Shown here piece by piece: positions 1 to 64,000 of a stretch of DNA of 64,000 nt (the first letter of the stretch is position 1; each line of letters starts with the position of its first letter). This DNA comes from Giesbergeria sp. (GTDB lineage Bacteria; Pseudomonadota; Gammaproteobacteria; Burkholderiales; Burkholderiaceae_C). Under the pieces are notes generated by a model, which worked only from the letters and a program-made list of their open reading frames with translations, was not told where the DNA came from and searched no databases. Location of the stretch: NCBI GenBank assembly GCA_017985015.1, contig JAGNYI010000010.1:22439-86438 (forward strand), read 5' to 3'. A program made the position numbers and the translations under genes.

Positions 1-1062
1 GTCCTGTGGTTTGACCAATGGACGAAGGCCCACCCAAACGCTGCGCACGTCCGCAGCAAGCGGTGGACGACGCAAATAGCGCGCCGACTCATTCAAAATG
101 AAAGCAACCTCGTCCGGGAAGGGCGTGGGCTCGCGCGCCAAGTCGTGACGCGGCGTGTCCGTCGTGCCCAAGATCACTTTACCCAACCAAGGTACGGCGA
201 AAAGAACGCGCCCATCGGCCGTCTTGGGCACCATCAAGGCATGGTCCGATGCAAGAAAGTCGCGATCCACCACCAGATGGACCCCCTGGCTAGGAGCCAC
301 CAGCGCTGACACGGCCCGGCCTGTTGCCTGCGCATCCTGCTCGCGCAAGGCGTCTACCCAAACCCCCGTGGCGTTCACAACACAACGCGAACGCAGGGCC
401 ATGGATTGGCCGGACTCCGCATCGCGACAAACGACTCCCGCGACTTTTCCGCTTTCATGAATGAGGTTCGTCGCCTCAACGTAGTTGAGAACGATGGCAC
501 CTGCACGCGCCGCCGTGCGGGCGAGCGCCAGGGCCAGACGCGCATCATCAAATTGACCGTCCCAATACTTGACGCTGCCCTTGAGCCCCTGCGGGCGCAC
601 GGTGGGCAAGCATTCCAGCGTCTTTGCTCGCCCAAGAAATTCGGTAGCCCCCAGCCCGGCCTTGCCGGCCAGTGCGTCATACATCTTCAAGCCAATGCCA
701 TAGAACGGAGTCTCCCAGCAATGGTAGGAAGGCATCACAAACGGCAAGGGCTGCGCCAGGTGCGGCGCATTGTGCAGCAGCGTCGTGCGCTCATGCAGCG
801 CCTCTCGCACCAAAGCAATATTGCCCTGCGCCAGATAGCGCACCCCTCCGTGCACCAGTTTGGTTGCGCGCGACGAGGTGCCTTTCGCAAAGTCGAAGGC
901 TTCCACCAGCGCCACCCGAAAACCACGTGTCGCGGCATCCAGCGCCACACCGAGCCCCGTGGCCCCACCACCGATGATCACGATGTCATAAGGAGGACTG
1001 CTGACCAGACGCTCCAGAAGTTCGGCTCGGAGGGTAGGTGACGGTGTAGAAGACAAGGTCAT
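1..1062 (-). CDS. glpD: Aerobic glycerol-3-phosphate dehydrogenase, C-terminus beyond the window
   Basis: FAD-dependent enzyme that oxidises sn-glycerol 3-phosphate to dihydroxyacetone phosphate and passes electrons to quinone at the inner membrane. The minus-strand frame opens at the ATG at 1062 and stays open to base 1. The N-terminal dinucleotide-binding motif YDIVIIGGGATGLGVALDAA lies at about residues 25-44, followed by the family signatures GTSSRATKLVHGGVRYL and REALHERTTLLHNAPHL. About 354 residues are visible of roughly 510-530 usual for GlpD, so the C-terminal part is cut off by the window edge, not broken. It follows glpV by 191 bp in the same direction, so it may be the last gene of the glp operon or have its own promoter. 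The upstream gap carries a GTTTACCC motif shared with the glpS/glpR region. Confidence 0.93.
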   Translation of the reverse strand, partial: MTLSSTPSPTLRAELLERLVSSPPYDIVIIGGGATGLGVALDAATRGFRVALVEAFDFAKGTSSRATKLVHGGVRYLAQGNIALVREALHERTTLLHNAPHLAQPLPFVMPSYHCWETPFYGIGLKMYDALAGKAGLGATEFLGRAKTLECLPTVRPQGLKGSVKYWDGQFDDARLALALARTAARAGAIVLNYVEATNLIHESGKVAGVVCRDAESGQSMALRSRCVVNATGVWVDALREQDAQATGRAVSALVAPSQGVHLVVDRDFLASDHALMVPKTADGRVLFAVPWLGKVILGTTDTPRHDLAREPTPFPDEVAFILNESARYLRRPPLAADVRSVWVGLRPLVKPQD

Positions 1063-1253
1063 GGAGTGCACGCGCTCTTGCGAAATAAGGGTTTACCCTT
1101 TAGTTATTGTCCCGCGATTCATGCAGTGCGCTGGCGTGAGGCGTGAACCGCTTGTTCTGGCCAAAGCGCATGGCGCACACCGGGCTCCGGTGCACGCCAT
1201 GGCAGCGCCCTGGCGAGGTGCGTCCACCAGAGTCGCACCTCAGGGCCAGTCCT

Positions 1254-2987
1254 TTAGCGGACCTTGCCGTCCTTCCATGCCTGAAGCAGCTTGTCGTAGG
1301 CAATGGTTTCACCCTTCGGCTTTTCGTTGGCCAGCTTCTTCCACGGCGCATGCTTGTCGCTCAACCACTTCGAAGGATCGCTCTTGGGATTGAGCTTGGG
1401 CGCGCAATGCTCCATGCCTGCACGCTGAAGGCGGGCCATCACCTGATCCATCTCCTCGGCGAGGTTGTCCATGGCGGCCTGAGGCGTTTTTTCGCCCGTG
1501 ACAGCTTGGGCCACGTTCTTCCACCACAGCTGCGCTAGCTTGGGATAGTCCGGCACGTTGGTTCCCGTAGGTGACCATGCCACACGCGCTGGACTGCGGT
1601 AAAACTCGACCAGTCCACCCAGTTTCGGGGCCATGTCGGTCATGGCTTTGGAGCGGATGTCGCTTTCGCGAATGGGCGTGAGGCCCACGACGGTCTTCTT
1701 CAACGACACCGATTTGGAAGTCACAAACTGCGCGTACAGCCAGGCTGCAGCCACTTTATTGGCATCGTGGTCCTTGAAGAAGGTCCATGAACCCACGTCC
1801 TGGTAGCCGTTTTGCATGCCTTGCTTCCAGTACGGGCCGTTGGGGCCTGGAGCCATGCGCCACTTGGGTGTGCCATCGGCATTGACCACGGGCAGACCCG
1901 GCTTGATCATGTCGGCAGTGAAGGCGGTGTACCAGAAGATTTGCTGGGCAATCTGTCCTTGCGCTGGCACGGGGCCAGACTCACCGAAGGTCATGCCAGT
2001 AGCTTCCTTGGGCGCGTACTTCTTCATCCAGTCGACGTATTTGGTCAGCGCATAAACCGCTGCCGGCGAGTTGGTACCGCCGCCACGGGATACCGAGGCT
2101 CCCACTGGCGTGCATTTGTCGTCGGCCACACGGATGCCCCATTCGTCAATCGGCAATCCGTTTGGGTTGCCAATATCGGCCTCTCCGGCCATCGACAGCC
2201 AGGCGTCGGTAAAGCGCCACCCGAGCGACGGATCCTTCTTGCCGTAGTCCATGTGTCCATAGATAGGCTTGCCGTCAATCTGCTTGACGTCGTCGGTGAA
2301 GAACTCGGCAATATCTTCGTAAGCGCTCCAGTTTTGCGGCACGCCCAGGTCATAGCCATATTTGGCCTTGAACTTGTCCTGCAGGTCTTTGCGCGCAAAA
2401 AGGTCCGCACGGAACCAGTACAGATTGGCGAACTGCTGGTCAGGCAACTGGTACATCTTGCCGTCGGGCGCCGTAGTGAAACTGGTGCCGATGAAATCCT
2501 TGAGATCCAGTCCAGGGTTGGTGTATTCCTTGCCTTTGCCGGTCATGTAGTCGGTCAGGCTCAGGATCTTGCCGTACCGGTAGTGGGTGCCGATCAAGTC
2601 CGAGTCGCTGATCCAGCCGTCGTAGATTGACTTGCCCGACTGCATCGAGGTTTGCAGCTTTTCGACTACGTCGCCTTCCTGGATCAGGTCGTGCTTGACC
2701 TTGATGCCCGTGATCTCCTCGAAGGCTTTGGCCAGCGTCTTGGACTCGTACTCGTGCGTGGTGAGAGTTTCCGACACCACCGAAATTTCCTTGACTCCCT
2801 TGGCCTCCAGCTTCTTGGCCGCCTCGATGAACCACTTCATCTCCGCAGCCTGCTGATCCTTGCTCAGCGTAGAGGGTTGAAATTCACTGTCAATCCATTT
2901 CTTGGCTTCCGCCTCTCCAGCCCAGGCCGCGTGGCCCAGGGCCAGCGCCGCAGCGGCAAACGCCACCGCCTTGAATTGCACCTTCAT
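1254..2987 (-). CDS. glpV: Glycerol ABC transporter periplasmic binding protein (GlpV type)
   Basis: Large extracytoplasmic solute-binding protein (577 aa) of the carbohydrate ABC family, matching the 570-580 aa GlpV of rhizobial glycerol importers. An ATG 15 bases upstream is possible, but the chosen start at 2987 has GAGGAG at good spacing. It begins with a clear signal peptide (MKVQFKAVAFAAAALALGHA, cleavage near AWA-GEA). The mature part has SBP-type segments such as GIKVKHDLIQEGDVVEKLQ. It is the last transporter gene after glpS-T-P-Q-U, and the neighbouring glpD, glpK and glpR point to glycerol as substrate. Substrate assignment is by synteny and length, not by a residue-level signature. 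Confidence 0.88.
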   Translation of the reverse strand: MKVQFKAVAFAAAALALGHAAWAGEAEAKKWIDSEFQPSTLSKDQQAAEMKWFIEAAKKLEAKGVKEISVVSETLTTHEYESKTLAKAFEEITGIKVKHDLIQEGDVVEKLQTSMQSGKSIYDGWISDSDLIGTHYRYGKILSLTDYMTGKGKEYTNPGLDLKDFIGTSFTTAPDGKMYQLPDQQFANLYWFRADLFARKDLQDKFKAKYGYDLGVPQNWSAYEDIAEFFTDDVKQIDGKPIYGHMDYGKKDPSLGWRFTDAWLSMAGEADIGNPNGLPIDEWGIRVADDKCTPVGASVSRGGGTNSPAAVYALTKYVDWMKKYAPKEATGMTFGESGPVPAQGQIAQQIFWYTAFTADMIKPGLPVVNADGTPKWRMAPGPNGPYWKQGMQNGYQDVGSWTFFKDHDANKVAAAWLYAQFVTSKSVSLKKTVVGLTPIRESDIRSKAMTDMAPKLGGLVEFYRSPARVAWSPTGTNVPDYPKLAQLWWKNVAQAVTGEKTPQAAMDNLAEEMDQVMARLQRAGMEHCAPKLNPKSDPSKWLSDKHAPWKKLANEKPKGETIAYDKLLQAWKDGKVR

Positions 2988-3060
2988 TGCTTGTCTCCTC
3001 ATTATTTCCCCCCTAGGAACGGATTTCGGTCGCGGGGAATCCGACCGGAATCCACGAACA

Positions 3061-3369
3061 TCACCCCTTGCGCAGGATCAGTGCCAGCAAGCCCATCGAC
3101 AGCACCAGACTGAACCAGACCGACGGCTCCGCCTGCAATGAAAACCACTGCAGCATCTTCTCGCCAAGACCCACCCAGATGAGGTTGAAATAGGCCGCAG
3201 CCAATAAACCGATGAAAAGACGGTCGCCCCGTGTCGTGGCAATCGGCAGAAAACCTTTGCGCAGAACCGTCGGCGACTTGATCTCCCACACCGTCATGCC
3301 CGCCAGCATCAATGCGATGCAGACAAAAAATACGACCACCGGCGTGGTCCAGGCCATCCACTCGAACAT
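3061..3369 (-). CDS. glpU: Small membrane protein of the glycerol ABC importer (DUF2160 / GlpU)
   Basis: 102-aa integral membrane protein with about three hydrophobic segments: residues ~5-24 (WTTPVVVFFVCIALMLAGMT), ~48-66 and ~80-98. The ATG at 3369 is chosen because GAGGAG precedes it; the open frame extends further upstream without a good start. A small DUF2160 protein between the second permease and the binding protein is the usual arrangement in glpSTPQUV operons. Its role in the transporter is not established. The gaps to glpQ (55 bp) and glpV (73 bp) are consistent with one operon. Confidence 0.82.
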   Translation of the reverse strand: MFEWMAWTTPVVVFFVCIALMLAGMTVWEIKSPTVLRKGFLPIATTRGDRLFIGLLAAAYFNLIWVGLGEKMLQWFSLQAEPSVWFSLVLSMGLLALILRKG

Positions 3370-3424
3370 GGCAATCTCCTCTAAATCAGTGGCGACAGAG
3401 CCAAACGCCTGCCTCGGAAAAACT

Positions 3425-4237
3425 TCAGACGCGGCCCATCGCAAAACCCTTGGCGATGTAATGCCGCACAAACCAAATCACGATGGCTCCGGGGACGATG
3501 GTCAGCACGCCCGCCGCAGCCAGCGTCGCCCAGTCCATGCCCGAAGCCGAGACCGTGCGGGTCATCGTGGCCACGATGGGCTTGGCGTTGACACTGGTCA
3601 GCGTGCGAGCCAAAAGCAGCTCCACCCAGCTGAACATGAAGCAGAAGAACGCGGCCACGCCGACCCCGGCCTTGATCAGTGGCAAAAAGATGGTTAGAAA
3701 GAAGCGCGGAAAACTGTAGCCATCGATATAGGCTGTCTCGTCGATTTCGCGCGGGATCCCACTCATGAAGCCTTCGAGAATCCACACCGCCAGCGGCACG
3801 TTGAACAACAGGTGCGCCAGCGCCACCGCGATGTGCGTATCCATCAAGCCCACCGTGGTGTAGAGCTGAAAAAACGGCAGCAGAAAGACGGCTGGTGGCG
3901 TCATCCTGTTGGTCAGCAGCCAGAAGAACACATGCTTGTCACCGAGGAACTGATAGCGCGAAAAAGCATAGGCGGCAGGCAGTGCTACGGTGAGCGAAAT
4001 CACCATGTTGATGCCCACGTAAATCAGGCTGTTGATGTAGCCCGAATACCAGGACGGATCCGTGAAGATGGTGTGGTAGTTGGCCCAGGTGAAATGTTGC
4101 GGGAAAAACGAAAAGCTCGACAGAATTTCCTCGTTCGTCTTGAAGCTCATGTTCACCATCCAGTAGATGGGGAGCAGTGCAAAGACCAGATACAGCGCCA
4201 GGAAGATGCTGCGTTTTTGAAAGCGCTTGTCATTCAT
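3425..4237 (-). CDS. glpQ: Glycerol ABC transporter permease (GlpQ, MalG-like)
   Basis: 270-aa inner-membrane permease with six predicted helices. The N-terminal helix is FLALYLVFALLPIYWMVNMS. The conserved cytoplasmic loop that docks on the ATPase reads EGFMSGIPREIDETAYIDG (EAA-like motif), placing it in the MalG/CUT1 permease family. The start ATG overlaps the glpP stop by 8 bases (ATGAATGA), which suggests translational coupling. It pairs with GlpP to form the membrane channel. Confidence 0.92.
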   Translation of the reverse strand: MNDKRFQKRSIFLALYLVFALLPIYWMVNMSFKTNEEILSSFSFFPQHFTWANYHTIFTDPSWYSGYINSLIYVGINMVISLTVALPAAYAFSRYQFLGDKHVFFWLLTNRMTPPAVFLLPFFQLYTTVGLMDTHIAVALAHLLFNVPLAVWILEGFMSGIPREIDETAYIDGYSFPRFFLTIFLPLIKAGVGVAAFFCFMFSWVELLLARTLTSVNAKPIVATMTRTVSASGMDWATLAAAGVLTIVPGAIVIWFVRHYIAKGFAMGRV

Positions 4238-5126
4238 GGCCGGCTCCTTCGTCGCTCGCAGATCCCACGCGCTGCATCCAGTTGTAGAGGATGAAGCACA
4301 GCAACAGGATGATGAAAAAATAGATCAGCGAAAAGGCTGCCGCAGGCCCCAGATCGAACTGTCCCACCGCCTTCTGGGTCAAGTACTGCGAGAGGAAGGT
4401 CGTGGCGTTGCCCGGCCCGCCTCCAGTGAGCACGAAGGGCTCGGTGTAAATCATGAAGCTGTCCATGAAACGCAGCAGCACCGCGATCATCAGCACGCCG
4501 CGCATCTTGGGCAGCTGGATATAGCGGAACACCGCGAACTTGCTGGCGCCGTCGATGCGCGCCGCTTGGTAGTAGGCATCTGGAATCGAACGCAGCCCGG
4601 CGAAGCACAGCAGCGCAACCAGAGGCGTCCAGTGCCAGACATCCATGGCCAGCACCGTAAGCCAGGCCTGGGTAGCGTTGCCGGTGTAGCTGTAGTCAAA
4701 CCCCAGCGCGTCGAGTCCCGCCCCCAGCAAGCCGATGTCGGTGCGGCCGTAGATCTGCCAGATGGTGCCCACAACGTTCCAGGGAATCAGCAGCGAGAGC
4801 GAGACCGTGACCAGCACCGCTGAAGACTTCCATCCTTTGGCGGGCATAGACAGCGCCAACGCAATGCCCAGCGGAATTTCCACCAGCAAGACCGCCAGAG
4901 AGAAAGTCAGCTGGCGAACCAAGGCCTCGTGAAGTTCGGTGTCGCGCATGACCGTGGCAAACCATTCCGTTCCCACGAAGACGCGGCGCTCAGGCGAGAT
5001 GATGTCCTGCACCGAATAGTTCACTACCGTCATCAGCGGTATGACGGCAGAAAAAGCCACGCAGATCAGCACCGGCAAGATCAAAAACCAGGCTTTCTGG
5101 TTCACCGGCTTTGTGGTGGTGCTCAC
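4230..5126 (-). CDS. glpP: Glycerol ABC transporter permease (GlpP, MalF-like)
   Basis: 298-aa membrane permease, partner of GlpQ. I start it at the GTG at 5126, preceded by GGAGG eight bases upstream; a longer open frame exists but gives an unlikely, non-hydrophobic extension. The first helix is AWFLILPVLICVAFSAVIPL. The EAA-type loop is IPDAYYQAARIDGASKFAVF. The GTG overlaps the stop of a 22-codon frame that begins inside the glpT stop, so glpT and glpP may be translationally linked through this tiny frame. Confidence 0.9.
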   Translation of the reverse strand: MSTTTKPVNQKAWFLILPVLICVAFSAVIPLMTVVNYSVQDIISPERRVFVGTEWFATVMRDTELHEALVRQLTFSLAVLLVEIPLGIALALSMPAKGWKSSAVLVTVSLSLLIPWNVVGTIWQIYGRTDIGLLGAGLDALGFDYSYTGNATQAWLTVLAMDVWHWTPLVALLCFAGLRSIPDAYYQAARIDGASKFAVFRYIQLPKMRGVLMIAVLLRFMDSFMIYTEPFVLTGGGPGNATTFLSQYLTQKAVGQFDLGPAAAFSLIYFFIILLLCFILYNWMQRVGSASDEGAGHE

Positions 5127-5187
5127 TGGATAACCTCCGTGCTGCGCACTGCGGCGCGCGCTTGTTTGGGGCGGACCGGCACGGCGC

Positions 5188-6264
5188 TCATGCCAGCAAC
5201 TCCTCGTTTTGATAAAAGCAGGTGTGTTCGCCGAGAACCCGCAACCAGACGGTCTCGCCCACCGAAGGCACCATGGTTTCCGGAGCCAGACGGGCACGCA
5301 AGACCTGCCCATCCACTTCGGCCGTCAGCAGGAAATAGGTGCCAATATCCTGCACGCGCACCACGCTGCACGGCAGCGCTCCGGGTGCATCCGGAGCCGT
5401 CAGGGCGAGGTATTCCGGGCGCACGCCCACCTGGAGCGGGCCATCGGGCAGGTTCAGTTGCCGCGATGCGGCGAGCGCATGGCCCGCCAATTGCAGGCGC
5501 CCGCCCCGGTGCTGCGCCGAGAGAAAATTCATCCCTGGCGAGCCAATGAAATGCCCCACGAAAACGTGCTGGGGCCGCTCGAACAAGGCGTCCGCCGCGC
5601 CCACCTGCACGGCGCGTCCTCGCGTCATCACCACCACTTCGTCGGCAAAGGTAAGCGCCTCCACCTGATCGTGCGTCACGTAGATCAGCGTGAGCTTGAG
5701 TTCGTGGTGAATCTGCTTGAGCTTGCGGCGCAACTTCCATTTGAGGTGCGGATCGATCACGGTCAGCGGTTCATCGAACAGCACCGCAGCCACATCGGGA
5801 CGAACCAGACCGCGCCCGAGCGAAATCTTCTGCTTGGCGTCGGCCGCCAGACCGGCGGCGCGCTGATCGAGTTGGCCGCTCAGCTCCAGCATTTCGGCGA
5901 TGGTGCCCACACGTTCGCGAATCTGCGATTCCGGCATCTTGCGATTGCGCAGCGGAAAAGCCAGGTTTTCCGCCACGGTCATGGTGTCGTAGATGACCGG
6001 AAACTGAAACACCTGCGCGATGTTGCGCTCCTGCGGGCTGGCACGGGTCATGTCGCGGCCGTCAAAATGCACGCTGCCGCGCGACGGCACGAGGAGGCCC
6101 GAGACGATATTGAGCATGGTGGTTTTGCCACAGCCTGATGGACCCAACAGCGCATAGGCGCCGCCATCGGCAAATTCCATCTTCAGTGGCAAAAGCGCGT
6201 AGTCGCTGTCGTCTTGCGGATTGGCCTTGTACGCGTGGGCCAGATCAAGGGTGATGCGTGCCAT
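5188..6264 (-). CDS. glpT: Glycerol ABC transporter ATPase with degenerate signature motif (GlpT)
   Basis: 358-aa ABC ATPase. Start ATG 6264 has GGAG upstream and lies one base after the glpS stop. Walker A is GPSGCGKT (residues 41-48), the Q-loop Gln is in VFQFPVIYD (~Q87), and Walker B is VLFDEP (D164/E165). A C-terminal TOBE-like regulatory domain follows about residue 240. The ABC signature that is normally LSGGQ reads LAADAKQK (139-146), so one of the two composite ATP sites of the GlpS/GlpT pair is expected to be non-consensus. This protein is unrelated to the glycerol-3-phosphate antiporter also called GlpT. Confidence 0.9.
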   Translation of the reverse strand: MARITLDLAHAYKANPQDDSDYALLPLKMEFADGGAYALLGPSGCGKTTMLNIVSGLLVPSRGSVHFDGRDMTRASPQERNIAQVFQFPVIYDTMTVAENLAFPLRNRKMPESQIRERVGTIAEMLELSGQLDQRAAGLAADAKQKISLGRGLVRPDVAAVLFDEPLTVIDPHLKWKLRRKLKQIHHELKLTLIYVTHDQVEALTFADEVVVMTRGRAVQVGAADALFERPQHVFVGHFIGSPGMNFLSAQHRGGRLQLAGHALAASRQLNLPDGPLQVGVRPEYLALTAPDAPGALPCSVVRVQDIGTYFLLTAEVDGQVLRARLAPETMVPSVGETVWLRVLGEHTCFYQNEELLA

Positions 6265-6265
6265 C

Positions 6266-7345
<1,080 letters not shown>

Positions 7346-7494
7346 GCCTGCTCCGACGCACGCGAGGCGGCGACGGCCTGCTTCCAAAGTGCCTTCAGTA
7401 TTTTTCGCATTCGTTCATTTTTGTTCCTTTTGATTCGTATTGAACCCGTGTTTACCCCTAAACGATTCCTTTTTGTTCGATTTAAAGTGGTCGT
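7346..7494. promoter_or_regulatory. Divergent glpS / glpR control region with candidate GlpR sites
   Basis: This 149-bp region is much more AT-rich than its flanks. On the plus strand it holds four TTCG tetramers (7404, 7410, 7434, 7476), a kind of element seen in DeoR-family operators. It also holds a 14-base interrupted palindrome GTTTACCCCTAAAC at 7450-7463. A related GTTTACCCTTTAG lies at 1091-1103 upstream of glpD. I infer GlpR operators and two divergent promoters here; I cannot place -35/-10 boxes with confidence. Confidence 0.55.
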
Positions 7495-8262
7495 GTGAAT
7501 ACCAACCCGCGACAACTCCTCTTGCTCAAAGAAGTGCACGCGCGCCAATCCACTACGGTGGAGCAGCTCGCCGAGACCCTGGGCGTCACCCTGCAAACCG
7601 TGCGGCGCGACGTACAGCGTCTGGCCGACGAAGGCCTGCTCACGCGTTTTCATGGTGGGGTGCGTGTCCCCGGATCCACGGTGGAAAACATTGCGCACAC
7701 GCAGCGCGAGACGCTGAACGCGGCCGAGAAGACCCGCATTGCGCGCCACGTGGCGCGCCAAATTCCAGACAACTGCTCGCTGATCCTCAACATCGGCACC
7801 ACCACCGAGGCGGTTGCGCGCGCGCTGCTGCACCACAAGGGTCTGCGCGTCATCACCAACAACCTCAACGTGGCCGCCATCCTGAGCAGCAACCCGGAAT
7901 GCGAGGTCATCGTGGCCGGCGGCGTGGTGCGCCCGCGCGACCGCGGCATCGTCGGCGAAACAGCGGTGGATTTCATGCGCCAGTTCAAGGTAGACATCGC
8001 CGTAATAGGCATCTCGGGCATTGAGGCCGATGGTTCGCTGCGCGACTTCGACTACCGCGAAGTGAAGGTGGCACAAACCGTGATCGCGCAGTCGCGCCAG
8101 GTCTGGCTGGCGGCCGATCACAGCAAGTTCAACCGGCCGGCGATGGTGCAGCTCGCTACGCTGGCACAGATCGACCGCTTAATCACCGATTCGCCGCCAC
8201 CCGAGCCCTTTCCTGTGCTTCTGCGGGACGCAGGCGTGGTCTGCGACATCGCCCCCGCCTGA
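7495..8262 (+). CDS. glpR: DeoR-family repressor of glycerol metabolism
   Basis: 255-aa transcription factor. The N-terminal DeoR helix-turn-helix covers about residues 5-57 (TTVEQLAETLGVTLQTVRRD then DEGLLTRFHGG). The C-terminal effector domain has the sugar-phosphate isomerase-like fold signatures LNIGTTTEAVARAL, ITNNLNVA, VAGGVVRPRDRGIVG and FDYREVKVAQ, typical of GlpR, which responds to glycerol 3-phosphate. The start is a GTG at 7495. It is divergent from the transporter operon and 33 bp upstream of glpK, so it probably controls both directions and itself. Confidence 0.93.
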   Translation: MNTNPRQLLLLKEVHARQSTTVEQLAETLGVTLQTVRRDVQRLADEGLLTRFHGGVRVPGSTVENIAHTQRETLNAAEKTRIARHVARQIPDNCSLILNIGTTTEAVARALLHHKGLRVITNNLNVAAILSSNPECEVIVAGGVVRPRDRGIVGETAVDFMRQFKVDIAVIGISGIEADGSLRDFDYREVKVAQTVIAQSRQVWLAADHSKFNRPAMVQLATLAQIDRLITDSPPPEPFPVLLRDAGVVCDIAPA

Positions 8263-8295
8263 CGTCCGTGTTCCGCAAACCGTTTCCACCCTGCC

Positions 8296-9876
<1,581 letters not shown>

Positions 9877-9937
9877 ATGGATGGGTCTGGGCGACAATCC
9901 GGCTCCCGCAGTTTGCGCCCACCAGATAGACCCAACC

Positions 9938-10783
9938 ATGTCCGACACTGCCGCCCCAGCCCCCTCTGTACCCGCGTCCGCCATTGCCTTCATTGGCGGC
10001 GGCAACATGGCCAGCGCGCTGATTGGCGGCCTGCTGGCGCAAGGCATGGCACCGACGCAGATTGAAGTGGTCGAGCCCTCGGAAGCGGCCCGCAGCAGCT
10101 TGCTGGCGCAGTTCGGCATCACCGCGCAGGCCCTTCCCGGCCCGCAACTGCGCGCGGCCGATCTGGTGGTCTGGGCCGTCAAGCCGCAGGTGTTTCGCGA
10201 AGCGGCGCTGCAGGCGCGCCCACTGACGAGCGCCGCCTTGCACCTGAGCGTGGCTGCGGGCATCCGCAGCAGCAGCATTGCGCAGTGGCTGGGCACCGAG
10301 CGCGTCGTGCGCGCCATGCCCAACACCCCGGCACTGATTGGCCGCGGCATGAGCGCACTGTTTGCACGCAAAGCCGTCGATGCCCTGGAACGAAAACGTG
10401 TTGAGCAGCTGATGGCACCCACCGGCGAGATGTTGTGGGTGGAGGAAGAGCCCCTGCTCGACGCCGTGACCGCCCTGTCGGGCTCCGGCCCCGCCTATGT
10501 CTTCTATTTCCTCGAAGCCATGACCCGCGCCGGCACCTCGATGGGCTTGAGCGAAGCGCAGGCGCACCAGTTGGCGGTGGGCACCTTCGCCGGTGCTGCC
10601 GAGCTGGCACGCCAGTCGGACGAAGCGCCCGCCGTGCTGCGCCAGCGCGTCACCTCCAAGGGCGGGACCACCCACGCCGCCATCGAATCCATGGAGCATG
10701 CCGGTGTCGCTGACGCACTGGTGCAAGCCATTGAAGCGGCGCAGCAACGGGCGCACGAGCTGGGCGACGAATTCGGCACCTGA
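9938..10783 (+). CDS. proC: Pyrroline-5-carboxylate reductase
   Basis: Last step of proline synthesis: NAD(P)H reduction of 1-pyrroline-5-carboxylate. 281 aa from the ATG at 9938; the in-frame extension upstream is not needed. The N-terminal Rossmann motif is IAFIGGGNMASALIGGLL. The central family segments are VVWAVKPQVFREA and MPNTPALIGRGMSAL. The C-terminal dimer signature is LSGSGPAYVFYFLEAMTRAG followed by SKGGTTHAAIESME. It lies 61 bp after glpK in the same direction and converges with ubiA. Confidence 0.95.
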   Translation: MSDTAAPAPSVPASAIAFIGGGNMASALIGGLLAQGMAPTQIEVVEPSEAARSSLLAQFGITAQALPGPQLRAADLVVWAVKPQVFREAALQARPLTSAALHLSVAAGIRSSSIAQWLGTERVVRAMPNTPALIGRGMSALFARKAVDALERKRVEQLMAPTGEMLWVEEEPLLDAVTALSGSGPAYVFYFLEAMTRAGTSMGLSEAQAHQLAVGTFAGAAELARQSDEAPAVLRQRVTSKGGTTHAAIESMEHAGVADALVQAIEAAQQRAHELGDEFGT

Positions 10784-10825
10784 GCGCCTGCGCATTCGGA
10801 TGCTGCCCGAGGCGATAATTTTAGA

Positions 10826-10884
10826 TATTTTTGGCCTCTAGCGCTTATCTGGTAAGCGTTAGCAGCTATTTTTTTGATAGCTAT
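10826..10884 (-). repeat. Interspersed ~55-bp repeat, copy A (proC / ubiA)
   Basis: On the minus strand it reads ATAGCTGCTAACGCTTACC then AGATAAGCGCTAGAGGCC. The internal arms AACGCTTA / TAAGCGCT can pair. It fills the gap between two convergent genes and includes the TAG stop of ubiA at 10881-10883. Position and AT-rich hairpin suggest a bidirectional terminator function, which is inference. Confidence 0.75.
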
Positions 10885-11768
10885 TTGCGCAACAGGGTAT
10901 CCACCACGATGCCGGCAAACAGCGTCAGCCCGATCCAGTGGTTCAGCCGAAAAGCGCGAAAGCATCCGTCGCGCGTGCGCCCCCGGATCATCTGCCCGTG
11001 CCAGGCCACCTGTGCCAGCACCAGCAACAGCGCGCAGCCCAAGGGCATGCCAAAGCCCTGCCCCACCAGCGCCACCCCCCAGATCAGCACCAGCGCCAGG
11101 TAGCAAGCGAGCACCACGGCGACGTCGAATCGGCCCAGCGTAATGGCGGAGGTCTTCATGCCGATCCTCAGGTCGTCGTCCCGGTCGACCATGGCGTATT
11201 CGGTGTCGTATGCCAGCACCCAGCACCAGTTGCCAAGCAAAAGCCAGGCGGCCAGCACCGGCACCTCGTTGGTCACGGCGGCAAAAGCCATCGGAATGCC
11301 AAAACTGAAAGCCACGCCCAGCACCGCCTGCGGCATGGACACGTACCGCTTGGCAAACGGGTAAATCACGGTGATCGCCAGCGCCGCTACCGACCAGACT
11401 ATGGTCACCGCGTTGGTCAACAGCACCAAACCAAAAGCGGCGGCGGCCAGCACTGCGGCCAGGGTGAGCGCCTCGCGCACGGTGACCGCCCCGGTGGTCA
11501 CCGGCCGCTGCGCCGTGCGCTTGACGTGGCGGTCAAACTCGCGATCGGCCACATCATTGACGCAGCAACCCGCGCTGCGCATCAAAATGGTGCCCAGGGT
11601 GAACACCGTGAGCAGCCGCCAACCCGGAAAACCGCCCGCCGCAATCCACAGCGCGGAAAGGGTCGGCCACAGCAGCAGCAGCCAACCGGCGGGCCGATTC
11701 CAGCGGATGAGGTCAAGGTAGAGGGCAAGGCGTGTGCGTGCGGCGGACATGGCGGACAGAAAAGTCAT
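10881..11768 (-). CDS. ubiA: 4-hydroxybenzoate octaprenyltransferase
   Basis: Membrane prenyltransferase that attaches the polyprenyl tail to 4-hydroxybenzoate in ubiquinone synthesis. About 295 aa from the ATG at 11768 (an ATG at 11750 is equally possible; neither has a strong ribosome site). The first Asp-rich region is [20 protein letters not shown], the Mg-diphosphate site. The second is [20 protein letters not shown]. The helical segments between them fit eight to nine membrane spans. Its stop codon lies inside interspersed repeat copy A. Confidence 0.93.
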
Positions 11769-11914
11769 CAAACGGCGCTGCAGAAGAGCAACCCCCGGCG
11801 GCGCTGAGGAATGTAGCAGCCAGCTTCCGGGGTCAAGCGCTTGCCCACACGAGCACCGTCGGTGTTTTGACGACAATGGCCCATTGCCAGACCGATCCAT
11901 CGAGAAACTCCGCG

Positions 11915-15337
<3,423 letters not shown>

Positions 15338-15349
15338 GCTGATTGGTTC

Positions 15350-16189
15350 ATGCCCCACCGCAAGCTTTCAAAAACGGCGGACATTGAGCAGCGGCTGCTG
15401 ATCGATGCCATCTACCTGCGCTACCACTACGACTTTCGCTCGTATGCCCAGGCGTCGCTGCGCCGCCGCCTGAATACCGCGCTGACGCAGTTCCAGTGCA
15501 AGACCCTTTCGCAATTGCAGGACCGCGTGCTGCACGAGCCCGAGGTGTTTGCCGGCATGCTCGAATACCTGACCGTGCAGGTGAGCGACATGTTCCGCGA
15601 CCCCGACTACTTCCGCGCGCTGCGCGAACAGGTGCTGCCGCATTTGCGCACCTACCCCTCGCTCAAAATCTGGGTGGCAGGCTGCAGCGCGGGCGAAGAG
15701 GTGTATTCGCTGGCCGTACTGCTGCAGGAAGCCGGACTGCTGGAACGCACCCTCATCTACGCTACCGACATCAACCCCAAAGCCCTGCAGGCCGCAAGTG
15801 CCGGCGTGTTCGACGTCGAGCGCGTTCCGGCTTTCTCGCAGAACCACGCCGCCTCGGGCGCCGTGAGCTCGCTGTCGGACTACTACACCGCCGCCTACGG
15901 CCGCGTGGTGTTCCACAAGTCGCTGCGCGATCACATGGTGTTCTCGGACCACAGCCTGGCGACGGACAGCGTGTTTTCCGAAGTGCACCTGGTGTCGTGC
16001 CGCAACGTGCTGATCTATTTCGAGCGCGCGCTGCAGGACCGCGCCCTCGGGCTGTTTCGCGAAGCGCTGTGCCACCGCGGCTTTCTGGGCCTGGGCAGCA
16101 AGGAATCGCTGCGTTTTTCCGCCCATACCGACGCGTTTGAGGACTTCGTTCCGCTGCAGCGCATTTACCGCAAGAAATCTTCGGCATGA
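15350..16189 (+). CDS. cheR: CheR-type protein-glutamate O-methyltransferase
   Basis: 279-aa S-adenosylmethionine-dependent methyltransferase of the CheR family. N-terminal helical domain ~1-80 (YDFRSYAQASLRRRLNTAL; TVQVSDMFRDPDYF). SAM-binding motif VAGCSAGEEVYSLAVLLQEA ~104-123. The later segments IYATDINPKAL and VSCRNVLIYFE are the other hallmarks. No pentapeptide-binding beta subdomain or TPR tail is evident. No chemoreceptor, CheA or CheW is adjacent, so the substrate may be a receptor elsewhere or the GAF/coiled-coil kinase itself; that is inference. The stop overlaps the cheB start by four bases. Confidence 0.92.
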   Translation: MPHRKLSKTADIEQRLLIDAIYLRYHYDFRSYAQASLRRRLNTALTQFQCKTLSQLQDRVLHEPEVFAGMLEYLTVQVSDMFRDPDYFRALREQVLPHLRTYPSLKIWVAGCSAGEEVYSLAVLLQEAGLLERTLIYATDINPKALQAASAGVFDVERVPAFSQNHAASGAVSSLSDYYTAAYGRVVFHKSLRDHMVFSDHSLATDSVFSEVHLVSCRNVLIYFERALQDRALGLFREALCHRGFLGLGSKESLRFSAHTDAFEDFVPLQRIYRKKSSA

Positions 16190-16779
16190 ACTCGCCCACC
16201 CGAACTTTCGAGGCCATTGTGATGGGCGGCTCTGCCGGCGCCATCGACGCCTTGCTGACGATTCTTCCCGCCTTGCCGGCCACGCTGCGCGCCAGCGTGA
16301 TCGTGGCCCTGCATGTCCAGCGCGACCGCCCCAGCCTGCTCACCCAAGTGTTTGGCCCGCGCTGCGCCCTGCCCGTGCACGAAGCGCAAGACAACGAACC
16401 GCTCGAACCCGGCACCATCGTGTTCGCTCCGCCGGACTACCACCTGCTGCTCGACACCGGGCCGCGGTTGAGCCTCTCGTTGGATGCGCCGCTCCATTTT
16501 TCGCGCCCTGCCATCGACTTTCTTTTTGAATCGGCCGCCGACCTGCTGGGCCAGCGCCTGATCGGAATCCTGCTCTCAGGCGCCAACGCCGACGGCGCGC
16601 AAGGCCTAGCCGCCATTGATCAGGCCCAGGGCCTGTGCATCGTGCAGACGCCCGACAGCGCCTCCTCACCCACCATGCCACGGGCTGCGCTTTCACTGAT
16701 CCCGCAGGTTCCCCATGTCCTGAGCCCTGCGGCGATAGCCGAAACCCTCAACCGCCTGCATGCACGAGGATTGCTGTGA
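16186..16779 (+). CDS. cheB: CheB methylesterase catalytic domain without receiver
   Basis: 197 aa that contain only the CheB_methylest domain; the usual N-terminal receiver and linker (about 150 residues) are absent. The catalytic triad is visible: Ser16 in GGSAGA, His43 in ALHVQRDRP, Asp136 in LSGANADGAQG, with spacing very close to classical CheB. It normally removes methyl esters from, or deamidates, chemoreceptor glutamates. Here it is start-stop overlapped with cheR (ATGA) and with the following REC-kinase (GTGA), so regulation could come from that separate receiver protein. This is inference. Confidence 0.92.
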   Translation: MNSPTRTFEAIVMGGSAGAIDALLTILPALPATLRASVIVALHVQRDRPSLLTQVFGPRCALPVHEAQDNEPLEPGTIVFAPPDYHLLLDTGPRLSLSLDAPLHFSRPAIDFLFESAADLLGQRLIGILLSGANADGAQGLAAIDQAQGLCIVQTPDSASSPTMPRAALSLIPQVPHVLSPAAIAETLNRLHARGLL

Positions 16780-17936
16780 AACGATCTGCCAGTCTGGATG
16801 CGCAAGGCGAGACGCCCGTCAAGTGCCTGATCGTCGACGACATTGCCGAGAATCTCGTTGCCCTCGAAGCCTTGCTGCACAGGGACGATCTGCTGGTCCT
16901 TCAGGCGCGATCGGGTACCGAAGCCCTGGAACTGCTGCTCGAACACGGCGACATTGCGCTCGCGCTGCTCGACGTGCAAATGCCTGAAATGAACGGCTTC
17001 GAGTTGGCCGAGATGATCCGCGGGCGCGAGCGCACACGCCACATTCCCCTGATTTTCATCACTGCTGGCTCCCAAAACATCGACTGGCAGTTCAAGGGCT
17101 ACGACGCCGGGGCCGTGGATTTCCTCTACAAGCCCATTGATCCCCATATGCTGCTCAGCAAGGTGGAGGTGTTCTTCACCCTGCACCGCCAGAAGCGCGC
17201 GTTGGCACGCGAACTGGCCGAGCGCACGGAAGCGCTGCGCATCAACGAAATGTTCATGGCCGTGCTGAGCCACGACCTGCGCACGCCGCTGACCTCAGTC
17301 ACCCTGGCATCGGGAGCGCTGGTACGTGCCTGCACGGACGAAAAGAGCAAGGCGCTGGCGACTCGCATCCTGTCCAGCGCGCGGCGCATGGACGGCATGA
17401 TTGAAGACTTGCTGGACCTCACACGCATTCGCCAGCACGGAAGCTTAAGCCTGCAACCGACTGCGCTTGATCTCGGCGAACTGTGCGCCAAGGTGGTTGA
17501 GGAACTGCGAGACCACAGCGACCGGGAAGTGGTGCTCAGCAGCGCGGGCGATCTTTCGGGTTCTTGGGACGCGGACCGCCTGGCCCAGGTGCTGACCAAC
17601 CTGCTTGGCAATGCCCAGCGGCATGGCGCAGCCGATCAACCCATTGGCTTGCACCTGGATGGCACCCAGAAGGGCGCCGTCCGCATCGAGACGAGCAATG
17701 GCGGTTGCATTCCTGCCGAGCTGCTGCCGGTGCTGTTCGAGCCGTTTCGTGGGGGCGAGACCAAAGGCGGCCGGCGCGATGGACTGGGCCTGGGCCTCTA
17801 CATCGTGCAGCAAATCGTCAGCAACCACGGCGGTAGCCTTGAGGTGCACAGCGCGGACCATTCCACCCGCTTTACCGTGACGCTTCCGCGAAACACTGGA
17901 CAGCCGCTTAATCGACCAGGTTGCTGCCGGCGGTAA
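16776..17936 (+). CDS. REC - histidine kinase protein
   Basis: 386 aa starting at a GTG that overlaps the cheB stop and has GAGG six to seven bases upstream. The N-terminal receiver (~10-130) has the acidic pair in LIVDDIAENLV, phospho-Asp66 in LLDVQMPEMNG and Lys in FLYKPIDP. HisKA ~155-220 has His166 in LSHDLRTPLTS. HATPase ~260-378 has NLLGNAQRHG, DGLGLGLYIVQQIVSNHG and a C-terminal tail after LPRN. No membrane segment, so it is cytosolic. A receiver at the front of a kinase suggests it is itself switched by an upstream kinase, possibly the three-receiver hybrid kinase. Its 3' end overlaps the opposing receiver gene by 29 bases. Confidence 0.9.
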   Translation: MKRSASLDAQGETPVKCLIVDDIAENLVALEALLHRDDLLVLQARSGTEALELLLEHGDIALALLDVQMPEMNGFELAEMIRGRERTRHIPLIFITAGSQNIDWQFKGYDAGAVDFLYKPIDPHMLLSKVEVFFTLHRQKRALARELAERTEALRINEMFMAVLSHDLRTPLTSVTLASGALVRACTDEKSKALATRILSSARRMDGMIEDLLDLTRIRQHGSLSLQPTALDLGELCAKVVEELRDHSDREVVLSSAGDLSGSWDADRLAQVLTNLLGNAQRHGAADQPIGLHLDGTQKGAVRIETSNGGCIPAELLPVLFEPFRGGETKGGRRDGLGLGLYIVQQIVSNHGGSLEVHSADHSTRFTVTLPRNTGQPLNRPGCCRR

Positions 17937-18285
17937 GCGCTTGCTCAATCTCATCGAGCAGGGCGTCGAGCTGCTCCACGTCAAAAGGCTTGAGCAGCGT
18001 GCGCACATGCGGCCCCCAGGCCAACGCATGCTTGCCCAGCTCGTAGCCCGTGCACAGCACCACCCAGCGGTCCGGGTTCTTGGCCAACAGCTGGTGCGCA
18101 AACTCGGTCCCCGAGATTCCGGGCAGGCTCACGTCGCTCACCACCACATCGAAGGGGGTCTGCACATCCTGCGCCATCCCCTGCTCTGCGCTTTCGCACA
18201 GCACCACCGAGCGGCCCTCGCCCTGCATCAGCATGCCGATGGTTTCGCGCAGATCCTCGTGGTCTTCAACGTACAAAATTCGCAT
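17908..18285 (-). CDS. Single-domain response regulator
   Basis: 125-aa stand-alone receiver with no output domain. Acidic residues in ILYVEDHEDLRE, phospho-Asp51 in VVSDVSLPGISG, Thr/Ser in VVLCTGYE and Lys in RTLLKPFDVEQ are all present, so it should be phosphorylatable. It converges with the REC-kinase gene and overlaps its end by 29 bases. It may be the diffusible output or phosphate sink of the neighbouring kinases, comparable to CheY-like proteins; the partner is not shown by sequence. Confidence 0.9.
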   Translation of the reverse strand: MRILYVEDHEDLRETIGMLMQGEGRSVVLCESAEQGMAQDVQTPFDVVVSDVSLPGISGTEFAHQLLAKNPDRWVVLCTGYELGKHALAWGPHVRTLLKPFDVEQLDALLDEIEQALTAGSNLVD

Positions 18286-18382
18286 GGAATGCTGGCCGAA
18301 CCCGTATGGTGGTCAATCCAACGATCATCTCAAGAACGACGCGCTCAACTTTGTAGGACGACGTCTTGAAACCAGGCTGCGC

Positions 18383-18901
18383 CTACTCCTCCAGCAGCGA
18401 GCGCAGCATCCAGGCGGTCTGCTCGTGCACTGTCAGGCGCTGGGTGAGCAGGTCGGCCGTGGGCTCGTCGCCCACCTTGTCGGCCAGCGGGAACAGTTCG
18501 CGCGCCGTGCGCGCCACCGCCTCATGGCCGGTCACCAGCACGCGCACCATTTCCAGTGCGCGCGGTGGCGTAGCGGGCGCGTCGGGCAGGCTGGCAAGCT
18601 TGCCGAACTGGGCGTAGGAACCCGGCGCCACATGGCCAAGCGAGCGGATGCGCTCGGCAATCGGGTCCACCGCGTTCCACAGCTCGGTGTACTGGCCCAT
18701 GAACATCAGGTGCAGGGTGTTGAACATCGGCCCTGTGACGTTCCAATGGAAGTTGTGCGTGGTCAGGTACAGGGTGTAGGTGTCCGCCAGCAGGTGCGAA
18801 AGGCCTTTGGCAATGCCGGCGCGGTCTTTCTCGGAAATACCGATGTTGATGCGCGGCACGGCAGCGGTTTTGCTGGTGTTTTTGGCGGGTGCTTTGGCCA
18901 T
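18383..18901 (-). CDS. dps: Dps-family DNA-binding ferritin-like protein
   Basis: 172-aa miniferritin that oxidises and stores iron with H2O2 and protects DNA. The ATG at 18901 follows CAAGGAGAA at good spacing. The ferroxidase motif [19 protein letters not shown] and the downstream [19 protein letters not shown] carry the His/Asp/Glu ligands. The Lys/Ala-rich N-terminal tail ([14 protein letters not shown]) fits DNA binding. It lies 55 bp downstream of oxyR in the same direction, and a TATAGT box in the gap may give it its own promoter. OxyR control is expected from known biology. Confidence 0.95.
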
Positions 18902-18956
18902 TGGGTTCTCCTTGATGCGGTTAAGAGCAGTCACTCCGATCCACTATAGGCCGCAT

Positions 18957-19922
18957 TCAGGTGAGGCGTTTGACGCCGGGCAAGCCGCAGGCCACCACCG
19001 CATTGCGCAGCGCGGCAATCGCCTCGTAGCGCGTGAAGCTGCGCCGCCACACCAGCACCACGCGGCGCGTGGGCGGGGCGCTGCCGTCGGGCTCCACGAT
19101 GGGCAGGTAACGGATGTGCGGGTCGTCGGCGTGGCGCCGCCGGGGGGCACTGGTCAGCGCCCCATCAGGCACGGCCAGACGCGGCACCAGCGTCACGCCC
19201 ATACCGGCGGCAACCATGTGTTTGATGGTTTCCAGCGACGAGCCCTCAAAGCGCTTGTGAATGCCGTCGCCCTGCGGAGCCACCCGAGCAAATTCGGGGC
19301 ACACCTCCAGCACATGGTCGCGAAAACAATGGCCGGCGCCCAGCAGCAGCACCTGTTCGTTCTTGAGCTCGGCGGTGGATACCGACGCTTGCGCCGCCAG
19401 CGGGTGTTTGCCCGGCACGGCGGCCAGAAAGGGTTCGTCGTACAGCGCCGCAGTGGCCAGGCCCGCATCGGGGAACGGCTCTGCCAGGATGGCGCAGTCG
19501 ATCTCGCCAGTGCGCAGCATTTCCAGCAGCTTGACCGTGAAATTCTCTTGCAGCACCAGCGGCATCTGCGGCGTGTGCTCGATCACGCTGTGCACCAGCT
19601 CAGGCAACAGGTACGGGCCGATGGTGTAGATCACGCCCAGCGTGAGCGCCCCGGCCAACGGATCTTTGCCACGGCGCGCCAGCTCCTTGATGGCCGCGGC
19701 CTGTTCCAGCACCACCTGCGCCTGGCGCACGATTTCATCGCCCAGCGGCGTGACCGACACATCGCCCGCGCTGCGCTCGAAGAGCTTGAGATCAAGCTCT
19801 TCTTCAAGCTTCTTCACTGCCACCGACAAGGTGGGTTGCGAGACATGACAGGCCTCGGCCGCACGGCCGAAATGGCGTTCACGCGCTACGGCGACGATGT
19901 ATTTGAGTTCGGTGAGGGTCAT
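18957..19922 (-). CDS. oxyR: LysR-type hydrogen peroxide sensor OxyR
   Basis: 321-aa LysR regulator. The N-terminal winged helix is at 2-60 (MTLTELKYIVAVARERHFGR; VSQPTLSVAVKKLEEELDLK). The redox segment LLGAGHCFRDHVLEVCPEFA carries the two cysteines nine residues apart, as in the OxyR disulfide switch. The ATG at 19922 gives the canonical N-terminus; a TTG four codons earlier is less likely. It is placed between recG and dps, all on the minus strand, the common betaproteobacterial order. Confidence 0.95.
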   Translation of the reverse strand: MTLTELKYIVAVARERHFGRAAEACHVSQPTLSVAVKKLEEELDLKLFERSAGDVSVTPLGDEIVRQAQVVLEQAAAIKELARRGKDPLAGALTLGVIYTIGPYLLPELVHSVIEHTPQMPLVLQENFTVKLLEMLRTGEIDCAILAEPFPDAGLATAALYDEPFLAAVPGKHPLAAQASVSTAELKNEQVLLLGAGHCFRDHVLEVCPEFARVAPQGDGIHKRFEGSSLETIKHMVAAGMGVTLVPRLAVPDGALTSAPRRRHADDPHIRYLPIVEPDGSAPPTRRVVLVWRRSFTRYEAIAALRNAVVACGLPGVKRLT

Positions 19923-19950
19923 AGGTGCAGGCAATCATCGCGGGCGCAAA

Positions 19951-22047
19951 TCAGGCTTTCAAGTAATCGGATTTTCCGCCCAGCCAACGCTCCAGGTGCA
20001 GCGCGGCCAATTCGGGATACTGCTCCAGCATTTTCGGCGCGGTTTCGCGCGCCCAGTCGAGCAGTTGCGTGTCGACGGCGAGATCGGCAAAACGCAACAG
20101 CGCATCACCCGACTGGCGGGCCCCCAGGAATTCTCCGGGCCCGCGGATCTCCAGGTCGCGCCGGGCGATCTCGAAACCGTCGCTGGTCTCCGCCATGGCG
20201 CGCAGGCGCTCTTTCGCCGTCTCGCCGACACGCCCGCTGTCGTTGGTGGCGTACAGCAGCACGCAGGCCGACGCTGCGGCGCCCCGCCCCACCCGGCCGC
20301 GCAGCTGGTGCAGTTGCGAGAGGCCAAAGCGCTCAGCATGCTCAATCACCATCAGCGACGCATTGGGCACATCCACACCCACTTCGATGACGGTGGTGCT
20401 GACCAGCACGCCAAGGTGCCCTTCGGTGAACAGCGCCATCACGGCCTTCTTCTCGGTGCTCGGCATGCGCGAATGCAGAAGGCCTACCGCCACGCCCGGC
20501 AGCGCCTCGCTCAGCTCGGCATGTACCGCCGTGGCGTTGGAGAGGTCCAGCGCCTCGCTCTCTTCAATGAGCGGACAGACCCAGTAAACCTGCCGGCCGG
20601 CCGCCACCTGGGCGGCGATGCGCGCGATGACTTCGTCCTTGCGGCTATCGGCAATCAGCTTGGTGACCACCGGCGTGCGGCCGGGCGGCAGTTCGTCGAT
20701 GACGGAGACGTCCAGATCGGCGTAGTAGCTCATGGCCAGGGTACGCGGAATGGGCGTGGCGCTCATCATCAGCATGTGCGGCTCCATGCCGTGCGCGGCG
20801 AGCTTTTGCCGCAGCGCCAGGCGCTGGAGCACGCCAAAGCGATGCTGTTCGTCGACGATGGCCAGCGCCAGGCGATCGAACGCGACCTGCTCCTGGATGA
20901 CGGCGTGCGTGCCCACCACCAGCGCCGCCTCGCCGCTGGCCACGCGCGCCAGCGCCTCGGCGCGGACCTTCTTTTTCTGGCCGCCCACCAGCCAGACCAC
21001 AGTGCGCCCCTGCGTGGCGAGCAAGGGTTCGAGCCAGCCCACCAGCTTGGCGAAATGCTGGGCCGCCAGGATCTCGGTGGGCGCCATCAGCGCGCACTGC
21101 CAGCCCGCGTCGATGGCGCGCATCGCCGCCAGCGCCGCCACCACGGTTTTGCCCGAACCCACGTCGCCCTGGAGCAAACGGTGCATGGGCTGGGCACGCG
21201 CCAGGTCGGTGCCGATTTCCTGCACTACCCGCTGTTGGGCGGCAGTCAGCGAAAATGGCAAAACGGCCAGAAGCTGTGCCGACAGGGATTGCGGCCCCGC
21301 CACCGCACCCAATACCGGCGCGCGCAGCCGGCTGCGCTCGCGCCGCGCCTGGAACTGCGACAGCTGCTGGGCCAGAAGCTCCTCGGCCTTGAGACGCTGC
21401 CAGGCCGGGTGGCTGTGGTCCTGCAGGGTGGAGAGCGCCACATCGGGCGTCGGACGGTGCAAAAAAGTGAGCGCTTCACCCAGATGCATCAAGCGCTGGA
21501 GGCTTATTTGACTTGAAAAACTGGCTGCTGCAGGCGCCAGGGCTTCGGGCATGGTCTCGGGCAGGTCCGCCCGCGCCAGCGCGCTGGCAATGAAGCGGCG
21601 CAGCAGCGGCTGGGGCAGGCCCGAAACCGTCGGGTACACCGGCGTCAACGCCGTTGGCAGCTCGCCGCCGGCGACACGAAACACCGGATGCAGCATCTGG
21701 CGCCCCCAAAAACCGCCGCGCACCTCGCCGCGAATGCGCAGCTGCGCGCCGACCGCCAGCGCTTTTTGCTGCGAGGGATAGAAGCTGAAGAAGCGCAGCG
21801 TGCATTCGCCCGAGGCATCCTGCACCTGCACCACGAGCTGGCGGCGCGGGCGCAGTTGCACCTCGCAGCTGCGCACCGTGGCCTCGATCTGCGCCAGTTC
21901 GCCGTCGCGCGCACTGGCGATCGGCGTGATGCGGGTTTCGTCTTCGTAGCGCAGCGGCAGGTGCAGCGCCAGGTCGATGTCGCGCCGCAGGCCCAGCTTG
22001 TGCAGGGCTTTCTGGACGGCGGGAGCCAGTGGGCGGGGGGAGGGCAT
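19951..22047 (-). CDS. recG: ATP-dependent DNA helicase RecG
   Basis: About 698 aa from the ATG at 22047 (the frame extends 26 codons upstream with no better start). The N-terminal wedge/OB domain has RPRRQLVVQVQDASGECTLR. The SF2 helicase motifs are Walker A GDVGSGKTVVA, motif II DEQHRFG, motif III MMSATPIPRTLA, and QLRGRVGRG (motif VI). The C-terminal FEIARRDLEIRGPGEFLGA is the RecG TRG-like region. The protein remodels stalled forks and branched DNA. It ends 28 bp before the oxyR start. Confidence 0.96.
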   Translation of the reverse strand: MPSPRPLAPAVQKALHKLGLRRDIDLALHLPLRYEDETRITPIASARDGELAQIEATVRSCEVQLRPRRQLVVQVQDASGECTLRFFSFYPSQQKALAVGAQLRIRGEVRGGFWGRQMLHPVFRVAGGELPTALTPVYPTVSGLPQPLLRRFIASALARADLPETMPEALAPAAASFSSQISLQRLMHLGEALTFLHRPTPDVALSTLQDHSHPAWQRLKAEELLAQQLSQFQARRERSRLRAPVLGAVAGPQSLSAQLLAVLPFSLTAAQQRVVQEIGTDLARAQPMHRLLQGDVGSGKTVVAALAAMRAIDAGWQCALMAPTEILAAQHFAKLVGWLEPLLATQGRTVVWLVGGQKKKVRAEALARVASGEAALVVGTHAVIQEQVAFDRLALAIVDEQHRFGVLQRLALRQKLAAHGMEPHMLMMSATPIPRTLAMSYYADLDVSVIDELPPGRTPVVTKLIADSRKDEVIARIAAQVAAGRQVYWVCPLIEESEALDLSNATAVHAELSEALPGVAVGLLHSRMPSTEKKAVMALFTEGHLGVLVSTTVIEVGVDVPNASLMVIEHAERFGLSQLHQLRGRVGRGAAASACVLLYATNDSGRVGETAKERLRAMAETSDGFEIARRDLEIRGPGEFLGARQSGDALLRFADLAVDTQLLDWARETAPKMLEQYPELAALHLERWLGGKSDYLKA

Positions 22048-22170
22048 GGGCAGAGCGATGTGGGGAAAAGCGGAGACGGCGATCCGGCCCACAGCATAGT
22101 TTGCCGATACGCGAGCAGACCACAAGTCTAAAATTCAACGCCATATTCTCGTTTCCGGATTTCCACGGCC

Positions 22171-23463
22171 ATGCTCAAGCGCATTCGGATTCAGGACCTC
22201 GCGCTCGGCATGTTCGTGCAGGAGTTCTGCGGCTCGTGGATGGACCATCCGTTCTGGCGCAGCAAGTTCCTGCTGGAAGACCCCTCCGATCTGGCGCGCA
22301 TCCACGCCACAGACATCACCGAACTGTGGATCGACATCGCACGCGGGCGCGACGTCTGCGTCGGCGCGGTCACGCAGACGCGCGAGCAGGTGGAGGCCCG
22401 CATCGACACCGATTTCAGCGCGCTGGTCGCGATGCATGCGATGGAGGCCGCCGCGAAATCGGCCATCCGCCCGCCCCCGGCGCCCGCCCCACGCCGCCGC
22501 GAGAGCGCCTCGATGCAGAACGAACTGCGCGAGGCCGTGTCGATCTGCCAGCAGGCAAAGGGCGCCGTCATCTCCATGTTCAGCGAAGCCCGCCTGGGCC
22601 GCGCCGTGGACGCAGGGGAGGCACAGGCCCTGGTGCAGGACATCAGCGATTCGGTGGCCCGCAACCCCGGCGCACTTATCAGTCTGGCGCGGCTGAAGAC
22701 GGCAGACGACTACACCTACATGCATTCCGTCGCGGTGTGCGCACTCATGGTGGCGCTGGCGCGACAATTGGGGCTCAGCGACGCCCACACGCGCAGCGCC
22801 GGGCTGGCCGGCCTGCTGCACGACTTGGGCAAAGCCGCCATCCCACTCGAAGTGCTGAACAAGCCAGGCAAACTCACGGACGAAGAATTCGACGTGGTGC
22901 GCACGCATCCGGTGGCCGGCTACGAGATGCTCAAGGAAGGCGCCCAGGTCAGTGCGCCGGTGCTCGACGCTTGCCTGCACCACCACGAAAAGATGGACGG
23001 CACCGGCTACCCGGACCGACTGGCGGGCGAAAAGATCAGCCTGATCGCCCGCATGGCTGCGGTGTGCGACGTGTACGACGCTGTCACCTCTGATCGCCCG
23101 TACAAGCGCGGCTGGGACCCTTCCGAATCGCTGCGGCGCATGACCGAGTGGACCGGCGGGCATTTCGACACCCGCGTGTTCCAGGCCTTTGTGAAAACCA
23201 TAGGAATCTATCCCGTAGGTTCGCTGGTGCGCCTGGCGTCCGGGCGGCTGGGGGTGGTGACCGAACAGGGACGGAAGTCGCTGGTCACACCGCGCGTCAA
23301 AGTGTTTTTTTCTATCCGTTCGCACTTGCGCATTACCCCTGAGGAGATCGACCTGGCGGCGCCCGGCTGCAGCGATCGCATCGCGGCACGCGAAGACCCG
23401 GCCCAATGGAATTTCCCGGACCTGCATTCCATGTGGACCGGCGTCTCCGGGCAAGCCTGGTAG
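22171..23463 (+). CDS. HD-GYP cyclic-di-GMP phosphodiesterase with DUF3391
   Basis: 430 aa. The N-terminal DUF3391 domain (~1-100) starts MLKRIRIQDLALGMFVQEFC. A proline-rich linker ~108-116 follows. The HD-GYP domain is at ~175-345: AGLLHDLGKAAIPLEVLNKP carries the HD pair and Lys, HHHEKMDGTGYPD carries the GYP loop, and AVCDVYDAVTSDRPYK completes it. All recognisable metal and substrate motifs are intact, so hydrolysis of c-di-GMP is likely. A C-terminal tail of ~85 aa binds the usual PilZ-like or unknown partner region. It is divergent from recG with a 123-bp gap. Confidence 0.92.
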   Translation: MLKRIRIQDLALGMFVQEFCGSWMDHPFWRSKFLLEDPSDLARIHATDITELWIDIARGRDVCVGAVTQTREQVEARIDTDFSALVAMHAMEAAAKSAIRPPPAPAPRRRESASMQNELREAVSICQQAKGAVISMFSEARLGRAVDAGEAQALVQDISDSVARNPGALISLARLKTADDYTYMHSVAVCALMVALARQLGLSDAHTRSAGLAGLLHDLGKAAIPLEVLNKPGKLTDEEFDVVRTHPVAGYEMLKEGAQVSAPVLDACLHHHEKMDGTGYPDRLAGEKISLIARMAAVCDVYDAVTSDRPYKRGWDPSESLRRMTEWTGGHFDTRVFQAFVKTIGIYPVGSLVRLASGRLGVVTEQGRKSLVTPRVKVFFSIRSHLRITPEEIDLAAPGCSDRIAAREDPAQWNFPDLHSMWTGVSGQAW

Positions 23464-23478
23464 AAAGGCTTTCCTCGC

Positions 23479-23571
23479 ATGCCCACCGTTCTCACGCTCA
23501 CGCCCAACCCGGCATTGGATGTGTCGGTGCGCACCGCGCAGGTGCAAGCCGCGCGTGGAGTGAGCCGGTAG
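23479..23571 (+). pseudogene. N-terminal remnant of a PfkB-family phosphofructokinase gene
   Basis: An ATG 16 bp after the HD-GYP stop opens a 30-codon frame. Its product begins MPTVLTLTPNPALDVSVRTA, matching the first strand of PfkB-type 6-phosphofructokinase or 1-phosphofructokinase (TLTPNPALD is the hallmark). After about 25 residues the similarity stops and TAG follows. The next gene's 3' end begins 20 bp later, leaving no room for the other ~280 residues. The likeliest reading is a deletion that removed nearly all of a pfkB gene. A functional micropeptide is less likely. Confidence 0.7.
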
Positions 23572-23591
23572 CGGCCCGCGTACTCTGCAAC

Positions 23592-24740
23592 TCAGCGCGG
23601 CGCCAGCACCCAGCGGTTGCGCCCACCAGCCTTGGCCTCGTACAGCGCGGCGTCGGCTTCCTCCACCAGGCCGGTGCTGCCGTATTTGTGGGGCGGCACC
23701 TGTGCAGCCACACCCACGCTCACACTCACACAGGGCGACACCTGGGACGCGCCATGCACCAGACCAAGCGCCGCCACATTCGCCACGACACGCGCGGCCA
23801 CGGTGGCGGCGCCTTCGGCATCGGTGTCGGGCAGGATGACGGCCAGCTCTTCGCCACCGTAACGCGCCACCAGGTCGGTGCTGCGCGTCAGGGTGTCCTC
23901 CACCGCACGCGCCACCGCCTGCAGGCACGCGTCGCCCTTGGGATGGCCATGGCAATCGTTGAACTGCTTGAAATGATCGACATCGATCATCAGCAGGGCC
24001 AGCGGTTGTTCGCGCCGAAATGCCGCCGCGCAGGCCTGCGCCAGACGTTCATCAAAATAGCCCCGATTGGCAATGCCCAGCAGGCCGTCGGTGCGGGAGA
24101 ACGCCTCCAGTTGTAGATTGGCGTTGAGCAACTCTTCGTTGGCGTGCGCGAGCTCCTGGGTGCGCCCAGCCACACGCGCCTCCAGTTGCCGGTTGGCGTC
24201 GATCAGACCGGCATTTTGCTGCGCCAGCACATGGTAGAGCCGTGCGATCAGTTTGAGCAGCGCCTGCGTGGTTTTGCTCTCGGGGAATTCCTTCTCGTTG
24301 CGCCATGCCTGCTCGGGCGTGGCGCCTGCAGCAATGGCGACGATCTGCCGCGCCAACGCCTGGTCGGTTCCCAGGATGTGCAGCCCCAGCCAGGAGGTGA
24401 GAAACCCGATGATGGACTCAGCCGTGTCCGGCATGGAGTGGCGCGCCGACCAGATGGTGCGGATCTGCTCGACAAACTGCGCGTGCTGGGCCTCGTGCGA
24501 CGCAATGTGGTGCGGGTCGATTCCCACCCCCCGCATCAGCGCCTCCTCATCGGCAAAGTGGTATTCGGTATAGGCCACCAGACGCGAAAACGTGTCGTTC
24601 AGCAGGACCTCGCGATCGTCCAGATTGGTGCTCTGGAAGGTGTTGCTCAGTTCATTGAACAGATCAACCAGCGCGTGGTGCTGGACGTCCACGTCCTCGA
24701 CGCCTGTGATGAAGTTCTGGTCCCAGACAAAGGCATCCAT
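23592..24740 (-). CDS. Bacteriohemerythrin-GGDEF diguanylate cyclase
   Basis: 382 aa. The N-terminal bacteriohemerythrin domain (~1-135) shows the di-iron ligand pattern: His in [12 protein letters not shown], HxxxE in HFADEEALM, HxxxH in HEAQHAQF, and HxxxxD in HILGTD. A helical coiled linker (~160-215) joins the GGDEF domain (~215-380), with [20 protein letters not shown] and active-site [12 protein letters not shown] (GGEEL variant of GGDEF). It likely senses oxygen or redox state through the di-iron site and makes c-di-GMP. No membrane segments. It is convergent with the HD-GYP gene, so synthesis and breakdown enzymes are neighbours. Confidence 0.92.
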
Positions 24741-24873
24741 GGGCGCTGTCCTTGAAAAATCATGTGCTATTCAAGCTTACGCGCACCAGGCGTTGCGCGG
24801 TTTGACACAATCGCGCCCTTTTCTCCTGATTTTCCCGATCTTTTCTAAGCGGGCCTGTTCAGCCCCTTGCACT

Positions 24874-26019
24874 ATGACGTCTCATTTTCCCGATTCCACC
24901 GCACACGCCTTCACCCTCAGCGATTTTGATTTCGATCTGCCCCCTGAGCGCATCGCCCAGCACCCCACGCCCGAGCGCAGCGGCTCGCGCCTGCTTGATG
25001 GGCGCGGCGACGCCCCCTGCGACCGCATCTTCCGCGAGCTCCCAGCCTTGCTGCGGGCCGGTGACCTGCTGGTGTTCAACGACACCCGCGTCGTCAAGGC
25101 GCGCATCTTTGGCGAGAAGGACAGCGGCGGCAAGCTCGAACTGCTGATTGAGCGCGTGCTGACGGGCAACGCCGGTTGCGAGGTGGTGGCGCACATGAAA
25201 GTGAGCAAGAAGCCGCCCGTGGGCGCGCGCATCCACTTGGCGGGGGGCGTGGCAGCCGGCGGTTTTGACGCCACGCTGCTGTCCCGCTGGCCCGATGCCG
25301 AAGGCCCGCTGTTCCGCTTTGCCTTGCACGGACCCGCTGGCGAGAGCGCCTGGGAGCTGATGGAGCGCTGCGGCCACCTGCCGCTGCCGCCCTACATCGA
25401 GCGCGACCAGGCCAGCGGCCACGACGCCGACGCCGACGAAGACACCGAGCGCTATCAGACGGTGTTTGCCCGCACCCCTGGCGCAGTGGCGGCGCCCACC
25501 GCCGCCCTGCACTTCGACGACGCGGTGCTCGCCGACCTGGCCGCGCGCGGCGTCGAGCGCGCCAGCGTCACGCTGCATGTGGGTGCGGGCACCTTCCAGC
25601 CGGTGAAAACGGAAAACCTGGCCGAGCACCGCATGCACGCCGAGTGGTACTCCATCCCGAGCGCCACTTTGGCGGCGCTGGAGCGCTGCCGCCAGCGCGG
25701 CGGCCGCGTCGTGGCCGTGGGTACGACCACGGTGCGCACGCTCGAATCCTGGGCGCAGAGCGGGCTGGCCGAGGGCGAGACGCGTATCTTCATCACGCCG
25801 GGCTTTGCCTTCCAGGTAGTGGACCTGCTGCTGACCAACTTCCACCTGCCCAAAAGCACATTGATGATGCTGGTCAGCGCCTTTGCCGGCTACGAGCGGG
25901 TGATGGCGCTGTACCGGCACGCGGTGGCGGGGCAGTACCGGTTCTTCAGCTATGGCGATGCGATGCTGCTGGCGCGCAGCGCGGCGCCCGCCTCACACCC
26001 CGAATCAACTACTGAATAG
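24874..26019 (+). CDS. queA: tRNA preQ1(34) S-adenosylmethionine ribosyltransferase-isomerase
   Basis: Transfers and isomerises ribosyl from SAM onto preQ1 in tRNA to make epoxyqueuosine. 381 aa from the ATG at 24874; the upstream open frame is intergenic. Family motifs: [65 protein letters not shown] and [20 protein letters not shown]. The final codons ACT-GAA-TAG lie at the start of interspersed repeat copy B. tgt and other queuosine genes are not in the window. Confidence 0.95.
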
Positions 26020-26066
26020 ATAGCTGCCAGCGCTTATGTAATAAGCGCTGGAGGCCGATTTCACCT
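26009..26066 (+). repeat. Interspersed ~55-bp repeat, copy B (queA / trpB)
   Basis: Reads TACTGAATAGATAGCTGCC, AGCGCTTATGTAATAAGCGC, TGGAGGCC. The central AGCGCTTATgtaATAAGCGCT is a near-perfect hairpin of nine pairs. It lies between the convergent genes queA and trpB, supplies the last two codons and stop of queA, and ends six bases before the trpB stop. A bidirectional terminator role is plausible but inferred. Confidence 0.78.
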
Positions 26067-26071
26067 TAAAT

Positions 26072-27271
26072 TTATAGCCCCAGGTGCTGGGCGACAAAAT
26101 CGGCGTCCTTGTCGCCCCGGCCCGAGAGGTTGACCAGAATGTTCTGCTCGGGCGACAGGGTTTTCGCCAGCTTCATCGCATAGGCCAGCGCGTGGGCGCT
26201 TTCAAGCGCGGGGATGATGCCCTCGGTGCGCGAGAGCGCCATGAAGGCGTCCAGGCACTCGTCGTCCGTCACCGCCTCATACTGCACACGGCCCACGTCC
26301 TTGAGGTAGCAGTGCTGCGGGCCGACGCCAGGGTAGTCCAGGCCCGAGGCAATCGAATACACCGGCAGCGGCTCGCCGCGCTCGTCCTGCAGGTTGTAGC
26401 AAATGAAACCATGGATGGCGCCCTTGGTGCCCAGCGTCATGGTGGCGGCATGGTCGGGGGTATCCAGGCCACGTCCGGCGGGTTCCACGCCGATGAGCTG
26501 CACATCGGCATCGGGCAGGAATTCCGTGAAGATGCCCATGGCGTTCGAGCCGCCGCCCACGCAGGCCATCACCACGTCGGGCAGGCGCTGGTGCTCTGCC
26601 AGGAACTGCGCGCGCGCCTCGCGCCCGACGATGCTCTGGAAGTCGCGCACCATCTTCGGAAACGGGTGCGGCCCCACCACCGAGCCGATGGCGTAGAAGA
26701 AATGGACCGGATCTTTCAAGTACTCCTCAAACGCGCTGTCCACCGCGTCCTTGAGCGTGCGCGTACCGCGCGTCACGGGCACCAGTTTGGCGCCCAGAAT
26801 CTTCATCTTGGTGACGTTGGGGTGCTCCTTGGCGATGTCGATTTCGCCCATGTGGATTTCGCACTCGATGCCCACCAGCGCGCAGGCCGACGCCAGCGCC
26901 ACACCGTGCTGGCCCGCCCCTGTTTCGGCGAGCACCTTGGTCTTGCCCATGTACTTGGCCAGCAGCGCCTCGCCCAGGCAGTGGTTGATCTTGTGCGCGC
27001 CGGTGTGGTTCAGGTCTTCCCGCTTCAAGTGGATGTGTGCGCCACCCTGGCGATCGGACAGGCGCCTGGCATAAAAGATCGGGCTCGGCCGGCCGACGTA
27101 ATGCGCGTACAGGTCGGTCAGCTCGTCCTGGAACGCCGCCGTCTTGCGGACCTCTTCGTAGGCGTCGTTGATGCCGTCCATCACGGCCTTGAGCTCGGGC
27201 GGGAGGATCTGCCCGCCATATTCGCCAAAGTAGCCCTGGCTGTCGGGCATTTCCAGAAACTGCTGTGCCAT
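26072..27271 (-). CDS. trpB: Tryptophan synthase beta chain (TrpB family, no adjacent trpA)
   Basis: 399-aa PLP enzyme that joins indole and serine. The start at 27271 has GAGGG about ten bases upstream; the frame upstream has shadow-like composition. The PLP lysine is in [16 protein letters not shown], followed by [12 protein letters not shown], the phosphate loop [12 protein letters not shown], and [10 protein letters not shown] at the end. It differs from classical TrpB1 in places ([12 protein letters not shown] rather than [25 protein letters not shown]), and no trpA or trpF follows. It may be a stand-alone or second TrpB type, or trpA may be elsewhere. It lies 37 bp after ung in the trp-gene orientation. 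Confidence 0.85.
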
Positions 27272-27308
27272 GCGGTGTCCCTCTGTGTGGTGAAAAAACC
27301 GTGAAATC

Positions 27309-28016
27309 TTATCCGCCGTGTGCCCGCCGAAACGCCCGCGCCTTGCCGAAATGCCCACAACCGATAAAAGGCACGGGCGGGCGCAGGGCCGACAGGGGCG
27401 AAGGGTGGTTGGCGCACAGCACCAGATGCTGCGGGGCGGTGATGAGCGCACGCTTGGACTGCGCGTGCGCGCCCCAGAGCATGAAGACCACCGGCTGCGC
27501 CTCGCCAGCGACGTGGGCGATGAGCGCGTCGGTCAGCAGCTCCCAGCCGCGCTTGGCGTGGCTGCCGGGCTGGGCCTCTTCCACCGTCAGCACGGTATTG
27601 AGCAGCAGCGCGCCCTGCTCGGCCCAATGCACCAAGCTGCCGCCCGGTACTGGAAACATCGGCGGCGGTGTCCCAAGGTCGCGTTCGATTTCCTTGAAGA
27701 TGTTGCGCAGCGAGGGCGGCACGCGCACGCCTGGAGGCACCGAAAACGCCAGGCCATGCGCCTGGCCGCGCCCGTGGTAAGGATCCTGACCGAGGATGAC
27801 CACCCGCACTCGCTCAGGCGGCGTGAGCGCCAGTGCAGTCAGGGGCTGCGGTGGAAAGATGCTGGCACCCGCTTCCAGCCGCTCGCGCAGAAACGCCAGC
27901 AGTTGCACCCCTGACCGCGATTGGAAAAATTGCTCGACCAAGGGCTGCCAGCCCGGCGCTACCGGCCACTCGGCCGGGTCGGCGCTTTGCAATTGGAAGG
28001 CGCAAGAAGGCGACAT
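27309..28016 (-). CDS. ung: Uracil-DNA glycosylase (family 1)
   Basis: Removes uracil from DNA. 235 aa from the ATG at 28016; the upstream TTG at 28031 is less likely. The water-activating motif is [20 protein letters not shown]. The Phe/Asn pocket is in [13 protein letters not shown], and the minor-groove intercalation loop is [12 protein letters not shown]. It sits between trpC and trpB in the same direction. The gap to trpC contains repeat copy C, which could uncouple it from the trp transcript. Confidence 0.95.
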
Positions 28017-28025
28017 CAAAACTTT

Positions 28026-28085
28026 AAGCAAAAACAGCCGCTAGCGCTTATTCTGATTGCGTTAGCAGCTACCTATTAAATAGCA
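28026..28085 (-). repeat. Interspersed ~55-bp repeat, copy C (trpC / ung)
   Basis: On the minus strand: GCTATTTAATAGGTAGCTGC, TAACGC, AGAATAAGCGCTAGCGGC. It fills the trpC-ung gap and begins directly after the trpC stop. Unlike copies A and B it lies between genes of the same direction, so if it terminates transcription it would separate trpEGDC from ung-trpB. Confidence 0.75.
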
Positions 28086-28087
28086 TG

Positions 28088-28888
28088 TCAAGAGAACAGA
28101 TCGGCCAGCGCCAAGCCGGGCTCTTCGGCCCGCATGAAGGCTTCGCCGACCAGGAACGCCTGTACGCCGGCGGACCGCAGTCGTTCCACATCGGCGCGCG
28201 TGGCGATGCCCGATTCGGTCACCAGTAAGCGCCCCGCTGGCACCTCTTTTTGCAGCTCTAGCGTAGTTTGCAGGTTGACCTCGAAGGTATTCAAATTGCG
28301 GTTGTTCACGCCAATGAGCGGGGTTTGGAGGCGCAGCGCACGCTCCATCTCGGCCGCGTCGTGCACTTCCACCAGCACCGCCATGTCGAGCGCACGGGCG
28401 ATGGTTTCGAAGTCGCGCAACTGCGCATCGTCAAGGCAGGCGGCGATCAGCAGAACAGCGTCGGCGCCGATGGCGCGCGACTCGTAAATCTGCCATTCGT
28501 CGACCATGAAGTCCTTGCGCAGCACCGGCAGCATGCAGCTGGCGCGCGCCTGCTTCAAATAGTCGATGCGGCCCTGGAAATACTGCACATCGGTCAGCAC
28601 CGAGAGGCAGGCGGCGCTGACTTGGCCGTCGCCCTCCGAATAACTCTGGGCGATGTCGGCGGGCTCGAAATCGGCGCGCAGCACGCCTTTGCTGGGGCTG
28701 GCCTTCTTGATCTCGGCGATCACCGCCGCTTGCCCGCGCGCTATTTTTGCGCGCAGCGCGGCTTCGAAATCGCGCGTCAGCACGCGGCTCTCTGCGTCCT
28801 GGCGAATATGAGCGAGCGGCGTGCGCTGCTTCGCCGCAGCGACTTCTTGGTGTTTGGTGGCAACGATTTTTTGCAGGATATCGGACAT
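28088..28888 (-). CDS. trpC: Indole-3-glycerol phosphate synthase
   Basis: 266-aa TIM-barrel enzyme that closes the indole ring. Conserved elements: [19 protein letters not shown] (catalytic Lys and phosphate loop), [55 protein letters not shown] and [14 protein letters not shown]. Not fused to trpF. Its ATG starts two bases after the trpD stop, so translation is probably coupled. Confidence 0.97.
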
Positions 28889-28890
28889 GT

Positions 28891-29928
28891 TCAGAGCGCT
28901 GGGGCTTGGGCGTGGGTGAAGGTGACTAGCTGGTCCAGACGCTGCTTCGCCGCGCCACTCGACAGCGCCTCGCGTGCACGCGCCAGTCCGTCGGCAATGG
29001 ATTCGGCGACACCGGCCGCGTACAGCGCAGCGCCGGCATTCAGGCAGACGATGTCGGCCGCCGGGCCTTCTGCGCCGTTCAGCACGGCGAGCAGCATGTC
29101 CCGCGATTGCTCGGGCGTATCGACCTTGAAGGCGCGGTTGCTGGCCATGGGCAAGCCAAAGTCTTCGGGGTGGATTTCGTATTCGCGCACCTGCCCGTCC
29201 TTGAGTTCGCCCACCAGCGTGGCCGCACCCAGGCTGATTTCGTCCATGCCGTCGCGGCCATAGACCACCAGCGCATGTTCGGCGCCCAGGCGCTGCAGTG
29301 CACGCACCTGGATGCCGACCAGATCGGGGTGGAACACGCCCATCAAAATATTGGGGGCACCCGCCGGGTTGGTCAGCGGACCGAGGATGTTGAAAATGGT
29401 GCGCACCCCCAACTCGCGCCGCACCGGTGCCACGTTTTTCATGGCCGGGTGGTGGTTGGGCGCGAACATGAAGCCGATGCCGACCTGGGCAATGCTCTCG
29501 GCAATGGCTGCGGGCGGCAGGTCAATGTGCACGCCCAGCGCCTCCATCACGTCGGCGCTGCCACTTTTGCTGGAGACGCCGCGCCCCCCATGCTTGGCGG
29601 TGCGCGCGCCGGCAGCGGCCGCGACGAACATGGCGCAGGTAGAGATGTTGAAACTGCCCGCACCGTCGCCGCCCGTGCCCACGATGTCGACCAGGCGCGT
29701 GGTGTCTGCCACCGGCACCTTGTTGGAGAACTCGCGCATCACCTGCGCCGCGGCGGTGATTTCGCCGATGGTTTCCTTCTTCACGCGCAGGCCGGTGATG
29801 ATGGCGGCCGTCATGACGGGCGAGAGTTCGCCCCGCATGATCATGCGCATCAGGTGCAGCATTTCGTCGTGAAAAATCTCGCGGTGTTCGACGGTGCGCT
29901 GCAGCGCTTCTTGCGGGGTGATGAGCAT
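28891..29928 (-). CDS. trpD: Anthranilate phosphoribosyltransferase
   Basis: 345-aa enzyme that adds phosphoribosyl to anthranilate. The start ATG at 29928 gives the usual [20 protein letters not shown]; the open frame upstream runs through lysE and is a shadow. Motifs: [19 protein letters not shown] (PRPP loop), [56 protein letters not shown]. Followed by trpC after two bases. Confidence 0.97.
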
Positions 29929-29969
29929 GGCGGATGTTCCCAGTGATTGGCGAGAGGAAAAGAGCGGCA

Positions 29970-30623
29970 TCAAGGCCCGGCGGGCGCATCGGTCAGCGCC
30001 AGCTTCACGCCGAAGCCGATGAAAAGCGATCCCGCCACGCCATCGAGCCAGCGCATGGCGCGCTGCATGGCGCCGGCGCGGCGCGCCGCCCAGGCGGCGG
30101 CGCAGGCCCAGCCGGTGTTGACCAGCGTGCTGTTGAAAGTAAACAGCAGACCCAGCAGCAGAAACATGGCGGGTGCGTGCGCGCTGCCCGGCGCAATGAA
30201 CTGCGGCACAAAGGCGAGGAAGAACAGCGCCACCTTGGGGTTGAGCACGTTGGTCAGAAAGCCCCGGCGAAAAACCGTGGCCAGTGGCACTGCGGCGTCG
30301 GCAGCGCCCGGCCGCGCGCTCGAAGGTGCACCCCCACGCCGCGCCGCAAGCAGCATGCGAACGCCGACGTACACCAGATAGATCGCGCCCAGCCACTTGA
30401 GCACGCCAAACGCCGTGGCCGACGCCGCCACCAATGCGCTTACGCCCACGGCCGCAGCCAGCACATGGACGCAGCAGCCCGCAGAAATGCCCAGTGCCGC
30501 CACCACCCCCGCACGGACGCCGCGCCGCGCCGCATGGGCGATGATGAAGAACACGTCCGGCCCCGGCGTGAGGTTGAGCAAGACGCCGGCGGCGATGAAC
30601 AGAAGCCACTGGTGGGCGGGCAT
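29970..30623 (-). CDS. LysE/RhtB-family amino acid exporter
   Basis: 217-aa membrane protein with about six helices. The N-terminal [20 protein letters not shown] carries the LTPGP signature of LysE/RhtB exporters. Later segments include [20 protein letters not shown]. It lies between trpG and trpD in the same direction, 41 bp before trpD. Context suggests export of an aromatic amino acid or pathway intermediate, but the substrate cannot be read from the sequence. Confidence 0.88.
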
Positions 30624-30644
30624 GGCGTCAGTAAAATAGGGGTT

Positions 30645-30702
30645 AAATAGGCCTCTAGCGCTTATTCATCAAGCGTTGGCAGCTATTTATTCAATAGCAC
30701 TC
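30645..30702 (-). repeat. Interspersed ~55-bp repeat, copy D (trpG / lysE)
   Basis: Minus strand: GCTATTGAATAAATAGCTGC, CAACGCTTGATGAATAAGCG, CTAGAGGCCTATTT. The best match to the consensus in the window. The last residues of TrpG (SAIE) and its TAA stop are read from this repeat. It occupies most of the trpG-lysE gap. Confidence 0.78.
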
Positions 30703-31286
30703 GGTGCGGCTGGGCTCAAAAAATTGCGCAGCAGCGCGTGCCCGTGTTCGCTCAAAATGCTCTCGGGGTGGAACTGCACGCCCTCGATGGGGAGCTGCTT
30801 GTGGCGCACGCCCATGATTTCGCCATCCTCCGTCCAGGCGGTGATTTCCAGCACCTCGGGGCAGCTCGCGCGCTCGATGGACAGCGAGTGGTAGCGGTTG
30901 ACCGTGAACTGGCGCGGCAGCCCGGCAAACACGCCCGTCTGCGTGGTGGTGATGAGGCTGGTCTTGCCGTGCATGAGCTGCTGCGCCCGCACGATGGTCC
31001 CGCCAAAGGCCGCGCCGATGGCCTGGTGGCCCAGACACACGCCGAGGATCGGCAGTTTGCCGGCGAAGTGCGTGATGGCGGGCACAGAAATTCCGGCCTC
31101 TGCCGGTGAGCAGGGGCCGGGCGAAACCACCAGCCGGTCCATCGCACCCGACGCCAAACGCGCGTCCAGATCGGCCAGCGTGACCTCGTCGTTGCGCACC
31201 ACCTCGACCTCGGCGCCCAGTTCACCAAAGTACTGGACGATGTTCCAGGTGAAGCTGTCGTAGTTGTCGATCATCAAGAGCTTCAT
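30687..31286 (-). CDS. trpG: Anthranilate synthase glutamine amidotransferase component
   Basis: 199-aa class-I glutamine amidotransferase that supplies ammonia to TrpE. Opens [20 protein letters not shown]. The nucleophile Cys is in [11 protein letters not shown], and the His/Glu pair is in [17 protein letters not shown]. The C-terminal SAIE and stop are encoded by repeat copy D. The ATG overlaps the chorismate mutase stop by four bases. It could also serve PabB, but no pabB-like gene other than trpE is in the window. Confidence 0.96.
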
Positions 31287-31618
31287 GCACGTTCTCCCTG
31301 GGCGGTCACTTCGCGCAGCCGCGCGAATTCGCGTTCCTCGAAAGCGATGCAGGCTTCCATCATGCTGCGGTAGATCTGCTCGATGACCTCGCTGTCGCCG
31401 CCGTCTTTCAGAGCTGCCCCCCGCACGCGCTGCACGATGTCTTCAATGCGCGCCTCGTCCCGCACCTGGCTGGCGCGCTGCTTGATGCGGGCGGCCTGCG
31501 TCATGTAGCCCACGCGCTCCACCAGCAGCGGCACCAGCACGTCGTCGAGTGCGTTGATGGCGCGGCGCACGTCCTGCATGTCCTGGCAGGGCTTCACTTT
31601 TTCGATCGCGCGTGTCAT
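31283..31618 (-). CDS. AroQ/PchB-type chorismate mutase family protein
   Basis: 111-aa all-helical protein. Helix 1 [22 protein letters not shown], given here as [20 protein letters not shown], carries the catalytic Arg region. [20 protein letters not shown] supplies the Arg/Lys of the active site, and [20 protein letters not shown] is the third helix. Length and pattern fit the small AroQ class, including isochorismate-pyruvate lyase PchB. It overlaps both trpE and trpG by ATGA junctions, so it is translated with anthranilate synthase, an enzyme that competes for chorismate. The actual reaction is not proven by sequence. Confidence 0.85.
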
Positions 31619-33114
31619 TCCAGACCCTCCTCGACGAGTTCTGCGGCGCGCAGGATGGCGCGCGCCTTGTGTTCCGTCTCGCGCCATTCGAGCTCGGGCA
31701 CCGAATCGGCCACCACGCCGGCCGCGGCTTGCACGTACAGCTCGCCGTCCTTGATGATGGCGGTGCGGATGGCAATGGCCACGTCCATGTCGCCGGCGTA
31801 GCTCAGGTACCCGCAAGCGCCGCCGTACAGGCCGCGCTTGGTGGGCTCCAGTTGATCAATGATTTCCATGGCGTGCACCTTGGGCGCACCGGTCAGGGTG
31901 CCTGCGGGAAATGTGGCGCGCAGCACATCCATGTTGCTCATGCCGGGTTTCAAAATGCCTTCGACGTTGCTCACGATGTGCATCACGTGGCTGTAGCGCT
32001 CCACCGCAAAGGCTTCGGTGACCTTGACCGTGCCGGTTTGCGCAATGCGGCCGATGTCGTTGCGAGCCAAATCAATCAGCATGACGTGCTCGGCACGCTC
32101 TTTCGGGTCGTTGATGAGTTCCTGCTCGGTGAGCTTGTCCAACTCGGGCGTGGCGCCGCGCGGGCGGGTGCCGGCCAGCGGGCGGATGGTGATCTTCTCG
32201 CCAAGATCGGTTTTCTCCTGGCGCACCAGAATCTCCGGGCTGGCACCCACCACATGGCTGTCACCGAAGTGGTAGTAGTACATGTAGGGGCTGGGGTTGA
32301 GCGAACGCAGCGCGCGGTAGAGCGACAGCGGGCTGGCGTCGAAGCGCTTGTGGATGCGCTGGCCCACCTGCACCTGCATGAAGTCGCCGCCGGCAATCAG
32401 TTCCTTGGCGCGCTCCACGGCGGCCAAGTAGTCCGCCTTGGCAAAGTCGCGCTGCGCTGGGTGGCCCAGGCTGGCCTGCACCTGCGGCGCACTGACCGAA
32501 TAGCGCAATTGCTCGCGCAGGCTGCGCAAACGCTTCTTGGCGTTGCTGAAGGCTTCGGGCCGCGCCGGGTCGGCGTAGACGATGAGGTAGAGCTTGCCCG
32601 AGAGGTTGTCGATGACCGCCAGCTCCTCGCACTGCAGCAGCAGGATGTCGGGCATGCCCAGGGTGTCGGGCGGACACGACTTCTCCAGCTTTTTCTCGAT
32701 GTGGCGCACCACGTCGTAGCCAAAGTAGCCCGCGAGGCCCCCGCAGAAGCGCGGCAGGCCGGGGCGCAGCGCCACCTTGAAGCGCTTCTGGTAGGCCTCG
32801 ACGAAATCGAGCGGATTGCCGGGAGCGCTTTCGACCACCTGGCCGTCGGTCACCACTTCGGTGACGGCGTCCGGGCCGAAGCCGCGCGAGCGCAAAAGCG
32901 TGCGCGCCGGCAGGCCGATGAAGCTGTAGCGGCCAAAGCGCTCGCCGCCGACCACAGATTCGAGCAGGAAGCTGTGCGCACCGCCGCCCTGGCTGTGGGC
33001 CAATTTGAGGTACAGCGACAGGGGAGTTTCAAGGTCCGCGAAGGCTTCTGCCATCAGCGGAATGCGGTTGTAGCCTTCGCGCGCGAGGCTATGGAATTCG
33101 AGTTCAGTGATCAA
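31615..33114 (-). CDS. trpE: Anthranilate synthase component I
   Basis: 499 aa from a TTG start at 33114 that gives the family N-terminus (ITELEFHSLAREGYNRIPLM) and has AGGA about seven bases upstream; no ATG fits before residue 21. The tryptophan-feedback motif LLES is at ~50-53 (SFLLESVVGG). The chorismate-binding C-terminal domain shows GGDFMQVQVGQRI, IRPLAGTRPRGATPE, DLARNDIGRIAQTG, TFPAGTLTGAPKVHAMEII and YGGACGYLSYAGDMDVAIAI. It uses TrpG-supplied ammonia to make anthranilate. First structural gene after the candidate leader peptide. Confidence 0.96.
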   Translation of the reverse strand: MITELEFHSLAREGYNRIPLMAEAFADLETPLSLYLKLAHSQGGGAHSFLLESVVGGERFGRYSFIGLPARTLLRSRGFGPDAVTEVVTDGQVVESAPGNPLDFVEAYQKRFKVALRPGLPRFCGGLAGYFGYDVVRHIEKKLEKSCPPDTLGMPDILLLQCEELAVIDNLSGKLYLIVYADPARPEAFSNAKKRLRSLREQLRYSVSAPQVQASLGHPAQRDFAKADYLAAVERAKELIAGGDFMQVQVGQRIHKRFDASPLSLYRALRSLNPSPYMYYYHFGDSHVVGASPEILVRQEKTDLGEKITIRPLAGTRPRGATPELDKLTEQELINDPKERAEHVMLIDLARNDIGRIAQTGTVKVTEAFAVERYSHVMHIVSNVEGILKPGMSNMDVLRATFPAGTLTGAPKVHAMEIIDQLEPTKRGLYGGACGYLSYAGDMDVAIAIRTAIIKDGELYVQAAAGVVADSVPELEWRETEHKARAILRAAELVEEGLE

Positions 33115-33222
33115 GGGAGTGTCCTGCCAGGGCGGCAAGCGGGCCAGCAGGCTGGCGCGCCAAGTTCATCGGGAAAGGCCGCAAGGGCCACAAGGCGTGT
33201 GCCGGACAGCAACCGCCACACG

Positions 33223-33297
33223 TTAGGCGCAGTAGGGACGCCAGGGCCAGGCTCCCCGGTCTGTGCGACCTGCGATGAACGCGCGGTGAATGAACAT
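33223..33297 (-). CDS. trpL: Candidate trp leader peptide (trpL)
   Basis: A 24-codon minus-strand frame (ATG 33297, TAA 33223) 108 bases upstream of trpE. The product ends GAWPWRPYCA, with two Trp codons separated by one codon. Directly after the stop is a hairpin: CGTGTG-g-CGG, loop TTGCTGT, CCG-g-CACACG. Further stems (GCCAG-cctg-CTGGC, CCTGC with GCAGG) could form alternatives near the trpE start. This is the expected layout of ribosome-mediated attenuation. Against it: no strong Shine-Dalgarno before the ATG and no U-run after the last hairpin, so control may act on translation. Confidence 0.55.
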   Translation of the reverse strand: MFIHRAFIAGRTDRGAWPWRPYCA

Positions 33298-33424
33298 GGC
33301 GCAAAGTGTAGCAAATGCGCGCCCGGGCCCCCACCGGTGCAGTGAATGGGTAAGCGCCCTGCGCGCTCGGGAAATCCCTAATAGGACCCAGGACCAACTG
33401 ACCTACACTTTGTTGCAGTCTTAC

Positions 33425-33436
33425 GAACGATCGTTC
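33425..33436. promoter_or_regulatory. Perfect palindrome upstream of the chalcone-isomerase-like gene
   Basis: GAACGATCGTTC is a perfect 12-base palindrome, ending 18 bases before the start codon. The form resembles operators of TetR-type repressors. No regulator gene is adjacent, so the binding protein is unknown. Confidence 0.4.
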
Positions 33437-33454
33437 TTTTTTACGAGGATGGAC

Positions 33455-34036
33455 ATGCTTAAAACATTGCGCACTCTGCTGCTTGCTGTCGGCCTGTGCT
33501 GGAGCATGGCGGCGTTTCCCATGACCGAGCTCGCTGGTGTGAAGGTGGAAGACTCGGTTAGCGTCGCAGGAACCAAACTGCAACTCAATGGTGCGGGCAT
33601 CCGCTACAAGGGCCCTTTCAAGGTGTATGTGGGCGACCTCTACACCACCCGACCAGTGGCTTCGCTGGATGAATTGATTGCAGCGCCTGGTCCCAAGCGT
33701 TTGGGCATGACTTTTTTGCGTGAGATCAATTCCACCGATTTTGGCAAACTGCTCACGCGGGGCATTGAGGACAACGTCAGCAAGAGCGAGCTCTCCAAGA
33801 TCATTCCGGGCATGATCAAAATGGGCGAGATTTTTGCGGCCAACAAATCCTTTCAACCGGGCGAAGTCTGCGCTCTCGAATGGGACCCCGCGACGGGTCT
33901 GAGCATCTGGGCCAAGGGCAAGCTGCAGGCGGAGCCTTTCAAAGATCCAGCCTTCTTCCGGGCGCTGATGTCCATCTGGTTCGGTAACTCTCCGGCCGAC
34001 TGGAAGCTCAAGGACCAGCTTCTGGGCGTGAAGTAA
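33455..34036 (+). CDS. Exported chalcone-isomerase-like protein
   Basis: 193 aa from the ATG at 33455, which has GAGG six bases upstream (an in-frame ATG two codons earlier sits inside that site). A signal peptide is clear: LKTLRTLLLAVGLCWSMAA. The mature region has the chalcone isomerase-fold pattern found in bacterial exported proteins: GIRYKGPFKVYVGDLYTT, PKRLGMTFLREI, EVCALEWDPATGLSIWAKGK, ALMSIWFGNSPADWKLKDQL. Bacterial members are mostly uncharacterised and probably not flavonoid enzymes; fatty-acid or small-ligand binding is possible. Confidence 0.82.
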   Translation: MLKTLRTLLLAVGLCWSMAAFPMTELAGVKVEDSVSVAGTKLQLNGAGIRYKGPFKVYVGDLYTTRPVASLDELIAAPGPKRLGMTFLREINSTDFGKLLTRGIEDNVSKSELSKIIPGMIKMGEIFAANKSFQPGEVCALEWDPATGLSIWAKGKLQAEPFKDPAFFRALMSIWFGNSPADWKLKDQLLGVK

Positions 34037-34123
34037 GCGGTCGACCCTGTCGCGCGACAGACATCCTTGCTTTGCGGCAGCCCTTAGGCTGTGGCATGTC
34101 CCTTTCTCGCCTGCTTTAAAAAC

Positions 34124-35743
34124 ATGTTGCGTACGCTCCGCGTCGGCCCGCGCCTGGGCCTGGGTTTTGGTCTCATCCTGTTGATTACAGCGCTGACCGC
34201 CGGCATAGGCATCTGGCGGATCCAGACCTTGGCTGCCGACAGCGAGCGCGTTTCCACCGTGGAAATGGAGCGCCAGGCGCAGGTGGAGCGCTGGGCGGCG
34301 GGCTTGCGCCTGAACTGGGTGCGCACCGAGGCGTTTCTCAAGGCCATCGACCGCGAATACATGGACCAGCTCCAGGCCAGCACCGAGGCCACGACGGGCG
34401 ATATCGCGCAAACCGTGCAGCGGGTCCACACGCTGGTAACGGGCGACGCGGGCAAAGCCTTGCTTGCCAATGTGGATGCCGCCCAGACGGCCTACACACA
34501 GCGGCTTGCCGAAATTCGCGAGCTGTACCGTGGCGGCGAGCCCAATGTGCCCAGCCTGGTGGACAAAGACCTGCGCCCGCTCGCCGACAAGACGCTCACC
34601 GCCCTCGACGCCTTGCGCCAGCACATGGCCCAGCTTTTGACTGAAAGCCTGCAACGCAGCAGCTCTGTAGCCCAAACCAGCGAGTGGATTCTTGGCGCCT
34701 GCGCGCTGGCCGCCATCGCACTCGGTTTGGCGTTGGCCGCGCTGGTCACACGCTCGATCGTGCAGCCCGTGCAGCGCAGCCGCCAACTCGCGCAGGCCAT
34801 TGCACAGGGTGACCTGACGTATGCCCTGGAAGCCACGGGCAGCGATGAACCCGGCCAATTGCTGCAAACGCTTGGTGCCATGCAGCAGCAATTGGCGGGC
34901 ATCGTCGGCGAGGTGCGCCGAGGCGCCGAAGGCGTGGCCACTGCCAGCGCCGAGATCGCCCACGGCAACAGCGATCTCTCAGCCCGTACCGAACAGCAGG
35001 CCAGTGCCCTGGAAGAAACCTCGGCCTCGATGGAAGAACTCAATTCCACCGTGCGCCAAAACGCCGACAACGCGCGCGCAGCCAACCAGCTCGCGCTCAA
35101 AGCCCAGACCGTGGCCACGCAGGGCGGCGATGTCGTCGCCGAAGTGGTTCGCACCATGAAGGGCATCAACGACAGCAGCCGCAAGATTGCCGACATCATC
35201 GGCGTGATCGACGGTATTGCCTTTCAGACCAACATCCTGGCGCTGAACGCCGCAGTGGAAGCGGCGCGTGCCGGCGAGCAAGGGCGCGGTTTTGCGGTGG
35301 TGGCGAGCGAGGTGCGCAGCCTGGCCGGGCGCAGCGCCGATGCCGCCAAGGAGATCAAGGCCTTGATTGGCGCAAGTGTGGAGCGCGTAGAAGCGGGCTC
35401 GGCCCTGGTGGATCGCGCCGGCAGCACCATGAGCGAAGTGGTCGAGGCCATTGGCCGGGTGACCGAAATCGTGAGCGAGATCAGCGCGGCCAGCCAGGAG
35501 CAAAGCCAGGGCGGGGCCCAGGTGGGCGAGGCGGTGACGCAGATGGATCAGGCCACGCAGCAGAACGCTGCACTGGTAGAAGAAAGCGCCGCTGCGGCCG
35601 ACGGCCTCAAGGTGCAGGCGGCGCAGTTGGTGCATGCGGTGGCGGTGTTCCGCCTGAGCGGCGCACCCCAGGCAGCGCAATCAGCCACCCGGCCGGCAGT
35701 GACGCAAGCGCGCGGGTCCGCGCTGCGAATTGGGCCAGCCTGA
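34124..35743 (+). CDS. Methyl-accepting chemotaxis protein
   Basis: 539-aa chemoreceptor. First helix ~10-32 ([20 protein letters not shown]), periplasmic helical ligand domain ~33-188, second helix ~190-212 ([20 protein letters not shown]), HAMP ~213-265. The cytoplasmic hairpin tip is at ~370-400 with [20 protein letters not shown] and [20 protein letters not shown]. There is no C-terminal NWETF-type CheR/CheB tether. Start: ATG 34124 preferred over the GTG at 34091. The ligand is not recognisable. Confidence 0.95.
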
Positions 35744-35772
35744 GGCGACTTTCGAGTTTCAGCGGTGGGCCG

Positions 35773-35944
35773 CTAGGGATGTCCTACAAAGCTCTACGCG
35801 AGTGGGTGTAGTGCGGATCGGGATGGGATGTTAGGCGCGTTTTGCAGGCAATAGCCAGTGCTATTGGCTGTGAAGCGCAACGACGCAGACCGCCCGAGTC
35901 CGCGCTATCACACGCCGCGAGGAGCTATGCAGGACGTCCCTAGC
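35773..35944. mobile_element. MITE-like element with ~23-bp terminal inverted repeats
   Basis: The left end GCTAGGGATGTCCTACAAAG (35773-) and the right end, read on the minus strand, GCTAGGGACGTCCTGCATAG (ending 35944) match with few mismatches and both continue CTC. The element is ~172 bp, has no coding capacity, and contains the inner palindrome CAATAGCCAGTGCTATTG. It lies between the chemoreceptor gene and gph and contains the last 13 codons and stop of gph. Confidence 0.65.
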
Positions 35945-36633
35945 TCGGCCAGCGAATCCACCCAGGCATCGGCGTCCACCGCGCGTGCGCTCTGGCCATG
36001 GTTGTAGCCGTAGGTGACCAGCAGCACCGGGCAGCCGGCCGACCGCGCTGCCTGGGCGTCATTGGCCGAATCACCAATCATCAATGTGCGTGCGGGGACT
36101 GTGCCCAGTGCTGCGCAGCTGCGCAACAAGGGCAGCGGATCGGGTTTTTTCCGCTCGAAGGCGTCGCCTCCAAACACATGCTTAAAGCAATCAAGATCGA
36201 GCGCCCGCAGCAGCACCGTGGCAAAGGCGGTCGGCTTGTTGGTTACGCAAGCCATCGGAATGCCGGCGGCTTCCAGCGCCCGCAGTCCCTGCCGCACCCC
36301 CGGATACATTTCGGCAAACTGGCCGTTGATGGCTGCGTAGTGGCGCTGGTAGCTGGGCCAGGCACGCTGGTAGAGCGCTTCTAAATCAATAGCTGGAAGC
36401 ACTCTTCCACCTTGCGCTAGAACGCTATTTAATACAGAAATAAGCAAATGCTCCGAGCCTTTGCCCACCATCGTGGCGATGGCTTCACGCGCAACAGAAG
36501 GCAGGCATAACTCGACCAGCATGCGGTTGAGGGCCTCGTCAAAATCGCCCAGCGTGTCCACCAGGGTGCCGTCAAGGTCAAAGATGGCGGCATCGACTTC
36601 GAACGTCGTGCCTGGGAGTGTGAGGATGGCCAT
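35908..36633 (-). CDS. gph: Phosphoglycolate phosphatase (HAD family), repeat-modified
   Basis: 241-aa HAD hydrolase. Motif I is IFDLDGTLVDTLGDFDEALN, motif II is CVTNKP, motif III Lys is in FERKKPDPLPLL, and motif IV is MIGDSANDAQAARSAG. It removes phosphate from 2-phosphoglycolate; specificity for this substrate is by overall similarity. Two departures: residues ~67-88 (VLNSVLAQGGRVLPAIDLEA) are read through a degenerate ~55-bp interspersed repeat in the cap domain, and the C-terminal ELGTSCIAPRGV and stop lie in the inverted-repeat element at 35773-35944. All four motifs are intact, so activity is likely kept. Confidence 0.9.
   Translation of the reverse strand: MAILTLPGTTFEVDAAIFDLDGTLVDTLGDFDEALNRMLVELCLPSVAREAIATMVGKGSEHLLISVLNSVLAQGGRVLPAIDLEALYQRAWPSYQRHYAAINGQFAEMYPGVRQGLRALEAAGIPMACVTNKPTAFATVLLRALDLDCFKHVFGGDAFERKKPDPLPLLRSCAALGTVPARTLMIGDSANDAQAARSAGCPVLLVTYGYNHGQSARAVDADAWVDSLAELGTSCIAPRGV
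36381..36432 (+). repeat. Degenerate interspersed ~55-bp repeat, copy E, inside gph
   Basis: Reads CTAAATCAATAGCTGGAAGC, then TTGCGCTAGAACGCTATTTA. It keeps the outer AATAGCTG and GCGCTAGA...CTATTTA blocks of the family but has a diverged centre. It is in frame within the gph cap domain. This is the weakest copy. Confidence 0.5.
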
Positions 36634-36865
36634 AGGCGTCGCACGAAGCGCAGCAGGAAATCTGGCGAGTTTAGGTGTCCTGCACCACTCCTCGCGGCGT
36701 GTGCAGACGGGGCACCTGCGCGGAGTAGACCGCTTTGCGCTCTGCGCCCGCTGCCAATGCAGCGTCTGTCCGACAGCAGGGCTTGCTATGGAAGCCTAGT
36801 CTTCAACGGCGCGCTGGCACTGCCACGCGAGAACCCATGCCAAACAACCGCCAAGGATTCAGACC

Positions 36866-37267
36866 ATGAACATTCGACCAACCACCCTGCGCGCCTTTTG
36901 CGGTGCGGCCCTGCTGATGGGCGCTGCCGCCAGTCACGCCGCACCGGATGCCAACGCCGAGGCACGTTACCAGAAGGACCGCGCGGCCTGCTTGAGCGGC
37001 CAGACCCAGCAAGCGCGCGATGTCTGCCTGCGCGAGGCGGGCGCAGCGCGCGATGCCGCCGGCAAAGGCGCCCTGAAAAGCAGCGGCTCCAACGAAAAAG
37101 CAGCAAACGCTGTCGAACGCTGCGAGGTCTTCTCGAAAGCCGATGAGCACGCAGCCTGTCTGGACCGCATTCGTGGATCGGGCCAGACCAGCGGCTCCGC
37201 CTTGCAGGGGGGCGTGCTGCGCGAAAGCGTGACCACAACGACGACGGTCATCCCGGCGAAACCATAA
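36866..37267 (+). CDS. Small exported protein of unknown function
   Basis: 133 aa, ATG 36866 with AAGGA upstream. Signal peptide ~1-25 (LRAFCGAALLMGAAASHAAP). The mature part is charged, with four Cys (AACLSG, DVCLRE, ERCEVF, AACLDR) that could form two disulfides, and ends in a Thr-rich TTTTTVIPAKP. I do not recognise a characterised family. The 232 bp upstream (36634-36865) holds nothing I can name beyond a possible promoter. It converges on the glucan synthase gene. Confidence 0.75.
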   Translation: MNIRPTTLRAFCGAALLMGAAASHAAPDANAEARYQKDRAACLSGQTQQARDVCLREAGAARDAAGKGALKSSGSNEKAANAVERCEVFSKADEHAACLDRIRGSGQTSGSALQGGVLRESVTTTTTVIPAKP

Positions 37268-37275
37268 TCAAATGA

Positions 37276-37296
37276 CTTCCCTGCGTTGCAGGGAAG
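37276..37296. terminator. Bidirectional hairpin between convergent genes
   Basis: CTTCCCTGC-gtt-GCAGGGAAG is a perfect nine-base-pair stem with a three-base loop in the 44-bp gap between the small exported protein and the glucan synthase gene. The U-tract is weak on both sides, so the role as terminator rests mainly on stem strength and position. Confidence 0.7.
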
Positions 37297-37311
37297 CCTT
37301 GCGCCTGACGC

Positions 37312-40300
37312 TCAATCCGACTTCGGCACTTCTGCGGGGCGCCGCGGCAGAACCACAACATAGTTGCCCCCTTCGTCACCCGCCGGCAACGCCACCCACG
37401 CACCTACTTCCAGCCGCTGTGCACCCGCGTCCTGCGCCTGGGAGAGGGCATCCGGGACGTCGTCAAAGCAAATCGTGAACTGGTGCCTGGCGCCGCCGCG
37501 CTCCAATGTCAGCCGCGCCTGGGGCCAGTGGCTGGGGAGACAAGGTCGAAGGCAAACGCGATCCGCGCGCACCTCCAGGCCCAGGATCGATTCAATGGCG
37601 GCGCGATGCATCCAGGCCGCCGAACCGGTGTACCAGCTCCAGCCGCCCCGGCCCACATACGGTGCTTCGGAGTAGATATCGCCCGCCATGACGTACGGCT
37701 CCAGCCCATAGACCACCTTCTGCCTTGCATTGGCGTTGCGGTGCGCTGGGCTCAGTTGGGTGAAAGTGCGGTAGGCGCCATCTCCATCGCCCAATTGCGC
37801 CTGCGCCATCAGCTTCCAGACACCGGCGTGCGAATACTGGCCGCCGTTCTCGCGCACGCCCGGCGGATAGGCCTGGATGTAGCCAGCACTCGGCACCATG
37901 TGCTGTAGCGGTGGCGTGAGCAGGCGGTTGAGGCCCGCGTCCTCGTCCACCAGCAGTTCGGCCACGGCCGCCATCGCTGCGCGCTGGCGCTCCGGCGAGG
38001 CCGCGCCCGACAGAACGCTCCAGGCCTGCGCGATAAGGTCAATGCGGCACTCGACAGCGTCATGGGTGCCCAGTGGCGTGCCATCGTCGAAAAAGGCGCG
38101 CTTGAACCATGCGCCGTCCCAGGCCGGTCCGGCCAGCGCCGTGCGCCAACCGCGCGCAGCCAGGCGCCAGTGGTCGATGCGTTCGGCGTCGCCGCGCCGC
38201 TGTGCGAGCGGAACGAAAGCGTCGGTCACGGTGCACAGGAACCAGGCCAACCACACCGATTCGCCGCGACCTTGGTCGCCCACCAGGTTCATGCCGTCAT
38301 TCCAGTCACCGTTGCCGATGAGCGGAAGGCCGTGCTCGCCCACTTTGAGGCTGCGGTCCAATGCACGGGCGCAGTGCTCGTACAAGCTGGCGGAGGCGCT
38401 GCTCACGGTCGGCACGAAGTACACATCGTGCGTGCCTTCAGGGATGGCCGGCCCGTCCAGAAAGGTCACGGATTCGTCGAGCACGGCCGCGTCGCCTGTC
38501 ACTTGCACATAGCGCGCCACGGCTTCTGGGAGCCACAGCAAATCATCGGAACAATGGGTGCGCACCCCGGCGCCAGTCGGCGGGTGCCACCAGTGCTGCA
38601 CATCGCCTTCCTCGAACTGTCGCGACGCCGAAAGCAACAACTGCTGGCGCAGCGCTTGCGGGCGGGCGATGGCCAGCGCCATGGCGTCTTGCAACTGATC
38701 GCGAAACCCAAAGGCGCCTCCCGCCTGATAGAAGCCCGCCCGCGCCCACATGCGGCAGCCCACGGTCTGGTAGAGCAACCAGTGGTTGACCAGGGCGTCG
38801 AACAAGGGGTCAGGTGTTTGCACCTGCACTGGCGCGAGCAGCTGCGCCCACTGGGCGCGCGCCGCCGTTTCCCAGCGCTTGGCATCCGGCGCAGCGCCCT
38901 CATTCAGGCAATCGCGCGCGAGCGCCAGCGCTTCACTGCTAGTGGCGCCGTGTCCCAGCAGAAAGACGCAGTCGCAGCTCTCTCCGGCCTGAACGTCCAG
39001 CGGACACGATAGCGCGGCGCAGGGGTCCAGCCCGAGGCCGGCCTGCTCAGCCAGGTGGTCAGGCACGACACGGTGGCCACGTGCATCGAAAAACTCGCGC
39101 CGGTCGCAGGTCCAATCGATGGACGGCTGCACTCCATCATGTGCTGCATAGACCGCAAAGAACGCCGTACTGCCGCCCTGGCCGGACTGTCCATCGCGCT
39201 GAATCGCCAGCAACACGGGCACCGATCTGCTGGGCACGGCCGCCCCGCTATTGCCGTCGCACGAAGTAGCGACGCTCTGGCGGTCCAGGCGCTGGCTGCC
39301 CATCACCCATTCAAGAAGGCCGATGGCGCGCAACCGCAGCCCCTCCTGCCCCCGGTTCGTGAGGGTCAGGCGCACCTGCTTGACGGAGCGCTGCGGGTCC
39401 ACGCACCAGGTGCTGCGAATCGTCAGCTTCCCATGGTGTTGCTCAAGCACCGTGACGCCCTGACCATGCTCTACCTTGCGCACACCGTCAAATCCCTTGC
39501 CCACACCGTACAAGGCTTTGCTGCGCAGGTCCTGCAGCCAGAAGATCTCGCCGCCCGGGTCGGACACGGGGTCGTTCGACCAAACCGTGAGCTTGTGCTG
39601 CTGGCTGTTGCCAGCCCAGCTGTAACCGGCGCCAGACTCAGACACCTGCGTGCCGAACTCCGGGTTGGCAAGGACGTTGATCCAGGGCCGCGAGACTTGC
39701 TTTTGCGCAGAAATCTCAAATCGGAACGCGCCACTATTCGCATCGAACTCGCCGTCTGGGGCTGCCGCAGACGCGCCTGCACGCTGCAAATTCAGTGACG
39801 CGTGGGACTGGTCGATGCGCTCGTCCAACGCGGCGTTGTGCCATTGCGTCAGTTCGCGCAAATGCTGGGACAGGGGCCGCCCATCGGCCGAGAAGCGCAC
39901 GCGGGCCAGCATGCGCAGCGTGGTGTGCTCTTCGCTCGAAAGATCGGGTTGGCGCAGCAGGTGCAGGCCACAGGCTCGGTCTGCATCGACACCCACGCTT
40001 TGCGCTCTGTGTGTCTCCTTCAGTTCTTGCAACGCCAGCTGCAGCGGCATCTGGTAGGAGGGCGGCTCCGCGTTCACCACCACCAGATCGCAAGGCAACC
40101 CACCCCAGGCCCACAGATGCAAGGCCTTTACCAGCGAACGCACCAGACGTATCCCATGCTCCGCGCTGATTTCTACCAGCAACTGGGGGCGGTCACCCGA
40201 TATGCCGAAGCGCCACAGCGTGCGCCGATCGCCCAGGTTTTGTACGCCAGTCGGCAGTGTCCTCGGCCCTGGGCGCGCGTGCAGCAGAGCGATCAGCGTG

Positions 40301-43221
40301 GATAGCGCCTGAATGGCGGCGCGGTCTTCCCGAAGGATTCCCATCTCGCGCATGCGCACACCAGCAAAAGTCGACGACATCAGCATGGAGCGCTCAATGA
40401 CCGCCGGTTGGCGGTAGCGATCCACCAGCGTCTCCAGCGCATCTCGCTGGTTCGCCGCGGCAGTGCCCAGCGTGAATTGCGCGTGCGACTGCGCTGGTAC
40501 CACGATGCGAAGCGACAGGGCGCACACCGGATCCAGTCCGGTCCGCACGGGGGCATCGCCGGCAGGAGGATCTTCGCACCGCGCAAGCGGCGCCGACGCG
40601 TCCCGGTTGCGGCCCAGCCAGGCAGCGCGGTCGGTCTGGAGTCTGAGGACAACGGGCTGGCGCTCACTCTCTGCCAGAAAATGCACCGCATGTACGCTTT
40701 GCTGGGCATCGGTATTCGGATGCCGGGAAAAGTACAGCGCCTGGTTGGCATCCACCCAATCCGATGCGATGAACAGGTTGGCGAAAGCGGGGTGCGCCTC
40801 GTCGGCTCGGGCTTCGAACAGCGACACCTCGAATACGGAGAACAGTTCCAGCTCGATGGGCTCGGAAGTCGAATTCCACAATTCAATGCGCCGCAGTTCC
40901 ACATCGTCTTCGGGGCTCACCCAGACCGTGCAGCAGCTGCGCAGATCGGTCCACTGAGCATGCAGGCAGGCATGGTCGCCCTGCAGGCTGGCGCGGTATG
41001 CAGCCAGCGGATCGGCCGCCGGGTGCTGCGTGATGGAAACCAAACCGGCATCGCTCGCCTCGGACACATTGGACGCCGCCACGCGGCGCAGGTAGACGAA
41101 GTGGCCGTAGGCATCGCGCAAAGCATCGTCTCGCCAGCGCGAGATATCGGCGTTGCCGTACCGGCTCCAGCCGGAGCCGTTGGCACGCAGCGATACGCTG
41201 TATTTGCCGTTGGAGAGCAGCACGGTGGGCTCGATCCCGCTGGAGCCCGGCACCAGCTCACGCGGCGTCGCTCCCGCCACACGCGTACGCACCGTGCGAC
41301 GTGGTTGAGTGAGCGGTTCGACAAGACGGGGAATCTCTCGCGGAACCGCCTCCTGAAGCAGGCCGGAGACCGCGCGCAGGCGGGCGTTCGCCATGGTCCA
41401 GCGGCGCGGGGCGCCATCCAGCAGCACGTTGGTCAGTGCCACCAGCGTCATGCCCTGGTGGTGGGCCATGAAAGTGGACACCCACTGGAACCTGCTGCCG
41501 CCACTCTGGCGTTCTGTACTGAAATCCAATGCCTCAATAAAACCCCAGTCGGCACGCGCCTTCAGCGACTCAAAGGTGAGGAAATTCGCCTCTGCGGCAG
41601 GTCGATCGAACATGGCGGCCAGGCCTGTCGCATAAGGCGCCACCACGAGATCGTCGGCAGGCGTTCGCCTCAGCGCGAGTCGGGGCACGCCCTGCGGGGC
41701 GTACTGGTAAGCGAGCGTGTGGTCCCCCGCCGCATAGGCGCATTCTGAAACACCCCATGGCACGTCGTGGCTTTGCGCATAGCGCTGTTGCTCGTAGATC
41801 GCGGACCGTGCGGCCGTATTGAGCGCGCTGCCCACGGGCTCGTCGAGCACCAGCGCCGGCATCAGATACTCAAACATGGAACCTGACCAGGAACGCAGGG
41901 CCGCGCGCCGGCCCACTCCATAGAAGGGCCGCCCCAGTGAACCCCAATGCTCTGCCGGCACATCGCCCTTGGCGATAGCCCACAGGCTGGCCAGCCGCGC
42001 CTCAGAGGCCAACAAATCGTAAAAACTGGTGTCAAGTGCGCTGTCCGCCACCCGGTAACCGATGTGCAGCAGGCGCTTGCGCGGGTGGTACAGAAAACCG
42101 AACTCCGGCTCGGTCGCCAGCTTGCGGCAACGCGCGGCAAGGGCTTGCAGCCGGGCCGGTACGGGAGTTTCTACGTCGGGTTGCGAATCGTGCAGCAGTG
42201 CGTCACACGCGCCTGCCAGGGCGAGCAAATGGCCACACAGATTGCCGCTGTCCACCGTGGAAACGTAAGCGGGCTTCAGTATCTCCAGCGTACGCGTGTC
42301 GTACCAGTTGAGGAAGTGCCCTCTGTGGCGCTCCAGCGTGTCGAGCGTGTCCAGGGTGGCTTCACAGCGCGACAGCAACTGTGCAGTGTCGATCCAGCCG
42401 AAAGAACGCGCGCACGCTACCGCCAGCAGATACAGACCCATGTTGGTGGGCGAGGTCCGTTCGGCCACCATGGTGCTCGGAACGGTCTGCACATTGTCAG
42501 GGGGCAGGTGGTGCGTCGGCTCGCCGACATGGATCTCAAAAAATCGCCAAGTGTCGCGCGCAATTCCCGCCAAGTAGGCTTGCTCCTGCGGTGTGGCTTG
42601 AGGTTCTTCCTGGAAGCGCCAGGGCCGGCTGAACAGCCAGATCCAGAGAGGCGTCGCAGCCCAAGCGGCGCAGAGCAGCGCACTAAAGACCGGCCAAGCC
42701 GTGTTTTGCTGCCACAGCGCCAGCCAGAGCAAGGCAGCCGCCAGTGTGACCGGGGCATGCGCGGCGACGAGTCCGGGCAAACTCGTCAGAGCAGCTGCCT
42801 GCGCACTGGCGGCGGTGGTCCACTGCAGTAGCCCCCGCCGGCTCACAAAGCTGCGCCACAGGGCGCACCCGACGGCGTGAAGCAGCATCAAGGCCTGCTG
42901 CAGCAAGGTAGCGAGATGCCACAACGCGCTGCCGAAGGCGCGCAGCACTTCCCTCAATGCTTGCCGATAGAAATATTCAAGCGCCGCGTTGTCGCGTGCA
43001 GGCACCAGGCCCGCCAGCGCGCCAATCAGCGGACCGGCGCCGAAAGCCAGTAGCACCCACGCCAGCGTGCTCCAGGGCGACAGGGGCGCGCCTGCCAGCG
43101 CCAGCACCAGCAGGCCCGCCGATGCGGGAGCCACGAGCGAGCGGCGAAGGTTGTCCAGCAACTTCCAGCGGGTAATTCCAGGAAGGTCGTAGCGGCGCCA
43201 CTGCAGCATCAACGGCAGCAA
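37312..43221 (-). CDS. C-terminal part of cyclic glucan synthase (membrane segments + GH94 phosphorylase domain)
   Basis: 1,969-aa frame downstream of the amber codon. The first possible start is TTG 43221, the first ATG 43209; neither has a clear ribosome site. It begins in the middle of a domain, which supports a broken gene. Hydrophobic segments occur at ~32-75 and ~130-180. Repeated beta-sandwich and alpha/alpha-barrel regions follow, with GNGDWNDGMNLVGDQGRGES at ~1640 holding the catalytic Asp region of GH94 phosphorylases, and EPYVMAGDIYSEAPYVGRGG near the end. In whole enzymes this domain controls chain length by phosphorolysis. It converges with the small exported gene at 37267. Confidence 0.8.
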   Translation of the reverse strand: MLPLMLQWRRYDLPGITRWKLLDNLRRSLVAPASAGLLVLALAGAPLSPWSTLAWVLLAFGAGPLIGALAGLVPARDNAALEYFYRQALREVLRAFGSALWHLATLLQQALMLLHAVGCALWRSFVSRRGLLQWTTAASAQAAALTSLPGLVAAHAPVTLAAALLWLALWQQNTAWPVFSALLCAAWAATPLWIWLFSRPWRFQEEPQATPQEQAYLAGIARDTWRFFEIHVGEPTHHLPPDNVQTVPSTMVAERTSPTNMGLYLLAVACARSFGWIDTAQLLSRCEATLDTLDTLERHRGHFLNWYDTRTLEILKPAYVSTVDSGNLCGHLLALAGACDALLHDSQPDVETPVPARLQALAARCRKLATEPEFGFLYHPRKRLLHIGYRVADSALDTSFYDLLASEARLASLWAIAKGDVPAEHWGSLGRPFYGVGRRAALRSWSGSMFEYLMPALVLDEPVGSALNTAARSAIYEQQRYAQSHDVPWGVSECAYAAGDHTLAYQYAPQGVPRLALRRTPADDLVVAPYATGLAAMFDRPAAEANFLTFESLKARADWGFIEALDFSTERQSGGSRFQWVSTFMAHHQGMTLVALTNVLLDGAPRRWTMANARLRAVSGLLQEAVPREIPRLVEPLTQPRRTVRTRVAGATPRELVPGSSGIEPTVLLSNGKYSVSLRANGSGWSRYGNADISRWRDDALRDAYGHFVYLRRVAASNVSEASDAGLVSITQHPAADPLAAYRASLQGDHACLHAQWTDLRSCCTVWVSPEDDVELRRIELWNSTSEPIELELFSVFEVSLFEARADEAHPAFANLFIASDWVDANQALYFSRHPNTDAQQSVHAVHFLAESERQPVVLRLQTDRAAWLGRNRDASAPLARCEDPPAGDAPVRTGLDPVCALSLRIVVPAQSHAQFTLGTAAANQRDALETLVDRYRQPAVIERSMLMSSTFAGVRMREMGILREDRAAIQALSTLIALLHARPGPRTLPTGVQNLGDRRTLWRFGISGDRPQLLVEISAEHGIRLVRSLVKALHLWAWGGLPCDLVVVNAEPPSYQMPLQLALQELKETHRAQSVGVDADRACGLHLLRQPDLSSEEHTTLRMLARVRFSADGRPLSQHLRELTQWHNAALDERIDQSHASLNLQRAGASAAAPDGEFDANSGAFRFEISAQKQVSRPWINVLANPEFGTQVSESGAGYSWAGNSQQHKLTVWSNDPVSDPGGEIFWLQDLRSKALYGVGKGFDGVRKVEHGQGVTVLEQHHGKLTIRSTWCVDPQRSVKQVRLTLTNRGQEGLRLRAIGLLEWVMGSQRLDRQSVATSCDGNSGAAVPSRSVPVLLAIQRDGQSGQGGSTAFFAVYAAHDGVQPSIDWTCDRREFFDARGHRVVPDHLAEQAGLGLDPCAALSCPLDVQAGESCDCVFLLGHGATSSEALALARDCLNEGAAPDAKRWETAARAQWAQLLAPVQVQTPDPLFDALVNHWLLYQTVGCRMWARAGFYQAGGAFGFRDQLQDAMALAIARPQALRQQLLLSASRQFEEGDVQHWWHPPTGAGVRTHCSDDLLWLPEAVARYVQVTGDAAVLDESVTFLDGPAIPEGTHDVYFVPTVSSASASLYEHCARALDRSLKVGEHGLPLIGNGDWNDGMNLVGDQGRGESVWLAWFLCTVTDAFVPLAQRRGDAERIDHWRLAARGWRTALAGPAWDGAWFKRAFFDDGTPLGTHDAVECRIDLIAQAWSVLSGAASPERQRAAMAAVAELLVDEDAGLNRLLTPPLQHMVPSAGYIQAYPPGVRENGGQYSHAGVWKLMAQAQLGDGDGAYRTFTQLSPAHRNANARQKVVYGLEPYVMAGDIYSEAPYVGRGGWSWYTGSAAWMHRAAIESILGLEVRADRVCLRPCLPSHWPQARLTLERGGARHQFTICFDDVPDALSQAQDAGAQRLEVGAWVALPAGDEGGNYVVVLPRRPAEVPKSD

Positions 43222-43239
43222 CTGCCAGTCGCCGCGTGT

Positions 43240-45696
43240 CTAGCGATGAATGCGCGCTGCGGCAACGTCGGCGTGCAGCGGCGCATCTTCCATCAGCGTG
43301 ATGTCGCTCACGGTGGCGCAGCGCGCGAGCGAACCTTCAAGAAGATCGTGGCTGAGCACCTGGCCTTCAGGCAATCGGCGTCCCAATACGGTGTGCATGG
43401 CATGCACGTTCAGGAGGCCTTTGCCAACGAAGCTCCCCTCCGAAAACAAGTCCTGATAAATCTCGGACGTCGCTGCGCTGTAGGGGTCGATGCCGCAGCG
43501 GCCCGAAAACAGCCAGTGAAACAAGGTAGCTGTGGCGGGTTCCGGCAACGGCGTGGTGAGCCGCGGTTGCAAAATGCCGAAACCCGACACGACGCGGCGC
43601 CGCCGCGCATCCACCTGCGGCCGGTTGAGCGGGTGTGCGGCCACCCCCACCAGAGCGCGCAGGGTTCCCGGTGGCAGACCGGTGTCGCTATCGAGGGTCA
43701 CCACATACGGCGTGCCAGGCACCGGCTGCGACAACAGGCCCAGATCCACGAACGGCGAATCGCCTCCCTCGGCAAGCCACTGGACCAGATTTTCTAGCTT
43801 CCCGCGTTTGCGCTCCCAGCCGATCCAGCGGCGCTCGGTAGGCGCCCAGCTGCGTTCCCGGTGCAGCAGCAGGAATCGGTGAGCGGCACCGTTCAGGGGG
43901 GCCTGGCTGTAACGGGCCTCCAAAGCCTCCATCTCGGTGCGCGCCTGCTCCAGCAACGCGGCGTCGCCCGGCTGCGTGGCGGCGTCGGCGTCTGAATAGT
44001 CGGTCAACAGGGCGAACTGCGCGCAGGGCTCGCTGTTGGCAAGGTAATGCTGCTCCAACTGCAACACCAGTTCGCGCACGGTTCTCGGCGATGTCAGCAT
44101 CGTCGGCAGCACCACGAGCACCCGGTGCTCGTGCGGAATACCCGCTGGCAGCCCATACCGTGCCATGCGCCGTGGCGGCAGGGATTCGCTGAGCATGCGG
44201 TGGACCACTGCAAGAACCGCCTCTCCCGCCGGGAAAAGGGCCAACAAGCCCACCCCCCACAGCGCCGGGCCAGCAGCAAACGGCCATGCAAGGCGGGGCC
44301 CGAGCACCATCCAGGCGGCGGCAGCCAAACTGCCAACCAGCAGCACCATGACGTACAGCGGCAACACGCCTCGCAGCAGCAACTGCCGCATTTCCCAGTG
44401 GCGCTGCGCACGCAGGTCCAGGGCCGTGTAGAGCACTTTGCGGCCAGGTCCGCGCAGCCAGTAGCCAGGCGTGTGGGAGGCAGCGTCCGCATACTCCCCA
44501 TCATTGCGGGGAGGCTGTGAAACATTTTCTGCCACTGCGCCGCTCAATCGATCTGTGCGCTCAATGCCCATCAAAGTCAGCAAGTGGCTGGCGATGAACG
44601 ACTCACTGTGTGTGCTGCGCCTGGCCAGGCGCTGAATGGCAAACAGGCTGGCGTCCTGCGTATCTTCGCGTTCAGCGCAAAAAGTGGGCGATGCCTCAAG
44701 GGTACGCACCAGAACGCTGGTGTGGGTGACCACTTCGCGCCAATCGGCGTCCTCCAGGGTGCGCAGCGCCAGAATGGCATTGCGCATGCTCAAGCTGTCG
44801 GCGGCCTTCTCCGCGTGCTGCTCCACCTGGGAGGAAGAGGGATCTGGCAACCAGCCGCCCAACGCTTCGCGTGTCCTTAGGAGTGTTGCCTGCACCTCTG
44901 CATCTCGCGAGCTTGCGATGTCACCCGTCTCGGTGTTCAGCCTTTCGTTGACCTGAAGCGCAAAGGCGCGGCCCACACCACGACGCGCCATCGCTTTGAA
45001 GCGTTGCTCAAAACTGGATCCTCCGAATTTTCCGGATTCGATGAGAGCGTCGCACCATTCGTCCGCCGCCTGCCGAGCGGCCATGGACGTCGCCACCTGT
45101 TCCGCCAAGCGCCGCAGGTTTTCCACCAGCAACACACGCAAAGTAGACGCAAGCGCCCAGATCTCGCCGAAGTTCAGCTCGCACACCGTTTGGTAGGCGT
45201 TCAAAAAGCTCACCAGCAAGTCGTTGTCGATGGCGCTGTCGGTATGCGCCACGAACGCCCAGGCGACGCCGTAGATGCGTGGCATACCCGCGAGATGTTC
45301 GCCACCCAGCACCGGCAAGTCGGCGAAGTAGCGCCTCGGCAACGCCTGACCGATGTCGTCGGTCTGTGCCATCAGCATCTGAAAATTGTCGAGCAGCCAT
45401 TCGCCGGCGGGGCTTACATGGTGGCCCGTGCGCTCCTGGTCTGCGATGTACGCATGCGAGAGCCGCAAAACGCGCAGATTTTGCTGAAGGCGTGGGTAAA
45501 AGGGCCGGGCTTTAGACGGAGCACTACCGCTTTCGACATGCGCCTGCGCCAAGCTGCGCCCGTGCTGCTCCAGCCGCGTGAGGCCGAAGATTTCTGCGCG
45601 TATTGGCGGCTCCAGTTCGCCCAGGCCTGAACTCAGGAGCTGATCGAACCCGACGCCGCTGCTGGCGGCCAAGCCTTTCTCGTCGCGCGGTGCCAC
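43240..45696 (-). CDS. N-terminal part of cyclic glucan synthase (GT84), truncated at amber
   Basis: 818 aa from a GTG at 45696 (weak ribosome site). The N-terminal helical region is ~1-400. Membrane segments at ~428-450 and ~455-480 include GVLPLYVMVLLVGSLAAAAW. The glycosyltransferase domain from ~510 has VLVVLPTMLTSPRTVRELV, DxD-type VVTLDSDTGLPPGTLRALVG, FVGKGLLNVHAMHTVL and catalytic-base SHDLLEG. It stops at RIHR, exactly where the RxxRW motif should end, and also lacks the membrane spans that follow. Without the Trp and the rest this half is unlikely to be active alone. Confidence 0.82.
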   Translation of the reverse strand: MAPRDEKGLAASSGVGFDQLLSSGLGELEPPIRAEIFGLTRLEQHGRSLAQAHVESGSAPSKARPFYPRLQQNLRVLRLSHAYIADQERTGHHVSPAGEWLLDNFQMLMAQTDDIGQALPRRYFADLPVLGGEHLAGMPRIYGVAWAFVAHTDSAIDNDLLVSFLNAYQTVCELNFGEIWALASTLRVLLVENLRRLAEQVATSMAARQAADEWCDALIESGKFGGSSFEQRFKAMARRGVGRAFALQVNERLNTETGDIASSRDAEVQATLLRTREALGGWLPDPSSSQVEQHAEKAADSLSMRNAILALRTLEDADWREVVTHTSVLVRTLEASPTFCAEREDTQDASLFAIQRLARRSTHSESFIASHLLTLMGIERTDRLSGAVAENVSQPPRNDGEYADAASHTPGYWLRGPGRKVLYTALDLRAQRHWEMRQLLLRGVLPLYVMVLLVGSLAAAAWMVLGPRLAWPFAAGPALWGVGLLALFPAGEAVLAVVHRMLSESLPPRRMARYGLPAGIPHEHRVLVVLPTMLTSPRTVRELVLQLEQHYLANSEPCAQFALLTDYSDADAATQPGDAALLEQARTEMEALEARYSQAPLNGAAHRFLLLHRERSWAPTERRWIGWERKRGKLENLVQWLAEGGDSPFVDLGLLSQPVPGTPYVVTLDSDTGLPPGTLRALVGVAAHPLNRPQVDARRRRVVSGFGILQPRLTTPLPEPATATLFHWLFSGRCGIDPYSAATSEIYQDLFSEGSFVGKGLLNVHAMHTVLGRRLPEGQVLSHDLLEGSLARCATVSDITLMEDAPLHADVAAARIHR

Positions 45697-45714
45697 GGAG
45701 TGTGACGACGCGCG

Positions 45715-45957
45715 TTACCAGTAGACGCTGAGGGCAAGCAGAACGCCTGCCACCAACACCACCACGGTGACGACGCGTCCACTTAGAAAGGAACCGACTG
45801 TTTTAGCGGTATCGCGAACGCTGTGCCAGGCGCCATTGGCCTGCAAACACTGACGCACGTGTCGCTCGAGGCTCAGTGTTTCCGAAGGCGGGGCGTCGCC
45901 CCCCATGCTGCGCTGTGGGACAGGGAACGTATGGATGGGAGTGTGGGTGTTGGGCAT
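45715..45957 (-). CDS. Small protein with C-terminal membrane anchor
   Basis: 80 aa from the ATG at 45957, which has GAGG upstream. The N-terminal half is hydrophilic (PNTHTPIHTFPVPQRS), then an amphipathic stretch, then a single C-terminal helix (VVTVVVLVAGVLLALSVYW). It lies 18 bp upstream of the glucan synthase gene and probably shares its transcript. No family recognised; an accessory or membrane-targeting role for the synthase is only a guess from position. Confidence 0.6.
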   Translation of the reverse strand: MPNTHTPIHTFPVPQRSMGGDAPPSETLSLERHVRQCLQANGAWHSVRDTAKTVGSFLSGRVVTVVVLVAGVLLALSVYW

Positions 45958-46024
45958 GGAACCTCGCTTGTGTGGTTCGCCGAGACACAATCGACGGACA
46001 CATCAATACAAAAGTTCATCCTAC

Positions 46025-46063
46025 GTCGGTAGGGCTCTTGGCCCTGTCAGCCAAGAGGCCGAC
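46025..46063. other. Strong hairpin between rpe and the small membrane protein gene
   Basis: CTCTTGGC (46035-46042) pairs with GCCAAGAG (46050-46057) around a seven-base loop, and GTCGG (46025) pairs with CCGAC (46059). It lies 65 bases after the rpe stop and about 70 before the next start on the minus strand. No U-run follows. It could be a terminator, a leader structure or part of a small RNA. Confidence 0.5.
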
Positions 46064-46127
46064 TATGCGGACGGCCCCTGCGGCCCACGCCCCGAACCGG
46101 TCAGCTGCGTCCGCGCGAGCGCTGAAT

Positions 46128-46814
46128 TCAGCGCTGCGCCAGTTGCGTTCGCATGGCGTCGATCACAGCCTTGTAGTCGCGCTGCCCGAAAATGGCACTG
46201 CCCGCGACGAACGTATCCGCCCCGGCGTCGGCGACGCGGCGGATATTGTCTTCCTTGATGCCGCCGTCCACCTCTAGCCGGATGTCCTTGCCCGATGCGT
46301 CTATGCGCTTGCGCACCGCCTCGATCTTGCGCAGGGACGACTCAATGAAGCTCTGGCCACCAAAACCGGGGTTGACGCTCATGATAAGGATTACGTCGAT
46401 GTCGTCAATGACCCAATCCAGTACGTCCAACGACGCAGCCGGGTTAAATACCAGGCCGGGACGAGCGCCCTGGGCCCGAATCGCCTGAATGCTGCGGTGC
46501 ACATGCTGCACTGCATCAGCGTGAAAACTGATGGTGTCTGCGCCCGCCGAAGCAAACGCCGCAGCGAGCGCATCCACAGGCTCGACCATCAGATGCACGT
46601 CGATCGACACCGCCTGACCCGCCGCAGTCTTGGCATGTGGCTTGAGCGCCTGGCAGATCATGGGTCCGAAAGTCAGGTTGGGCACATAGTGGTTGTCCAT
46701 CACATCAAAGTGAATCCAGTCGGCACCGGCCGCGATGACGCTAGAGACTTCCTCCCCCAGACGAGCAAAGTCGGCGGACAGGATGGAGGGGGCAATGCGG
46801 TAGGTACGGCTCAT
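46128..46814 (-). CDS. rpe: Ribulose-phosphate 3-epimerase
   Basis: 228-aa TIM-barrel enzyme interconverting ribulose 5-phosphate and xylulose 5-phosphate. Start ATG 46814 with GGAG six bases upstream. Metal and catalytic motifs: [63 protein letters not shown] and [12 protein letters not shown]. Divergent from apaG with only 30 bp between starts. In related genomes it is often near gph and trpE; here those are about 10 kb away. Confidence 0.96.
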
Positions 46815-46844
46815 GACTCCATTGTCGCAGTTACCATCCGGGCC

Positions 46845-47234
46845 ATGCAATCGCCTGCCTTCGACATCCATGTCCAGACCGCCTACCTGGCGGACCAGTC
46901 CGCGCCCGAGCGCGAGGTGTTCGCCTTCAGCTACACCATCACCATCGTCAACCGCAGCGATGCCCCGGCCCAACTGATCGCGCGCCACTGGAAAATCGAG
47001 GACGAGCAGGGCCCGCAAGACGAAGTGCGCGGCCTTGGCGTAGTCGGCCAGCAACCCCTGCTGCGGCCGGGAGAGCGCTTCGAGTACAGCAGCGGTTGCC
47101 GCTTGCGCAGCGACACGGGCAGCATGGAAGGGAGCTACCGCTTCGTGACCGAAGTGGGCGAAGCGTTCGATGTGCCCATCCCCCGCTTCGTGATGCATGC
47201 AGCCCAAGGCGGCGGCCATCGCGTCCTCCACTGA
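46845..47234 (+). CDS. apaG: ApaG protein
   Basis: 129 aa, the normal length for the Co2+/Mg2+ efflux-associated protein ApaG. An Ig-like beta-sandwich (DUF525) is shown by [51 protein letters not shown] and [10 protein letters not shown]. The biochemical role is unsettled. It overlaps nothing and lies 25 bp before the first antiporter gene. Confidence 0.92.
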
Positions 47235-47259
47235 CGCACCGCGCGCCCGCTGCCTACCG

Positions 47260-48558
47260 ATGGAATATCTGCCCGCGTGGCCGTTCTCGGTCAACACCCT
47301 GTTCTTTTTTGGTTTTCTGCTTTTTTCCGGCGCTCTCGGGGGCTATATCGCGCACCGTTGGCGTTGGCTGCCCAGCATCACAGGATTCATGGTGGTGGGC
47401 TTCGTGGCGGGGCCGAATGTGCTGGGCGTCATCAGCGAGGCTGGCCTGGCGCAATCGCGCATCGTGGTCGATGTGGCGCTGGCGCTGATCCTGTACCGGC
47501 TCGGACTATCGATCGACACCAAGCGCATCAAGCAGGACCGCCAGGTAGTACTGGTCTCACTGGTGGAGAGCGCGCTGACCTTTGCTGGAGTGTATTTCGC
47601 GCTGGGGATGTGCGGTGTTTCGGGTCTGACGGCGGCGGTGATCAGCACCATTGCCATTTCGTCCTCGCCCGCCGTGCTGATTCACGTGGCGCACGAGCTT
47701 GAAGCTTCGGGCCCGGTGACCGAACGCGCCATGCTGCTGGTGGCACTCAACAACGTGATCGCCTTCATTGCCTTTGCTGCGGTGCTGCCCGCGCTCTACG
47801 GCGAAGCCAATGCACCGCTGGCAGTGATGGTAGGCGCGCCGCTCTACCAGTTGCTGGGCTCTGGCGCGCTGGGGCTGGCGATGGGCGGCCTCCTGCATCT
47901 GGCAGCGCGAAAAACCAAAGTGGCGGAGCAATACCAACTTGCACTGGTGATTGGCGCCGTCATGATGACCGTGGGCGCCGCGCTGGCGCTCAAGCTCTCG
48001 GCGCTTTTCGCGCCCTTGGTGCTGGGGATGGTAGTGCGCAGCATGGAGCGGGCCAAGCTGATCGCCAACATCGAGTTTGGCGCTTCTTTCGAGCTGTTCT
48101 TCATCGTACTGTTTGTTTACGCGGGCGCCAACCTCCATGTGGCCGAAATCGCCGACTACTGGCCGGCCGTGCTGGCATTCCTCGGCGCGCGCGCGGCGGC
48201 GAAGTGGCTGGGCGTGGGAGGCTCGGCTCTGCTGCTCGGCGCCTCACCGCGCCAGGCAGGCAGCACTGGCCTCTTGCTGCTGCCCATGGCTGGCCTGGCC
48301 ATTGGCCTGGTCAACACCACACTAAATCTGTTTCCAGAGAAAGGCGCGGTGATTGGTTCCATCGTTCTGGCTGCGGTCGCCCTGCTGGAGACGGTGGGTC
48401 CTCCCATTGCAGCGCGTGCCCTGCGGTGGTCGGGCGACAAACTCAATGAGAATGGGGCAAAGCGCCCGAGCGGCGGCGCGACAAGTAGCGTCCCAAGTAG
48501 TACGGCGTCCGACGCGCCGCAAGCTCCATTTCAGCCGCCCGCTGCGCCAGGCGCTTGA
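47260..48558 (+). CDS. CPA2-family cation:proton antiporter (first of two)
   Basis: 432-aa membrane protein with about 11-12 helices. Starts [20 protein letters not shown]. Typical CPA2/KefB-like segments: [59 protein letters not shown] hydrophilic Ser/Pro/Ala-rich tail follows ~400; no TrkA-N (RCK) domain is present, so it is shorter than KefB/KefC. It stands upstream of a second, related antiporter with the same length class. The ion is not identifiable. Confidence 0.82.
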
Positions 48559-48698
48559 GCCACGGCCCATTCACGCGAGAAGCGACTCGGGCGCACCGCC
48601 GACAGGCGGGCGCTGCGGTGCCTTGTATATTTGCTCGGGCGATACCCCCACTCCCTTAGCGGGCCCCCAGCGCGTGACTGCTGGCGAAGGAATCACGA

Positions 48699-49958
48699 AT
48701 GAATGAACTCTTGAGCTTCTGGGCGCAGTGGCTGCGCCCCTCGGCGGGTCTTCCCACCGTACAGTGGTCTTTGCTGCTGGCGGTGGCGGCCATCGCCGGC
48801 CATTTGCTGCAGCGCCACGTGGGTCTGCCCAAGGTGGTGGGCTACACGCTGGTAGGCACGCTGGCTGGGTTGGCCGGTTTCAGCGGTGCACCCTGGCCGC
48901 TGCAAGGCATCAGCCTGTTTTTGCTGGAACTGGGCCTGGCCGTTGTGCTGTTCGAAACGGGTGGACGCATTCCGCTGCGCTGGTTCCGCCACAACCCCAT
49001 GGTGCTGGTGCAAAGCATTGCGGAATCGGCACTGACCTATTTCGCGGTCTACTGGACGCTGGCCTGGCTGGGATTGGAGCGCCAGGTGGCCGGCCCACTG
49101 GCTCTGGTGGCCCTGGCGGCGTCTCCTTCGGTCTTGACCCGCGTGGTGGCCGACAACCGCGCGGCCGGCCCGGTAACCGAGCGTGCCATCGTGCTGTCCA
49201 CACTGTCCACACTGTATGCCCTGACGCTGGGCAGTGCCCGCGCCGAACTGATGAACCGCTCCACCATCACCTTCATCGACACCGTGTCCCCGGTGATGGT
49301 GGTGCTGGGAGTGTCCATCGTGGTCGCGGCGGTGCTGGCACTGACGCTGCGCACGGCCCTTCGCTTCATGAGCCCGACGAGCGAGAACACCTCCATCATG
49401 CTGCTCACCCTCGTGGCCGCTGCCACCGCCGTGGCGGCGCACATGGGTGGCTCGGCGCCTTTGGCGGCGCTGCTGGGTGCCATGCTGCTCAAGCAGCTCA
49501 ACCCCAGGCCCTGGGCCTGGCCGCACCAGCTTGGCAATGCCTCGGCCCTTTTGACCATGCTGATGTTTGTGCTGGTTTCCACCGTGGCTGCGCAGGCCGA
49601 CTGGAGCGGGCGCGTTGCGGGGGTGGTACTGGCTTTGATCGCCGTGCGCCTGGTGGCCAAAGTGGTGGGGGTGGCCCTGGGCAATGTCGGGAGCGGCGCC
49701 AGCTGGCAGCAAGCCTTGTGGGTGGCCAGCGCGATGACGCCGATGTCGTCCATCGCCCTTCTGATCGCCTCGCAGTTCGTCGTTGCCTCACCGCAGACCG
49801 GCCGCCTGATCGCACAGATTGCGCTGCCCGCGATCTTGCTGATGGAGGTGGCTGGCGCCGTAATTGCCACGGTGGCCATTTACCGGGCTGGCGAGAGCTC
49901 CAAGCCCTGGGCACCCCTCACGACGCGCAAAAACGCCGGAGACAACCATGGGTCTTGA
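48699..49958 (+). CDS. CPA2-family cation:proton antiporter (second of two)
   Basis: 419-aa membrane protein, paralogous in plan to the preceding gene: [60 protein letters not shown]. About 11-12 helices and no cytoplasmic nucleotide-binding domain. It overlaps the ybdK start by 11 bases. The 140-bp gap between the two antiporters has no feature that I recognise. Two short CPA2 proteins in tandem may form a heterodimer; this is inference. Confidence 0.82.
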
Positions 49959-51069
49959 AGCCTTCAACCATTCCGAGCCGCTCACCCTGGGGGTCGAGCT
50001 GGAATTGCAACTCGTCAACACCCACGATTACGACTTGGCGCCCTACGCTGAGGACATGCTGCGCCTGATGAAAAAGCACCCGCTTCCGGGCAGCGTGGTA
50101 CCCGAGATGACGAGCGGCATGATCGAGATTTCTACCGGCATTTGCCATTCGAGCAGCGAAGTGCTGGGGCAATTGACGCAGATTCGCGATGCCCTGGTCA
50201 AATGCGCCGACAAGCTCAACATTGCGGTGGTCGGCGGCGGCACGCACCCATTCCAGCAGTGGCACGAGCGGCGCATCTACGACAAGCCGCGCTTTCGCGA
50301 GCTCTCCGATCTGTACGGCTACCTGTCCAAGCAGTTCACCATCTTTGGCCAGCATGTGCACATTGGCTGCCCCGATGCCGATTCTGCCCTGCTCATGCTG
50401 CACCGCATGTCGCGCTTCATTCCGCACTTCATTGCGCTCTCGGCATCGAGCCCCTACATCCAGGGCCAGGACACGGCATTTGATTCGGCGCGGCTCAATT
50501 CGGTGTTTGCCTTTCCGCTCTCGGGCCGTGCGCCCATGGCGCTGACGTGGCAGGATTTCGAGGCCTATTTCGACAAGATGACGCACACCGGCGTGGTGCG
50601 CAGCATGAAGGACTTCTACTGGGACATTCGCCCCAAGCCCGAATTCGGCACCATTGAAATCCGCGTCTTCGACACCCCGCTGACCATCGAGCGCGCCGCC
50701 GCTCTGGCCGGGTTCGTGCAGTCGCTGGGCGCCTGGTTTTTGGCAGAGCAGCCCTTCATGCCGCAGGAAGACGACTACCTGGTCTATACCTACAACCGCT
50801 TCCAGGCCTGCCGTTTCGGCATGGACGCGGTCTACGTCGACCCGGCCACGGGCGGCCACATGCCGCTGCGCGAGCACATCATGCGCACCATTGACCAGAT
50901 TGCAGGCCACGCCGCCGCGCATGGCGCCTCAAGCGCCCTGCACCTGCTGCGCGGCGAAGCCGCCGCCGGACAGAACGACGCGCGCTGGCTTCGTGAGCGC
51001 CAGCGCGAAGAGCAATTGCTGGCCGAAGTGACCCGCCAGGCGGCGCAGCGGTTTAGAGGTAGGGATTGA
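49948..51069 (+). CDS. ybdK: YbdK-type carboxylate-amine ligase (GCS2 family)
   Basis: 373 aa, the normal length of the family. ATG 49948 follows GGAGACAACC. Glutamate-cysteine-ligase fold: [70 protein letters not shown] and [21 protein letters not shown]. coli YbdK has weak glutamate-cysteine ligase activity; the true substrate is uncertain. Its overlap with an antiporter gene recalls the glutathione link of KefB/C, but that is only suggestive. Confidence 0.88.
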
Positions 51070-51072
51070 TTC

Positions 51073-51135
51073 CCCCTGCGCCGCTTCGCGTCTTCCCCCT
51101 GAGGGGGACGCCTCCAGCGGACTGGCAAAGCCAGA
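51073..51135. repeat. C/G-palindromic interspersed repeat (ybdK / thiL)
   Basis: Contains CGCCGCTTCGCGTCTT, CCCCCTGAGGGGG and CTGGCAAAGCCAG (a small hairpin). Related to the element inside glpK by the CGCTTCGCG and CCCCC-GAGGGGG blocks. It occupies the first half of the 175-bp gap; the rest (51136-51244) shows no recognisable feature except the thiL promoter area. Confidence 0.65.
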
Positions 51136-51244
51136 TCCGCGGTGGCACTGGTAGCCCGTTTTCAAGCTCTGCGGCATGGCGATCAACGAGCTTCCCAGGT
51201 TGCGCCCGTCATACTTGACTCGATGATCGAACCCGAAAACCTCC

Positions 51245-52219
51245 ATGGGTGAATTCGACCTCATAGCAAGACATTTCAAGCGCCCGGTGCGCCGCACCGC
51301 GTTGGGCGTAGGCGACGACTGCGCCCTGCTGGCGCCGCGCCCTGGCATGCAACTGGCCGTCTCGTCGGACATGCTGGTCGAGGGGCACCACTTCTTTGCC
51401 GACGTGGACCCGCAGGCACTGGGCCACAAGGCGCTGGCCGTGAACCTCTCAGACCTGGCGGCGTGTGGCGCCGAGCCCCTGGCGTTCACGCTGGCCCTCG
51501 CCCTGCCCAATGCCGACGACGCCTGGCTGGCGGCGTTTGCGCGCGGCCTTTTTGCCTTGGCCGACGCGCACGGCTGCGAGCTGGTGGGGGGCGACACCAC
51601 GCGCGGGCCGCTCAATATCTGCATCACCGTTTTTGGTGAACTGCCCACCGGCCAGGCCCTGCTGCGCAGCGGCGCACGGGCGGGCGACGATTTGTACGTG
51701 AGCGGGACGCTGGGCGACGCGCGCCTGGCGCTGGAAGCCCTGCAGGGCCGGGTGGCCCTGCCTCCGCCTCTGCTGGCCGCCGCGCGCCAGCGGCTGGAAC
51801 GCCCCACGCCACGCGTCGCCCTGGGCCAGCAGCTGCGCGGTGTGGCAAGCAGCGCCATTGACCTGAGCGATGGCCTGCTGGGCGATGTGGGCCATGTGCT
51901 GCACGCCTCGGGGGTGGGCGCGCGCATTCAGATGGAAAATGCTATTGAATGTATAGCTACAAATTCTTATGGAATAAGTGCTGGAAGCCTATTTGACCAA
52001 GATTTTTTGCTTCATTGCGTGCTGTCGGGCGGTGACGACTATGAACTCGCCTTCACGGCGCCCGCTGCTGCGCGCGCCGCGGTGGCTGCGGCGGCGCTGC
52101 AAGCCGGCACCGCTGTACGGCGCATCGGCCAGATCGAAGCGGCGCCCGGCCTGCGCGTGGTGGATGCCGCGGGGCGGGAACTGGCGCTGGCGTTCTCATC
52201 GTTTGACCATTTCGCCTGA
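51245..52219 (+). CDS. thiL: Thiamine-monophosphate kinase with repeat-encoded segment
   Basis: 324-aa enzyme that phosphorylates thiamine phosphate to thiamine diphosphate. The PurM/ThiL-like fold shows GVGDDCALLAPRPGMQLAVS, SSDMLVEGHHFFADVDP, KALAVNLSDLAACGAEPLAF, LVGGDTTRGPLNICITVFG, and the C-terminal AIDLSDGLLGDVGHVLHASG and SGGDDYELAFT. Between GARIQMEN and DFLLHCVLSGGDDYE about 20 residues (AIECIATNSYGISAGSLFDQ) are read from a ~55-bp interspersed repeat. The reading frame and catalytic motifs are intact. The 3' end overlaps the opposing binding-protein gene by 24 bases. Confidence 0.93.
   Translation: MGEFDLIARHFKRPVRRTALGVGDDCALLAPRPGMQLAVSSDMLVEGHHFFADVDPQALGHKALAVNLSDLAACGAEPLAFTLALALPNADDAWLAAFARGLFALADAHGCELVGGDTTRGPLNICITVFGELPTGQALLRSGARAGDDLYVSGTLGDARLALEALQGRVALPPPLLAAARQRLERPTPRVALGQQLRGVASSAIDLSDGLLGDVGHVLHASGVGARIQMENAIECIATNSYGISAGSLFDQDFLLHCVLSGGDDYELAFTAPAAARAAVAAAALQAGTAVRRIGQIEAAPGLRVVDAAGRELALAFSSFDHFA
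51938..51996 (+). repeat. Interspersed ~55-bp repeat, copy F, inside thiL
   Basis: Reads ATGCTATTGAATGTATAGCT, ACAAATTCTTATGGAATAAG, TGCTGGAAGCCTATTTGAC. Strong match to copies B and D (GCTATTGAAT..ATAGCT, ..AATAAG.GCT.GA.GCCTATTT). Translated in frame as part of ThiL. Strikingly AT-rich compared with the flanking gene. Confidence 0.78.
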
Positions 52220-52966
52220 AGCCGGGGTTTTGGCTTCTGCCGAGGGCGTACCCGCCATGATGCGCTGCACCTGCCCGTCGGCTTTGAGCTTGTCAAACGC
52301 CTGCTGGGTGCGAAGCACCACTTCCGGCGGCGTCTGCAGGTTGTAGGCCATGTACAGGCCGGTGGAGGCTTCGTCCAAAGTTAGCACGCGCTCCAGGCCC
52401 TTGCAATCAAACTGCGTCTGCTGGCACAGCGACGCGGCGTCGTCGGTGGTCAGGGGCACCAGATCCACCTGGCCGCTCAGCAGCTTCTTGAAAACGTCCA
52501 GCGACTGGGCGGAAACCACCAGCCGCTCGAAGCCTTTGGAGCGCAGGTACTGCTGGCGCACGTCGTCACGCATGACGCCAATCGTGTACGCCTTGGCCGA
52601 TTCGAGCGTGCCGATGTCAAGCGGCCTCGATTTGAGCCGGTACAGGTGGTACTGGATCTTCATGATCTCCCCGGCCCAGCGGAACTGGTTTTCGCGCGCC
52701 GCCGTGCGGGCGATCAGAAAGATGAGCACGCCCGGCTCTTTGAGCGCCATGTCGTAGGCCCGCGCCCAGGGGTACAGGCGCAGCGTGTAGTCCGTGAGCC
52801 CGGCGCGCTGCAGCGTCAGCTCCACCACTTCGGTGGCCGAACCCGTCACCTTGCCGCCCTCGACATAGGTATAGGGGGTGGTTTCCGTCACGGCCTGGAT
52901 GGTTTGCGCCTGGCACACGGCGGTCCCCATGCAAAGAACCCAGATGCACACCGCCGAGCGACTCAT
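52196..52966 (-). CDS. Periplasmic solute-binding protein, family 3 type
   Basis: 256 aa with signal peptide ~1-20 (AVCIWVLCMGTAVCQAQ). The SBP_bac_3 fold appears in TPYTYVEGGKVTGSATEVVE, YPWARAYDMALKEPGVLIFL and AYTIGVMRDDVRQQYL, a subset that often occurs without transporter genes. It shares the pattern ..Y.EGGKV.G..TEVV......R.YPWARAY with the product of 54351-55142. Its ATG overlaps the stop of the diguanylate cyclase gene by four bases. No ABC permease is near, so it may act as a sensory partner. Confidence 0.87.
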   Translation of the reverse strand: MSRSAVCIWVLCMGTAVCQAQTIQAVTETTPYTYVEGGKVTGSATEVVELTLQRAGLTDYTLRLYPWARAYDMALKEPGVLIFLIARTAARENQFRWAGEIMKIQYHLYRLKSRPLDIGTLESAKAYTIGVMRDDVRQQYLRSKGFERLVVSAQSLDVFKKLLSGQVDLVPLTTDDAASLCQQTQFDCKGLERVLTLDEASTGLYMAYNLQTPPEVVLRTQQAFDKLKADGQVQRIMAGTPSAEAKTPASGEMVKR

Positions 52967-54360
52967 GCTGCTTCTCCTTTTTCTGCAGGCCAGCCCCGGC
53001 TCCCCGGGCCCACCACCTGGTTGCGTCCCGCCGCCTTGGCACGGTACAGGGCCTGGTCGGCGCGCTGAAACATCGCGCCAAACTCCTCGGTTGCGCCCGC
53101 CTCTCGCACGGCCAGCCCGATGCTGATGGTGACCACCTGCGCGCAGGCGGAATGCAGGTGCTCGATGGCGCAGGCTGCGACGGCTTCGCGCAGGCGCTCT
53201 GCCAGCATATGGGCCGCCGGCCCGCTGGTGGCGGGCAGCAGCACGCCAAACTCTTCGCCGCCGATCCGGGCCACCATGTCCCCCGCGCGTCCCAACTGAC
53301 TTTTCAACGCCTGGGCTACCGCGCTCAGGCAGCTGTCACCCATGGCGTGCCCGTAATGGTCGTTGTAGTCCTTGAAGCTGTCGATATCGCAAATCAGCAG
53401 CGACAGACTGTGTCCATGGCGCCGGGCGCGCCGCATCTCGGTGGTTTTGGCTTCATCGAAATGGCGCCGGTTGGGCAGGCCGGTCAGGGCGTCGGTGCGC
53501 GCCAGGCTCTGCAGGCGCTCGTTGGCCGCCTGAAGTTCTGCGGTGCGCTCCTGCACCAATTGGGCCAGCCGGTCGCGGTGCTGGGCCAGTTCCTGCTCGT
53601 AGCGATGCTGGCGATCCAGGTGGCTTGCCAGACTGCCCTGCAATTGGTTGACCCCGGATTCGAGCTGAGTCAGCTCGTCCTGGCTGCGGCGGCGGGCAAG
53701 GCGCAACGGCACTCCAAGCGTCCCGGGGCTCACCGACGCCAGATGCGAGGCAATGCGCTGCACGTGCACCGTGACCATGCGGTTGAACATCAGCATGATC
53801 AGGCCCGCCAGCATCAGCGACTGCAGGAGCTGCGCGATCACGATGGTCGCCAGCTCACCGCGCAAACGCTGCCAAAGAACGCTTTCGTCGCCATACAACA
53901 CCAGATCGCCCACCTCCTCACGCGCACCGGCATAGGGCGCATAGCTCAAGGTCTTGCGGTGCGTGGGAGCGCGGCCCACACCGGTCCATCCTGCATGCGC
54001 CCCCTCAAACACTTCGGTCGACTGGTTGGCGAGCGCCACGCGGACCACGATCTTGCCTACCGAGGGGATGCCCTTGGCACTTTGCACCTGCATTTGCAGC
54101 GCATCCCTGTCCAGTTCCCAGATCGCCTTGGACAAGGTATGGCCGTAAATCTGCTCGATCTGCGCCAGCTCGGCCTCCATGCGCGCGATACCGGCATTCC
54201 ATGCCAGCACCGTCAGCACCCCCACCGACACCAGGATGAAAGCCGCACAAAAAAGCAGGCTCGCCAGCACCAGCCGCCCACCGAGCGAGCGGCGCGCCAG
54301 CATCGGAAGCACGCCAGCCACCGGCTCCGTGTGCTGAAAGGCTCTGTCGTCTACAGCCAT
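52963..54360 (-). CDS. Membrane diguanylate cyclase (GGDEF)
   Basis: 465 aa. First helix ~28-55 (LVLASLLFCAAFILVSVGVL), periplasmic sensor ~56-170, second helix ~172-195, HAMP-like and coiled region ~196-285, GGDEF domain ~290-455. The active-site loop is ARIGGEEFGVLLPAT, and the entry motif is RTDALTGLPNRRHFDEAKTT. No RxxD product-inhibition site four to six residues ahead of GGEEF is obvious. It is flanked on both sides by related periplasmic binding proteins with overlapping junctions, so these may load its sensor domain. Confidence 0.92.
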   Translation of the reverse strand: MAVDDRAFQHTEPVAGVLPMLARRSLGGRLVLASLLFCAAFILVSVGVLTVLAWNAGIARMEAELAQIEQIYGHTLSKAIWELDRDALQMQVQSAKGIPSVGKIVVRVALANQSTEVFEGAHAGWTGVGRAPTHRKTLSYAPYAGAREEVGDLVLYGDESVLWQRLRGELATIVIAQLLQSLMLAGLIMLMFNRMVTVHVQRIASHLASVSPGTLGVPLRLARRRSQDELTQLESGVNQLQGSLASHLDRQHRYEQELAQHRDRLAQLVQERTAELQAANERLQSLARTDALTGLPNRRHFDEAKTTEMRRARRHGHSLSLLICDIDSFKDYNDHYGHAMGDSCLSAVAQALKSQLGRAGDMVARIGGEEFGVLLPATSGPAAHMLAERLREAVAACAIEHLHSACAQVVTISIGLAVREAGATEEFGAMFQRADQALYRAKAAGRNQVVGPGSRGWPAEKGEAA

Positions 54361-55142
54361 TTTTTCTGCAGGCGTTCAAAGTCGCCGTTGCGGTGAATGG
54401 CCTCCAGCCCTTGCCGGAATCGGGCCACGGTGGCGTCGGGCGTCTGGCGGCCAAAGGCCATGTAATAGCCTTCGCCGCTCAGTTCGGGGATGCGGTACAC
54501 CTTGGTCAGTGTCTTTGCCGGGTCGTCTCCGGCCTGGCGTGCCAGGTAACTTGCCGTCAACTCGCTCATGATCCACAGGTCCACCCGGCCGAGCTTGAGC
54601 TTTTCGTAGTTGTGCTCGTACTTCACGCTGGACTGCAGGTTCTGTCCTTTGACAAAACCTTGCGCCACAAGAAACTGCTCGCCCACGTCCTCGTTGACCG
54701 TGGCAATCCGATAGCGCTTGGCCGCTTCCAGCGAGTCGATCTGGTAGACGCGGCCTGGTTGCCCAAAAAGGTAGTAATTGGCCGGCGCAATCACGCCCAC
54801 CCACTTGAACAGCTTGTCGCGCTCCGGCGTGCGCCCAATGCTGTAGATCAGCACACCGGGCGTGCTTCGCGCCGTCTCATAGGCACGCGCCCAGGGCATG
54901 GACTGGATCTGCCCCTGCAGACCGAGCTGCGCTAGCACCGCCTGAACTACCTCGGTGCCCAGCCCGACGACCTTGCCGCCTTCGGTGTAGTTGTAGGGGG
55001 GGAATTCTTCCGTCAGGATGCGCAGCGCAGCGTCGGCAGCGTCGGCTGCGCCGGCATCGCGCACGCCCGTGCACAGCAGAACCCCCAGGAAGGCAAGCTC
55101 GCGCCGGCGAAGTCCCGTGTTCTTGTTCTGTAGATCTTGCAT
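54351..55142 (-). CDS. Periplasmic solute-binding protein, family 3 type (first of pair)
   Basis: 263 aa with signal region RRRELAFLGVLLCTGVRDAG. The mature protein has ILTEEFPPYNYTEGGKVVGL, GTEVVQAVLAQLGLQGQIQS, MPWARAYETARSTPGVLIYS and AKRYRIATVNEDVGEQFLVA. It is a paralogue of the product of 52196-52966 by shared motifs. Its stop lies 10 bases inside the diguanylate cyclase gene. The start ATG 55142 lacks a good ribosome site. Ligand unknown (amino acid-like by family). Confidence 0.87.
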   Translation of the reverse strand: MQDLQNKNTGLRRRELAFLGVLLCTGVRDAGAADAADAALRILTEEFPPYNYTEGGKVVGLGTEVVQAVLAQLGLQGQIQSMPWARAYETARSTPGVLIYSIGRTPERDKLFKWVGVIAPANYYLFGQPGRVYQIDSLEAAKRYRIATVNEDVGEQFLVAQGFVKGQNLQSSVKYEHNYEKLKLGRVDLWIMSELTASYLARQAGDDPAKTLTKVYRIPELSGEGYYMAFGRQTPDATVARFRQGLEAIHRNGDFERLQKKWL

Positions 55143-55146
55143 GCTG

Positions 55147-55168
55147 GCTGGTTGGATGCTGGTTGGAT
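55147..55168. repeat. Tandem 11-bp duplication upstream of binding-protein gene
   Basis: GCTGGTTGGAT occurs twice without a gap, starting five bases upstream of the ATG at 55142. It replaces the expected Shine-Dalgarno area, so copy number could change translation. The remaining gap to 55290 shows nothing I can name. Confidence 0.6.
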
Positions 55169-55290
55169 GCAGGCGAAAGATCCCCCGGAATGAGACTCCT
55201 ACGCTCTCAGTATCGGATTCACGGCACGCGCGGTCAATCACACAAACCCCCGCGCATCTGCCGTCAGCGACGCGGTTGACTGCCAAGGGG

Positions 55291-56193
55291 TCACCGCGCG
55301 GCGCCCACTCCAGCCGATCTCTGCACCAGCTGCAGCACCAGCGGATGCGCCAGCTTGCGCTCGGTGCTGATGGCGTAATAGTTCTCCTGCACCCCGTCGC
55401 AGGCCCCCACCAACCGCACCTGACAACGCTGCAGCAGTTCGTCCTGCGCTGCCACCGCGCCGGGAAACACGCCCAGGCCCGTGCCCCCGAAGGCCTCCAG
55501 CAGGGCGTTGTCTTCAAACTCTCCGGCCACCCGCGGGCGCAGGCCTTTCTGGGCCAGCCAGTGGTCAATGAGATGGCGAACGATGGAATGCGTGGTGGGC
55601 AGCAACACGGGCAAGGACTGCAGCGATGCAGGAAAACCGTCCACCGCCTGCGCCCACCACTGCGGCGCCGCGTACCAACCCATGGCCGAGGTACCCAGCG
55701 GATGGTTGTGCACCTTGAGGCGCGGATGGAAAGGGGCCGGATGGTCGGACAGCACCACGTCGAGCTTGTGCAGAGCCAGTTCGGCCAGCAGGTCGGGCAT
55801 TTCTCCCTCCAGACACACCAGTCGCAGGCCTTGCACCTGCAACACCGGGCGGAGCAGCCGCTGCACCTCCAGCTTGGGCAGGCCATCGGCAATGCCCACG
55901 ACCAGCCGCACCGACGGGCTCTGGGCTGCGGCACGTACCTGCTCAGGCAGGGCTTCGCCGAGCTGGAAGATGGATTCCGCCTGACGCAAGGCCACCACGC
56001 CCGCCTCGGTCAGTGCCAGCCCCCGGCCCGCCGGGCGCAGCAACTGGCAACCGAGGTCGCGTTCAAGCTCGCGGACCTGGGTGCTCACGGTCTGGACCGC
56101 CATGTCCAGCCGCGCGGCGGCGTTGGACATGCTGCCCTCTTTGGCCACCATCCAGAAATAGTAGAGGTGGCGGTAGTTGAACGCAGTATTCAT
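55291..56193 (-). CDS. LysR-family regulator, NhaR-like
   Basis: 300 aa. The N-terminus FNYRHLYYFWMVAKEGSMSN has the HLYYFW pattern of NhaR, followed by helix-turn-helix TVSTQVRELERDLGCQLLRP. Effector domain ~92-295 with LVVGIADGLPKLEVQRLLRP and EFEDNALLEAFGGTGLGVFP. NhaR activates a Na+/H+ antiporter gene in E. coli; here it is divergent from a BI-1 membrane protein gene, with the antiporter pair about 6 kb away. The 97-bp divergent gap is AT-rich. Confidence 0.87.
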   Translation of the reverse strand: MNTAFNYRHLYYFWMVAKEGSMSNAAARLDMAVQTVSTQVRELERDLGCQLLRPAGRGLALTEAGVVALRQAESIFQLGEALPEQVRAAAQSPSVRLVVGIADGLPKLEVQRLLRPVLQVQGLRLVCLEGEMPDLLAELALHKLDVVLSDHPAPFHPRLKVHNHPLGTSAMGWYAAPQWWAQAVDGFPASLQSLPVLLPTTHSIVRHLIDHWLAQKGLRPRVAGEFEDNALLEAFGGTGLGVFPGAVAAQDELLQRCQVRLVGACDGVQENYYAISTERKLAHPLVLQLVQRSAGVGAAR

Positions 56194-56290
56194 TCGCAGA
56201 TTTTACGGAATTGAAATTCATGTTTTATCTTCTTTTTTAGAAACTATTCATGCCCTATCTTTCGATTTCCTTCTGATTTCTGGAGCTTTC

Positions 56291-56971
56291 ATGAACCACC
56301 TCGCCACTCACCAGGGGACTGCAACCGTCCCCAGCGGCTTGCGCAGCACCCTGGCCACGCACCGGGTGCTGCGCAACACCTACGCCCTGCTGTCCCTGAC
56401 GCTGCTGTTCAGCGCCGCCGTCGCCAGCCTGGCGGTGGCCTTGCGCCTGCCTGCTCCGGGCCTCGTCCTCACGCTGGCAGGCTATTTCGGTTTGCTGTTC
56501 CTGGTCCACAAGGTCCAGAACAGCGGCTGGGCCGTGGGCGCGGTGTTTGCGCTCACCGGCTTCATGGGCTACACGCTCGGCCCGGTGCTCTCGGCGCACC
56601 TGGCCTTGCCGGGCGGCGGACAGACCATCGCCCTGGCACTGGGCGCCACAGGCACCACCTTCCTGGCCCTGTCGGGATGGGTGCTGGCGACGCGGCGCGA
56701 CTTCAGCTTCATGGGGGGTTTTCTGTTCGCCGGCATGGTGATTGCCATCCTGGCAGGGCTGGCGGCCATGTTCTTCCAGATCCCGGCGCTCGGCCTGGCG
56801 GTATCGGCAATGGTGGCGCTGTTGTCGGCCGGGTTGATCCTGTTCGAGACCGGCCGCATCGTGAGCGGCGGCGAAACCAACTACGTTTTGGCCACCGTGG
56901 GCCTGTTTGTTTCGCTGTTCAACCTCTTTACCAGCCTGCTGAGCCTGTTTGGCTTCGGCAGCAACGATTGA
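56291..56971 (+). CDS. Bax inhibitor-1 / YccA-family membrane protein
   Basis: 226 aa, about seven helices. ATG 56291 with GGAG upstream. Segments VLRNTYALLSLTLLFSAAVA and FALTGFMGYTLGPVLSAHLA, and the C-terminal ETNYVLATVGLFVSLFNLFT fit the YccA/BI-1 (UPF0005) family, which in bacteria interacts with FtsH. Function here unknown. It is six bases upstream of the next gene. Confidence 0.9.
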   Translation: MNHLATHQGTATVPSGLRSTLATHRVLRNTYALLSLTLLFSAAVASLAVALRLPAPGLVLTLAGYFGLLFLVHKVQNSGWAVGAVFALTGFMGYTLGPVLSAHLALPGGGQTIALALGATGTTFLALSGWVLATRRDFSFMGGFLFAGMVIAILAGLAAMFFQIPALGLAVSAMVALLSAGLILFETGRIVSGGETNYVLATVGLFVSLFNLFTSLLSLFGFGSND

Positions 56972-56977
56972 CTGCCA

Positions 56978-57445
56978 ATGAAGCACACCATGAAAAGCAC
57001 TTCCCGCACCAGCACCCTGGTCATCGCCCTGACCATCGCCGCCCTCGCCTCCCCCACACTGGCCCACGCCAAGCGCCTGGGCGGCGGCAAATCGCGCTCC
57101 ATTGCGCCGGCCAGCATCGGCAAGGCGCCATCCGCCCCTGCGGCCCCCAAGGCCCCGAGCGCACCGGCAGCGCCCACCGCCCCGACTGCGGCGGCACCGG
57201 CAGCGGCCACCGCGCCCGCAGCGCGCGGCCCCGGCATGATGGGCACCATGGGCGCAGCCGCAGTGGGTGCCGTGGCCGGCACCATGGCCGGCAACGCCCT
57301 GGCGGGGTCGAACCCCGCCGAGAAGGACGCCAAGGCCGCCAAAGCCGCAGAAGCCCAGGCGGCTGAAAAAGAAGCCCAGGAACTGCAGCGCAAGGCCGAC
57401 GAGGCCAAGGCCAAGGCTGCTGCCGCCCGCGCAGCCAGCCTGTAG
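56978..57445 (+). CDS. Ala/Pro-rich exported protein resembling the N-terminus of Tim44-like proteins
   Basis: 155 aa. Signal peptide to ~30 (TLVIALTIAALASPTLAHAK), then AKRLGGGKSRSIAPASIGKA, a Pro/Ala repeat region, a Gly/Ala/Met segment GMMGTMGAAAVGAVAGTMAG and a charged helical tail. The AKRLGGGKS start and glycine segment resemble bacterial Tim44-domain lipid-binding proteins, but the ~140-residue Tim44 domain is missing. It may be a truncated derivative or an independent small protein. Confidence 0.72.
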   Translation: MKHTMKSTSRTSTLVIALTIAALASPTLAHAKRLGGGKSRSIAPASIGKAPSAPAAPKAPSAPAAPTAPTAAAPAAATAPAARGPGMMGTMGAAAVGAVAGTMAGNALAGSNPAEKDAKAAKAAEAQAAEKEAQELQRKADEAKAKAAAARAASL

Positions 57446-57495
57446 CAGCCCGCCGCACCGCGAGCAAACCGGCTTCGTTGCCTCGGACGCGCCGC

Positions 57496-58689
57496 TCAGA
57501 GCTGGAGCAAAGCGCCCACTGGCCGGCGCGGTGTGGCAGGCACGTCGCCCGGCGGGTAGCCGATGCGGCACAGCATCTGCACCGTGGGCTCGGCGGCCTC
57601 GCGCGGCGCCGACCGCCCGAGCACTAGCTGGTGGACGCGCTCGTAGTGCGGCGCCATTTCGGCAAACTCCTGCAGCGCCTGGCTCATGGGGTGCATGCCC
57701 ACGCCCAGCTCGGTGGCCTTGAGCTGCAGGCGCACGTACGCGCGGCCGACCCGAATCTGGTCGGCACGGGTGTTACCGCCCGCCAGCCACACGAACCCCA
57801 TGGCCGTGCGGCTGTGACCTTCGAAGCGCGCAGCGGCCGCCTTGTAGCCCGCGCTGCCTTCGGGTGGCGCCACCGAGCGGTCGAACAGGCCCAGCGCGTC
57901 CATGGCGCGCACGAAGGGCGTGTTCAGCGCGATGCCGTCGCGGTGCGCCAGGATCTCGGCCGGGCCGACGCGCATGAGGCGGATGCTCTCCAGCATGGTG
58001 CGCGGCGTGCGCAGTTCCACCTGGGCCGACTGCCAACACAGCGCGCGCAGGGCTTGGAGCGGTGCCGGGGCTACCGTGCCCCCCACAGCCAGCCCGTTTT
58101 TTTCCTGAGACGCGCTGGCCAACAGCGCCTGCAGCCGTGCGGGCTCCACCGGCTTGGCCGTGTCGAAATCTACCTTGGGCGTGCGGCGGCGCAGCACCTG
58201 GGCAAACAACGGGTCAGGCTGGCCACCAGGACGCAGCACTACGCGGGCCACGGGGCGCTCGTCCCAACCTTGCAACTGCGTGGACTGCGGGCCCTGGGGC
58301 CACAGCACGACCTCGCTGGCGACGCCCTGCTGGGCCAGGGCCATGACCAGCAGCTCCAGGAAGGCGCCATGGCCAATCAGGATCTGGCGCCCCAGCGGGT
58401 CGGTCTCGGGCAGCAGGCGCTCCGGGTCGGTGCGCAGGGTAATGGCGCCTTCCTCGCGCAGGTCCACCACCCAGGGCTGCAGGTTGTGCGGATTGGGTGC
58501 GGTGATGGCATACGCCACAGCGCGGCGGCGCGCGTCGGTCTCGCCCAGGGGGCCCTGCCAGGCTTCCACGGCCTGCGCGGGAAAGTAGGAACCCGCACCG
58601 CACGCGGCAAGGGGAGCCAGCGCAGCAGCGGCGAGGGTGCCACCACCGGCCAGACGAATGAAGGTGCGGCGGCGCATTGGACTGCTCAT
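57496..58689 (-). CDS. Tat-exported nitroreductase-fold protein (Acg-like)
   Basis: 397 aa. Twin-arginine signal MRRRTFIRLAGGGTLAAAAL followed by a possible lipobox region LAAC. FMN-site motif AITAPNPHNLQPWVVDLREE, and the C-terminal half has HSRTAMGFVWLAGG and ELGVGMHPMSQALQEFAEM. Length and two-lobed plan resemble Acg-family proteins, which bind FMN with uncertain catalysis. The start overlaps the epimerase stop by four bases, so the two are co-translated. Confidence 0.85.
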   Translation of the reverse strand: MSSPMRRRTFIRLAGGGTLAAAALAPLAACGAGSYFPAQAVEAWQGPLGETDARRRAVAYAITAPNPHNLQPWVVDLREEGAITLRTDPERLLPETDPLGRQILIGHGAFLELLVMALAQQGVASEVVLWPQGPQSTQLQGWDERPVARVVLRPGGQPDPLFAQVLRRRTPKVDFDTAKPVEPARLQALLASASQEKNGLAVGGTVAPAPLQALRALCWQSAQVELRTPRTMLESIRLMRVGPAEILAHRDGIALNTPFVRAMDALGLFDRSVAPPEGSAGYKAAAARFEGHSRTAMGFVWLAGGNTRADQIRVGRAYVRLQLKATELGVGMHPMSQALQEFAEMAPHYERVHQLVLGRSAPREAAEPTVQMLCRIGYPPGDVPATPRRPVGALLQL

Positions 58690-59693
58690 GCCATCACCTG
58701 GTGGGAATGGGCCGGGGCAAGCAAGCCCAGGTCATGGAGCGCGCGGCGCACTGCCTGCTCGAAGGGCGTGTGCGGCTCTTCGCCGATCAGAGCGCGCAAA
58801 CGGGTGTTGTCCAGGCCGTGCGGCGTGCTCCACAGGTAGCGCACATCGGCCAGGGCGGCGAAGGTCGGCATCACCAGTCCCGCCACGCGCAGCAGCGGCC
58901 AAGGCAGTTGGCCTACGCGCACGGACGCCGGATCCGCCGCCCAGCCCTGCTCGACCGCGACGGTGGTGAGCACCTGTATCCACTGCTGGGCCGTCACCTG
59001 CTGGCCGGCAAAGTGCAGGGTGTCGAAGGGCAAGAGCCGATGGCGCTCCTCGGCCACCCGCACCAGGGTGCGGGCCAGGTCGGGCAGGTAGGCCCAAGGA
59101 CGGCTGACGCCCAGCGGGCCGGGCCAGGTAATGCGGCCACGGATCAGGTGTTTGGCGATGGCCAGGTCCAGCCAGCTGCCTGCACCGCTGCCAAAGAAAT
59201 CACCCGCGCGCAGCACGATGGCGCGCATGGTCCCATCCTGCGTGGCAATTTGCAGGCGCTGCTCAAGTTGGATGCGCATACGGCCTTTGAAATCCAGCGC
59301 GGTCTGCGGGGTGTCTTCGCGCAGTACCGGGGGCATGGAGCGGCCATAGTTGTACACACTTCCGGGCAGCACCAGCGTGGCGCCCAGCGTGCGGGTGACT
59401 TCGATGGCGGCGTCCATGAGCGCCTGTGCATGTTTGCGCCAGGCCCTGTGCGTGTAGGCCGGGTTCATGGCGTGCACCACCACCTGCGCACCCTGCGACC
59501 GGGCAGCCAGGGCCGGCGTGTCCTCGGCCAGGGCAGAAATCCATTGCACACCCGCCATCGCGGGGCCTGTAGCGCCGGGACGCATCTGGGCGTACACCTG
59601 CCAGCCCGCTTCGGCAAAGGCCCGTGTCGCCGCTAGGCCCAGGCGCCCACGGGCACCCAAAATGAGAACAGTGGAGGCAGGCGAGGGATTCAC
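58686..59693 (-). CDS. NAD-dependent epimerase/dehydratase-like protein
   Basis: 335-aa SDR-extended protein. GTG start 59693 with AAGGAG seven bases upstream. The Rossmann motif is VLILGARGRLGLAATRAFAE, and the active-site region GSVYNYGRSMPP keeps the Tyr but not a full YxxxK. A later segment is HFAGQQVTAQQWIQVLTTVA. Substrate unknown. Forms a two-gene operon with the Tat nitroreductase, divergent from a LysR regulator that probably controls it. Confidence 0.85.
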   Translation of the reverse strand: MNPSPASTVLILGARGRLGLAATRAFAEAGWQVYAQMRPGATGPAMAGVQWISALAEDTPALAARSQGAQVVVHAMNPAYTHRAWRKHAQALMDAAIEVTRTLGATLVLPGSVYNYGRSMPPVLREDTPQTALDFKGRMRIQLEQRLQIATQDGTMRAIVLRAGDFFGSGAGSWLDLAIAKHLIRGRITWPGPLGVSRPWAYLPDLARTLVRVAEERHRLLPFDTLHFAGQQVTAQQWIQVLTTVAVEQGWAADPASVRVGQLPWPLLRVAGLVMPTFAALADVRYLWSTPHGLDNTRLRALIGEEPHTPFEQAVRRALHDLGLLAPAHSHQVMA

Positions 59694-59734
59694 GATAAAG
59701 CTCCTTGGAAGTTGAAAAATGAAGGTATGAAGCG

Positions 59735-59764
59735 ATTGTGAAAAGGCGTCGAGAATTACACAAT
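59735..59764. promoter_or_regulatory. Inverted repeat in the epimerase / LysR divergent gap
   Basis: ATTGTG (59735) and CACAAT (59759) form an interrupted dyad of 30 bases in a 121-bp AT-rich divergent region. A site for the adjacent LysR protein is likely by position. Confidence 0.45.
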
Positions 59765-59814
59765 TGGCTAACTGTCCATAACAGCAATGCAAATATGAAT
59801 ACCAGGCTCACCCG

Positions 59815-60699
59815 ATGAGACAAAACTTCGACTGGCGTCTCATCCCCTCCTTTCTGGCCGCGCTGGATCACGGCAGCCTGCTCGGCGCAGCGCGCGCACT
59901 GCACGCCAGCCAGCCCACCATCGGCCGCCACATCGCCGAGCTCGAAGCGCAGTTGGGGCTGGTGCTGTTTGAGCGCACCGGCCGCGGTCTGGTGCCCACG
60001 CCCACCGCTCTGCGCCTGGCCGAATCAGCGCGCGCCATGGAGGCCGGAGCCGACCAACTGGCGCGCAGCGTCTCGGGCTCGCAAGCGAGCGTGAGCGGCA
60101 CGGTGCGCATTACTGCCAGCCAGCCCGTCGCCTGCATGCTGCTGCCGCCCTTGCTTGCGCGCATGCGGCTGGAATTGCCCGAGGTGCAGGTGGAGCTGGT
60201 GGCCAGCAACGCTGTCACCAACCTGCTGCGCCGCGAAGCCGACATTGCGCTGCGCATGGTGCGGCCTGACCAGGCCAGCCTGGTGGCCAAGCGCATAGCC
60301 ACGGTCACTCTGGGCACCTACGCCCACCGCGACTACCTGCACCGCCGCGGCACACCACGCCAGCCGGCCGATCTGCTGCTGCACGACATCATCGGCAACG
60401 ACGGCGATAGCGACATCGCGCGCGGCTTTGCCGCCATGGGCTTTGCGGTGGAGCGCGAGCAATTCGCGCTGCGCACAGACGACCTCATCGCCTATTGGCA
60501 ACTGGTGCGCAGCGGCCTGGGAATCGGCTTCCTTGCCGACTACATGGCACGCACCGACCGAAACCTGGTGACGCTGCTGCCCATGCTCAAGCTGCCCGAT
60601 TTGCCCATCTGGCTCACCGTGCACCGCGAGATACGCACCAGCCAGCGCATCCGGGCGGTCTACGATTTTCTGGCCGAGGCGGTGCCCGAGGTGCTTTAG
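59815..60699 (+). CDS. LysR-family transcriptional regulator
   Basis: 294 aa. Helix-turn-helix with ALDHGSLLGAARALHASQPT and IGRHIAELEAQLGLVLFERT. Effector domain ~90-290 of the type with VRITASQPVACMLLPPLLAR and HREIRTSQRIRAVYDFLAEA. Divergent from the epimerase-nitroreductase pair, its most likely target. Inducer unknown. Confidence 0.9.
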   Translation: MRQNFDWRLIPSFLAALDHGSLLGAARALHASQPTIGRHIAELEAQLGLVLFERTGRGLVPTPTALRLAESARAMEAGADQLARSVSGSQASVSGTVRITASQPVACMLLPPLLARMRLELPEVQVELVASNAVTNLLRREADIALRMVRPDQASLVAKRIATVTLGTYAHRDYLHRRGTPRQPADLLLHDIIGNDGDSDIARGFAAMGFAVEREQFALRTDDLIAYWQLVRSGLGIGFLADYMARTDRNLVTLLPMLKLPDLPIWLTVHREIRTSQRIRAVYDFLAEAVPEVL

Positions 60700-60779
60700 T
60701 CTTGTTGCGTCCACCGGAAACTTGCCCAAGCCATGCGCTAGCATGGGCAAGGTCTAGCCCGAACACAAAGGCCCTGCCC

Positions 60780-62432
60780 ATGTTGCCCCGCCCGCGTCAT
60801 TCCACTCCCCGTATCGCCGCGCTGTGCACGGCCATGCTGCTGGCCTGCGTGGCGGTGGGCGTGCACGCCCAGGCAGCGGACCCCGCCGCTACCGCGTCCC
60901 GCATCGACAAGGTCGCGCTCTACCAGGGCAGCGCCACCGTGGAGCGCACGCTGCGCGTGCCGGCCGGGGCGCGCGAAGCGCAGTTTGTCTGTCTGCCCGC
61001 CGCTCTGGATGCGCAAAGCCTGCAGGTGATCGGCGACGCCGGCCTGCGTATCGGTGAGCTGCGCGTGCAGACCACCGAGCGTGCCTTGTCCAGCGCCTGC
61101 GCAAGCCCACTGGACGCCAAAATCCGCAGCCTGCAGGACGATCTCGCCAACGTGGCCGCCGCCGCCAGCGCGCTGCAGCTGGTCGACAGCTACCTCAAGA
61201 CCGTGGCCGGCGGAACGCCCGCCGAGGGCAGCCGGGCCGCCCCGGCCAGCCCTGCGCAGATTCAGGCTACGGCAGACGCCCTGCGCCGCAGCGCCGAGGA
61301 AGGCCAGAAGCGCGCCCACCAGCTGCAACGCGAGAAAGAAGCGCTGGAACTGCGCCTCAAACCCCTGCTGGCCGATCGCGAACGCACAGCGGGCCAGCGC
61401 TCGCGCGTGGTCAACGTGCAAGTGCAACTGGCAAGCGAGCGCGAAGCCACCCTGCGGCTGGCCTACCAGGTGCGTGGCCCGAACTGGCAAAGCAGCTACC
61501 GCGCCACGCTGGACGTTGCTACGTCCAAACTTCACCTGGAGCGCCAGGCTATCGTAGCCCAGGCCAGCGGCGAGGACTGGAGCGGCGTGCAGCTGCGCCT
61601 GTCCACCGGCGCGCCAGCACGCAGCAGCCAAGGCAGCCTGCCGCGACCATGGACGCTGGACCTCGCGCCGCCACCGCCGCCGTCCGCGCCGGCTCCGGCA
61701 GTGATGTCCATGGCCAAGGGCAATGCCGCTGCGCGCGGCGCCCAGGAAGCCGATCGGGCCGAGGCCCCGGCGCCCGACTTCGAGGTGCAGACCGAAGAGG
61801 GCGCCTACGCCACCGAATTCGCCGTGCCTGGCCGCACCAGCGTGCCCAGCAGCGGTGAGCGCGTGACACTGGCGCTGGGCGCCGTCGATGCCCAGGTGCG
61901 TTTGCTCACGCGCACCGCCCCCGCCGTAGAGCAGGCCGCCTACCTGGTCGCCGAGCTGGCGCGCCCCAGTGGTGTCTGGCCGGCGGGCCCGGTCGCCCTG
62001 CTGCAAGGCACGCGCTTTGTTGGCAACGGCCGGCTCGATTTCGCTGCGGCCCCGGCCGACACGGCCACCGCCGAACTCGCCTTTGGCCGCGACGACCAGG
62101 TCACGGTGCGCGCCGAGCCAGTGCAGGAGCAGCGCGGTACAGCCGGCCTCACAGGTTCGCGCACCGAGCGCACCTTGCAAAGCCGCTACCGCGTGGACAA
62201 CCGCCACCCGGGCGCCATCGAGCTGCAAGTACTGCACGCAGCGCCGGTGTCGCACGACGAAAGAATCGAGGTCAGCTCGCGCTACACGCCGCAGCCGGCC
62301 AGCCTGGCCTTCGCCAACAAGCCCGGCACCGTGCTGTGGCAACAAAGCCTGGCGGCTGGCGCAAGCGCAACCTTTGCCGCCGAACATGTACTGAGCTACC
62401 CCAAGGACGCGCCACTGCGCGAAAGCCGATGA
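60780..62432 (+). CDS. MuiA-like exported protein (DUF4139/DUF4140)
   Basis: 550 aa with signal peptide ~1-32 (AALCTAMLLACVAVGVHAQA). The N-terminal DUF4140-type segment has RIDKVALYQGSATVERTLRV. A long coiled coil follows ~110-215. The DUF4139 domain has LAYQVRGPNWQSSYRATLDV, SGEDWSGVQLRLSTGAPARS and SRYRVDNRHPGAIELQVLHA. Proteins of this type are called mucoidy inhibitor A; the mechanism is not known. The stop overlaps the pgpA start (ATGA). Confidence 0.85.
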   Translation: MLPRPRHSTPRIAALCTAMLLACVAVGVHAQAADPAATASRIDKVALYQGSATVERTLRVPAGAREAQFVCLPAALDAQSLQVIGDAGLRIGELRVQTTERALSSACASPLDAKIRSLQDDLANVAAAASALQLVDSYLKTVAGGTPAEGSRAAPASPAQIQATADALRRSAEEGQKRAHQLQREKEALELRLKPLLADRERTAGQRSRVVNVQVQLASEREATLRLAYQVRGPNWQSSYRATLDVATSKLHLERQAIVAQASGEDWSGVQLRLSTGAPARSSQGSLPRPWTLDLAPPPPPSAPAPAVMSMAKGNAAARGAQEADRAEAPAPDFEVQTEEGAYATEFAVPGRTSVPSSGERVTLALGAVDAQVRLLTRTAPAVEQAAYLVAELARPSGVWPAGPVALLQGTRFVGNGRLDFAAAPADTATAELAFGRDDQVTVRAEPVQEQRGTAGLTGSRTERTLQSRYRVDNRHPGAIELQVLHAAPVSHDERIEVSSRYTPQPASLAFANKPGTVLWQQSLAAGASATFAAEHVLSYPKDAPLRESR

Positions 62433-62974
62433 CGACCGATCCGCTCCCCACAGTGATGGAAGTGACGCCGCCCCCCCCCCCGCGCCGCGCCAGCGCCCGC
62501 TTTCTGCTGGCGCACCCGGCGCACTTCATCGCTCTGGGCTTTGGTTCGGGCCTCTCGCCCTGGGCGCCGGGCACCGTGGGCACGCTGTGGGCCTGGGTGG
62601 CCTGGCTGGTGCTGGCGCGCTGGTTCAGCGTGGCGGAACTGGGCCTTCTGATTGCCGCCGGCACCCTGGTGGGCTGGTGGGCCTGCGCCGTGGCGGCGCG
62701 CAACCTGGGCGTGGCCGACCCCGGCAGCATCGTGTGGGACGAGGTGCTGGCCTTCTGGCTCATTCTCTGGCTCGCCATGCCGATGGGGCTGGTGGGTCAG
62801 GCGGTGGCTTTTGCGCTGTTTCGCTATTTCGACGCCGCAAAACCCGGCCCCGTCGCCTGGGCCGACGCGCAGTTCAAGGGCTTTGGCGCGCGCGGCGCCT
62901 TCGGCATCCTCTTCGACGACTTCGTCGCCGCTTTTTGCACGCTGCTGGTTATGGCCCTATGGAGGTTCTTGTGA
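62429..62974 (+). CDS. pgpA: Phosphatidylglycerophosphatase A
   Basis: 181-aa membrane phosphatase of phosphatidylglycerol synthesis. Motifs: FGSGLSPWAPGTVGTLWAW, ADPGSIVWDEVLAFWLILWL, FRYFDAAKPGPVAWADAQ, GILFDDFVAA. ATG 62429 overlaps the MuiA stop. A tract of 11 C (62471-62481) encodes the run of five prolines near the N-terminus; slippage there would break the frame. The stop overlaps the pncC start. Confidence 0.93.
   Translation: MTTDPLPTVMEVTPPPPPRRASARFLLAHPAHFIALGFGSGLSPWAPGTVGTLWAWVAWLVLARWFSVAELGLLIAAGTLVGWWACAVAARNLGVADPGSIVWDEVLAFWLILWLAMPMGLVGQAVAFALFRYFDAAKPGPVAWADAQFKGFGARGAFGILFDDFVAAFCTLLVMALWRFL
62471..62481. repeat. Homopolymer tract of 11 C within pgpA
   Basis: Eleven consecutive C residues starting 42 bases after the pgpA start codon, in a frame that gives CCG-CCC-CCC-CCC-CCG. 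It is long enough for replication slippage or sequencing error. The frame is open as given. Confidence 0.7.
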
Positions 62975-63501
62975 GCCTTGAATCGCTCATCAATCAGGAG
63001 CTGCAAGCACAGACACCGTCTGCGCTAGAGGCCGATTTGACCCATATTTCTGTCCAGCTTCTGGCGCGCGGCGAAAAGCTGGTTACTGCGGAGAGCTGCA
63101 CTGGCGGGTTGATTGCCGCCGCCTGCACGGCACTCGCTGGCTCCAGCCAGTGGTTCGAGCGCGGCTTCGTCAGCTATTCCAACGCCGCCAAGAGCGAGCT
63201 GCTGGGCGTGGACCCGGCGCTGATCGCGCAGCACGGCGCGGTCAGCGGGCCGGTGGTGCGCGCCATGGCCGAAGGAGCGCTGGCGCATTCGGCCGCGCAG
63301 GCCAGCGTGGCAGTCACCGGCGTGGCCGGCCCCTCGGGCGGCAGCGCCGACAAGCCGGTGGGCACGGTGTGGTTCGGATGGTGCCTGGCCGGCCGTACGC
63401 ACAGCGAGGTGCAGCACTTTCCCGGGGACCGCGCCGCAGTGCGCGCCGCCACGGTGGTCCATGCGCTGGCGCGGCTGAAGGCGCTGCTGCAGCCAGGCTA
63501 A
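62971..63501 (+). CDS. pncC: Nicotinamide-nucleotide amidase (CinA C-terminal domain type)
   Basis: 176 aa from a GTG that overlaps the pgpA stop and has GGAGG five bases upstream. Family motifs: GEKLVTAESCTGGLIAAACT (with the catalytic-region Ser/Cys/Thr), GFVSYSNAAKSELLGVDPAL, VAVTGVAGPSGGSADKPVGT. It hydrolyses nicotinamide mononucleotide to nicotinate mononucleotide in the NAD salvage cycle. Only the C-terminal CinA domain is present, as in E. coli PncC. Confidence 0.93.
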   Translation: MSLESLINQELQAQTPSALEADLTHISVQLLARGEKLVTAESCTGGLIAAACTALAGSSQWFERGFVSYSNAAKSELLGVDPALIAQHGAVSGPVVRAMAEGALAHSAAQASVAVTGVAGPSGGSADKPVGTVWFGWCLAGRTHSEVQHFPGDRAAVRAATVVHALARLKALLQPG

Positions 63502-63502
63502 A

Positions 63503-63568
63503 AATATTAGAGAAATAGGCATTCAGCGCCTATCCATCAAAGGTTTAAAGCTATTTATTCAATAGCAA
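63503..63568 (-). repeat. Interspersed ~55-bp repeat, copy G (pncC / SEC-C gene)
   Basis: Minus strand: GCTATTGAATAAATAGCTTT, AAACCTTTGATGGATAGGCG, CTGAATGCCTATTTCTC. It lies between two convergent genes and touches both stops (63501 and 63570). The central arms are more degenerate than in copies B and D. Confidence 0.72.
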
Positions 63569-63569
63569 A

Positions 63570-64000
63570 TCAGGCGCCGTGGCACTTCTTGAACTTCTTG
63601 CCGCTGCCGCACCAGCACGGATCGTTGCGTCCCGGTTCGGGCGCCTTGCGCACCGTCTCCACGCGCGGACCCAGGCTTTTCCAGAGCTGGCGCAGGTCGT
63701 ACACCGCCCAGATGGCCTCGCCAAAAAGCTCTACGCGAGTTTCACTGACCGAAGGCGCGCCGTCTTCGGAATACATGTTGATGGTGGCCTGCGCGGTGTC
63801 GTCCTCGGTCAGCGCGACGATGGAGTCGAGCGCATCGTCCAGCCACTGCGCGTGTTCGCGCTCGCGTGGCGGCGCCCAGTCCTCCGGCCAGTTCTCCACG
63901 GCAAACATGAAGCCGAGCGCCCAGACCTGCGCAAACGAGGGGATTTCTTCGTCGTCCAGCGGCGGCCGATCCGCTTCGGGCAGCGCCAGCAGCGCACCGC
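63570..64000 (-). CDS. UPF0149/YecA-like protein with C-terminal SEC-C motif, N-terminus beyond the window
   Basis: At least 142 codons visible; the frame continues past base 64000, so the start is not in the window (an internal ATG at 63908 is not the true start). The body has [20 protein letters not shown] and [16 protein letters not shown], as in UPF0149 proteins. The C-terminal zinc-binding SEC-C motif is [19 protein letters not shown] with its three Cys and one His. Role unknown; SEC-C domains bind SecB or ribosomes in other proteins. Confidence 0.88.

Follow-up and report, generated by a model that had tools for sequence, protein, structure and literature searches.

A single in-frame TAG at the RW-motif tryptophan codon of a putative cyclic beta-1,2-glucan synthase gene: probably an ordinary recent nonsense allele, possibly a sequence error

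The window, which here means the whole stretch of 64,000 nucleotides that was analysed, carries on its minus strand a frame of about 8.4 kb (45696..37312) that is interrupted by a single in-frame TAG at 43242..43240. From a GTG at 45696, 818 codons are open upstream of the TAG, and 1,975 are open downstream of it. The peptide across the site reads ...AAARIHR-stop-TRGDWQLLPL.... The original prediction placed the TAG at codon 819 of a gene with no further damage, and this description holds. A search of the whole assembly found the TAG at the same place, which is 65678-65680 of contig C92, as the only stop in an otherwise open frame of 2,800. Since the frame is intact on both sides of the TAG, the change is a substitution and not an indel. 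The features of the gene are as follows.

43243..45696, minus strand: first part of the cgs/ndvB gene (818 codons), with the N-terminal region and the GT84 glycosyltransferase as far as the RW-motif Arg (open frame; phmmer to 8rf0)
43240..43242, minus strand: in-frame TAG, facing Trp in the relatives (sequence; alignments of relatives)
37312..43239, minus strand: remainder of the gene after the TAG (1,975 codons and its own stop), open and under purifying selection (frame; codon comparisons)
41422..42024, minus strand: glycoamylase-type (cyclisation) domain PF10091 (Pfam, residues 406-606 of P0002, the second part)
38953..39690, minus strand: GH94 supersandwich domain PF06165 (Pfam, residues 1184-1429 of P0002)
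37579..38850, minus strand: GH94 phosphorylase catalytic domain PF17167 (Pfam, residues 1464-1887 of P0002)

Pfam assigns the genes on either side to a HAD hydrolase (35908-36633) and a ribulose-phosphate 3-epimerase (within 46128-47297); small ORFs lie between them and the synthase gene. Directly upstream, on the minus strand, lies an 80-residue ORF (45715-45957) that has one hydrophobic stretch, as judged by eye, and no Pfam match. Similar peptides, with ANGAWH in the middle and S-x-YW at the end, are found upstream of the gene in G012, a genome of the same genus (L054), and in Simplicispira hankyongi (L020). The assembly comprises 3.37 Mb in 110 contigs and is 95.6% complete. The window is collinear with G012 over nearly its whole length. 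Two adjacent genes of G012, with 87% and 56% protein identity, match window positions 23592-24740 (minus strand).

Judged from its sequence, this chromosomal gene encodes a three-part cyclic beta-1,2-glucan synthase of the Cgs/ChvB/NdvB type. The original prediction had named this family, and the assignment stands: both parts match the Agrobacterium tumefaciens enzyme, and PF10091, PF06165, and PF17167 are all present. The glycoamylase-type cyclisation domain is followed by C-terminal GH94 domains, as seen with Pfam and with phmmer to 8rf9 and 8rf0. The first part is matched by no Pfam or NCBIfam model, and it aligns with 8rf0 with a phmmer E of 3.6e-106. In this alignment, counted by hand, D527, D624, D739, and R773 of 8rf0 are all opposite identical residues of the window. 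The Agrobacterium structure paper names these four as UDP-coordinating, catalytic base, and RW-motif residues, with R773 belonging to the RW motif (PMC10901819). The last residue before the TAG aligns with residue 773 of chain 8rf0. In comparison with 8rf0, the GT84 region has the GT2-like aspartates and the RW-motif Arg, and the Trp column is occupied by the stop.

Relatives that cover the site have Trp in the TAG column without exception, both in the first alignment set (16/16) and at the loci of a wider survey (29/29). Together, the two sets hold 40 different records, with five genomes in both; L021 and L023 are identical across the aligned region, and one 91-residue fragment at a contig end (G019), which stops short of the site, was dropped before the counts. 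Comparison with homologues had been proposed as a check of the original prediction. It returned Trp in 40 of the 40 relatives read, and with the R773 equivalent directly before it, the TAG stands at the RW-motif Trp. In the order-wide survey of 300 genomes, 61 matched the region, the window's own genome included, and no in-region stop was found in the 60 others. The Trp column was read in 29 of these 60, for which loci are given; the other 31 are without a Trp reading. A natural end or split of homologues at this site was considered and rejected, as none occurs in the 16 aligned relatives or in the 60 other matching genomes. In one of the 60, G321 (C47:37120-37946), the match to the gene region is broken upstream of the site into two segments that lie in different frames, so a frameshift seems likely there. 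A relative of the first part was found in four named records: S. hankyongi NY-02, a betaproteobacterium of the Comamonadaceae, two Burkholderiaceae metagenome assemblies, and one Rhizobacter metagenome assembly.

Selection on the gene was compared by counting codons where one sequence differs from three agreeing others (window, G012, L020, and L021). On the window branch, 23 changes are replacements and 129 are silent; the branch of G012, which has an intact gene and is the nearest relative by identity rather than by a tree, has 23 and 135 (Fisher p = 1.0). The approximate dN/dS against G012 is 0.15 for the first part and 0.11 for the second. These values suggest that selection on the gene was not relaxed until the stop arose. 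If the neutral ratio is set at 1.9 to 2.8 and the ratio of G012 serves as reference, roughly 3 to 5% of the window branch, at most, can have escaped selection. This age limit is loose, because the intact S. hankyongi gene (L020), on a longer branch, shows a higher ratio of 83 replacement to 197 silent changes. As selection is the same as in the nearest relative, the stop is either very young or not real, that is, a consensus error. The original prediction had likewise called the event recent or an error, and the branch counts bear this out.

A recent single nonsense substitution in a known enzyme gene, giving an ordinary allele, is in our judgment the best explanation, and we hold it to be probable, with considerable room for doubt. 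The cyclic beta-1,2-glucan synthase gene of a Simplicispira-like betaproteobacterium would have been under normal purifying selection and would have gained a single nonsense substitution very recently. The single disruption, the intact relatives, and selection that was unchanged until recently are what a recent nonsense pseudogene presents, and a base error would look the same.

The TAG may be absent from the organism itself. An error in consensus or assembly could have produced it, or the assembly could have taken in the variant of a minority strain, with the organism's gene intact; we consider this clearly less probable than a nonsense allele, and a serious contender. Lack of decay is equally expected from a base error, and a gene that shows no decay, with selection as in the nearest relative and with all relatives read intact, fits this explanation well. 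The assembly is also fragmented, in its 110 contigs. No 16S rRNA gene was found in it, by a weak search that was positive in only 9 of 14 control genomes, and neither tRNA-Ile(GAT) nor tRNA-Ala(TGC) was seen among its tRNAs, as if the rRNA operons were absent, a pattern of assemblies that lose them. An error would, however, have to be a substitution, given the frame kept on both sides. Moreover, such errors seem uncommon here, because 52 comparisons of window genes with G012, which did not systematically cover frameshifts, revealed no other mid-gene stop. The nonsense allele is ranked most likely and the consensus error next.

The comparison with G012 takes the best matching stretch of each ORF of at least 100 codons and keeps only frames with a dN/dS below 0.35, so it misses stops outside the stretch and is not a frameshift test. 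The glucan synthase gene was the only one of the 52 with a mid-gene stop. The sole other stop, at residue 88 of a 628-residue ORF that matches from residue 80 onward, is read as an over-long start call. In the reverse comparison of 50 window ORFs on G012, six had G012 stops. In five of these six, the stops all fall within 65 codons of the start of the window ORF, which is read as an over-long start or an overlapping frame; the sixth ORF (50929-51927, minus strand) lies opposite conserved plus-strand genes and is read as a shadow frame. An earlier, cruder comparison had flagged 15/46 and 22/42, mostly taken for shadow frames of GC-rich DNA, and was replaced by the dN/dS-filtered one. General decay of the window was considered and rejected on the 52 comparisons.

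The original prediction went further and regarded the position of the stop as improbable, and hence meaningful, on the ground that chance would seldom put a stop at this codon. This is overstated. Elsewhere in the gene there are 80 Trp codons, of which 35 are invariant in 14 full-length relatives (the frames of L022 and L063 are cut by contig ends, and these two were left out of the count). Trp codons account for 20% of all stop-making single changes when all changes are taken as equal and for 37-39% when changes are transition-biased, and invariant Trp codons account for 9% and 16-17%, respectively. Invariant residues of any kind take 24-26%. With such shares of invariant Trp codons and invariant residues, one stop on one invariant Trp is unremarkable, and the idea that the position carries meaning is unsupported. 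The Trp residue was singled out after the fact, and a stop on it would need no special cause. A stop on the Trp of a catalytic motif is thus no sign of recoding, as Trp codons belong to those that mutate to a stop most readily.

Neither read-through nor a split gene is likely. If the TAG were read through, by amber suppression or programmed recoding, a full-length enzyme would be made, and the purifying selection on both parts and the open remaining frame agree with this. However, the original prediction's suggestion of an amber suppressor tRNA found no backing in the assembly. None of its 46 tRNAs has the anticodon CTA, although the set may be incomplete at 95.6% completeness. TAG is the terminator of 6 of the 48 other compared window genes (7/50 with both parts of the glucan synthase gene), and no other of the 52 compared genes has a mid-gene stop. 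No examined relative has a stop at this position, so nothing is conserved as a recoding signal. Read-through is accordingly given a very small chance. A more specific form, in which a suppressor tRNA absent from the assembly or context-dependent read-through translates the TAG and the amber at the Trp site tunes the amount of full-length synthase, is the least probable of all the readings considered. It is hardly more credible that the gene is now two genes, with the second part (the end of the GT region and the cyclisation and phosphorylase domains) using a separate start codon: TTG, TTG, and ATG do occur in frame 7, 10, and 11 codons past the TAG, and GGAG or GAGG lies at most 20 bases upstream of 2 of the 17 in-frame starts in the first 200 codons (codons 62 and 98), but all six in-frame starts within 60 codons of the TAG lack a Shine-Dalgarno-like motif, the cut falls inside a membrane-enzyme motif and not at a domain border, and no examined relative is split here.

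For the favored nonsense allele, termination at the TAG would yield a protein of 818 residues that keeps the GT84 active-site aspartates, ends at the RW-motif Arg, and is without the whole of the cyclisation and phosphorylase domains. No cyclic glucan should be made by such a product. In Agrobacterium, according to the structure paper, whole or partial removal of the C-terminal domain alone was enough to cost the enzyme its activity, as judged by a hypoosmotic growth assay (PMC10901819). As such truncations alone have this effect there, loss of cyclic glucan synthesis would be expected here. The first part of the gene is matched in only 8 of the 25 other genomes of the genus, one of the matches being a fragment, and in 5 of the 14 among them with a completeness of at least 90% and a contamination of no more than 5%. 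Gene loss is therefore unremarkable and appears tolerable. The alternative glucan gene mdoG/opgG has no match in the window's genome. An OpgG/MdoG match was found in 1 of 26 genus genomes, and that genome also has a cgs gene, whereas the 17 genus members without a cgs match have no mdoG match either. Absence of both thus seems common in the genus. Loss of the gene would leave this genome without either known glucan route, which speaks against a nonsense allele, but the same 17 members likewise match neither. A literature search found no paper on cyclic glucan in Simplicispira. If the allele is real, this genome, which has no OpgG match, would have lost cyclic glucan synthesis naturally, consistent with such glucans being dispensable in the genus. 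The finding in itself is of little significance.

Compared with the Cgs/ChvB of A. tumefaciens (PDB 8rf0, 8rf9), the window gene has the same order of GT84, glycoamylase-type cyclisation domain, and GH94 phosphorylase, and differs in being cut by the TAG directly after the R773 equivalent. The cgs gene of S. hankyongi NY-02 (L020) is 78% identical in the first part and 80.6% in the second, and it has no stop in its frame of 2,801 codons, in contrast to the window gene. The traits of an amber-suppressing or TAG-reassigned genome were not seen: no CTA tRNA was among the 46 of the assembly, where one could be missing, and several TAG-interrupted genes together with a rare TAG terminator were not found in the window. 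Recent single-nonsense pseudogenes, with one stop and no further decay, form a general class in bacterial genomes. The window gene likewise has one stop and no further decay, and nothing about it is distinctive except for the conserved residue that was struck. The TAG has the look of a sequencing slip or of a recent, ordinary gene loss rather than of a novel decoding of the stop codon.
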